Below, one piece after another: positions 1-39,525 of a stretch of DNA of 39,525 nt. The notes beneath the pieces are model-generated. The model searched no databases and was not told the origin of the DNA. It was given only the letters and a program-made list of their open reading frames with translations. This stretch comes from Clostridiales bacterium 38_11 (lineage in GTDB: Bacteria; Bacillota; Clostridia; Tissierellales; Dethiosulfatibacteraceae), in NCBI GenBank assembly GCA_001509345.1, contig LGGM01000006.1:1-39525 (forward strand), written 5' to 3'. Made by a program: the position numbers and the translations under genes. The stretch's first letter is position 1; every line of letters starts with the position of its first letter.

Positions 1-396
1 TATAAGAAGCTTGTCGATGAAGTCAGAAACAGTTTGGCTTTTATGACATACGCGCCAATAATACCAATCTCTGTCTTGTCAGGACAAAGAATTGATAAAG
101 TGCTGGAAGAAATCGTTGAAGTCAATGAATTCAGAAATCTTAGAATTTCTACTGGTGTGTTGAATGATGTCATTAACAAAGCCGTGTTGATGAATCAACC
201 TCGTTCTGTTAAGGGGAAGAAGCTTAAAATATTTTATGTATCTCAGGTAAGTGTGGATCCTCCAAAATTCATCATGTTTGTCAACAATAAAGACCTGATG
301 CATTTCTCTTACATAAGATATATTGAGAACACTATTAGGGACAATTTTCTATTCAAAGGAACACCCCTGATGATTGAGATGAAAAACAGAGAATAA
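1..396 (+). CDS. der: GTPase Der (EngA), C-terminal part
   Basis: This is the last 131 codons of the ribosome-assembly GTPase Der, which acts in 50S subunit maturation. The reading frame is open from the first base, so the gene starts upstream of the window; a full Der is about 440 residues. What remains is the end of the second GTPase domain, with the G5-like segment ISVLSGQRI (usually SALTGQRV in the family), followed by the KH-like domain that packs between the two G domains (from RISTGVLNDVINKAV to the end). The gene is followed after 17 bases by plsY on the same strand, the usual der-plsY-gpsA order in Firmicutes. Identification is secure although the P-loops lie outside the window. Confidence 0.95.
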   Translation, partial: YKKLVDEVRNSLAFMTYAPIIPISVLSGQRIDKVLEEIVEVNEFRNLRISTGVLNDVINKAVLMNQPRSVKGKKLKIFYVSQVSVDPPKFIMFVNNKDLMHFSYIRYIENTIRDNFLFKGTPLMIEMKNRE

Positions 397-413
397 GAAT
401 GATGAGGTGTTAA

Positions 414-992
414 ATGAGGTTAATTATCGTTGCAATAATAGGGTATATGATAGGTAATATTTCAAATGCTTATTTGATCGGTAGAATATTTCTCAAGAAG
501 GATGTCAGGAATTATGGAAGTGGAAATGCAGGTGCTACAAATGCTATAAGGGCTTTTGGAGCAAAGGTTGGTATTGCGGTATTCTTGTTGGATTTTTTGA
601 AAGGTGCTATAGCTGTCTACATAGGAAATCGTATGAATCCTGAATTAGGTGGTTATGTGGCTGGAATCTCTGCCATTGCGGGGCACAATTGGCCTGTCAC
701 ATTGAAATTCAAAGGTGGTAAAGGAATCGCCACATCTATTGGAGTGATGCTGATGATCAATCCTCTGATAGCGCTCATCTGCTTTTCAGTGGGCTTGACA
801 ATAGTAATAATAACAAGAACCGTGTCCATTGGATCACTCATAGGTGTCGCTATAGCTCCAATTATTATACTTTTCTTTAAACCGATAGACTACAGTCTCC
901 TTTTGTTCACATTGATACTGTCTTCAATGGCGGTTTTTAGGCATAAGGCGAATATTGTGAGATTGATTAAAAGACAGGAAAATAAATTATAA
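414..992 (+). CDS. plsY: Acyl-phosphate glycerol-3-phosphate acyltransferase PlsY
   Basis: Integral membrane enzyme that transfers an acyl group from acyl-phosphate to glycerol-3-phosphate, giving lysophosphatidic acid, the first committed step of phospholipid synthesis in most bacteria. The 192-residue length is normal. The three cytoplasmic signature motifs are visible: SGNAGATNAIRAFG (about residues 36-49), GHNWP with KGGKGIATS (about 90-108) and HKAN (177-180). Hydrophobic segments alternate with these loops as expected for a five- to seven-pass protein. The start ATG follows GATGAGGTG. Its acyl-phosphate donor would be made by PlsX (34313-35314 here) and its acceptor by GpsA, the next gene 12 bases downstream. 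Confidence 0.97.
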   Translation: MRLIIVAIIGYMIGNISNAYLIGRIFLKKDVRNYGSGNAGATNAIRAFGAKVGIAVFLLDFLKGAIAVYIGNRMNPELGGYVAGISAIAGHNWPVTLKFKGGKGIATSIGVMLMINPLIALICFSVGLTIVIITRTVSIGSLIGVAIAPIIILFFKPIDYSLLLFTLILSSMAVFRHKANIVRLIKRQENKL

Positions 993-1004
993 GAGGAAGA
1001 TGAT

Positions 1005-2009
1005 ATGAAAAATAAAATTACAGTTTTAGGTGGAGGAAGTTGGGGAACAGCAATATCAAAACTTCTAACCGAAAACAAACATGACGTAACCATTTGGATC
1101 AGAGACTTTGAACGTGCAGCAGTCATTCTCAGGGAGAGAGAGAACAAACAATATTTGCCGGGAATCATACTGCCGAAGGAACTGGATATATCATCCAACG
1201 TTGAGGATTCAATAGCTGATTCTGATATGATTGTTGTCGCTATTCCAACACAGCAGGTGCGTTTAGTCCTGGAAGCATTTAAGCATAGAATTGACAAGAA
1301 AACAATCATTGTCAATCTTTCGAAGGGATTGGAAAAAAACACTCTGCTTAGAGTATCGGAAATCTGTGCTCAGGTTTTGCCTGAAAACAGGTTTGTAGTT
1401 CTGTCAGGACCATCTCACGCTGAGGAAGTTGCTTTAAAGATGCCAACCACAGTAGTCGCAGCCTCAGAGGATGATAAGTGCTCAAAAATTGTTCAAGATA
1501 CTTTTATGAATGAGTATTTCCGGGTTTATACCAATTCAGATGTAATAGGTGTCGAAATAGGTGGCGCTCTGAAGAATGTCATTGCCCTTGCTGCTGGGAT
1601 TTCTGACGGGCTTGGTTTTGGAGATAATACAAAAGCAGCCCTGATAAACAGAGGTATTCAAGAAATCTCAAGACTGGCAGAGAAAATGGGCGCTGATAAA
1701 TTGACTTTTCTAGGATTGTCCGGTATCGGAGATTTGATTGTAACGTGTACCAGTATGCATAGCAGAAACAGACGTGCAGGAATGCTAATTGGTAAGGGAT
1801 ATGCTATTGATAAGGCTGTCAGCGAAATTGGAATGATAGTTGAGGGTATCGTTACCACGCATGCGGCTCATGAGTTGGCTGAAAAACTATCTGTTGAGAT
1901 GCCTATTGTGGAAGAACTATATGCTGTTCTTTATCAAAATGAAAAGGCTGCACATGCTGTTAACAAGCTTATGACTCGAGAAAAAAAAGATGAAACTGAG
2001 AAAAAATGA
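1005..2009 (+). CDS. gpsA: NAD(P)+-dependent glycerol-3-phosphate dehydrogenase
   Basis: Cytoplasmic enzyme reducing dihydroxyacetone phosphate to sn-glycerol-3-phosphate for phospholipid synthesis. The N-terminal Rossmann motif GGGSWGTA is at residues 9-16, NLSKGLE at about 104-110, SGPSHAEEV at about 134-142, the catalytic lysine lies in GALKN (K190), and the C-terminal helical domain carries the IGDL and RNRRAG elements. The 334-residue length is normal for the family. A purine-rich AAGAGGAAGATG precedes the ATG. It is co-directional with plsY, so the acceptor-making and acceptor-using enzymes are probably co-transcribed. Confidence 0.97.
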   Translation: MKNKITVLGGGSWGTAISKLLTENKHDVTIWIRDFERAAVILRERENKQYLPGIILPKELDISSNVEDSIADSDMIVVAIPTQQVRLVLEAFKHRIDKKTIIVNLSKGLEKNTLLRVSEICAQVLPENRFVVLSGPSHAEEVALKMPTTVVAASEDDKCSKIVQDTFMNEYFRVYTNSDVIGVEIGGALKNVIALAAGISDGLGFGDNTKAALINRGIQEISRLAEKMGADKLTFLGLSGIGDLIVTCTSMHSRNRRAGMLIGKGYAIDKAVSEIGMIVEGIVTTHAAHELAEKLSVEMPIVEELYAVLYQNEKAAHAVNKLMTREKKDETEKK

Positions 2010-2021
2010 GGGAGCTTCAAG

Positions 2022-3266
2022 TTGGCAAAGAAAAAAAGGAAAGCTAATGTTTTTAACTTCATATTGTTGCTTCTGTTTCTTTCATTTGTCATATACCTGA
2101 TTGATAATTGGAGAGCTAAACAAGAGACCTACGTTCTTAATGAAGATACTTTAGAGATTACACTGGAGATAGACGCAGCTATCATCAAGGATGAAAGTAT
2201 TGTTTATGCCTTAGGCGATGGCGATGTCAGCTTGGCAAAAAGACAAGGAAGTAGGGTAAAATCAGACATATTGATAGCTCAGCAATTTAATGATTATGAT
2301 TCTAAAAACATTTCAGATGCACTCAACATTATCGATGAGATTATAAGCGTCAAACAAGGCAACAAGGTATCGAACGACAAAGTCGGAACATCTTACTACA
2401 ACGAAATTAAAAATGATATTCAAAGTGCTTTGTTTTCGAAAGACTATCAATATGTCATGACGACTCTCAACAATCTTGATACCAACGATTTCAATTACAG
2501 ATATTCAGGATATGAGAGCTATACATTGGAAGAACTGATCAATCATCGGGATTCACTTCGTGAGAGTGTAAGTGCTGAAAAGATACCTTATTATAGCCCG
2601 TGTGGCGGGATAGTGAGCTATTCATTCGACGGACTGGAGAGGGTCTATTCTATTGACCGGTTAAACGAAATCAGTTTGAATGATGTTAGAAAGCTGAATT
2701 ATCAAAGTTATACAACAGAGAATAAGACAATCAAAAAAAATGAACCAATCTTTAAAATCATAGATAACTTTGACTGGTTTTTAGCTTTTGAGGTTGACAA
2801 AAGCTATATGATGGACATACAAAATTTAGATAATCTTAAAATCAGATTAAAAAAAATTGATAAGGTTATCAATACCAGCATATTTCGGGTACAGGATTAT
2901 GGCGAAAAATTTTTACTGATATTGGAGACTGATAAATTTCTCCATGATTATCTTGATGATAGATACATAAAAGTGGATCTGATCCTTCATGAATATTCCG
3001 GATTGAAGATAAAAAAGGATTCAATCATTGAACAGGATGGATTAGTCGGCGTTTATGTCAGTGATTCCAACAAAGTTGTTAGATTCAGACCTATTGAAAT
3101 AATTGGCGAGAACCAGGGATTCACTATTGTTGACCAGGGAGAAAAGGTTAATGCGGGTAGCAGGGGAATAATCCTAATAAATGGTGAATATTTCAATACA
3201 ATAAAAATTTATGACAATATAATAGTCAAACCCAAGCATGTATATGACGGACAAATTTTGAGGTGA
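2022..3266 (+). CDS. HlyD-like membrane-anchored protein of unknown function
   Basis: A 414-residue protein with a TTG start (GAGGGAG lies just upstream at the gpsA stop). The N-terminus is very basic (MAKKKRKANVF) and is followed by one membrane helix at about residues 12-28, so the bulk is probably outside the cell. Around residue 190 the segment YYSPCGGIVSY resembles the barrel-sandwich/lipoyl-like hairpin of HlyD/AcrA adaptor proteins, and about 95-185 is helical, as in the adaptor hairpin. Proteins of this kind are commonly found next to yggS-sepF in Clostridia, with no ABC transporter or outer-membrane channel nearby. The location argues for an envelope or division role rather than export, but that is inference. 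No catalytic motif is seen. Confidence 0.7.
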   Translation: MAKKKRKANVFNFILLLLFLSFVIYLIDNWRAKQETYVLNEDTLEITLEIDAAIIKDESIVYALGDGDVSLAKRQGSRVKSDILIAQQFNDYDSKNISDALNIIDEIISVKQGNKVSNDKVGTSYYNEIKNDIQSALFSKDYQYVMTTLNNLDTNDFNYRYSGYESYTLEELINHRDSLRESVSAEKIPYYSPCGGIVSYSFDGLERVYSIDRLNEISLNDVRKLNYQSYTTENKTIKKNEPIFKIIDNFDWFLAFEVDKSYMMDIQNLDNLKIRLKKIDKVINTSIFRVQDYGEKFLLILETDKFLHDYLDDRYIKVDLILHEYSGLKIKKDSIIEQDGLVGVYVSDSNKVVRFRPIEIIGENQGFTIVDQGEKVNAGSRGIILINGEYFNTIKIYDNIIVKPKHVYDGQILR

Positions 3267-3270
3267 TAGA

Positions 3271-3957
3271 TTGAGTATAAGAGAGAATGTGACATCATTT
3301 GAACGGGAAGTGAAAAATATTTGTGATAATTGCAATAGGGATGTTAGAGATATTAGTATTGTTGCTGTTACAAAAACAGTTGAAATCAATAGGATGAATG
3401 AAGCTAAAGAAAGTGGATTGACTGAATTCGGTGAAAACAGGGTTCAGGAACTGATTGAAAAAATAGAACAATTCGATGATTCGGTTACTTGGCATATGAT
3501 TGGACACTTGCAAAGGAATAAGGTTAAATATATAATTGATAAGGTAAGCCTTATTCATTCTCTTGATAGCGTAAGACTGGCAGAAGAAATTCAAAGACAG
3601 AGTCTCAAACTTTTTAAGACAACAGACGTGCTGATTGAGGTAAATGTTGGAAGCGAGGATACAAAGTTTGGTATTAAACCGGAAGAAATTTTAGATTTTG
3701 CCAGAATAATTTGCAAGTACAGCAATATTAGGCTAAAAGGCTTGATGACTGTTGCACCTTTTGAAGAGGAACCTGAGAAAATCAGACCTTTAATGAAGCT
3801 GATGCATCAAAAATTTGATGAGTTGAAAGCGTTGAACCTGGAAAACAGCTTGATTGACACTTTATCTATGGGCATGTCCAATGATTTTAAGATTGCTTTA
3901 GAAGAAGGGGCTACCATGTTAAGGGTTGGATCATTGATTTTCGGAGAAAGATCTTAA
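3271..3957 (+). CDS. yggS: YggS/YlmE-family PLP-binding protein
   Basis: Single-domain alanine-racemase-fold protein that binds pyridoxal 5'-phosphate and takes part in PLP homeostasis; no catalytic reaction is firmly established for the family. The PLP lysine lies in IVAVTKT near residue 35, and the family motifs FGENRVQEL, WHMIGHLQRNK, EVNVGSEDTKFG, GLMT and SMGMSNDF follow in order. The length of 228 residues is normal. The start is TTG after GAGGTGATAGA, only 4 bases downstream of the HlyD-like gene, so the two are probably co-transcribed. SepF follows 10 bases later, the usual ylmE-ylmF order. Confidence 0.95.
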   Translation: MSIRENVTSFEREVKNICDNCNRDVRDISIVAVTKTVEINRMNEAKESGLTEFGENRVQELIEKIEQFDDSVTWHMIGHLQRNKVKYIIDKVSLIHSLDSVRLAEEIQRQSLKLFKTTDVLIEVNVGSEDTKFGIKPEEILDFARIICKYSNIRLKGLMTVAPFEEEPEKIRPLMKLMHQKFDELKALNLENSLIDTLSMGMSNDFKIALEEGATMLRVGSLIFGERS

Positions 3958-3967
3958 GGAGGTTGTT

Positions 3968-4411
3968 ATGTTTAAAAAATTAAAGGATATTATTGGTTTA
4001 TCTGACCTTGAGGATGAATACGAAGAGGATCATACTGCTGTTGAGGTTAAGAAAGAAGACTACAAAAAGAAAGAAAATGGAATAAGTCTGAAGAGCAAAC
4101 CAACTAAATCAAAAGAATATGTCAATGTATCTGATAATGCCGACTTGTTTATCATCAGCCCAAGAAGGTATGAGGATTGTGCTGGAGTGATTGATGAACT
4201 AAAAAGAAAGAAAACCATCGTTCTCAATCTAGAGGATCTAGATTTGGAGTTGAAAAAACAGATTTTTGAATTTGTCAAAGGTGGCGTCTATTCGTTAGAG
4301 GCAAATATCCAGAAAGTATCAGCGGATATTTTTGTTATTGCACCTTACAATGTCGAAATAAGTGGAAAGCTTAAATACAATTCAGATAAAAATAGATTTA
4401 CATGGGAGTAG
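3968..4411 (+). CDS. sepF: Cell division protein SepF
   Basis: FtsZ-associated protein that tethers the Z-ring to the membrane and shapes the septum in Firmicutes. It has the expected architecture in 147 residues: an N-terminal amphipathic membrane-targeting helix (MFKKLKDIIGL), an acidic then basic flexible linker (about 12-57), and the C-terminal SepF domain (about 58-137) with ADLFIISPRRYED, TIVLNLEDLD and FVKGGVYSLEANIQKVS. AAGGAGG at the end of yggS provides a strong ribosome binding site. It sits in the yggS-sepF-ylmG cluster. Confidence 0.96.
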   Translation: MFKKLKDIIGLSDLEDEYEEDHTAVEVKKEDYKKKENGISLKSKPTKSKEYVNVSDNADLFIISPRRYEDCAGVIDELKRKKTIVLNLEDLDLELKKQIFEFVKGGVYSLEANIQKVSADIFVIAPYNVEISGKLKYNSDKNRFTWE

Positions 4412-4415
4412 AATA

Positions 4416-4679
4416 ATGACAATAATCCAAACATCAATTGATAGGCTGGTTAGCTTAATAGAACTGCTGATAATGGCTAGAATCATCATGTCTTATATAC
4501 CAAGCCTTAGAACATCCAGGTTTTATGAAATAATATTTCAATTCACTGAGCCTATTCTTTATCCATTGAGAGAACTCCTGTTCAAAATAGGACTAAACAA
4601 AGGCATGATTGATTTTTCACCTATTGCCGCATTTTTATTGTTGAGTATTATCAGAAATCTTATACTATCTATTCTTTAA
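4416..4679 (+). CDS. ylmG: YggT-family membrane protein (YlmG)
   Basis: An 87-residue protein with two hydrophobic segments (about residues 12-28 and 65-85) and the YggT-family RIIMSYIP motif. Family members lie beside sepF and affect division or membrane organisation, but the biochemical role is not settled. The frame is open for 18 codons upstream into sepF. I chose ATG 4416 because GGGAG at 4404-4408 is correctly placed and the family N-terminus begins at the hydrophobic helix. Its stop overlaps the start of the decayed ylmH (TAATG), a sign of former translational coupling. Confidence 0.9.
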   Translation: MTIIQTSIDRLVSLIELLIMARIIMSYIPSLRTSRFYEIIFQFTEPILYPLRELLFKIGLNKGMIDFSPIAAFLLLSIIRNLILSIL

Positions 4680-5185
4680 TGATAAGAAATATTTACAGCT
4701 ACATAGATTGCTTGAAAGAAGAGGAAAGGTTTATAGCCAGACGAATTTTAGACCTTGTAATTGAATTAACAAATTATTTGACTGAGATTTTCTCCATGTT
4801 TAAAATAGAAAATTTATCACCTGACATTAAACAAAAAGATGTCTTGGGTAGCCTGTTATCTCTGGGCATCAATAGAAATATAGTTGGAGACATTTTTTTG
4901 TTGAACGTGACGCATACATAATCATCAGGAAAGAACTTGAAATCTTTTTATCTGAGAATTTTTCACAGATCGGCAATCATAGGATTACAACCATATTGGA
5001 TCATATCAATAATGGCTATAATTTGGATCACAACTATAAATTATTGAATTGGCAGTATCATCCTTGCGAATTGATAATGTGGTATCCTCGGTTGCGAATA
5101 CATCCAGAAGCAAGTCTCTAATGCTGGTCGACAAAGGCAGCACAAAAAAGGCAATCTGATCCTCCAGCTTAAGGAGTACATCTAA
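4679..5185 (+). pseudogene. ylmH: Decayed ylmH (S4-domain RNA-binding protein)
   Basis: Remnant of ylmH, normally about 260 codons encoding an S4 RNA-binding protein. The first frame gives 80 residues: the typical KEEERFIARRILDL N-terminus runs directly into KQKDVLGSLLSLGINR and GDIF, so the middle block usual in the family (roughly 60-70 residues containing FLDP and GGYxxAERKR) is missing. After a run of seven T (4893-4899) homology moves to another frame (VERDAYIIIRKELEIFLSEN, 4900 on). It changes frame again near 5041-5045, where the start of the S4 domain appears (SSLRIDNVVSS, SRSKSLMLVDKG). The end is broken further: DPPA and LKEYI in two more frames resemble the family DPSY-x-LKEGD. Internal deletion plus several frame changes point to true decay rather than one sequencing error. 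Confidence 0.85.
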
Positions 5186-5199
5186 GGAGAGTAAAGAAG

Positions 5200-5886
5200 A
5201 TGACAATTGGAATAATCGGAGCGATGGACGAAGAGATACACTTGTTTAAGAATCGCCTTACAAATCTGGAAACATTAAATGACAAAGTGTTTGAAATATA
5301 CAGAGGACGATACCATAACAAAGAAGTTGTTCTGGTTAAATCAGGTATAGGAAAGGTTAACGCGGCAATCGCGGCAAGTGTATTGATTAATAATCTGAAT
5401 GTGTCAACCATCATCAACACAGGTATTGCCGGTTCAATCAACCATACTGTTGCCCTTGGAGATATCGTGATTTCATCAGATACCCAGCAATACGATGTGG
5501 ATGTTACGGCTTTCGGCTATAAGTTGGGCACTATACCAAGATTGGGAACATCTGCTTTCAAGGCAGATCAGAATTTGATTGAGTTGTGCAAAAAATCTGT
5601 CGATGACAAGATCAAGTGTCACATTGGTAGAATTGTATCGGGAGATAGGTTTGTTAGTTCAGATGAGTTCAAACAACTACTGAACACAGAATTTGATGCT
5701 TATTGCGTGGATATGGAGAGTGCCGCTGTCGGTCAAGTTTGTTATTTATATAATGTTCCTTACGTTGCTATCCGGTGCATATCTGACAATGCTGATAAGT
5801 CTTCTCTGATCAGCAATCAGGATTTTGAGACATACACTGCGGAAATCAGCGCGGCTATAACATTGAATGTTCTAGAATCAATGTAG
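5200..5886 (+). CDS. mtnN: 5'-methylthioadenosine/S-adenosylhomocysteine nucleosidase
   Basis: Cytoplasmic nucleosidase that cleaves adenine from methylthioadenosine and S-adenosylhomocysteine (and 5'-deoxyadenosine), removing product inhibitors of methyltransferases and radical SAM enzymes. The 228-residue protein has IGIIGAMDEE (E12), SGIGKVNAA (48-56), INTGIAGS (72-79), the active-site VDMESAAV (E173) and the catalytic aspartate in ISDNAD (D196). AAGGAG at 5184-5189, 10 bases before the ATG, lies in the ylmH remnant. It occupies the slot where ylmH-divIVA-lspA clusters normally have divIVA. Its product would help recycle by-products of RlmN, RsmB, RsmD and the radical SAM protein of this window, but that link is inference. 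Confidence 0.96.
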   Translation: MTIGIIGAMDEEIHLFKNRLTNLETLNDKVFEIYRGRYHNKEVVLVKSGIGKVNAAIAASVLINNLNVSTIINTGIAGSINHTVALGDIVISSDTQQYDVDVTAFGYKLGTIPRLGTSAFKADQNLIELCKKSVDDKIKCHIGRIVSGDRFVSSDEFKQLLNTEFDAYCVDMESAAVGQVCYLYNVPYVAIRCISDNADKSSLISNQDFETYTAEISAAITLNVLESM

Positions 5887-5899
5887 ACTTGGAGGTGCT

Positions 5900-6341
5900 A
5901 TGCATATTTTAGTTGTCATAATAATGGTTGCGATTGATCAAATCACAAAAATTGCAGCCCAACAGGTTCTGAGATTTTCAGAACCGATTATACTGATTAA
6001 CAATTTCCTGCAACTTAATTATGTGGAAAACAAGGGAGCTGCATTTGGGATACTACAAAATCAGCGGATTTTCTTCGTTGTGATGACACTGGTTGTCCTT
6101 GTTGCTATAGTTTATTATAGATACAAAAACAACAAGCTTACCGGATTGAGCCGACTTATTTTTGATTTTATCATAGCCGGAGCAATTGGTAATTTGATTG
6201 ACAGAATAAGGATGATATATGTCATTGATTTTATTGATGTCAATTTTTGGGGATTTTATGATTTCCCTGTATTCAACTTTGCGGATGTTTTTTTGGTTTG
6301 TGGGACTATTCTGCTGTCGTTGATGATATTATTGGATAAAC

Positions 6342-6355
<14 letters not shown>
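5900..6355 (+). CDS. lspA: Lipoprotein signal peptidase II
   Basis: Membrane aspartyl protease that removes the signal peptide from diacylglyceryl-modified prolipoproteins. The protein has 151 residues, four hydrophobic segments, and the conserved VENKGAAFGIL (42-52), GAIGNLIDR (94-102), VIDFIDV with catalytic D110, and FNFADV with catalytic D129. The spacing of 19 between the two aspartates matches the family. GGAGGTG precedes the ATG. The 3' end overlaps the next gene by 14 bases if that gene starts at 6342. Confidence 0.96.
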
Positions 6356-7806
<1,451 letters not shown>

Positions 7807-7834
7807 CCGAATACTAGCTTAGATCCGGTTTTTT
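7807..7834 (+). terminator. Possible terminator of pyrR, inside the 3' end of rqcH
   Basis: An imperfect hairpin can be drawn: CCG/CGG, then AT/AT, then CTA/TAG around loop GCT, with one mismatch and one bulge. Six T follow at 7829-7834. It lies directly after the pyrR stop, between convergent genes. The stem is weak, so the call is tentative. Confidence 0.35.
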
Positions 7835-9550
7835 AGGTTCGATGACGAGCGAATAATTTTCATTGAAAATGACCAAACCGGGCTTTGCATTTTTGGGCTT
7901 CTTTAAATTCTGCTTTAATGTGTAATCAACCTCAACTTTTTCAGACCCTCTGTTTCTGCTATAGTAAGCCGCATAAGCCGCAGCCTCTTCCAATACTGCA
8001 TCAGGGATTTCTCGATTATCGGATCGGATGATAACATGTGATCCCGGAACACCTTTGGCGTGAAGCCAGATATCATTTTTGGTGGCAATAACAAATGACA
8101 AGAAATCATTCTGTTCGTTATTTTTACCGATATAAATTTCGAAATCGTCCTTTGTTACGATTCGCAATGGTTTACTTTTTTCTGGTTTCTTCTTTTGTGT
8201 TGATTTTTTAATATATCCTGATTTGTACAATTCTTCTTTTATCTCATCAACCACTGCCAATTCTATGGCTTCTTCCAATGAGAATAATATGTTCCTAAGA
8301 TAATTTAGACTTTCCTGGGTAATCTTAAGCTGTTTTTTCAGGTATTTCTCGGAATTTTTAAGCTTATTATATTTCTTATAATACTTTTGTGCATTTTTTG
8401 ATGCATTAAGACTGGGATCCAGCTCGATCTTGATCTCTTCACTCGCTAAATAGTCAAATGCGATTAATTCAGTATCTTTATTTGCTATTTTATGCATATT
8501 AGCTAAAATCAAATCACCGAAGAGTTTGTATTGTTCTCGGATTTCAGCATTAATCAGTTCAATCTTAAGGTATCCAAGCTTCTTCTCGTATTTATCGATC
8601 AATGATACAACTCTTTTCCGCAACTCAGACGTCTTTTGTTTATAGCTAATGAATTTAGATTTTTCTAGATAGAACAGATCCAGTATCTCATTGATGCTCT
8701 TATAGCTAATCCTCTCCATTTGAGGCAGATGCTTTAAATCAAAACAATAAAATTCCATATATTCCTTTGATTTCGGGTTAATAAAAATCATAGGTTTGAA
8801 GCTATATTGAGACATGGAACATTTTAGAGCCATCAAGGTTTCTATCAGTTTAGACACCTTGATGTCATTCAAGGTTCCAATTGAATCAGAGTCGTCTATA
8901 CCCGATAGAAAACATACTTCTCTGCTTAACAGAGGACTGACACCATAAAAAGATCCTATCAGAAATTTACCTATCCGGACACCCTGATTGAAATGATTCA
9001 ACAGCAATCTAATTTGGTTCTCATTGATGTTCAGCAAATTATTTTTTTTATCAAAATTTGGCATTTTATATTTGATACCTGGATATACTTGCCTTTTACT
9101 GCTGATGCTCAAGCTGATTCTTTTGATACAATCCAGCACCAAGTTTTTTTCATCAGTCAGGATAATATTGCTGTGCTTACCCATAATTTCGATATAGATT
9201 CTTCTGGTTGTCTCGGACCTCAATTCATTTTTTGAAGCCACTTCGATCATGATGACCCTGTCCATGTTGATTTGCTGTATTTTCTTTATTATTCCTCCTG
9301 TTAGATGCTTTCTTAAAAACATGCAAAAAGAGGGTGGAACGGTAGGATTCAGATATTTTCCGGATGTAATATTGATTCGCGGATAGGTGCTGTTGGCGGA
9401 TAGCAGCAATTGCAGATTTTTACTGGAGGCTCTGAGATGCAGGATAATCTCATCATTTTCAGGCTGATATATCTTATCTATCTTACTTTCTATTATTGTG
9501 TTGTTCAGTTCAAAAACTAGGTTTCTAACGACAAATCCATCTAAAGACAT
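7814..9550 (-). CDS. rqcH: RqcH (NFACT-family ribosome quality control protein)
   Basis: RqcH binds 50S subunits carrying stalled peptidyl-tRNA and recruits tRNA-Ala to add C-terminal alanine tails, marking nascent chains for degradation; older annotations call it a fibronectin-binding protein. The 578-residue protein has NFACT-N (about 1-200) with the D97-R98 pair in the normal position (INMDRVIMIEV), a helix-rich centre with coiled coil (about 290-450), and NFACT-R at the end (EIYIGKNNEQND, DIWLHAKGVPGSHVIIR). AGGAG precedes the ATG. It is one of three minus-strand genes in the window and lies between pyrR and yicC, with its own divergent promoter. Confidence 0.95.
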   Translation of the reverse strand: MSLDGFVVRNLVFELNNTIIESKIDKIYQPENDEIILHLRASSKNLQLLLSANSTYPRINITSGKYLNPTVPPSFCMFLRKHLTGGIIKKIQQINMDRVIMIEVASKNELRSETTRRIYIEIMGKHSNIILTDEKNLVLDCIKRISLSISSKRQVYPGIKYKMPNFDKKNNLLNINENQIRLLLNHFNQGVRIGKFLIGSFYGVSPLLSREVCFLSGIDDSDSIGTLNDIKVSKLIETLMALKCSMSQYSFKPMIFINPKSKEYMEFYCFDLKHLPQMERISYKSINEILDLFYLEKSKFISYKQKTSELRKRVVSLIDKYEKKLGYLKIELINAEIREQYKLFGDLILANMHKIANKDTELIAFDYLASEEIKIELDPSLNASKNAQKYYKKYNKLKNSEKYLKKQLKITQESLNYLRNILFSLEEAIELAVVDEIKEELYKSGYIKKSTQKKKPEKSKPLRIVTKDDFEIYIGKNNEQNDFLSFVIATKNDIWLHAKGVPGSHVIIRSDNREIPDAVLEEAAAYAAYYSRNRGSEKVEVDYTLKQNLKKPKNAKPGLVIFNENYSLVIEPKKPDLS

Positions 9551-9574
9551 TTTATTCTCCTATATTTATTTTCA

Positions 9575-9603
9575 ATTATTTAATGATACGTTGATAATTG
9601 CAA
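9575..9603 (-). promoter_or_regulatory. Candidate sigma-A promoter of rqcH
   Basis: On the minus strand TTGCAA (9603-9598) and AATAAT (9580-9575) are separated by 17 bases, about 25 bases from the rqcH ATG. It shares the short divergent intergenic region with the yicC promoter. Confidence 0.5.
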
Positions 9604-9619
9604 TTGATAGTGTTAATAT
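9591..9619 (+). promoter_or_regulatory. Candidate sigma-A promoter of the yicC-remA-gmk-rpoZ run
   Basis: TTGATA (9591-9596) and TAATAT (9614-9619) are 17 bases apart, about 30 bases upstream of the yicC start. The region is divergent from rqcH, so a promoter is required here. A shifted alternative, TTGCAA with TAGTAT, overlaps it. Confidence 0.5.
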
Positions 9620-9649
9620 ATAGTATAAATAATTTTGAGGGAGGAATCA

Positions 9650-10537
9650 ATGAGCTTTGTTAGCAGCATGACAGGTTTTGGCAAGGGTGAAAGCAGCAAT
9701 GAAGACATTAGGTTTACCGTTGAAATAAAGACAATCAACAATAGGTATAATGATATTAACATAAAAATCCCAAAATTTATACGGGGTTTTGAAGAGAATG
9801 TCAGAAAAATAGCTAAAAATAAGATCAGCAGAGGAAGAATCGACATGCTCGTTACTTATGAGGTTTTAACCGGAAGCGATACAAAGATAAAAGTAAATAA
9901 ACCGATTGCAATAGCCTATAAAAAAGCCATAGATGAGTTATCCGGTTTATTAGGGCTCAAAGGAGAGCCAGATCTGGACACTTTGCTGAAGATGCAGGAT
10001 ATACTGGAGATTCAAAAAACAGAGGGAGACAGCGATAAAAATTGGATGACCCTTGAAAAGGCATTAAATCAAGCTATGGATGAATTAATATCGATGCGAA
10101 AGGTAGAAGGAGAGGCGCTGTCAAAAGATATTCTTAACAGTATCAATCAGGTTGAAATCCTGATTGATGAGATTAATGACTCTACTCAAACTGTTGTTGA
10201 GGAATACAAGGAAAAACTAGAAAAGAGAGTATCTGAACTAATTGGGAATAAATATAATCTTGATGAAAGCAAACTATACAATGAAATAGTTTTTTTTGCG
10301 GATAAATCTGACATAAATGAAGAATTAGTCCGACTGAAAAGTCATTTGAAACAGCTAGGAGATACATTGGCAGAAGGTGGTGTAATAGGTCGCAAACTGG
10401 ATTTCATCCTTCAAGAGATCAATCGGGAATCAAATACCATAGGGTCAAAATCAAGTACAATCAAGATTACCCAGGGCTCTGTAGAAATAAAGAATCATAT
10501 TGAAAAAATGAGAGAACAGGTCCAAAACATTGAATAG
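9650..10537 (+). CDS. yicC: YicC/YloC-family endoribonuclease
   Basis: The YicC family is reported to act as an endoribonuclease in RNA turnover. The 295-residue protein begins with the family signature SSMTGFGKGE and contains IKTINNRYNDINIKIPKF; the C-terminal DUF1732 part ends in LDFILQEINRESNTIGSKS, near-invariant in the family. An upstream in-frame TTG at 9635 would fall in the ribosome binding site; I chose ATG 9650 because GAGGGAGGAA is directly upstream. It opens the long plus-strand run and is followed 9 bases later by remA, as in Bacillus (yloC-remA). Confidence 0.94.
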   Translation: MSFVSSMTGFGKGESSNEDIRFTVEIKTINNRYNDINIKIPKFIRGFEENVRKIAKNKISRGRIDMLVTYEVLTGSDTKIKVNKPIAIAYKKAIDELSGLLGLKGEPDLDTLLKMQDILEIQKTEGDSDKNWMTLEKALNQAMDELISMRKVEGEALSKDILNSINQVEILIDEINDSTQTVVEEYKEKLEKRVSELIGNKYNLDESKLYNEIVFFADKSDINEELVRLKSHLKQLGDTLAEGGVIGRKLDFILQEINRESNTIGSKSSTIKITQGSVEIKNHIEKMREQVQNIE

Positions 10538-10546
10538 GAGCAGTAT

Positions 10547-10807
10547 ATGAAGATGATTAATATAGGATTTGGCAATATCATTTCTGAGAACAGGGTGATT
10601 GCCATCGTAAGTCCTGAATCAGCCCCCATCAAAAGAATGATAACAGAGGCAAGAGAAGGCAATAAGCTAATTGACGCAACATATGGCAGGAAAACCCGAG
10701 CGGTAATCATCATGGACAGCAATCATATAGTACTTTCAGCAATTCAACCAGAGACCGTGGCACAACGATTTATATCAGCTGAAAATAGGCCAAAGGAGAA
10801 TAAGTAA
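10547..10807 (+). CDS. remA: RemA-family (DUF370) DNA-binding regulator
   Basis: Small (86 residues) protein of the DUF370/RemA family; RemA of Bacillus is a DNA-binding activator of extracellular matrix and osmoprotection genes. Family motifs [41 protein letters not shown] and [16 protein letters not shown] cover the whole protein. GGAG lies 7 bases before ATG 10547. Its stop overlaps the gmk start by one base (TAATG). The regulated genes cannot be inferred here. Conservation between yicC and gmk is strong across Firmicutes. Confidence 0.93.
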
Positions 10808-11412
10808 TGCAAAAAGGACTATTAGTTGTCATATCGGGACCATCGGGTGCTGGGAAAGGTACAATTTGCAAGAAGCTGATAAGTAGCCATCCAGATATAG
10901 AGATATCAGTCTCTGTTACAACCAGAAAACCTAGAGAAACTGAGCTCGAGGGTGTGAGTTATTATTTCACATCAACAGAGGATTTCGAAAATAGGATCAA
11001 GAGCAATGATTTTCTAGAATACGCTAGCGTGTATGGCAATTATTACGGCACACCAAAATGGAAAGTTCTGGAGCTCGTAGACCAGGGAAAGGATGTTATT
11101 CTAGAGATTGATATCCAGGGCGCATTGAAAGTGAAAGAGGAGTATCCTGAAGGAGTTTTTATTTTTATATTACCACCTTCACTTCAGGAACTGAAAAAAC
11201 GCATAACATCAAGAGGAACAGAAAGCAAGGAAGACATTATCAAGAGAATGGAGTGTACTTACGAAGAGCTAAGCTATGCTTTCAAATATGATTATGTAGT
11301 GGTTAATGATTATGTTGAACATGCTGTAGAAAAAATAAAATCAATAATAATAGCTGAAAAAAACAAAGCTAACAGACAAATTAGTCTGATCAATAGCATT
11401 AGGGAGGCATAA
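10807..11412 (+). CDS. gmk: Guanylate kinase
   Basis: Phosphorylates GMP to GDP with ATP. The 201-residue protein has the P-loop SGPSGAGKGT (10-19), the GMP-binding region SVSVTTRKPRETELEGVSYY, and the LEIDIQGALKVK segment, followed by a lid with RITSRGTESKEDIIKRM. Length is normal. It overlaps the remA stop by one base, so it is probably translated by coupling, and rpoZ follows after one base. Confidence 0.97.
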   Translation: MQKGLLVVISGPSGAGKGTICKKLISSHPDIEISVSVTTRKPRETELEGVSYYFTSTEDFENRIKSNDFLEYASVYGNYYGTPKWKVLELVDQGKDVILEIDIQGALKVKEEYPEGVFIFILPPSLQELKKRITSRGTESKEDIIKRMECTYEELSYAFKYDYVVVNDYVEHAVEKIKSIIIAEKNKANRQISLINSIREA

Positions 11413-11413
11413 A

Positions 11414-11602
11414 ATGAACAAACCATCGATAGATGAATTGTTAAAAAAAACAGATAGCAGATACATGCTGGTTTCCATAATATCAAAAAGAGCAAGAGAA
11501 ATTGTGGACGGATCAGAGATTTTAGTTAAGACAAACGACACAAAGGCCGTCAATATAGCGGTTGAAGAGTTTTATCAAGGTAAGATTACTTATAAAGAGT
11601 GA
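11414..11602 (+). CDS. rpoZ: DNA-directed RNA polymerase omega subunit
   Basis: A 62-residue omega subunit, which helps assemble and stabilise RNA polymerase. It has the family N-terminus MNKPSIDELLKKTDSRYMLV and the conserved SKRAREIVDG, with EFYQGKITY at the C-terminus. The ribosome binding site GGGAGG lies in the last codons of gmk. gmk-rpoZ is the standard order. coaBC, which usually follows rpoZ, is absent: priA comes next after a hairpin. Confidence 0.95.
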   Translation: MNKPSIDELLKKTDSRYMLVSIISKRAREIVDGSEILVKTNDTKAVNIAVEEFYQGKITYKE

Positions 11603-11605
11603 AAC

Positions 11606-11631
11606 AAAGCTTGCTTAGCAAGCTTTTCGTT
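11606..11631 (+). terminator. Hairpin between rpoZ and priA
   Basis: AAAGCTTGC (11606-11614) and GCAAGCTTT (11618-11626) form a perfect 9-bp stem with loop TTA, followed by the weak T-rich tract TCGTTTTC. It could be a partial terminator that lowers priA expression, or an mRNA 3'-end stabiliser for rpoZ. No convincing promoter lies between it and priA, so some read-through is expected. Confidence 0.5.
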
Positions 11632-11646
11632 TTCAGGTGTGGTTTT

Positions 11647-14028
11647 ATGAATAAATATTGTGATGTTATTATCGGCAACAAATCTAGAAGTACTGATCAG
11701 GCATACACCTATCAATTATCAGACAGCTTAATCGACCAGACTGCTATTGGGAAAAGGGTATTGGTTAATTTTAACAATGGACTGATGATCGGTTTGGTGG
11801 TTTCATTGAAGAAAACGATTGATAGTAGCATCAGAAACATTAAAAGCATTTTGTCGGTGATAGATTACGAACCTATCATCAGCCATCAGAATATAGCTTT
11901 AGCCTATTGGATAAGAGAGCATTATCTTTCGAGGTATAATGATGCTTTCAATTTGATGTACAGACCTTTATCCAAAATTGAAATTTTCATCAAAGATGAA
12001 CAGTCAGTAGTGGAAAATTTTGATCTGGGTATTACCGGTAAATGGATCGGGTTCAATCAAATTAGAAAAAAGCTAAATCATAAGCTATTGCTTGACAGTT
12101 TCGACAAACTTATTGCTGACGGAAGTTTATCTGTTTTAACAAGAGACCTTTCTTTTGAAACCAATACAATAAATTATGTCGAATTACTGGATGTGGATTA
12201 TTTAGAGAAATTGAGAAGCAATAGCCATAAGCAGAAGAAAATTCTTGATTTACTAAGTATTGAAGGAAAAATGACCGTTAAGTCACTATGCAATAGGACC
12301 AAATCAACCGATAAGGAGCTAAAAATACTCGAAAGCAAAAACCTGATTCTTCGCTATTCTGAGAAGAATCATGCTAATCAAAATACTAATTTTATAAAAA
12401 CAGAATCGACAATGTCATTGACAGAAGAGCAAAATAGTATTATAAATAGTATTGTAAAATCTGGCAATAATAGGTTCTTAATTCATGGGGTTACGGGTAG
12501 TGGTAAAACTGAGATTTATCTTAGAGTGATTGAAGAGGTTTTAAAAGAAAATAAAACAATCATTTACATGGTTCCTGAAATATCATTGACACCTCAAACA
12601 ATCGATCGGTTTAAGCAACGGTTTGGTGAAAGGATTGCAATACTGCACAGCAAATTGACTATCAGTCAAAGGAACGAAGAATGGCGTAAAATATACGCCC
12701 AAGAGGCGGACATCGTAATAGGGGCAAGATCAGCTATTTTTGCACCCGTGAAGAATTTAGGCATTGTCATAATAGATGAGTCCCATGAAGAATCATACAA
12801 ATCATCCTCCGTACCGAAATATGATACAATTGAATTAAGTGAAAAATTGATTTCCTTATGGGATGCTAAGCTTATACTAGGCACAGCCACTCCATCTTCA
12901 GAGTCTTATCTAAAGGGAATGCGCAAAGAATATGAAATCATGACCTTGACAAAAAGAGTTAACCAATTGAAAATGCCTGAAATCAATATCATCGATATGA
13001 GAGAGGAATTGGAGAATGGAAACAGAAATATATTCAGTATTGCGTTGCAGGATGCTATTGTAAATGCATTTAAGAACAAAGAGCAATCTATATTGTTTCT
13101 AAACAGGAGAGGTTACTCGAGCTTCATGTCCTGCAGGAGTTGTGGATATGTTGTGAAATGCAAGCGCTGTGACATTTCCATGACCTATCATCAGAACAAA
13201 GGATGTTTGATTTGTCATTATTGCGGGGCAACTCAAAAGGTCACGTCAAAATGTCCGAAATGTGGAAGTCAATATTTCAAAGCCTTTGGACTTGGAACTG
13301 AGAGAATTGAAGAAGAAACCCGCAAACTTTTACCAGAAGCAAGAATCAGTCGGGTGGATCTGGACACTACATCAACGCGAAATTCCTTTGAAAAAATTTA
13401 TAATAGCTTTAAAAGAGGGGAGATTGATATTCTTGTCGGCACGCAAATGCTCGCTAAGGGTCTACATTTTCCAAATGTAACAGTTGTAGGAATTGTATCA
13501 GCGGATCTAACTATGAATCTGCCATTCTATACCGCCAACGAAAAATCATACCAATTGATAACACAGGTTAGCGGAAGAGCTGGAAGAGGAAACAAATCAG
13601 GTAAAGTGTTTGTGCAGACCTATGATCCAGATAATTACAGTCTTGTCTATTCCAAGAAAAATGATTTCAAATCATTTGTAAAGCGAGAACTATCTTTGAG
13701 AAAGGAATTCAGATATCCGCCATATATTGATATAATCAATATCACAATGCTTTCTCAAAACGAGGAAATTGTGCAAAAATTCGTTAGTGAAAAACATATG
13801 GAAATTCGAAAGAGCCTTAATGGTCTTATTGCAAAAAGGGAAGTCTTGATGTATCCACCGATGAATAACAGTATCTATAAAATAAATAATAAGTATCGTG
13901 TATCGATTATCATCAAATATAAAAAAGGTGTTTCTGACGAAATTAAGAATTGTTTAAGAAAAATACTTTTAAATAGAAGTTACAAGGAGATTGATATATC
14001 AATAGATATCAATCCAACTTCAATATAG
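11647..14028 (+). CDS. priA: Primosomal replication restart helicase PriA
   Basis: 3'-5' DNA helicase that recognises stalled forks and reloads the replisome. The 793-residue protein has an N-terminal DNA-binding region (VDYEPIISHQNIALAYWIREHY), Walker A GVTGSGKTEIY at about 280, Walker B IIDESHEESYKS at about 375, GTATPSSES, a zinc-binding insert at about 494-540 (CRSC, CKRC, CHYC, CPKC), and the helicase C-terminal motifs VGTQMLAKGLHFPNV and QVSGRAGRG. The B-box is DESH rather than the DEEH usual in PriA but still fits DExH. The frame is open 16 codons upstream, through the rpoZ stop and hairpin; ATG 11647 gives the family N-terminus. Confidence 0.96.
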   Translation: MNKYCDVIIGNKSRSTDQAYTYQLSDSLIDQTAIGKRVLVNFNNGLMIGLVVSLKKTIDSSIRNIKSILSVIDYEPIISHQNIALAYWIREHYLSRYNDAFNLMYRPLSKIEIFIKDEQSVVENFDLGITGKWIGFNQIRKKLNHKLLLDSFDKLIADGSLSVLTRDLSFETNTINYVELLDVDYLEKLRSNSHKQKKILDLLSIEGKMTVKSLCNRTKSTDKELKILESKNLILRYSEKNHANQNTNFIKTESTMSLTEEQNSIINSIVKSGNNRFLIHGVTGSGKTEIYLRVIEEVLKENKTIIYMVPEISLTPQTIDRFKQRFGERIAILHSKLTISQRNEEWRKIYAQEADIVIGARSAIFAPVKNLGIVIIDESHEESYKSSSVPKYDTIELSEKLISLWDAKLILGTATPSSESYLKGMRKEYEIMTLTKRVNQLKMPEINIIDMREELENGNRNIFSIALQDAIVNAFKNKEQSILFLNRRGYSSFMSCRSCGYVVKCKRCDISMTYHQNKGCLICHYCGATQKVTSKCPKCGSQYFKAFGLGTERIEEETRKLLPEARISRVDLDTTSTRNSFEKIYNSFKRGEIDILVGTQMLAKGLHFPNVTVVGIVSADLTMNLPFYTANEKSYQLITQVSGRAGRGNKSGKVFVQTYDPDNYSLVYSKKNDFKSFVKRELSLRKEFRYPPYIDIINITMLSQNEEIVQKFVSEKHMEIRKSLNGLIAKREVLMYPPMNNSIYKINNKYRVSIIIKYKKGVSDEIKNCLRKILLNRSYKEIDISIDINPTSI

Positions 14029-14037
14029 GAGGTTCAA

Positions 14038-14517
14038 TTGGCAATAAGGAAGCTAAGAATTGAAGGAGACGAAATTTTAAGAAAAAAAAGCAGAAAAGTT
14101 GAAAAGATTGATGATCGGCTGAAGATATTACTAGATGATATGGTCGAAACCATGTATCAAAATGATGGTATAGGGCTTGCTGCAGTTCAGGTGGGCGTTC
14201 TAAAAAGAGCTATAGTGATGGATATCGGAGAAGGACCTTTTAAGATATTAAACCCGAAAATCATTGAAAAATCGGGAGAGCAGGTTTTTACAGAAGGTTG
14301 TTTAAGTGTTCCAGCAATCAACGGGGATGTAGCAAGACCTGAGAGAGTCAAATTGGAGTTTATGACTATTGATGGCAATACAGAAACTATGGAAGCTGAG
14401 GGACTAAAGGCTGTTTGCATATGTCATGAAATAGATCATCTTAATGGTGCTTTATTTATTGATAAAATCATTAGTGGTACAAAAACAGAAAGCAAGGAAA
14501 TAGAAATTGATGAATAG
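14038..14517 (+). CDS. def: Peptide deformylase
   Basis: Metalloenzyme that removes the formyl group from nascent N-terminal formyl-methionine. All three motifs are present in the 159-residue protein: GIGLAAVQ (44-51), EGCLS with metal ligand C88, and HEIDH with H130, E131 and H134. The start is TTG 14038, preceded by a strong AGGAGG. The end overlaps fmt by 8 bases, pairing the deformylase with the formyltransferase whose modification it removes. Confidence 0.97.
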
Positions 14518-15448
14518 GATTGTTTTTTTAGGGACCCCTGATTTTTCCGTACCAGCCTTGAAAGCGATTGTCTTGCAGGGTTACGAGGTGACTTTAGTAG
14601 TCACTCAAAAGGATAAAAAGAAGGGAAGAGGTAATATAATATCCAAATCACCAGTGAAGGCAGCAGCTGAAGCGTTTGGTATTGATGTTTATCAACCTGT
14701 TGATGTCAATTCTAAAGAAAGTCTTGATCTGATAAGATCTCACAAACCTGACTTCATTGTAGTTATCGCATATGGACAGATATTGTCAGAAGAATTTTTA
14801 TTGATTCCTCAAATAGAGTGCCTTAATATACATGCCTCTTTGCTACCGAAATACAGAGGGGCTGCGCCAATCAATTGGGCAATTATAAAAGGAGAAACAC
14901 AAACAGGTATAGCGATTATGAAAGTGGAGAAAGGTCTTGACTCAGGACCGATTTATAAAATGGAAAGTATATGTCTGGATGACAAAATCACTGCAGGTGA
15001 GCTACATGATATACTGATGCATATCGGAGCCAGGCTGATCATTGAGGCCCTTGAAGAGATAAAAGAAAAAGAAATCACACCATTGAAACAGGACTCGAGT
15101 CAAGTTTCCTATGCACCTAAGCTCAATAAATCAATGAGTCTGATCAATTGGAATCAAACTTGCCGGGCCATCAACAACCTTATCAGAGGTTTAGATCCAT
15201 GGCCTGGATCTGTAATACTGTATGACTCAAAAAAAATCAAAATCTTTGATACAAGCTATGTATTGATCAACCATGGAAAGAAACCGGGAACCATAATAGG
15301 AGTCGATGAGGAAGGAATCCGTATTGCCTGCCGTGATGGTTACTTGATGGTAAGAGAGATACAATTATCGGGGAAAAGAAGAATGACAGTCAAACAATTC
15401 CTCTTAGGCAATATAATAAAGACAGGTTATCAGTTAGGAGATGATTAA
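14510..15448 (+). CDS. fmt: Methionyl-tRNA formyltransferase
   Basis: Formylates Met-tRNAfMet with 10-formyl-tetrahydrofolate for translation initiation. The 312-residue protein begins [17 protein letters not shown]; the catalytic core has N106, H108 and D144 in [19 protein letters not shown] and EKGLDSGPI, and the C-terminal OB-fold domain starts with [23 protein letters not shown] chose ATG 14510 over the adjacent TTG 14507; AAGGAA lies upstream within def. The stop is followed immediately by the next ATG. Confidence 0.96.
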
Positions 15449-16126
15449 ATGTTTTTCGATACAAGTATCGTTTTGTTAATACCGGCTATCATCATATCGA
15501 TGTATGCCCAACAAAAGATTAAGTCAACGTTTGCAAAGTATTCTAGAGCATTTGCACAAAGCAACTATACAGGCTATGATGTGGCAAGAATGATTCTTGA
15601 CAGGAATAATTTGGATGAGGTTGAAATTGAGCACATTCCTGGCAATCTCACAGATCATTACGACCCAAGGACAAAAGTCCTTAGACTTTCCGATACTGTC
15701 TATGACAGCAAATCACTAGCCGCATATGGTGTCGCAGCGCATGAGGTGGGACACGCTATTCAGCACTCAAGCCAGTATGTTCCTCTAGTGGTTCGCAACA
15801 CACTAGTACCAGTGGTCAGTTTCAGTTCTAAATTTGTTTGGATAATTGTGTTGCTGGGGCTATTCTTGGGATATATGGGATTGGTTCAGATCGGAATAGT
15901 GCTTTTTTTAGCGATTGTCGTATTTCAACTGGTCACACTGCCTGTTGAATTTGACGCTAGCAATCGTGCTATTTTAGAGCTAAAAGGGTTAAATTTTCTA
16001 CATGATGAAGAAATCATCAATGCTAAAAAGGTTTTGAATGCAGCGGCTTTGACCTATGTGGCGGCAGCATTGACTGCAATTAGTCAGTTGATTAGATTAA
16101 TTGTGCTTTCTAATCGGAGAAGATAA
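15449..16126 (+). CDS. Membrane zinc metallopeptidase (YugP family)
   Basis: A 225-residue putative neutral zinc metallopeptidase of the YugP/Zn_peptidase_2 family. One N-terminal membrane helix (about 4-22) precedes a domain with GYDVARMIL and LTDHYDPRTKVLRLS and the zinc-binding HEVGHAIQH (H98, E99, H102). Two or three further membrane segments follow (about 115-160 and 200-220). The start directly abuts the fmt stop, with AGGAG inside the end of fmt. This family is often found between fmt and rsmB in Clostridia. Its substrate is unknown; its place among membrane proteases suggests envelope protein turnover, which is inference. Confidence 0.88.
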   Translation: MFFDTSIVLLIPAIIISMYAQQKIKSTFAKYSRAFAQSNYTGYDVARMILDRNNLDEVEIEHIPGNLTDHYDPRTKVLRLSDTVYDSKSLAAYGVAAHEVGHAIQHSSQYVPLVVRNTLVPVVSFSSKFVWIIVLLGLFLGYMGLVQIGIVLFLAIVVFQLVTLPVEFDASNRAILELKGLNFLHDEEIINAKKVLNAAALTYVAAALTAISQLIRLIVLSNRRR

Positions 16127-16154
16127 AGGCTGTTTGATCAGCCTTTATTATTTT
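16124..16154 (+). terminator. Terminator-like hairpin between the metallopeptidase and rsmB
   Basis: AAAGGCTG (16125-16132) and CAGCCTTT (16139-16146) pair around a 6-base loop and are followed by ATTATTTT. The left arm overlaps the metallopeptidase stop codon. It may act as a partial terminator, since rsmB begins only 20 bases further and no good promoter is seen. Confidence 0.6.
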
Positions 16155-16165
16155 GGAGATATTTT

Positions 16166-17485
16166 ATGGAATATAGGAAAGAAGTAGTCGACTCTTTATA
16201 TAGAGTTACTGAAAAGAAAAAATATTCAAACATTGAGATTAAAGAATCAATTGCAAGATTTGACAACAAGCAGAAAAAAGATTTATATGTTTACAATTTT
16301 TATGGTGTTATTGAAAACATCATTTTTGTTGATTGGGTCATAGCTGCCTATTCTTCAATAAGAATTTCAAAAATAAATGATAAGGTGTTGAATATACTCA
16401 GACTTGCTGTGTTTCAGCTCTTTTTCAATGACAATCTATCCGAATCCAAGATTGTATTTGAGAGTGTTGAACTGACAAAAAAGTATTTGTTTAAAAGCCA
16501 TAGATTTGTCAATGGAATTTTGAGAAATATTATAAGAAATAAGGAAAATATTGCATTGGAAGTCAACAATCTTGAAAAGACAAACTATCTTTCAATCAAA
16601 TACTCTTATCCGACAGAACTAATTACTAAACTTATCAAAGAATTTGGATATGAAAAAACTGAACAGTTTTGTAAAGCATCGAACACTAAGCCGGACATGA
16701 TTGTAAGGGTCAATAAAACTAAAATATCAAGGGATTCGTTTTATGAAATCTATAGCAAACAAGGATTTAAGTTGGATAAAACAAGATTGTCCGAATATGG
16801 TATAATCATCCGAAATCCCCATAATATTGAAAAAACAGAAATGTATATTAAGGGTTTGATAACACCACAAGATGAAAGCTCCATGCTTGTAGGCCAGCTA
16901 TTGAATCCGGAGAAGAAATCACATATTATCGACATGTGTTGCGCACCAGGAGGAAAATGCCTTCATGCCGCTGAGATATGTGACAACACCAGCTTCATTG
17001 TAGGGTGTGATATTTTTGAGCACAAACTGAAATTGGTGGACAATAATGTTAAAAGGCTTGGATTGAGCAATATTTCATTAAAAATTCAGGATGCAACAGT
17101 TCTTAACAATGATTTTATTGGAAAATTCGATTATTGCATTGTTGATGTTCCTTGCAGCAACTCCGGCATCATAAGAAGAAAACCGGAGATTAAATATCGA
17201 ATGGACCTTACCAGATTTGATGAACTGTTGACCCTACAGAAAAATATTTTGGAAAACGCATCAAAATATATGAAAAAAGGTGGAAAGATGATCTATTCTA
17301 CCTGCTCTGTATTTGATGAAGAAAATATCAATTTGGTGAGTGACTTCTTGAAGCGGCATGAAGAATTTGAATTGGAAGATTTTGTAATCAATGGCAATAA
17401 ATATGATGGTTTTATCAAGCTATTGCCCCATATCGACAATACAGATGGATTTTTTATTGCTTGTCTGAAAAGAACACATCTATAA
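16166..17485 (+). CDS. rsmB: 16S rRNA (cytosine-967-C5)-methyltransferase RsmB
   Basis: SAM-dependent methyltransferase making m5C967 on 16S rRNA. In its 439 residues there is an N-terminal NusB-like RNA-binding domain (about 1-135), then a Rossmann methyltransferase domain with the SAM motif DMCCAPGGK (256-264). Both catalytic cysteines are visible: C330 in DVPCSNSG and C380 in YSTCS. TTGGAG precedes the ATG. It is paired with rlmN, another rRNA methyltransferase, as in other Firmicutes. Confidence 0.95.
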   Translation: MEYRKEVVDSLYRVTEKKKYSNIEIKESIARFDNKQKKDLYVYNFYGVIENIIFVDWVIAAYSSIRISKINDKVLNILRLAVFQLFFNDNLSESKIVFESVELTKKYLFKSHRFVNGILRNIIRNKENIALEVNNLEKTNYLSIKYSYPTELITKLIKEFGYEKTEQFCKASNTKPDMIVRVNKTKISRDSFYEIYSKQGFKLDKTRLSEYGIIIRNPHNIEKTEMYIKGLITPQDESSMLVGQLLNPEKKSHIIDMCCAPGGKCLHAAEICDNTSFIVGCDIFEHKLKLVDNNVKRLGLSNISLKIQDATVLNNDFIGKFDYCIVDVPCSNSGIIRRKPEIKYRMDLTRFDELLTLQKNILENASKYMKKGGKMIYSTCSVFDEENINLVSDFLKRHEEFELEDFVINGNKYDGFIKLLPHIDNTDGFFIACLKRTHL

Positions 17486-17500
17486 TATTTCACAATAATA

Positions 17501-17509
17501 TGATATAAT
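17501..17509 (+). promoter_or_regulatory. Candidate extended -10 promoter of rlmN
   Basis: TGATATAAT fits an extended -10 (TG-N-TATAAT) in the 45-base gap before rlmN, with no recognisable -35. Transcription would start near 17516, just before the GGAGAG ribosome binding site. It could be an internal promoter of the long run. Confidence 0.35.
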
Positions 17510-17530
17510 ATCAATAATTTTGGAGAGTTT

Positions 17531-18553
17531 ATGTATATAAATGATTTAACACCTCAAGAGATAGTTAGCAGTATTGAACAGATAGGTCTACCCAAATACA
17601 GGGCTGACCAGGTTTTTCGATGGATTCACAAAAGCCTTGAAAGAGACTATTCTAAAATGACAAATCTTTCTGCTAAAGACATTCATTATTTGAAGGATAG
17701 TTTTCAGTATGATATGATTTCTATCTATAAAAAACTCGAGTCAAATGTAGACGATACAAAAAAATATCTATTCGAACTTGGAGATCGCAACATCATTGAG
17801 TCTGTTTTTCTCAGGTATGATTTTGGCGATAGCGTTTGTATTTCTTCACAAGCAGGGTGCAATATGGGTTGTGTCTTCTGCGCATCAACACTCGGTGGAA
17901 AGGAAAGAAACCTGAGAGCTTCAGAGTTGCTGGAGCAGGTATATATGATACAAAAGGATCTCAATACAAGAATTGACAGCGTTGTAGTAATGGGGTCAGG
18001 TGAGCCGTTGGACAATTACAACAATCTGAAGAAATTTATCAGCATCATTACAGATGAAAACGGTTTGAATATAAGCAAAAGAAAAATAACTGTCTCAACC
18101 TGTGGAATAGTGGATAAGATTTACACAGCCGCAGAAGACAATCTTGGTTTTAATCTGGCCATTTCACTGCATGCAGCAACACAAGAGAAACGAAACAAGC
18201 TGATACCTGCATCAAAAAAATATCCACTTAAGGATTTGATTGAAGCATGTGATCACTACACACAAAAATCAGGTAGAAGGGTAACGTATGAATATATATT
18301 GATTGATGGGTTCAATGATACGGAAGATGATGTTAAAAGTTTAAAGGAGCTTCTGAAAAATTCGAATTGTCATGTTAATCTCATTCCTTTGAACCCTATC
18401 AGTGAATTTGAAGGAAAAGCACCATCTGATCTGCAAATAAGATCCTTTTATAAGAGCTTGGTTAAGAATAAAATCAACACTACTATAAGACGAGAATTGG
18501 GTAGGGATATCAATGCCGCTTGCGGACAATTGAGGAATAATTATATAAAATAA
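17531..18553 (+). CDS. rlmN: Dual-specificity 23S rRNA/tRNA adenine C2-methyltransferase RlmN
   Basis: Radical SAM enzyme that methylates A2503 of 23S rRNA and A37 of some tRNAs. The cluster-binding CxxxCxxC is CNMGCVFC (C110, C114, C117). The two mechanistic cysteines are also in place: C103, seven residues before the cluster, and C331 in ACGQL near the end. GSGEPLDNY and SLHAATQEKRNKLIPA are family motifs. The 340-residue length is normal. TTGGAGAG precedes the ATG. It leads into the phosphatase/kinase pair as in Bacillus. Confidence 0.97.
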   Translation: MYINDLTPQEIVSSIEQIGLPKYRADQVFRWIHKSLERDYSKMTNLSAKDIHYLKDSFQYDMISIYKKLESNVDDTKKYLFELGDRNIIESVFLRYDFGDSVCISSQAGCNMGCVFCASTLGGKERNLRASELLEQVYMIQKDLNTRIDSVVVMGSGEPLDNYNNLKKFISIITDENGLNISKRKITVSTCGIVDKIYTAAEDNLGFNLAISLHAATQEKRNKLIPASKKYPLKDLIEACDHYTQKSGRRVTYEYILIDGFNDTEDDVKSLKELLKNSNCHVNLIPLNPISEFEGKAPSDLQIRSFYKSLVKNKINTTIRRELGRDINAACGQLRNNYIK

Positions 18554-18566
18554 CAGGGGTGCGCCA

Positions 18567-19289
18567 ATGAAAGGAATTTATAGGACAGATATCGGTAATT
18601 TCAGAGAAAAAAACGAAGACAGTGTCATTTATCTGGAGCATGGGGATTTCATTTTAGCTGCGGTAGCAGATGGTATGGGTGGCCATAAATCAGGTGAAGT
18701 TGCAAGCAGATTGGCTTTGGAATCAGCTGAAAGATATTTTCATGAGAAAATGGATATTATGACAAATTCGCCTATGGAATTTATCAACAATATCTTCTTG
18801 AACAGTTGCTTGTGTGTTTACCAAGAAGGACTCACGTCAGAAGAATTTGAAGGCATGGGCACAACCATGACTGTCGTTCTAATCAATAAAGCCAATGAGC
18901 AAGCCTATTTTGGCAATATCGGAGACAGTAGGGCTTATGTGGCTACCTCTGATTCTCTAAGACAGGTTACCGAGGATCATTCATTGGTACATGAGATGTA
19001 TAGAAACGGAGAAATATCTTTGGAGGAAATTGACACACATCCTCAAAGACATGTTTTAACGAAAGCTTTAGGAACGTGTGAAACAGTGATACCTGATTAT
19101 TATCAGGAAGATTTGACTCAAATAGACCACATACTATTGTGTACTGATGGATTGACAAATTGCTTGCTGGGGAAAGAGATTTTGTTTTTGATCAATCAAT
19201 ACAAAGACCAGGCAGTTGTGGAATTGATTGGTGAAGCTAAAAGAAGAGGCGGAACAGACAACATATCAGTTGTTCTGATCAGCAACTAG
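18567..19289 (+). CDS. prpC: PP2C-family Ser/Thr phosphatase (Stp1/PrpC)
   Basis: Metal-dependent protein phosphatase that reverses phosphorylation by the neighbouring PASTA kinase. The 240-residue protein shows the PP2C motifs in order: TDIGNFREKNEDS, VADGMGGHKSGEVAS (metal-binding DGMGG), GMGTTMTVVL, GNIGDSRAYV, EDHSLVHEM, LCTDGLTN and GGTDNISVVL. It is cytoplasmic, with no membrane segment. A 13-base gap separates it from prkC, so kinase and phosphatase are almost certainly co-expressed. Confidence 0.96.
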   Translation: MKGIYRTDIGNFREKNEDSVIYLEHGDFILAAVADGMGGHKSGEVASRLALESAERYFHEKMDIMTNSPMEFINNIFLNSCLCVYQEGLTSEEFEGMGTTMTVVLINKANEQAYFGNIGDSRAYVATSDSLRQVTEDHSLVHEMYRNGEISLEEIDTHPQRHVLTKALGTCETVIPDYYQEDLTQIDHILLCTDGLTNCLLGKEILFLINQYKDQAVVELIGEAKRRGGTDNISVVLISN

Positions 19290-19302
19290 GTAGGGGTGTT
19301 TT

Positions 19303-21363
19303 ATGAAAGAGATTTTAAATGGAAGATATGAAATAATTGAAGAGGTCGGAAGTGGTGGTATGGCGCAAGTCTATAAAGCGAAATGCAACGTGCTCAATCG
19401 ATATGTCGCTGTAAAAGTGCTAAAAAAAGAGTTTGTCAACGACCCCGACTTTATCAATAAATTCAAGCAAGAGTCAACGTCAGCAGCTAGGCTTAATCAT
19501 AAGAATATTGTAAATGTCTATGATACCGGTGTTGATGATGGCATCTATTACATTGTGATGGAGTATCTGGAGGGTATAACCCTCCATGAACTGATACAGC
19601 AAAACAAAGGCTTGTCAATTGACACAGCTGTTGATATTTGCATACAAATTTGTGAAGCCCTGGATCATGCTCACTCCAATGGAATCATTCACAGAGACAT
19701 CAAACCGCATAATATTTTGATCGATAAGAATAATCAGGTGAAGGTAGCAGATTTTGGAATAGCCAGAGCTGTATCTAATAAAACGATGACCAATAGCGAC
19801 AATACGCTGGGTTCAGTGAATTATTTCTCACCTGAACAGGCAAGAGGAGGTTACATAGATGAAAAATCCGATATCTATTCATTAGGTATAGTCTTTTTTG
19901 AAATGTTAACAGGAGAGGTTCCGTTTAAGGGAGATTCTGCGATTACTATTGCTTTGAAACATGTAAATGAACAAATACCTCCTCCATCCAGCATCAATAA
20001 TGAGATACCGAATTTTCTCGATGAGATTGTGTTGAAATGCACCAATAAAAAGCAGACATTGAGATACAACAGTGCAAACGCAATTATATCGGACCTGATG
20101 AAATTCAAGACGAATAAAGAGATATTTTTGGCAGAATCTAGCAATCAGAGTATGGAGGGTGAAAAACTTGAAGCACTGAACAGATTTTTATTGGAAACTT
20201 CATCGATCAATTCCATTGGTAAAACACAATTGAATAAAGGGTATAACAAGAATAACAAAAGCAAATCCGATAACGATAAAGTCAAAGCAATGACAATTCA
20301 AAACAATAATTCAACGGAAGATAAGATAGATGCTTATGACGATGATTATGTCATAGAAGAAGACAAGAGCAAACTGAAGTATTCAATTCTAGCTATTGTA
20401 TCGGCATTAGCCCTAACACTCGTACTGGCTTTTGCAGCCATCTCTTTTATTGAAGATTATCTTTCAGTCGCAGAGGTTGAGGTGCCTGATTTAAGTGGCG
20501 TAGATGAGATAACAGCTCAGAATACAATAGAGAATTTGGGATTGGAGTTTATTGTGAAAGATAGAATTTACAACTCGGATTTTACAGAGGGTCAGATTAT
20601 GAGTCAAAACATAAGAGCTGGCGAAAAACTCAAAGAAGGATTTCCATTGGAGGTAATCATCAGTCTGGGCGAAAAAATGATAGAAGTTCCTGACTTGGTT
20701 CACAAGTACTCCAATGAGGCACTGGTTTTGCTGAATGAGAGCGGACTCCAAGGTGGAGAAATAACTTATGAGTTTAGTGAAACTGTACCATGGGGTCTGG
20801 TCATCAGACAGAATCCTGATTCTGGTGTTTTAACCAAAGAAGGAGACGTTGTGACATACGTACTTAGCAAAGGGCAGGAGGTCGAGTATGCGCTGATGCC
20901 AAGTGTAATTGGTGAGATAGTTACCGAAGCGGAAAAGATACTTTTATCAAAGGGATTTTCAGTTGGAAACATCAGCTTTAGAAGCTCCAGTGAATACGCT
21001 AAAGATATCGTATCCTACCAAAGTTACCCGGTAGGAACAGAAGTGGAAAAAGGAACAGCTGTCAGTATTATTGTAAGTATAGGCCCTGAAGAAGTAACAG
21101 AACCGACTACTCTACCAGATGATAATGGAAGTCCTGTTACAGGACGAGCTCAAATGACCATTGAACTACCAGACCAGGAAGGTATGCTCAGTGTAGCCGT
21201 TGAAAGGGTGTTAGAAGACCAGAGACAGGTTGTCTACCAGCAAACTCATACGAAGGAAGACAGTCCATTGGAAATCATTCTTGAGGGTTTCGGCGTTCAA
21301 AAGTTTGAGGTTTTTATCAATAGTGAATATTTTGGAGCTCAGGAGATTGATTTTGGAAACTGA
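19303..21363 (+). CDS. prkC: PASTA-domain Ser/Thr protein kinase
   Basis: Membrane sensor kinase responding to peptidoglycan fragments or lipid II and controlling growth and cell wall homeostasis. In its 686 residues the cytoplasmic kinase domain (about 8-270) has GSGGMAQVYKA, K38 in VAVKVL, HRDIKPHN (D132) and DFG (150-152). A low-complexity Asn/Lys/Asp-rich juxtamembrane region follows (about 305-355), then one membrane helix (361-383) and three PASTA repeats (about 391-457, 458-525, 528-595). After a Thr/Pro/Gly-rich linker there is a further 70-residue beta-rich tail (617-686) that is not a PASTA repeat and that I cannot assign. The 3' end contains the ribosome binding site and start of rsgA. 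Confidence 0.95.
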   Translation: MKEILNGRYEIIEEVGSGGMAQVYKAKCNVLNRYVAVKVLKKEFVNDPDFINKFKQESTSAARLNHKNIVNVYDTGVDDGIYYIVMEYLEGITLHELIQQNKGLSIDTAVDICIQICEALDHAHSNGIIHRDIKPHNILIDKNNQVKVADFGIARAVSNKTMTNSDNTLGSVNYFSPEQARGGYIDEKSDIYSLGIVFFEMLTGEVPFKGDSAITIALKHVNEQIPPPSSINNEIPNFLDEIVLKCTNKKQTLRYNSANAIISDLMKFKTNKEIFLAESSNQSMEGEKLEALNRFLLETSSINSIGKTQLNKGYNKNNKSKSDNDKVKAMTIQNNNSTEDKIDAYDDDYVIEEDKSKLKYSILAIVSALALTLVLAFAAISFIEDYLSVAEVEVPDLSGVDEITAQNTIENLGLEFIVKDRIYNSDFTEGQIMSQNIRAGEKLKEGFPLEVIISLGEKMIEVPDLVHKYSNEALVLLNESGLQGGEITYEFSETVPWGLVIRQNPDSGVLTKEGDVVTYVLSKGQEVEYALMPSVIGEIVTEAEKILLSKGFSVGNISFRSSSEYAKDIVSYQSYPVGTEVEKGTAVSIIVSIGPEEVTEPTTLPDDNGSPVTGRAQMTIELPDQEGMLSVAVERVLEDQRQVVYQQTHTKEDSPLEIILEGFGVQKFEVFINSEYFGAQEIDFGN

Positions 21364-22237
21364 TTACAGGACAGGTCTGATTGTAAAAATACTGGGAGGA
21401 TTCTATTATGTAGCGAGTGATGATGAAATACTGGAATGCCGAGCAAGAGGCTTATTCAGAAAAAACCAGATAACGCCATTGGTCGGTGATTTTTGCAAGA
21501 TAAGAATTACCAAGGAAGATTCAACAGTTGGCTATATAGAAGAGATACTCCCAAGAAAAAACGAGCTTCTCAGACCACCAGTCGCCAATGTGGACCAGAT
21601 TATAATCGTTTTTTCAAGTAAAAATCCGAAACCGAACGTCAGACTTATCGATAAGTTTTTGATACAAAATGAATTCTATGGTGTCAACTCAATTATTTGC
21701 ATCAATAAAATGGATTTAGATTGGGAAGAAGGAGAAAGGCTTCAGTCTATTTATAAAAAGGCCGGTTATGATGTCATGCTGACATCTTCAAGCGAAATTG
21801 AATCTTTGGCTTTGCTTAAAGACAAACTTATCAATAAGATCTCAGCCTTTGCTGGCCCCTCAGGTGTTGGTAAATCAACGCTCCTCAATTTGATAGAAAT
21901 GAGTCTGGCTCTCAAAACCGGTGAGATAAGCGAGAAACTGAACAGGGGCAAACACACCACTAGGCATGTGGAGTTGTTTAAGCTTTCAATTGGTGGGTGG
22001 GTAGTTGATACAGCGGGTTTCAGCTCATTGGATCTTGAAAATGTCACCAAATCCAACCTGAAGGATTACTTCATTGAATTCAGTCTTTATGACAATTGTA
22101 GATTCAGTGATTGCCATCATTATCGTGAGCCCGGATGCCAGGTAAAAGAAAAGGTTGAAAACGAAGTTATCAGTATCGAAAGATACACCAGCTATCTGGA
22201 ACTCTATGAGATTTTATTAAGTGGGGGGAAAATATGA
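21353..22237 (+). CDS. rsgA: Small ribosomal subunit GTPase RsgA
   Basis: Circularly permuted GTPase in late 30S assembly. From TTG 21353 the protein has 294 residues: an OB-fold (about 1-70), G4 NKMD (118-121) before G1 GPSGVGKST (168-176), G3 DTAGFS (219-224), and a zinc knuckle with C249, C254, H256 and C262. The frame stays open upstream into prkC, but AGGAG at 21341-21345 is 7 bases from TTG 21353, and a start there gives the family N-terminus (ETDYRTGLIVKILGG). An 11-base overlap with prkC suggests translational coupling. Confidence 0.94.
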   Translation: METDYRTGLIVKILGGFYYVASDDEILECRARGLFRKNQITPLVGDFCKIRITKEDSTVGYIEEILPRKNELLRPPVANVDQIIIVFSSKNPKPNVRLIDKFLIQNEFYGVNSIICINKMDLDWEEGERLQSIYKKAGYDVMLTSSSEIESLALLKDKLINKISAFAGPSGVGKSTLLNLIEMSLALKTGEISEKLNRGKHTTRHVELFKLSIGGWVVDTAGFSSLDLENVTKSNLKDYFIEFSLYDNCRFSDCHHYREPGCQVKEKVENEVISIERYTSYLELYEILLSGGKI

Positions 22238-22890
22238 AAAAAATAGCACCTTCTATATTGTCTGCCGACTTCAGCAACATGGGAAGCGACATCAAAATGG
22301 TAGAAAATGCCGGAGCTGACTGGATACATATTGATGTTATGGACGGAATGTTTGTTCCAAATATAACCTTTGGACCTCCGGTTATCAAGTCATTCAGAAA
22401 AGTCACAGCCCTTGTTTTTGACGTTCACCTGATGATTGAAAAACCGGAAAGGTATATTGATGATTTTGTGGATGCAGGTGCTGATATCATTACTGTCCAT
22501 TATGAAGCATCCGTGCATCTGGACAGAACCATTCACTACATCAAATCAAAAGGAATCATGGCAGGAGTATCATTGAATCCATCCACGCCTGTATGTCTAT
22601 TGAAAGATGTGATAGCCGATTTGGATATGGTGCTTCTGATGTCTGTAAACCCGGGATTCGGGGGACAGTCCTTTATTGAAAACACAAAAAGGAAAATAAA
22701 AGAATTGGTTAAGTTCAAGACAACTCGAAATTCAAACCTTTTAATTGAAGTGGATGGTGGCATAAAAGAATCCAATGTAAAAGAGATAAGTGACCTTGGA
22801 GTCGACATAATTGTTGTTGGGTCAGAAATATTCCAAGCAGAATCTCCAGGAAAAAAATTGCGTCAAATGAAGAGGTTGATTAATGAGTAG
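22234..22890 (+). CDS. rpe: Ribulose-phosphate 3-epimerase
   Basis: Interconverts ribulose-5-phosphate and xylulose-5-phosphate in the pentose phosphate pathway. The 218-residue TIM barrel shows the N-terminal KKIAPSILSADFSNMG, the metal/active-site segments HIDVMDGMFVPNITFGP and DVHLMIEKPE, MSVNPGFGGQSFIE, and the phosphate-binding EVDGGI plus GSEIF. Its ATG overlaps the rsgA stop (ATGA) and its own end overlaps thiN by 8 bases. rsgA-rpe-thiN is the standard order. Confidence 0.97.
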   Translation: MKKIAPSILSADFSNMGSDIKMVENAGADWIHIDVMDGMFVPNITFGPPVIKSFRKVTALVFDVHLMIEKPERYIDDFVDAGADIITVHYEASVHLDRTIHYIKSKGIMAGVSLNPSTPVCLLKDVIADLDMVLLMSVNPGFGGQSFIENTKRKIKELVKFKTTRNSNLLIEVDGGIKESNVKEISDLGVDIIVVGSEIFQAESPGKKLRQMKRLINE

Positions 22891-23515
22891 TAAATGCCTA
22901 ATCATAACAGGTGGAGATGTCATCGATAAAGATAGGTTAATAGCTCAAATGGATTCTGACACCTTTGTAATATGCGTCGATAAAGGGGCGGAAACAGCGT
23001 TGCAATATAATATTAGATATGATCTTGTTATTGGTGATTTTGATTCAATCAGTAATGAAGCGTATCTATATATCCAGAATAAAGCTATAAAGTTCCCTTT
23101 AGAAAAAGACTATTCAGATACGGAATTAGCTGTGGTTGAGGCGATTCGAAGAAATATGGACCATATAACAATAGTAAATGCCACTGGTAACAGGATAGAT
23201 CATGTTCTTAGCACCTTCTTATTATTATATAAATACAAAGGAATGGATATTCGCATTATTGGAAATGATTTTGAGTCTTTTTTGATTCAAAAGGATTTCA
23301 CAATTATCAATAAAAAAGGCATGACTCTGTCTTTGATTCCAATGAGCGAAACAATAGAGAATATTTTCTTAGAGGGATTCAAGTACCCATTGCATGGAGA
23401 AAACGTACAAATGGGGGATTCTCTTTGTATCAGCAATATCATCACCGATCAGATTGCCAGCATCCGATTTTTAAAGGGAATCATACTAGTCATAATCACA
23501 AACCTGGAGGAATAG
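22883..23515 (+). CDS. thiN: Thiamine pyrophosphokinase
   Basis: Transfers pyrophosphate from ATP to thiamine to give thiamine diphosphate. The 210-residue protein has [25 protein letters not shown], the substrate-binding [13 protein letters not shown] and [10 protein letters not shown] motifs, and a C-terminal beta-rich thiamine-binding domain. It overlaps rpe by 8 bases. In Bacillus thiN is followed by spoVM and rpmB; here asnS follows after one base and no spoVM-like short frame fits between them. Confidence 0.94.
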
Positions 23516-23516
23516 C

Positions 23517-24902
23517 ATGAACAAAATTGATTTTAGAGAAATATTAAAGAACCCAACCAAGTTTTATGGGAAAGAGATTCCTATTGAAGGTTGGATCAAA
23601 ACTATCCGAAGCTCCAATAAATTTGGTTTTATTGAGTTGAATGACGGAACGACTTTTCCCAATATCCAAATAGTTTTTGAAGATGAATTGTCTAATTTCA
23701 ATGAAGTGACCAAATACAGAACCGGAGCTGCGGTGGAAATAAAGGGTATCTTAGTTGAAACACCTGACGCCAAACAAGACTTTGAGATAAAAGCACAGAG
23801 CATCATTCTAGTAGCTGACTCAGACCCGGATTTTCCTCTTCAAAAGAAGAGACATACTCTTGAGTATATGAGAACAATCGCACATCTGAGACCAAGAGCA
23901 AATATATATTCCGCCGGATTCAGAATCAGGTCTTCGGCAGCTTTTGCCATACATAAATTCTTTCAAGAGAAAGGATTTATTTATATCAATACACCTATCA
24001 TTACTGCAAATGATGCGGAAGGTGCTGGAGAGTTGTTCAATGTATCGACTCTTAGCTTTGAGGAATTGAAGAAGACTGAAGGCAAGGATTATAAGGAGGA
24101 TTTTTTTGGGAGAAAAGCCAGTCTTACTGTCAGTGGACAATTGGAGGCTGAAGCTTTTGCCCTAGCTTACAAAAATGTCTATACGTTTGGGCCGACTTTC
24201 AGAGCTGAAAATTCAAATACAGCAAGGCATGCTGCGGAATTTTGGATGATTGAACCAGAGATGGCATTTACTGATATCCATGGCAATATGAATCTTGCTG
24301 AAGAAATGATCAAATACATTATCAGCTATGTACTCGAAAACAACCATGATGAGATAGCATTTTTCAATTCTTTTGTAGATAAGGGATTGCTTCAAAGATT
24401 ACAGAATGTCTTATATTCAGATTTTGAAAGGATAACGTATACAAAAGCCATTGAGGTTTTATTGGAAAGTGGTGAGAATTTCAGTTTTCCTGTGCGCTGG
24501 GGAATAGACCTTCAGACAGAGCATGAACGTTTTTTAACCGAAAAAATATACAAAAAACCTCTCTTTGTGATTGGTTATCCAAAAATAATAAAAGCATTCT
24601 ATATGAGAGAGAATGATGACCAAGCTACAGTAGCAGCTATGGATCTCCTGGTTCCGGGTGTGGGCGAAATTATTGGAGGCAGTCAAAGAGAGGAAAGATA
24701 TGACAAACTGGAAAATAGGATGAAAGAAATGAATGTATCCCAAGAAGAATTGTGGTGGTTTCTAGAGCTTAGAAAATATGGCTGCGTCCAACATGCCGGA
24801 TTTGGGCTGGGATTTGAAAGATTAATCATGTATTTGACTGGAATAGGGAACATCAGAGATGTCGTGCCTTTCCCAAGAACTCCTAAAAACGCTGAATTCT
24901 AA
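23517..24902 (+). CDS. asnS: Asparaginyl-tRNA synthetase
   Basis: Class IIb aminoacyl-tRNA synthetase charging tRNA-Asn. The 461-residue protein has the N-terminal OB anticodon-binding domain ([20 protein letters not shown]), then the catalytic core with [17 protein letters not shown], motif 2 [22 protein letters not shown], and motif 3 [15 protein letters not shown]; the end [11 protein letters not shown] is typical. The upstream gap is one base, so no T-box leader precedes it; the ribosome binding site CTGGAGGA is inside thiN. Its location between thiN and rpmB is not the Bacillus arrangement. Confidence 0.97.
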
Positions 24903-24909
24903 TATCAAT

Positions 24910-24947
24910 AAATCTCCTGACAATGTATGCACATCTTCAGGAGGTTT
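24910..24947 (+). repeat. Hairpin directly after asnS
   Basis: AAATCTCCTGA (24910-24920) and TCAGGAGGTTT (24937-24947) form an 11-bp stem with one G-T wobble around a 16-base loop. It is followed by CCAAAAAATAAAA rather than a T tract, so it is not a good intrinsic terminator on the plus strand by itself. It may protect the asnS mRNA 3' end or act with the next hairpin. Confidence 0.55.
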
Positions 24948-24948
24948 C

Positions 24949-24986
24949 CAAAAAATAAAAAATGCGAGTAATCTCGCATTTTAAAC
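24949..24986. terminator. Bidirectional terminator between asnS and rpmB
   Basis: AAAATGCGAG (24959-24968) and CTCGCATTTT (24973-24982) form a perfect 10-bp stem with a 4-base loop. On the minus strand the stem is followed by a long T-rich tract (complement of 24951-24962), so this is a strong terminator for rpmB. On the plus strand the stem itself ends in TTTT, giving weaker termination for asnS. Confidence 0.85.
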
Positions 24987-24991
24987 CACTA

Positions 24992-25183
24992 TTATACTGC
25001 TCTCTCGATTTTTCCCGATCTGATGCATCTTGTGCATACATTTTTTCTAACTGGAGAACCATTTAAGAGAATTTTTATCTTTCTCAGATTAGGTTTCCAT
25101 ATTCTATTAATCTTTTTATCAGAGTGAGTTACAATGTGACCTGACACATTACCTTTACCACATATTTCACAGCTTCTAGCCAT
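24992..25183 (-). CDS. rpmB: 50S ribosomal protein L28
   Basis: Large-subunit ribosomal protein, 63 residues. MARSCEICGKG with a first CxxC (C5, C8) and a second CxxC in VCTRCIRSGKIERAV mark the zinc-binding (C+) form. The frame is open 8 codons upstream, but ATG 25183 follows GGAGGTGTTATT and gives the universal MA-start. It is transcribed divergently from asp23, as in other Firmicutes, and ends at a strong terminator. Confidence 0.96.
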   Translation of the reverse strand: MARSCEICGKGNVSGHIVTHSDKKINRIWKPNLRKIKILLNGSPVRKNVCTRCIRSGKIERAV

Positions 25184-25209
25184 AATAACACCTCCTATCA
25201 GCATCAATC

Positions 25210-25239
25210 ATTATAAAATAATTTCTATCGTTAAATCAA
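25210..25239 (-). promoter_or_regulatory. Candidate sigma-A promoter of rpmB
   Basis: On the minus strand TTGATT (25239-25234) and TATAAT (25215-25210) are separated by 18 bases, about 27 bases upstream of the rpmB ATG. The -10 is a perfect match and it lies in a divergent region where a promoter is expected. Confidence 0.65.
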
Positions 25240-25269
25240 CTGTTATATTTTAACACTTAAAAGTATTTA

Positions 25270-25298
25270 TTGCAATAACAATTTTATCTTAGTATAAT
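25270..25298 (+). promoter_or_regulatory. Candidate sigma-A promoter of asp23-fakA
   Basis: TTGCAA (25270-25275) and TATAAT (25293-25298) are exactly 17 bases apart, 35 bases upstream of the asp23 ATG. The match to the vegetative consensus is good and the region is divergent. Confidence 0.75.
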
Positions 25299-25332
25299 TA
25301 ACCTTGTAGATAATAAAAATGGAGGAATTTGA

Positions 25333-25686
25333 ATGTCAGTAAAAATAAATAGTGATAATGGAATTATAAATATTGACGAACAAGTTGTAGCCACTTTAGC
25401 GGGTTTAGCGGCAATAGAATGTTATGGAATTGTTGGTATGGCAGCTAAAAGTACCACAGAAGGATTTTTCGAGTTGGCAAGAAAAGAGCATGTGACAAAA
25501 GGTGTCAAAGTAACGATTAAAGAAAACAAGGTAGTTGTTGATTTATTTGTTATAGTTCAATTTGGTGTCAGGATATCAACCGTAGCAGAGAATATTATTG
25601 CAAAGGTCAAATATAATCTGGAAAAATTTACAGGTCTGGAAGTGGTAGGTGTCAATGTTCACGTTCAAGGCGTTAGAATTCAGTAG
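25333..25686 (+). CDS. Asp23/Gls24-family envelope stress protein
   Basis: A 117-residue DUF322/Asp23 protein (YloU-like). In other Firmicutes such proteins accumulate at the membrane or cell envelope and are tied to alkaline or cell wall stress. Family features include VVATLAGLAAIECYGIVGMA, KGVKVTI, VDLFVIVQFGVRI and VVGVNVHVQGVRI. There is no signal peptide or membrane helix. GGAGGAATTTG precedes the ATG. It is followed 12 bases later by the DAK-domain protein, the conserved yloU-yloV pair. Confidence 0.92.
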   Translation: MSVKINSDNGIINIDEQVVATLAGLAAIECYGIVGMAAKSTTEGFFELARKEHVTKGVKVTIKENKVVVDLFVIVQFGVRISTVAENIIAKVKYNLEKFTGLEVVGVNVHVQGVRIQ

Positions 25687-25698
25687 AAGGAGGACAAA

Positions 25699-27315
25699 AT
25701 GAAGTTAACTGATTATGATAGCGTGGTTATCAAGGAATTTGTTCTAAGCATGGCTGCCTATCTTGAAAAAAATAAAAATATTGTTGATGCATTGAATGTT
25801 TTTCCTGTGCCAGATGGCGATACTGGAACAAACATGAATTTAACGATACAATCAGCTGTAAGGGAGATTCTTGAAGCAAGCTTTACTGATCTGGACAAAG
25901 CTGCAAAGGCAGCGGCTAACGGATCATTGCTTGGTGCAAGAGGTAACTCGGGAGTCATTCTTTCGCAGCTACTAAGAGGATTTTCTGAAGGCTTGAAAAA
26001 TAAAAGAGAACTGAATACTTATGTATTAGCCCATGCTTTGAAATGTGCCTCAGATACTGCGTACAAGGCAGTCATGAAACCTGTGGAAGGAACAATTCTA
26101 ACAGTTGCGCGGGAATCAGCGGAGAAGGCGTTGGAGATATGCGAGCAGACAGATGATTTCGTTGAGTTTCTTGGGATTATCATAGAACAGGCCAAGGATG
26201 CATTAAGAAGAACCCCAGAAATGCTGGATGTCTTGAAACAGGCAGGTGTTGTGGATGCAGGCGGTCAAGGATTTGTGTTCTTGCTGGAGGGAGCGCTATA
26301 TTATCTGAAGGGTGAAAGAATAGAAGACCTTGTTATCGAAAGATTTGAGATAAAAGACACCCTCGATGAAATCAACCATTTTTCCAGAGAAGAGGACATT
26401 ATTTTTGCCTATTGTACAGAGTTTATTATCAACAATGCTACTATCTCTCAGGAAGATTTCCTGCATGTTATTGAAAACAAAGGAGACTCGATAGTATGCG
26501 TCAAAAATGATGATTTGTTAAAAGTGCACATGCATACCAATGATCCCGGTTATATTTTGGGGAAGGCAGCAAAGCATGGTGAACTGATCAACATAAAGAT
26601 TGACAACATGAGACAACAATTCAGAGACATGAATAAAGAGGCATTGAAGAGAGAATTCAAACGTGATACATTTATTTGTATCGGTATGGGAGAAGGCATC
26701 AAAAAAATATTTGAAGACCTTGGCGCAGACGTTGTCATAACAGGTGGACAAACTATGAATCCCAGTACGGAGGACATCTTGAATGCTGTGGAATCTGTTT
26801 ATTGTGATAATATATTCATTTTTCCCAACAACAATAACATCATTCTTGCAGCCAATCAAGCAAAAGAGATTTCCAGCAGAGATATCTTTGTCATACCGAC
26901 CAAAACAATCCCGCAAGGGATATCTGCCCTACTGGTTTATGATGAAACTGCAGATCCGATGGAAAATGTAGTTGCTATGAATGAAGCTATTCTCAATGTC
27001 AAAACAGGGCAAGTGACTTTTGCCGTCAGAGATACCGTTATCAATGAGGTTGAAATCAAAAAGGATGATATCATTGCATTATATGACAGTAATATTGTCT
27101 ATAATGGAAATGACGTTTCCAAGCAGACTCTCGACCTTATATACAAAATGGTAGAAGAGGATGACAACTTGATTACAATCATATTTGGCAAAGAGGTGGA
27201 AGAATCTTCAGCGAGAGAGGTTGCTGATAAGATTTCTGAAGAGTATCCGAACTGTGATGTAGAGGTTATTGATGGTGGACAACCATTGTATTATTATATC
27301 ATATCTGTAGAATAA
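25699..27315 (+). CDS. DAK2-domain fatty acid kinase-like protein (FakA/YloV)
   Basis: A 538-residue protein with an N-terminal DhaL/DAK2 domain (about 1-200) and a C-terminal DegV-like half. NVFPVPDGDTGTNM (33-46) carries the metal-binding aspartates D39 and D41; GARGNSGVILSQLLRG and AGVVDAGGQGFV are also family motifs. FakA phosphorylates fatty acids held by a separate FakB (DegV) protein, producing acyl-phosphate that PlsY or PlsX can use. No FakB gene is in the window. AGGAGG precedes the ATG. The assignment to fatty acid kinase follows from the family; symbol fakA or yloV would be used by analogy. Confidence 0.88.
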   Translation: MKLTDYDSVVIKEFVLSMAAYLEKNKNIVDALNVFPVPDGDTGTNMNLTIQSAVREILEASFTDLDKAAKAAANGSLLGARGNSGVILSQLLRGFSEGLKNKRELNTYVLAHALKCASDTAYKAVMKPVEGTILTVARESAEKALEICEQTDDFVEFLGIIIEQAKDALRRTPEMLDVLKQAGVVDAGGQGFVFLLEGALYYLKGERIEDLVIERFEIKDTLDEINHFSREEDIIFAYCTEFIINNATISQEDFLHVIENKGDSIVCVKNDDLLKVHMHTNDPGYILGKAAKHGELINIKIDNMRQQFRDMNKEALKREFKRDTFICIGMGEGIKKIFEDLGADVVITGGQTMNPSTEDILNAVESVYCDNIFIFPNNNNIILAANQAKEISSRDIFVIPTKTIPQGISALLVYDETADPMENVVAMNEAILNVKTGQVTFAVRDTVINEVEIKKDDIIALYDSNIVYNGNDVSKQTLDLIYKMVEEDDNLITIIFGKEVEESSAREVADKISEEYPNCDVEVIDGGQPLYYYIISVE

Positions 27316-27395
27316 TAATCAGCATTATATTGATAGGAATGATTGTGTTTGGCAAGAGGTTCTGTTAGTATGATGCTTTTTGATTTGAGGTACAT

Positions 27396-29432
27396 ATGTA
27401 TAAAGAATTGACTGACCTGCCAGGCATAGGGGCCAAGACTGCCGAAAAACTTAAGAAATTAGGGATTTATACAATAGAGGATATGCTGTATCATTATCCT
27501 TTCAGATATGATAACCGGAGCCGTGTTATACCTGTGAGAGAGCTTCTACACGATCAAAAAAGTCTGATACGGGTACAAATGGATAAAAGTACACTTAAGA
27601 GAAGATATGCAAAAGCCAAGCGTATAGTTGAAATCAAATGCTTTGATGATACAGGTGCTGTTCAGGTGATATGGTTCAATCAACCCTATATGTATGATAA
27701 AATATCCAAATTGGAATCTTCTCTACTGTTTGGTACTGTAAAGGATTTCAATGGGAAAAAACATCTTGTCAATCCAGAAATCATCGATAAGAATAAAGAA
27801 ACCTATAACAAGGGTTATACACCGGTATATAAATTGACGCAAGGGTTAACCAATAATTTCCTGAAAAAGGTAACCCATGACTATTTTGAGAACCATGCAG
27901 ACAGCATTGAAGACATCATTCCCCATTACTTAATTCAAAAATACAAATTAATCATTCGAAAAAACGCACTTAAATGGATGCATTTTCCACCATCAGAAAA
28001 ACATTATCAGAAGGCTAAAATAACATTAGCCTTTGAGGAATTGCTGGTACTTCAATTGGGGTTAGCAGCACTTAAAGCTCAAAAGACATCAGAAAAGGGG
28101 ATCTATTTCAATTATAAAAATGAGATAGAGAAGTATCTGAAACTTATTCCATTTGAACTGACAACTGATCAATATAGATGCCTGGTCGATATAAAGTCTG
28201 ACATGAATTCCACAATGCCAATGAACAGACTTTTGCAAGGCGATGTGGGAAGCGGTAAAACTGTTACTGCTTTTTTCTCTGTTTTTCTATCATTTTGCAA
28301 CCATTATCAATCGGCAATGATGGTGCCTACTGAAATTTTAGCCAGGCAGCATATGAAAAGCTTTAATGAGATCTTTAACAACACTGGAATTAGAGCTGAA
28401 CTGCTATTGGGCAGTCAAAAAGAAAAAATCAAGAAAGACATCAAAAGCAGATTGGAATCAGGAGAAATCGACTTCGTTATCGGAACCCATGCGCTTATTC
28501 AAGAAAGTGTAAAGTTTTTCAATCTTGGATTGGTGATTACTGATGAACAGCATAGGTTTGGGGTAAATCAAAGAGCAGTCCTATCCGGCAAAGGAAATAG
28601 ACCGGATGTTCTTGTCATGAGCGCCACCCCGATTCCAAGAACCTTATCTTTGATAGTTTATGGAGACTTGGATATCTCAACTATAAAAGAACTTCCCCCA
28701 GGGAGAAAAAAAATTGACACATTTCTATTAAAAAGAAAGAAATATGATCAGATGCTGAGATTTGTTGAAAAACAAATCAAGTCAGGAAGACAGATTTATT
28801 TTGTGGCACCGTCCATATTTGAGAATGATAATGCTATAGAATCAGTTGAAAAAGTATATGCGCATCTTGTTGACAATCTGACTTATTGTAGAATTGGATT
28901 AGTGCATGGCCGGCAAAAGAATGAAGAAAAGGAAAGCGTTTTTGGACAGTTTCTTGATGGTGAGTTGGATATATTGGTTTCAACCACAGTGATAGAGGTC
29001 GGTGTCAATGTACCCAATGCTTCTGTTATAGTAATAGAAAGTGCTGAAAGATTTGGGCTTTCACAGCTTCATCAACTCAGGGGCAGAGTAGGACGTGGCT
29101 CATATCAATCCTACTGTTTTTTAGTTTCAGATACCAACAATGAGACTACTCTAAAAAGGTTGGAAACACTAACGATATCAAATGATGGGTTTTTTATCGC
29201 CAATGAGGATCTCAAACTTAGGGGACCTGGAGAATTTTTGGGGACAAAACAACATGGAGAATTGGATTTTAAGTTTATTAATCCTCTAAATTATGGTAAA
29301 ATGATTGAAATTGTTAAAGATGAAGCCGATAGGATTATTGATGAGAACCCTAATCTCAGAGGTGAAGATTTCAATGCTCTGAATAATAGCATCAGTGAGT
29401 TCTATAAACATAAAAAAATCATTTTAAATTGA
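27396..29432 (+). CDS. recG: ATP-dependent DNA helicase RecG
   Basis: Monomeric fork-reversal helicase in recombination and replication restart. In its 678 residues there is an N-terminal wedge/OB domain (LPGIGAKTAEKLKKLGI, then HYPFRYDNRS), followed by SF2 helicase motifs: Q-like FELTTDQ, Walker A GDVGSGKT at about 281, DEQH at about 382, SATPIPRTL, STTVIEVGVNVPNA, and QLRGRVGRG. A TRG-like tail follows (LRGPGEFLGTKQHG). TTGAGG precedes ATG 27396. The 80-base gap before it has no clear promoter or terminator. Confidence 0.97.
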   Translation: MYKELTDLPGIGAKTAEKLKKLGIYTIEDMLYHYPFRYDNRSRVIPVRELLHDQKSLIRVQMDKSTLKRRYAKAKRIVEIKCFDDTGAVQVIWFNQPYMYDKISKLESSLLFGTVKDFNGKKHLVNPEIIDKNKETYNKGYTPVYKLTQGLTNNFLKKVTHDYFENHADSIEDIIPHYLIQKYKLIIRKNALKWMHFPPSEKHYQKAKITLAFEELLVLQLGLAALKAQKTSEKGIYFNYKNEIEKYLKLIPFELTTDQYRCLVDIKSDMNSTMPMNRLLQGDVGSGKTVTAFFSVFLSFCNHYQSAMMVPTEILARQHMKSFNEIFNNTGIRAELLLGSQKEKIKKDIKSRLESGEIDFVIGTHALIQESVKFFNLGLVITDEQHRFGVNQRAVLSGKGNRPDVLVMSATPIPRTLSLIVYGDLDISTIKELPPGRKKIDTFLLKRKKYDQMLRFVEKQIKSGRQIYFVAPSIFENDNAIESVEKVYAHLVDNLTYCRIGLVHGRQKNEEKESVFGQFLDGELDILVSTTVIEVGVNVPNASVIVIESAERFGLSQLHQLRGRVGRGSYQSYCFLVSDTNNETTLKRLETLTISNDGFFIANEDLKLRGPGEFLGTKQHGELDFKFINPLNYGKMIEIVKDEADRIIDENPNLRGEDFNALNNSISEFYKHKKIILN

Positions 29433-29469
29433 GACTATTTGCTATATAATTAACGATGGAGACATAATG

Positions 29470-30018
29470 ATGAGAATTATTTCAGGAAGAGCTCGGGGCA
29501 CCAAACTTTATTCACCCAAAAATGACAAGATTAGACCAACATCCGATAAAATCAAGGAATCGGTTTTTAATCTATTACAACCAATCACTCCGGATGCGGT
29601 CGTGTTGGATTTGTTTGCGGGTACTGGTGGGATAGGTTTGGAGTTTGTCAGCAGAGGCGCCAAGAAGGTATATTTTGTTGACAATAACAGAGAAAGCGTT
29701 GACTTGATTAGAAGGAACGTTGCAAAATGTAGGTTTGAAGATCAATCGGTGGTAATGAATCTTGATTTCGAGACAGCATTGTCTGTGGCACGAAGAGATA
29801 ATATGAGATTTGATTATATATTTATTGATCCCCCTTATGCATCATTTAAAGACATGCAATTACTGGGCCGGATTTTTGACAGTAAGCTAATGAACAATGG
29901 GGGAGTAATCATATTGGAAGTTGAAAAAGATGAAATTCCTGAGTTTAAAGGCACAGTGATTTCAATAAAAGAAAAGATTTACGGCAGGACAAAAATAATG
30001 ATAATTACCGGGGGATAG
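29470..30018 (+). CDS. rsmD: 16S rRNA (guanine-966-N2)-methyltransferase RsmD
   Basis: Methylates G966 of 16S rRNA. The 182-residue protein has MRIISGRARGTKLYSP, RPTSDKIKESVFNLL, the SAM motif VLDLFAGTGGIGLEF and the catalytic DPPY in FIDPPYAS. Two adjacent ATGs are possible (29467, 29470). GGAG at 29458-29461 is 8 bases from the second, which I prefer. coaD follows 4 bases later, the standard rsmD-coaD pair. Confidence 0.95.
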   Translation: MRIISGRARGTKLYSPKNDKIRPTSDKIKESVFNLLQPITPDAVVLDLFAGTGGIGLEFVSRGAKKVYFVDNNRESVDLIRRNVAKCRFEDQSVVMNLDFETALSVARRDNMRFDYIFIDPPYASFKDMQLLGRIFDSKLMNNGGVIILEVEKDEIPEFKGTVISIKEKIYGRTKIMIITGG

Positions 30019-30022
30019 TTGG

Positions 30023-30502
30023 ATGAGAGTGATGTACTCAGGAAGTTTCGACCCAATTACTAAGGGGCATTTGGATATCATATACAGATGCTCTAAGAAA
30101 TTTGATGAGGTGGTAGTGGTTGTTTTTGATAATAAATCAAAAAAACATATGTTTTCAGCAAAAGAGAGAAAAGATCTTGTTGAAAAAGTGACCTATAATC
30201 TTGATAATGTTTTTGTGGATTTGGCTGAAGGAATGCTTGTGGAGTATGCCAGAAATAATAATATAGATGTTATCATACGGGGGCTGAGAGCAGTATCCGA
30301 TTATGAGTACGAGTTGAAGGTAGCATCCATGAACAATCTTTTGCATAGTGATCTTGAGACTTTGTTCATGCTGTCTTCACCAAATTATTCATTTATCAGC
30401 TCTAGCATTGTAAAAGAAATAGCTAAACTTAATGGCCAGTTGAATCAACTGGTCCCGAAAGTGGTTGAAGAGGCTTTAATTAATAAAAATAGGGAGGTAT
30501 AA
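30023..30502 (+). CDS. coaD: Pantetheine-phosphate adenylyltransferase
   Basis: Adenylates 4'-phosphopantetheine to dephospho-CoA, the penultimate step of CoA synthesis. The 159-residue nucleotidyltransferase has YSGSFDPITKGHLDII with the T/HxGH motif (T13-H16), VVVVFDNKSKK, VIIRGLRAVSDYEYE and the ISSSIVKE signature. GGGGGA lies before the ATG. In Bacillus ylbJ follows it; here a coiled-coil protein does. Confidence 0.97.
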   Translation: MRVMYSGSFDPITKGHLDIIYRCSKKFDEVVVVVFDNKSKKHMFSAKERKDLVEKVTYNLDNVFVDLAEGMLVEYARNNNIDVIIRGLRAVSDYEYELKVASMNNLLHSDLETLFMLSSPNYSFISSSIVKEIAKLNGQLNQLVPKVVEEALINKNREV

Positions 30503-30504
30503 AG

Positions 30505-30948
30505 ATGGAAATAATAAGTTTGTTAGAAAAAATAGAGGATATCGTGGAGGAGGCACAAAAGCTTCCTATGTCCAGTAAGGTTTTGATTGATAAGCATGAA
30601 GTGCTTGAAATTATTACAGAGATGAGAATTAAATTGCCAGATGAAATCAAGCAAGCTTCCTGGATCAAAGAAGAGAGACAAAGAATCTTATCAGAAACAC
30701 AAGCAGAAGCATCAAGCATCATCAACGATGCAATGCATAGACAGGAGCTTTTGATTGATGATCATGAACTTGTCAAATTGGCTGAACAACATGCCAGAGA
30801 AATTGAGGAAAAAGCTAGGAGAACTGCCTTTGAAGTCAAGAAGGAAACCATAGAGTATTGTGACAAATTATTTGGCAGAACCCATGAAGGATTAGAGAGT
30901 ATGTTAAAACAATTAATGGAAAACAGAGAAGAGCTGAACAAAATGTAA
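30505..30948 (+). CDS. Coiled-coil protein of unknown function after coaD
   Basis: A 147-residue, almost entirely helical and highly charged protein with no membrane helix. Heptad-like segments at about 60-145 (QRILSETQAEASSIINDA, EIEEKARRTAFEVKKETIEY) resemble the coiled coils of ATP synthase b/E/H subunits and DivIVA, the likely reason similar proteins are labelled ATPase. There are no nucleotide-binding motifs. The ribosome binding site GGGAGG lies in the last codons of coaD, two bases separate the genes, and a terminator follows, so it forms a unit with rsmD-coaD. Function unknown; a scaffold or cell-pole role is possible but not shown. Confidence 0.75.
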   Translation: MEIISLLEKIEDIVEEAQKLPMSSKVLIDKHEVLEIITEMRIKLPDEIKQASWIKEERQRILSETQAEASSIINDAMHRQELLIDDHELVKLAEQHAREIEEKARRTAFEVKKETIEYCDKLFGRTHEGLESMLKQLMENREELNKM

Positions 30949-30972
30949 AGATGGCATCAGCCATCTTTTTTA
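30947..30972. terminator. Terminator between the coiled-coil gene and convergent tmcAL
   Basis: AAAGATGGC (30947-30955) and GCCATCTTT (30960-30968) form a perfect 9-bp stem around loop ATCA. A T run (30966-30972) makes it a good plus-strand terminator. It overlaps the plus-strand stop codon, and the tmcAL stop codon (complement of 30957-30959) is in the loop. Minus-strand activity is likely weaker because the tract there is short. Confidence 0.85.
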
Positions 30973-32165
30973 ACAAAAGGGTTCATTCTGTTTTCATTGT
31001 TCAATAGATCGGGGTTAATGGAAAGGTAGTAGATTTTTGTCGAGTAATCAGTCAGGTCATTTATTGTTTTGTCAGTTGAAGAAGCATTAGAGGAATTGAA
31101 ATCAGATTTTCTGGTTAAAAAATTGAGCTTATCGCTGTTTTCCTTTATAAAACCCCTTCCTTTGTTATCAGTAGCCAATACCTTTGCATTGGTGATGTCA
31201 TCTACCGATAATTTTTCAAATGCGTCTCTGTTCAAATTCAGCAAGATATTCAATAGAATCCTTCTGATTCTCAGATAGGTATAGCGTTTTGATTTGACAG
31301 CCATTATGAATGATTCGAGATTTTCAGCACCCTCTAAGCTTTTAAGAATTCTATTCTCAAGACCTTCTCCCATATCATAAATATTACTTAAAGATAAAGG
31401 GTCTGTGGATATGATCTTGTATTTTAACACATCAAACAAACGGTCCATTGAGTTGAATCCATTGTTCTCCTTATAAAAGTCGCTTAATAGCTTATGTGAA
31501 GCGATCGGGACATTGTTTTTCACATCATCATGCAATCCTTTGAATAAAGCCTTTCTGATAGCGGTCGCACTGGAGAGCTTATCAACGATCAGTTCTGAAT
31601 TGTACGGGCTGCCTTTTCTTTTGATATGGCAAGCTGTTATACTGTATTCTTTTTTATTGATGGTTTTCATGTATTCTATCGCTAGAATATTATTGGGAGT
31701 CAGCAACTCAGCAGAAACTTCCTTGTCAAGAGTCATGGACAGTGCTTTTGGGAAATTGACACCTTTCTTCAAGGCTGTTTGAAGTGCCAGTTTGAATTCG
31801 TTTGATTCGTTAGTCAATAGGGAGGCAGTTTTCACAAGGTCTTCAATATCGTCGCTTTCTGTACCAAAGCATATGTGGTCAATGTCAAGCCTGGAGATGA
31901 TGGCCAGGGCACCTTCAGCGAAGACCTGTGCATTTTGGAAGGCATAAGGTACCGGCAGTTCCAAAACAAGATTGGCACCGCAATGGATGGCAACCTCTGC
32001 ACGTCTCCATTTGTCTATTATGGCAAGATCACCTCTTTGAACGAAATTACCACTCATAATAATAATAATATTTTCAGGTTTATATCTGTCTTTTATCTCA
32101 TCAATCAGATACTGATGCCCATTATGAAAAGGATTGAATTCTGCTATTATAGCAATGTTTTTCAT
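30957..32165 (-). CDS. tmcAL: tRNA(Met) cytidine acetate ligase TmcAL (YlbM)
   Basis: Nucleotidyltransferase-fold enzyme that uses acetate and ATP to make N4-acetylcytidine at C34 of elongator tRNA-Met. The 402-residue protein has the ATP-binding AEFNPFHNGH motif with HNGH near residue 14, IIIMSGNFVQRGDLAI, LELPVPYAFQNA and CFGTESDD. The frame extends 13 codons upstream, but ATG 32165 follows AGGGTGA and gives the family start MKNIAIIAEFNP. It is divergent from ackA, whose enzyme consumes and produces acetate, the TmcAL substrate. Confidence 0.94.
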   Translation of the reverse strand: MKNIAIIAEFNPFHNGHQYLIDEIKDRYKPENIIIIMSGNFVQRGDLAIIDKWRRAEVAIHCGANLVLELPVPYAFQNAQVFAEGALAIISRLDIDHICFGTESDDIEDLVKTASLLTNESNEFKLALQTALKKGVNFPKALSMTLDKEVSAELLTPNNILAIEYMKTINKKEYSITACHIKRKGSPYNSELIVDKLSSATAIRKALFKGLHDDVKNNVPIASHKLLSDFYKENNGFNSMDRLFDVLKYKIISTDPLSLSNIYDMGEGLENRILKSLEGAENLESFIMAVKSKRYTYLRIRRILLNILLNLNRDAFEKLSVDDITNAKVLATDNKGRGFIKENSDKLNFLTRKSDFNSSNASSTDKTINDLTDYSTKIYYLSINPDLLNNENRMNPFVKKDG

Positions 32166-32182
32166 GAAATCACCCTGAGAAT

Positions 32183-32211
32183 AGTATATAATATATTTAG
32201 GCACAGAACAA
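32183..32211 (-). promoter_or_regulatory. Candidate sigma-A promoter of tmcAL
   Basis: On the minus strand TTGTTC (32211-32206) and TATACT (32188-32183) are 17 bases apart, about 18 bases upstream of the tmcAL ATG. It lies in the divergent tmcAL-ackA region. Confidence 0.6.
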
Positions 32212-32220
32212 ACTATATTG

Positions 32221-32249
32221 TTGATTTATTAGAGGAATTATATTAATAT
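32221..32249 (+). promoter_or_regulatory. Candidate sigma-A promoter of ackA
   Basis: TTGATT (32221-32226) and TAATAT (32244-32249) are 17 bases apart, about 35 bases upstream of the ackA ATG. A register shifted by three bases (TTGTTG with TATTAA) is also possible. No terminator or riboswitch-like fold is evident in the leader. Confidence 0.5.
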
Positions 32250-32284
32250 GTATTAGTCAATTATATAAAAAGGAGGAACAAAAA

Positions 32285-33493
32285 ATGAATGTATTAGTAA
32301 TAAACTGTGGTAGTTCTTCATTGAAATACCAATTGCTGAACATGCAAGACGAATCGGTTTTAGCGATCGGATTGGCTGAAAGAATAGGCATTGAGGGGAG
32401 CCAGTTGAAGCATGAGGCTTTAGGAAAAGAGAAGGTTGTTTTGGAAAAGCCTATGCCAAATCACAAAGAGGCTATCAAGATTGTCCTTGATATATTGACA
32501 GATAAGGAACTGGGGGTCATAAAATCCCTTGATGAAATACAAGCGGTAGGACACCGTGTTGTGCATGGTGGCGAGAAATTTGCCAGCTCAGTTCTGATAA
32601 CAGAGGAAGTTATAAAGGCGATGGATGATTGTATAGAATTGGCACCATTGCATAACCCGCCGAATATTATCGGTATCAGGGCGTGCCAGGAATTGATGCC
32701 GAATGTTCCTATGGTAGGCGTGTTTGATACTTCTTTTCATCAGACAATGCCAGAGTACTCCTACATTTATCCACTCCCTTATGAATTATATAAAGAACTT
32801 GGCATCAGAAAATATGGTTTCCATGGTACTTCTCACAAGTATGTATCCCAGAGATTTGGTGAAATAACAGGACAAGACATCAAAAAATTAAAAATAGTAA
32901 GCTGTCATTTAGGAAACGGTGCCAGTCTTACAGCCATAAAAAATGGGGTTTCATTGGATACCAGCATGGGACTTACACCGCTTGAAGGTCTCGCTATGGG
33001 AACAAGAAGCGGTAGCCTGGATCCAGCGATTATTACGTTTTTGATGGAAAAGAAGAATCTGAGTATAAATGAAGTCAATAATCTTATGAATAAGGAATCA
33101 GGTGTTCTGGGAATATCAGGAGTAAGCAGTGATTTTAGAGATATTGAAGCCGCCGTCAAAAAAGGAAATAGACGTGCACAGCTGGCACTCGACAAATACT
33201 TCTTCATTGTTAGGAAATATATTGGAAGCTACGCGGCTGCTATGGGTGGCCTGGATGTGGTTATTTTCACAGCTGGTCTAGGAGAAAACTCACCAGCTGC
33301 CAGAGCTTCCATTTGCGAAGGGCTTGAATTTCTAGGAATCGAAATCGATCCCGAAAGAAACAATGTAAGAGGAAAAGAAACCTTGATCTCAAAGGAAGGC
33401 ACAAAGGTTCAAGTTTATGTGATACCGACAAATGAAGAATTGATGATAGCTAGAGACACTGAAATAATAGTAAAAGACTTGACAAAAGCCTAA
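32285..33493 (+). CDS. ackA: Acetate kinase
   Basis: Interconverts acetyl-phosphate plus ADP with acetate plus ATP, the ATP-yielding step of acetate fermentation. The 402-residue ASKHA-fold protein has [61 protein letters not shown] and [11 protein letters not shown] strong AAGGAGG lies before the ATG. pta, often adjacent in Clostridia, is not next to it. Its last codons hold a consensus promoter for the following genes. Confidence 0.98.
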
Positions 33494-33507
33494 TATTTTC
33501 ATATAAT
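33479..33507 (+). promoter_or_regulatory. Consensus sigma-A promoter of yceD-rpmF inside ackA
   Basis: TTGACA (33479-33484) and TATAAT (33502-33507) are separated by exactly 17 bases, a perfect match to the vegetative consensus. The -35 is in the last ackA codons. Transcription would start near 33514, about 20 bases before the yceD TTG start. This lets ribosomal protein L32 be expressed strongly and apart from ackA. Confidence 0.85.
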
Positions 33508-33534
33508 CTTCCTTGCAATCTTGAGGTGATAGAG

Positions 33535-34032
33535 TTGATAATTAATTTAAAAGATTTTTTGAATAACAAAGAATTACATACACAATACAACCTGACTATA
33601 GATAAAAACATATTGGATCTGGATAGTGAAATCAGATTAATCGAGGATGTCGATTGTAGCGTTTCCGTATACAAAACAGACGATAATCTATATTCAGAGG
33701 TGAAATTAACCTATAAATATGGAGATAATTGTGCCAGATGCAATGAGGAATTGGAAAACCAAGTATCGACGGACTTCAATGTCACCATAAACGCTTCAAT
33801 GGAAGAGGACGATTTAAATGTGGTATTGATTGATGATAAAATCGATCTGACTGATCTCATCAAGCAGTCCATCTATTTGTCCAAACCACTGAAGGTATTG
33901 TGTAAAGAGGATTGTAAGGGAATATGTATAAAATGCGGTTCCAATAATAATTATGATGAATGTGATTGTAATGATGAAACAATAGATCCACGTTTGGAAT
34001 CACTTGCGAAATTATTGGATAAGGAGGTGTAG
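33535..34032 (+). CDS. yceD: YceD-family (DUF177) protein
   Basis: A 165-residue DUF177 protein, a family linked to 23S rRNA accumulation and almost always upstream of rpmF. It has the zinc-ribbon-like cysteines CARC in the middle and CKEDCKGICIKCG with CDC near the end, and the C-terminal DPRLESLAKLL. The start is TTG 33535, preceded by GAGGTGAT; a GTG at 33526 would overlap that ribosome binding site. The stop is followed 6 bases later by the rpmF ATG. Confidence 0.92.
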   Translation: MIINLKDFLNNKELHTQYNLTIDKNILDLDSEIRLIEDVDCSVSVYKTDDNLYSEVKLTYKYGDNCARCNEELENQVSTDFNVTINASMEEDDLNVVLIDDKIDLTDLIKQSIYLSKPLKVLCKEDCKGICIKCGSNNNYDECDCNDETIDPRLESLAKLLDKEV

Positions 34033-34038
34033 TTTAAG

Positions 34039-34215
34039 ATGGCAGTACCAAAAAGAAAAACTTCAAAAGCTAGAAGAGATAAAGGAAGAACATCTAAAGA
34101 AAGAGTTAAAGTAACTGGATTTGTTGAGTGTTCACAATGTCATGAAATGAAGCTTCCTCACAGAGTATGTAGAGAATGCGGATACTATGATGGGAAAGCG
34201 GTTTTAACAGTTTAA
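34039..34215 (+). CDS. rpmF: 50S ribosomal protein L32
   Basis: Large-subunit ribosomal protein of 58 residues beginning MAVPKRKTSKARRDKGR. CSQC (C31, C34) and CREC (C44, C47) form the zinc-binding site of the C+ form. AAGGAGGTG at the end of yceD is a very strong ribosome binding site. A terminator follows, so yceD-rpmF is a two-gene unit. Confidence 0.97.
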   Translation: MAVPKRKTSKARRDKGRTSKERVKVTGFVECSQCHEMKLPHRVCRECGYYDGKAVLTV

Positions 34216-34221
34216 TCAAAT

Positions 34222-34254
34222 GGAGATAGTGCTTAGGTGCTATCTTCATTTTTG
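34222..34254 (+). terminator. Terminator after rpmF
   Basis: GGAGATAGTGC (34222-34232) pairs with GTGCTATCTTC (34237-34247) around loop TTAG. The stem is 11 bp with three G-T wobbles and is followed by ATTTTTG. It separates yceD-rpmF from plsX. Confidence 0.75.
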
Positions 34255-34283
34255 TTGCAAATGAACATATTCTAAGGTATACT
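34255..34283 (+). promoter_or_regulatory. Candidate sigma-A promoter of plsX-acpP
   Basis: TTGCAA (34255-34260) and TATACT (34278-34283) are 17 bases apart, 30 bases upstream of the plsX ATG and directly behind the rpmF terminator. The -10 region reads ATACTAA, like half of a FapR operator, but no full palindrome is present. Confidence 0.65.
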
Positions 34284-34312
34284 AAATGTTGAATATTGAT
34301 TAGAGGTGTTGT

Positions 34313-35314
34313 ATGAGAATATTAGTGGATGCAATGGGCGGAGACAATGCACCTGTTGAAATAATTAAGGGTTCCATTCTGGCAGCGAGAGAGTATGGCG
34401 TCAAGATCACGCTTGTCGGTAAGGAAATTGAAATCAAAAAGTATTTGAACACAGATAATGAAACGCTGGCTAAATTGAATATAATCAACGCGGAAGATGT
34501 CATAACCAATGATGACAAACCGGTTAAAGCTATCAGATCAAAAAAAGAATCTTCATTGGTCAAGGCCATGAACGCATTGAGAGATGGACATGGAGACGCT
34601 TTGGTTTCAGCGGGGAGCACAGGAGCACTCCTAAGTGGTGGTTTATTTATCGTAGGTCGGATTAAAGGGATTGAAAGGCCTTGTCTTGCACCACTATTCC
34701 CAAATGGAGACCGATTCAGTCTCTTGATGGATGCAGGAGCCAATGTTGACTGCAAGCCGTTGTTTTTGTCTCAGTTTGCTTTGATGGGGAAAGTATACAT
34801 GGAAAAAGTGTTAGATATACAAAATCCCAAGATCGCACTGATCAACATCGGGACGGAACAGGGAAAGGGAAATAAACTAGTTATTGATACCTATGACTTA
34901 CTGAACAAGATGGATCTTAACTTTATCGGAAGCGTGGAAGCAAGAGATATCTTGAGAAATGAAACGGATATTCTGTTGTGTGATGGTTTTGTTGGGAATG
35001 TGGTATTGAAGCTGACAGAGGGGGTCATGTCAGAACTAATAGCACAGATCAAAGGCGAATTGCTCAAGACAACAAAGGGAAAACTCGGTGGCTTATTGAT
35101 TCAGGATTCAGTTAGACAGCTAAATAAGAGATTTGATTATTCAGAACATGGCGGAGCTCCTTTGCTTGGTCTGAAAAGTCCAATAATAAAAGCCCATGGC
35201 AGTTCCAATGATGTTGCGATCAAAAATGCCATCAGGCAATCCAAGCTTTTTATTGACAATAAGGTCAATGAAATGATAATAGAACAATTGGAAATGGGAG
35301 GTGGAATAAGTTGA
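34313..35314 (+). CDS. plsX: Phosphate acyltransferase PlsX
   Basis: Converts acyl-ACP and phosphate to acyl-phosphate, the donor for PlsY (414-992). The 333-residue protein has RILVDAMGGDNAP, VSAGSTGALLSGG, GANVDCKP, INIGTEQGKGN, CDGFVGNVVLKLTEG and GGAPLLGLKSP. AGAGGTGTT precedes the ATG. It is directly coupled to acpP, its acyl carrier, with a one-base overlap. The fapR and fab genes that accompany plsX in Bacillus are not here. Confidence 0.97.
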   Translation: MRILVDAMGGDNAPVEIIKGSILAAREYGVKITLVGKEIEIKKYLNTDNETLAKLNIINAEDVITNDDKPVKAIRSKKESSLVKAMNALRDGHGDALVSAGSTGALLSGGLFIVGRIKGIERPCLAPLFPNGDRFSLLMDAGANVDCKPLFLSQFALMGKVYMEKVLDIQNPKIALINIGTEQGKGNKLVIDTYDLLNKMDLNFIGSVEARDILRNETDILLCDGFVGNVVLKLTEGVMSELIAQIKGELLKTTKGKLGGLLIQDSVRQLNKRFDYSEHGGAPLLGLKSPIIKAHGSSNDVAIKNAIRQSKLFIDNKVNEMIIEQLEMGGGIS

Positions 35315-35553
35315 TGTTTGAAAAAATCAGGGCATTAATAATCAATAGATTGAATCTGGATGAAGATACGGTCATAACAATGGATACATCCTTTGCCGAT
35401 GATCTTGAAGCGGATTCAATAGCGCTTGTTGAGCTGATTATGGGAATTGAAGATGAATATGGAATTGAAATTGATGATGAAAATGCGGAAAAATTAAAAA
35501 CTGTCAGAGATGCAATCCAGTATCTCGAAAATGTTATCGATCAAAAGTCCTGA
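35314..35553 (+). CDS. acpP: Acyl carrier protein
   Basis: Small acidic carrier (79 residues) for fatty acyl chains. The phosphopantetheine-attachment serine is S35 in LEADSIALVEL, where the usual DSL reads DSI. The overall acidic helical pattern (MGIEDEYGIEI) is typical. I chose ATG 35314 over the adjacent TTG 35311; GGGAGGTGG in the end of plsX serves as ribosome binding site. The stop codon lies within the terminator stem. Confidence 0.95.
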   Translation: MFEKIRALIINRLNLDEDTVITMDTSFADDLEADSIALVELIMGIEDEYGIEIDDENAEKLKTVRDAIQYLENVIDQKS

Positions 35554-35571
35554 TTTTCAGGACTTTTATTA
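35543..35571 (+). terminator. Terminator of plsX-acpP
   Basis: AAAAGTCCTGA (35543-35553) and TCAGGACTTTT (35557-35567) form a perfect 11-bp stem with loop TTT. The right arm ends in TTTT and is followed by ATTAAA. The acpP TGA is the end of the left arm. Transcription of rnc then depends on read-through or an unseen promoter. Confidence 0.75.
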
Positions 35572-35623
35572 AATAATCAATGATTAGTGATTAGCATTGT
35601 TTGATCATTAATCATTGATTATT
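35572..35623 (+). repeat. Long inverted repeat in the rnc leader
   Basis: AATAATCAATGATTA (35572-35586) and TAATCATTGATTATT (35609-35623) are perfect inverted copies. Pairing continues inward for 8 more base pairs, three of them G-T, giving a 23-bp stem with a 6-base loop (35595-35600). The right arm ends directly before GGGAGG, the rnc ribosome binding site. The left arm contains a tandem TGATTAG. Being AT-rich with no T tract, it does not look like a terminator. It is either an RNase III substrate in the rnc leader or a copy of a dispersed intergenic repeat. Confidence 0.85.
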
Positions 35624-35634
35624 GGGAGGTTGAA

Positions 35635-36336
35635 ATGGAGATTGATGTAAATCAATTTGAAAAAGTTTTAGGTTATGAATTTACTAATAAGGACCTTCTA
35701 AAAGAGGCACTGACACACAGCTCGTTTTCAAACGAGAACGGACAACAGATCAGGAACAATGAAAGAATGGAATTTTTGGGTGATGCGGTACTTGAAATCA
35801 TGGTAAGCCATTATCTTTACAAACGATTCAACACCTACCCGGAAGGCAAGCTGACACGACTAAGGTCAAAGGTGGTTTGTGAGGATGTTTTATATTCGAT
35901 TTCAATGCAATATAGACTCGGTGATTTTTTGGTCCTTGGAAAGGGAGAAGAACATACCGGGGGGAGAAATCGAAAATCAATACTGGCTGATTGTTTAGAA
36001 GCTTTAATTGCATCTGTTTATCTCGATAGTGGATTTGAAAATGTTGAGGCACTATTTTTGCCAAAATTTCAAGAATTCATTGAGAGAGCTGCAACAGGTA
36101 AGATCCGCCTTGATTTTAAAACAAGATTTCAGGAGGTTATTCAAAAAGATCATCCCAATAGCAAAATTAGGTATCAGGTTTATAGGGAAGAAGGCCCTGA
36201 TCATGACAAAACTTTTTATGTCAGACTATTTTTAGATCAGAATAGAGTGGGCAATGGCGAGGGAAAGAGCAAAAAATCAGCAGAACAAGAAGCGGCGAGA
36301 GAAGCGCTTGTTACAATGGGATACATAAATGCCTGA
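35635..36336 (+). CDS. rnc: Ribonuclease III
   Basis: Double-strand-specific endoribonuclease that processes rRNA precursors and regulates mRNAs. The 233-residue protein has the signature NERMEFLGDAVLE (42-54), TRLRSKVVC, the second catalytic patch ADCLEALIASVYLD, and a C-terminal double-stranded RNA-binding domain (about 158-228) ending in KKSAEQEAAREAL. GGGAGG at 35624-35629 is flush against the long leader hairpin. It overlaps the radical SAM gene by 8 bases. Confidence 0.97.
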   Translation: MEIDVNQFEKVLGYEFTNKDLLKEALTHSSFSNENGQQIRNNERMEFLGDAVLEIMVSHYLYKRFNTYPEGKLTRLRSKVVCEDVLYSISMQYRLGDFLVLGKGEEHTGGRNRKSILADCLEALIASVYLDSGFENVEALFLPKFQEFIERAATGKIRLDFKTRFQEVIQKDHPNSKIRYQVYREEGPDHDKTFYVRLFLDQNRVGNGEGKSKKSAEQEAAREALVTMGYINA

Positions 36337-37432
36337 AAAAAATATTATCATACCTATTTTTATACCGCACAAAGGCTGCCCAAATGACTGCTATTTTTGC
36401 AATCAAAAAAAAATCACTGGAACGAATTTTGATATTAGCACAAAAGATATCATAAACCATATTGAGAGCTATCTCAAAACAATTGAACCACATGGCAATC
36501 ATATTGAAATTGCTTATTTTGGAGGGAGCTTCACTGCTATAGAACTATCAACACAAGAAAAACTGCTGTCAATTGCATATCTGTATAAATGCAATCAAAG
36601 GATAAATGCAATCAGAATATCAACTAGACCAGATGCTATCAGTGAAAACATATTGGATATGTTGGTAGACTTTGGTGTGGATATTGTTGAACTGGGGGTG
36701 CAGTCAATGGATGATGAGGTTCTTTCCAAGATCAACAGAGGGCACACATCGAACGATGTAAAAAAAGCAAGTCATCTCATAAAGAAAAGAAATATTACTT
36801 TAGGACATCAGATCATGCCAGGTCTATATGGCAGCAGTATCAACGAGGATATCAACACCGCTATCAGATCTGCCACATTGCTTCCAGATATTGCGAGGAT
36901 TTATCCGACATTGGTCATAAGAGATACCCAATTCGAAAGACTTTATGAACAAAATAGATATCATCCTCTAAAACTGGATGAGAGTATTGAACTTGTTTCT
37001 CAGATATATGCCATATATGAACAAGAGCGAGTAAAAGTAATCAGAGTAGGCCTACAACCGACACTTAATATGACATTTGGCAAAGATATCATAGCAGGAC
37101 CTTTTCACCCATCCTACAGACAAATGGTAATGACCAATATATACGTAACATCTCTTATTCATTGTATAAAAGGTGGAGAAACAAATAAACTGACCATTAG
37201 AAGCAGTGAGAAGAACTATAATTATATTGTAGGCTTAAATAAGCAGGGACTGAAGAGACTGATTAAATCTCTAAATATAGAAAACATGAGCTATATTAAG
37301 GATAATAGTATTTGCTTCATAGAAGTTTACACAAACCATGACATGATGTGTTTCAGTGAGAGAGATCTCGTGGAAACCTTTTATCTAATCTGTAAGGAGA
37401 GGGAATATGTATCTAAAAGAGATTATTATTAA
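36329..37432 (+). CDS. Elp3-like radical SAM protein
   Basis: A 367-residue radical SAM protein with the cluster motif CPNDCYFC (C17, C21, C24), the SAM-binding FGGSFTAI, STRPDAI, and GVQSMDDEVLSKINRGH, as in Elp3/YhcC-type enzymes. Unlike full Elp3 (over 500 residues) no acetyltransferase domain follows; the C-terminus ends with GLQPTLNM and AGPFHPSYRQM and a short variable tail. Genes like it sit between rnc and smc in many Clostridia. A tRNA-modifying role is plausible from the family but unproven. It overlaps rnc by 8 bases and smc by 26, so all three are probably co-transcribed. Confidence 0.85.
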   Translation: MPEKNIIIPIFIPHKGCPNDCYFCNQKKITGTNFDISTKDIINHIESYLKTIEPHGNHIEIAYFGGSFTAIELSTQEKLLSIAYLYKCNQRINAIRISTRPDAISENILDMLVDFGVDIVELGVQSMDDEVLSKINRGHTSNDVKKASHLIKKRNITLGHQIMPGLYGSSINEDINTAIRSATLLPDIARIYPTLVIRDTQFERLYEQNRYHPLKLDESIELVSQIYAIYEQERVKVIRVGLQPTLNMTFGKDIIAGPFHPSYRQMVMTNIYVTSLIHCIKGGETNKLTIRSSEKNYNYIVGLNKQGLKRLIKSLNIENMSYIKDNSICFIEVYTNHDMMCFSERDLVETFYLICKEREYVSKRDYY

Positions 37433-39525
37433 TGGTTTCAAATCTTTTCCCGAGAAGACGGTTGTTAAGATCAACTCAGAATTGACTGCTGTTGTAGGCC
37501 CTAATGGCAGTGGAAAAAGCAATATATCTGACTCGTTCAAGTGGGTTATGGGTGAACAAAGTGCCAAAATACTCAGAGGCTCAAAAATGGAGGATGTCAT
37601 TTTCGCAGGTACAGAAAAAAGGAAACCGCTAAGCTATGCGGAAGTGGATCTGATATTCAACAACAGCAGTGGAAAGCTTCCAGTGGAGTATTCTGAGGTC
37701 AGCATCAAACGCAGATTGTATCGCAGCGGAGACAGTGAATACCTGTTAAACAACAATAGCGTCAGATTAAAAGAAATCAGAGAATTGTTTATGGATACCG
37801 GGATAGGTATTGACGGATATTCAATCATTGGACAGGGAAGGATAGAGGATATCATCAGTTCAAAATCCGATATCAGAAGAAAGGTAATTGAAGAGGCTGC
37901 CGGTATTGTAAAATTCAAGACAAGAAAAGATGAGTCCCTAAAGAAGCTCCAGAAGACAGAGGAAAACATCCTAAGGATCAATGACATCATATCTGAGATA
38001 GAGCAAAGAATCGATCCTTTGAGAAAACAGAAAGAAGACGCTGAAATTTACCTACGATTAAAGAATAATCTGAAATCTTATGAATTAAATCTCTTTTCAA
38101 GGGAATATGAAAAAACAACTGAATTACTAAACACGTTGGATAATCATCTAAAGAGCAAGCTGGAAGAGCTAGCAAAAAATAATCAGAGACTTGAAATAAA
38201 CAAGCTTGAATTTGAGCAAATCATAGATGAGTTAAAGGACATTGAAGATAAAAAGAATAACCTGGACGAAATCCAGGATCAAATAAACTCAGAGTACCTG
38301 GAAAAAGACAGTAGTATCAAGCTTGAAGAGAGCAGACTGAATCTCTATATAGGAGAAAAAGAAAAACTAGAACATGGTATGGATGAAAAGGAAAAACAAA
38401 AATCCGAGCTATTGAAAAAATCGGAATCATTGATGGACCAGATAGCTATTAAAGATGGCGAACTAAGGCTTAAGCATCAACAGATGGGAAACAGCGAGCA
38501 AAAGCTTAAGGATTATTTGGCCGACAATACTCAGCTGCAAGACCTAATCGATAAAAAGAAGAATGATGTTTTCGAGAAATACAATCAGCAGACAGATCTG
38601 AAAGGCAGAATAAACACAATCGATTCTCTTATCGCCAATTCAATGAATCGAATCAACAACCTGAAGTCAGAGATTGATGATCAAAAAAATCAACTGGAGA
38701 TATTGGCTCAAAAAATAGAATCCTTGACAACTGAATTGAAATCCAAAGAACTGAAGGTTCAGGAAAACAATGACAGGATAGTTGGCCTCAGAGATAATTA
38801 CTCCAAAAAAAATGAATCCTGTATTCTATTGGAAAAAAACCTCCAAAAAGAACAGAATCATATCAACGAAAAAACATCTAAAATGGAGTTTCTAATCAGA
38901 ATGCAGAACTCCTATGACGGTTACTATAAAAGTGTGCAGAATCTGATGCTTGCATCCAAAAACAACAGGATGTTAGGAGATGAAATCATCGGAGTTGTCG
39001 CAGAGCTTATCGAGACCCATGAAAAATATGAGAATGCTCTTGAGGTTGCTCTCGGAAGCTCCATGCAGAATATTCTAATTCAAAATGAGAGAAAGGCCTC
39101 TGATATCATAGATTACTTGAAAAGCAACAACATTGGACGAGTCACCTTCTTGCCTTTGGACACAATAAAACCCAGAAATCTGAATGATACGGAGAAAAAT
39201 GCCCTTCAGATAGACGGGTGTATAGGAACTCTCAACAACCTGGTCAGCTATGACGAAAAATATTCTCATATTGTGGATTTCCTGCTAGGTAGAGTCCTAT
39301 TATCCGACAATATACGTAATGGTATAAAAATCGCAAAATCAATCCATTATAGCACAAGAGTCGTCACTCTGGAAGGTGAGGTCATCAATGCTGGCGGTTC
39401 TATTACAGGGGGTTCCTTAAAGAAAAACAGCTTCAAGCTTTTGAGCAGAAATAGAGAAATCAAGGAGCTGGAGGATCTTATCATCATGAAAAGAAAAGAC
39501 TTTGGCCAATTGAACCGCCAGCTGG
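37407..39525 (+). CDS. smc: Chromosome segregation ATPase SMC, N-terminal part
   Basis: The frame is open to the window end, giving about 706 of the usual 1,180 or so residues. SMC with ScpA and ScpB condenses and organises origin regions. Visible parts are MYLKEIIINGFKSF, Walker A GPNGSGKSNI (31-40), the Q-loop region VMGEQSAK, IGQGRIEDII and EEAAGIVKFKTRK. A long coiled coil follows (about 170-500), then the hinge (about 525-655, with VVAELIETHEKYENALEVAL and RVTFLPLD), then EVINAGGSITGGS and the start of the return coil. AAGGAGAGGG precedes ATG 37407, which lies inside the end of the radical SAM gene. Confidence 0.97.
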   Translation, partial: MYLKEIIINGFKSFPEKTVVKINSELTAVVGPNGSGKSNISDSFKWVMGEQSAKILRGSKMEDVIFAGTEKRKPLSYAEVDLIFNNSSGKLPVEYSEVSIKRRLYRSGDSEYLLNNNSVRLKEIRELFMDTGIGIDGYSIIGQGRIEDIISSKSDIRRKVIEEAAGIVKFKTRKDESLKKLQKTEENILRINDIISEIEQRIDPLRKQKEDAEIYLRLKNNLKSYELNLFSREYEKTTELLNTLDNHLKSKLEELAKNNQRLEINKLEFEQIIDELKDIEDKKNNLDEIQDQINSEYLEKDSSIKLEESRLNLYIGEKEKLEHGMDEKEKQKSELLKKSESLMDQIAIKDGELRLKHQQMGNSEQKLKDYLADNTQLQDLIDKKKNDVFEKYNQQTDLKGRINTIDSLIANSMNRINNLKSEIDDQKNQLEILAQKIESLTTELKSKELKVQENNDRIVGLRDNYSKKNESCILLEKNLQKEQNHINEKTSKMEFLIRMQNSYDGYYKSVQNLMLASKNNRMLGDEIIGVVAELIETHEKYENALEVALGSSMQNILIQNERKASDIIDYLKSNNIGRVTFLPLDTIKPRNLNDTEKNALQIDGCIGTLNNLVSYDEKYSHIVDFLLGRVLLSDNIRNGIKIAKSIHYSTRVVTLEGEVINAGGSITGGSLKKNSFKLLSRNREIKELEDLIIMKRKDFGQLNRQL

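Follow-up and report, generated by a model that had tools for sequence, protein, structure and literature searches.

What does the long hairpin directly in front of the ribonuclease III gene (rnc) do? It lies in a stretch of 39,525 nt (the window) from a genome of 1.88 Mb in 156 contigs, where the gene order is ackA, an unnamed ORF, plsX, acpP, rnc and a radical SAM gene (Table 1). The rnc product was a full-length RNase III, scoring 255 bits against TIGR02191 with a cut-off of 166. No NCBIfam match was obtained for the ORF between ackA and plsX, which looks like the DUF177 gene often located there. We favor, with a probability of about 0.72, the reading that the hairpin is a leader element cut by RNase III and giving negative feedback on rnc, as in E. 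coli rncO, with an unrelated sequence.

The pairing was re-derived from the sequence and gave the same counts as the original prediction: 20 Watson-Crick and 3 G-T (G-U in RNA) pairs in a stem of 23 bp with a 6-base loop. The right arm stops at 35623 and the GGGAGG of rnc begins at 35624, confirming that the two abut, and the ATG stands 5 nt past GGGAGG, with a similar spacing in relatives. The predicted fold of positions 35560-35660 reached -34.5 kcal/mol compared with -15.9 ± 2.5 kcal/mol in shuffled sequences (z = -7.6), and a wider fold (35534-35650) gave z = -7.4 against its shuffles. When 39.5 kb were scanned for short-range inverted repeats (arms of at least 16 nt, at most 60 nt apart), this hairpin was the best in the window. 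At about two helical turns, the duplex was long enough for RNase III. A short helix was also predicted between the end of acpP (35535-35542) and the start of the rnc coding region (35640-35647), enclosing both the acpP stem and the rnc hairpin; it was predicted in G001 as well.

Table 1. Coordinates of the features in the window and of the promoter-like element in other genomes (genome:contig:positions)
Feature	Location	Strand	Remarks
acpP, acyl carrier protein	35311..35553	+	5' neighbour of rnc
acpP terminator-like stem	35543..35567	+	AAAAGTCCTGA-TTT-TCAGGACTTTT; separate, 4 nt 5' of the hairpin
rnc leader hairpin	35572..35623	+	23-bp stem, 6-nt loop (left arm 35572-35594, loop 35595-35600, right arm 35601-35623); proposed RNase III substrate
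Shine-Dalgarno GGGAGG of rnc	35624..35629	+	begins at the base right after the right arm
rnc, ribonuclease III, 233 aa	35635..36336	+	NCBIfam equivalog TIGR02191; ATG at 35635
Promoter-like element	G014:C13:848-877	+	
Promoter-like element	G031:C37:11107-11136	-	
Promoter-like element	G018:C3:82557-82586	-	
Promoter-like element	G048:C9:30959-30988	-	
Promoter-like element	G042:C1:153464-153493	+	
Promoter-like element	G017:C67:3027-3056	-	
Promoter-like element	G032:C43:88669-88698	+	
Promoter-like element	G053:C94:55780-55809	-	

The association of such hairpins with rnc was surveyed in rnc loci from 120 further genomes. ORFs were called by script, and the regions upstream of rnc and of all other genes were folded; hairpins were accepted with a stem of at least 19 bp, an energy of -13.5 kcal/mol or lower, a loop of at most 10 nt, no U-tract and a 3' end at most 50 nt from the start codon. 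As controls we used the remaining genes of these loci that had an upstream gap of at least 60 nt. Within the order of the window, accepted hairpins preceded rnc in 42 of 109 cases and other genes in 21 of 409 (P = 2.5e-17), or 42 of 92 and 15 of 330 without family f3 (P = 5e-20), and half or more of the members sampled passed in 11 of the 19 families (binomial 3e-10); these P-values are strong, inexact and optimistic, because the first 30 loci had been inspected before the criteria were fixed and still count in the test set, and because the genomes are related. Several of the control positives resembled folds of coding sequence or terminators. Stem lengths across the order clustered at 20-26 bp (median 23 bp), loops were mostly of 4 nt, and the 3' end was typically 11-22 nt 5' of the rnc start. 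The hairpin was absent or undetected in f3, f7, f13, f14 and many members of f4 and f6, showing that it is not universal within the order. Outside the order, where a usable rnc call was obtained in 47 of 60 loci of the class-level set, rnc leaders (9/47) were not significantly different from controls (18/158; P = 0.22). Two loci of another order (L261 and L262, in G202 and G250 of family f36) had stems of 23-25 bp placed 14-16 nt before the rnc start, with a sequence common to both, possibly an independent instance. Upstream of pnp in the window's family, no long hairpin was present in L303-L306 and L308, which had a short GC-rich terminator-like stem only; the count leaves out L302, L307 and L309.

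A promoter-like element was also found before rnc (Table 1). TTGCAT followed after exactly 15 nt by TAGTAAACTA was present in 18 examined loci of families f7, f8, f9, f10, f11, f12 and f18, and in the eight genomes tested TTGCAT-N15-TAGTAAACT occurred once per genome, at rnc, with invariant spacing. Its uniformity exceeds that of an ordinary promoter, and an unknown regulator may act on it. It was absent from the window's family. In f8, f9, f10, f12 and f18 the hairpin, where present, typically began 4-8 nt past the element; with TAAACT taken as the -10 box, this would put its first base close to where transcription is expected to begin. The element was present and a qualifying hairpin absent in f7 (L131, L138, L142 and L145) and f11 (L135), indicating that the two features are separable.

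Stems at the transcript start stabilize messages in Gram-positive mRNA decay, and the place of the stem in five families, at the point where transcription is expected to begin or close to it, is consistent with a structure that only guards the rnc message from 5' exonuclease or RNase Y, with no feedback through RNase III. However, a far shorter stem would suffice for such protection, and a general stabilizer should not be over-represented at rnc relative to genes of the same loci, as the long two-turn stems were, making this explanation unlikely. Just as improbable in our estimate is that RNase III cuts the stem for processing, separating acpP from rnc, or for activation, clearing the ribosome binding site, and not for negative feedback. 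The location between acpP and rnc, abutting the Shine-Dalgarno sequence, would suit both roles, and RNase III cleavage in the 5'UTR of S. aureus cspA raises expression (PMC3386247). However, where a family has a promoter-like element dedicated to rnc, the stem is retained immediately behind it, with no upstream cistron left to separate, and the Shine-Dalgarno sequence lies outside the stem in the window's family; both observations speak against this reading.

Retention of the hairpin before rnc in relatives despite changed letters suggests instead that RNase III probably limits its own production through cleavage of its mRNA. A hairpin of approximately 21-23 bp was found between the acpP terminator and rnc in 8/8 genomes of the window's family, with the 3' end 11-16 nt from the start codon in six members; in G003 and G006 it lay approximately 73 nt upstream, with another small structure between. 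The family alignment was built on sequence only, from a stretch itself selected as a hairpin, and had 92% of its cells paired and double (compensatory) changes at 8 of 23 pairs, a result reached by 0 of 500 shuffles; slid control alignments gave at most 58% paired cells and at most 2 double-change pairs. This covariation was not due to the choice of genomes, because all eight members were included, although repair of one arm against the other in a quasi-palindrome can look like compensatory change. The loop was not conserved. Compensatory changes in related rnc leaders and a genome-wide count of arm copies had been proposed as checks, and both outcomes favoured the proposed element: the stem showed such changes in relatives, the arm was unrepeated elsewhere in the genome, and the 75-nt element was present as a single copy in its own 1.88 Mb, the next match covering 26 nt at 88%. 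The covariance model R1, built from the window's family, found one site per genome, always before rnc, in 8/8 family genomes when at most 150 candidates were scored per genome; the second match in each genome was the same palindrome read on the opposite strand. An inverted repeat with short internal repetitions in its arms (e.g., GATTAGTGATTAG) could also be a mobile or repeated palindrome (REP- or MITE-like) or the DNA operator of a repressor. The single copy in each of the eight family genomes, always at rnc, argued against a dispersed palindromic repeat or mobile element, and a protein operator would not need pairing to be kept while the sequence changes, leaving this explanation very improbable.

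The acpP gene had a terminator-like stem of its own, as originally predicted; it overlaps the acpP stop codon, with AAAAGTCCTGA and TCAGGACTTTT as its arms, and was recurrent in the family. It was missed by the consensus scanner, probably because its U run is paired. The same scanner called no terminator at the rnc hairpin, which has no U-tract on its 3' side and is directly followed by GGGAGG. A transcription terminator or attenuator, which the position between genes might suggest, was thus disfavoured by the missing U-tract and the separate acpP terminator, and is the least credible reading, the sister-family stem following the promoter-like element at the rnc start. No convincing promoter was found in the window between the acpP stem and the hairpin, so that transcription of the hairpin here needs read-through from acpP or an unrecognised promoter. 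Its transcription as rnc leader in the window is presumed, and uncertain.

At least three sequence types that could not be aligned with each other were found among the rnc-leader hairpins of the order, the window's family being one. The second type (f8, f9, f10, f12, f16, f17 and f18) reads approximately GGATAATATTGTAGAT...TTTAAA....TTTAAA...ATCTACAATATTATC. Double changes occurred at 18 of 26 pairs in this type and at 11 of 29 pairs in the third (f19); the percentage of paired cells in both is biased, and double changes less so, because only hairpin-bearing members were selected. When 60 genomes of the order were searched with R2, a model built on the second type, most matches were rnc leaders. 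R2 did not detect the window's own hairpin, so homology between the types is not demonstrable. Matches with E < 1e-7 away from rnc were limited to G014:C39, G059:C2 and G064:C1. The first (L341) was a symmetrical palindrome at the end of an ORF. The other two (L331 and L332; G059:C2:418145-418196 and G064:C1:1497018-1497069) were one element in front of a non-rnc ORF, which we take to resemble phosphotriesterases, and this hairpin is a candidate for a further RNase III target.

E. coli RNase III binds a structure in the leader of its own mRNA and cuts it, so that the message decays rapidly; the enzyme can be titrated away by abundant substrates (PMC5371410). The E. coli leader had been cited correctly as a precedent for the present element; the Streptomyces leader cited beside it had not, the autoregulatory sites of S. 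aureus and Streptomyces rnc being described in the coding region (PMC3386247). E. coli rncO is likewise a hairpin in the rnc 5' leader, upstream of the ribosome binding site; the cut by its own product and the loss of message were shown there and are proposed here. However, the folded E. coli leader (L350) had a longer, interrupted stem approximately 30 nt from the start codon, whereas the present hairpin is an uninterrupted stem of about 23 bp closed by a small loop, abutting the Shine-Dalgarno sequence; it comes from a different phylum, and homology was undetected. RNase III of S. aureus and Streptomyces coelicolor lowers its own mRNA, the same outcome as proposed here, but from sites in the rnc coding region and not in the leader. 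The E. coli pnp leader is likewise a duplex cut by RNase III in the leader of an RNase gene (the cutting being proposed here) and differs by gene. RNase III of B. subtilis acts on intramolecular duplexes of 10-36 bp, its cuts showing the usual 2-nt spacing, and putative cleavage positions have been reported in the RNase III-encoding transcript (PMC11780869). No Rfam family matched the hairpin at the gathering score, and only chance-level matches were seen below it.

The stem of about two turns, the small loop, the site, the gene specificity and the retention of structure over sequence are as expected for a leader duplex that RNase III cleaves, and this fit, together with the E. coli, S. aureus and B. 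subtilis precedents, led us to choose negative feedback by cleavage. The rnc-specific enrichment, the compensatory changes and the single copy thus support the candidate autoregulatory element of the original prediction. The hairpin would act in cis as an RNA element, the near-perfect stem on the 5' side of the ribosome binding site being the substrate. The analysis establishes the structure, its covariation, its location and its link to rnc, and from these we infer cleavage by RNase III, the way the message decays and the direction of the feedback. When RNase III is occupied by rRNA precursors or other duplexes, the stem would remain intact and the 5' side of the message would be shielded. 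In the window genome, the stem would also part acpP from rnc in any read-through transcript, and in the sister families the rnc message probably starts with the stem.

No report of the same leader hairpin was found in a limited search of the open literature, which is weak evidence of novelty. Somewhat better than even, in our judgment, are the odds that these hairpins constitute an undescribed family of structures in rnc leaders, common across one order of Clostridia-like bacteria, that its members preserve leader-based RNase III autoregulation while the hairpin sequence is replaced or rapidly remodelled, and that several bacterial families pair the hairpin with a promoter-like element serving no other gene. 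Leader-based feedback of RNase III has been worked out in E. coli, and the Gram-positive cases described in the literature covered here use the coding region. If the reading of a cut, autoregulatory leader is true, the leader solution would recur in distant bacteria with unrelated sequences, and hairpins equal in shape and different in sequence would be natural substrates for probing how RNase III recognizes its targets.
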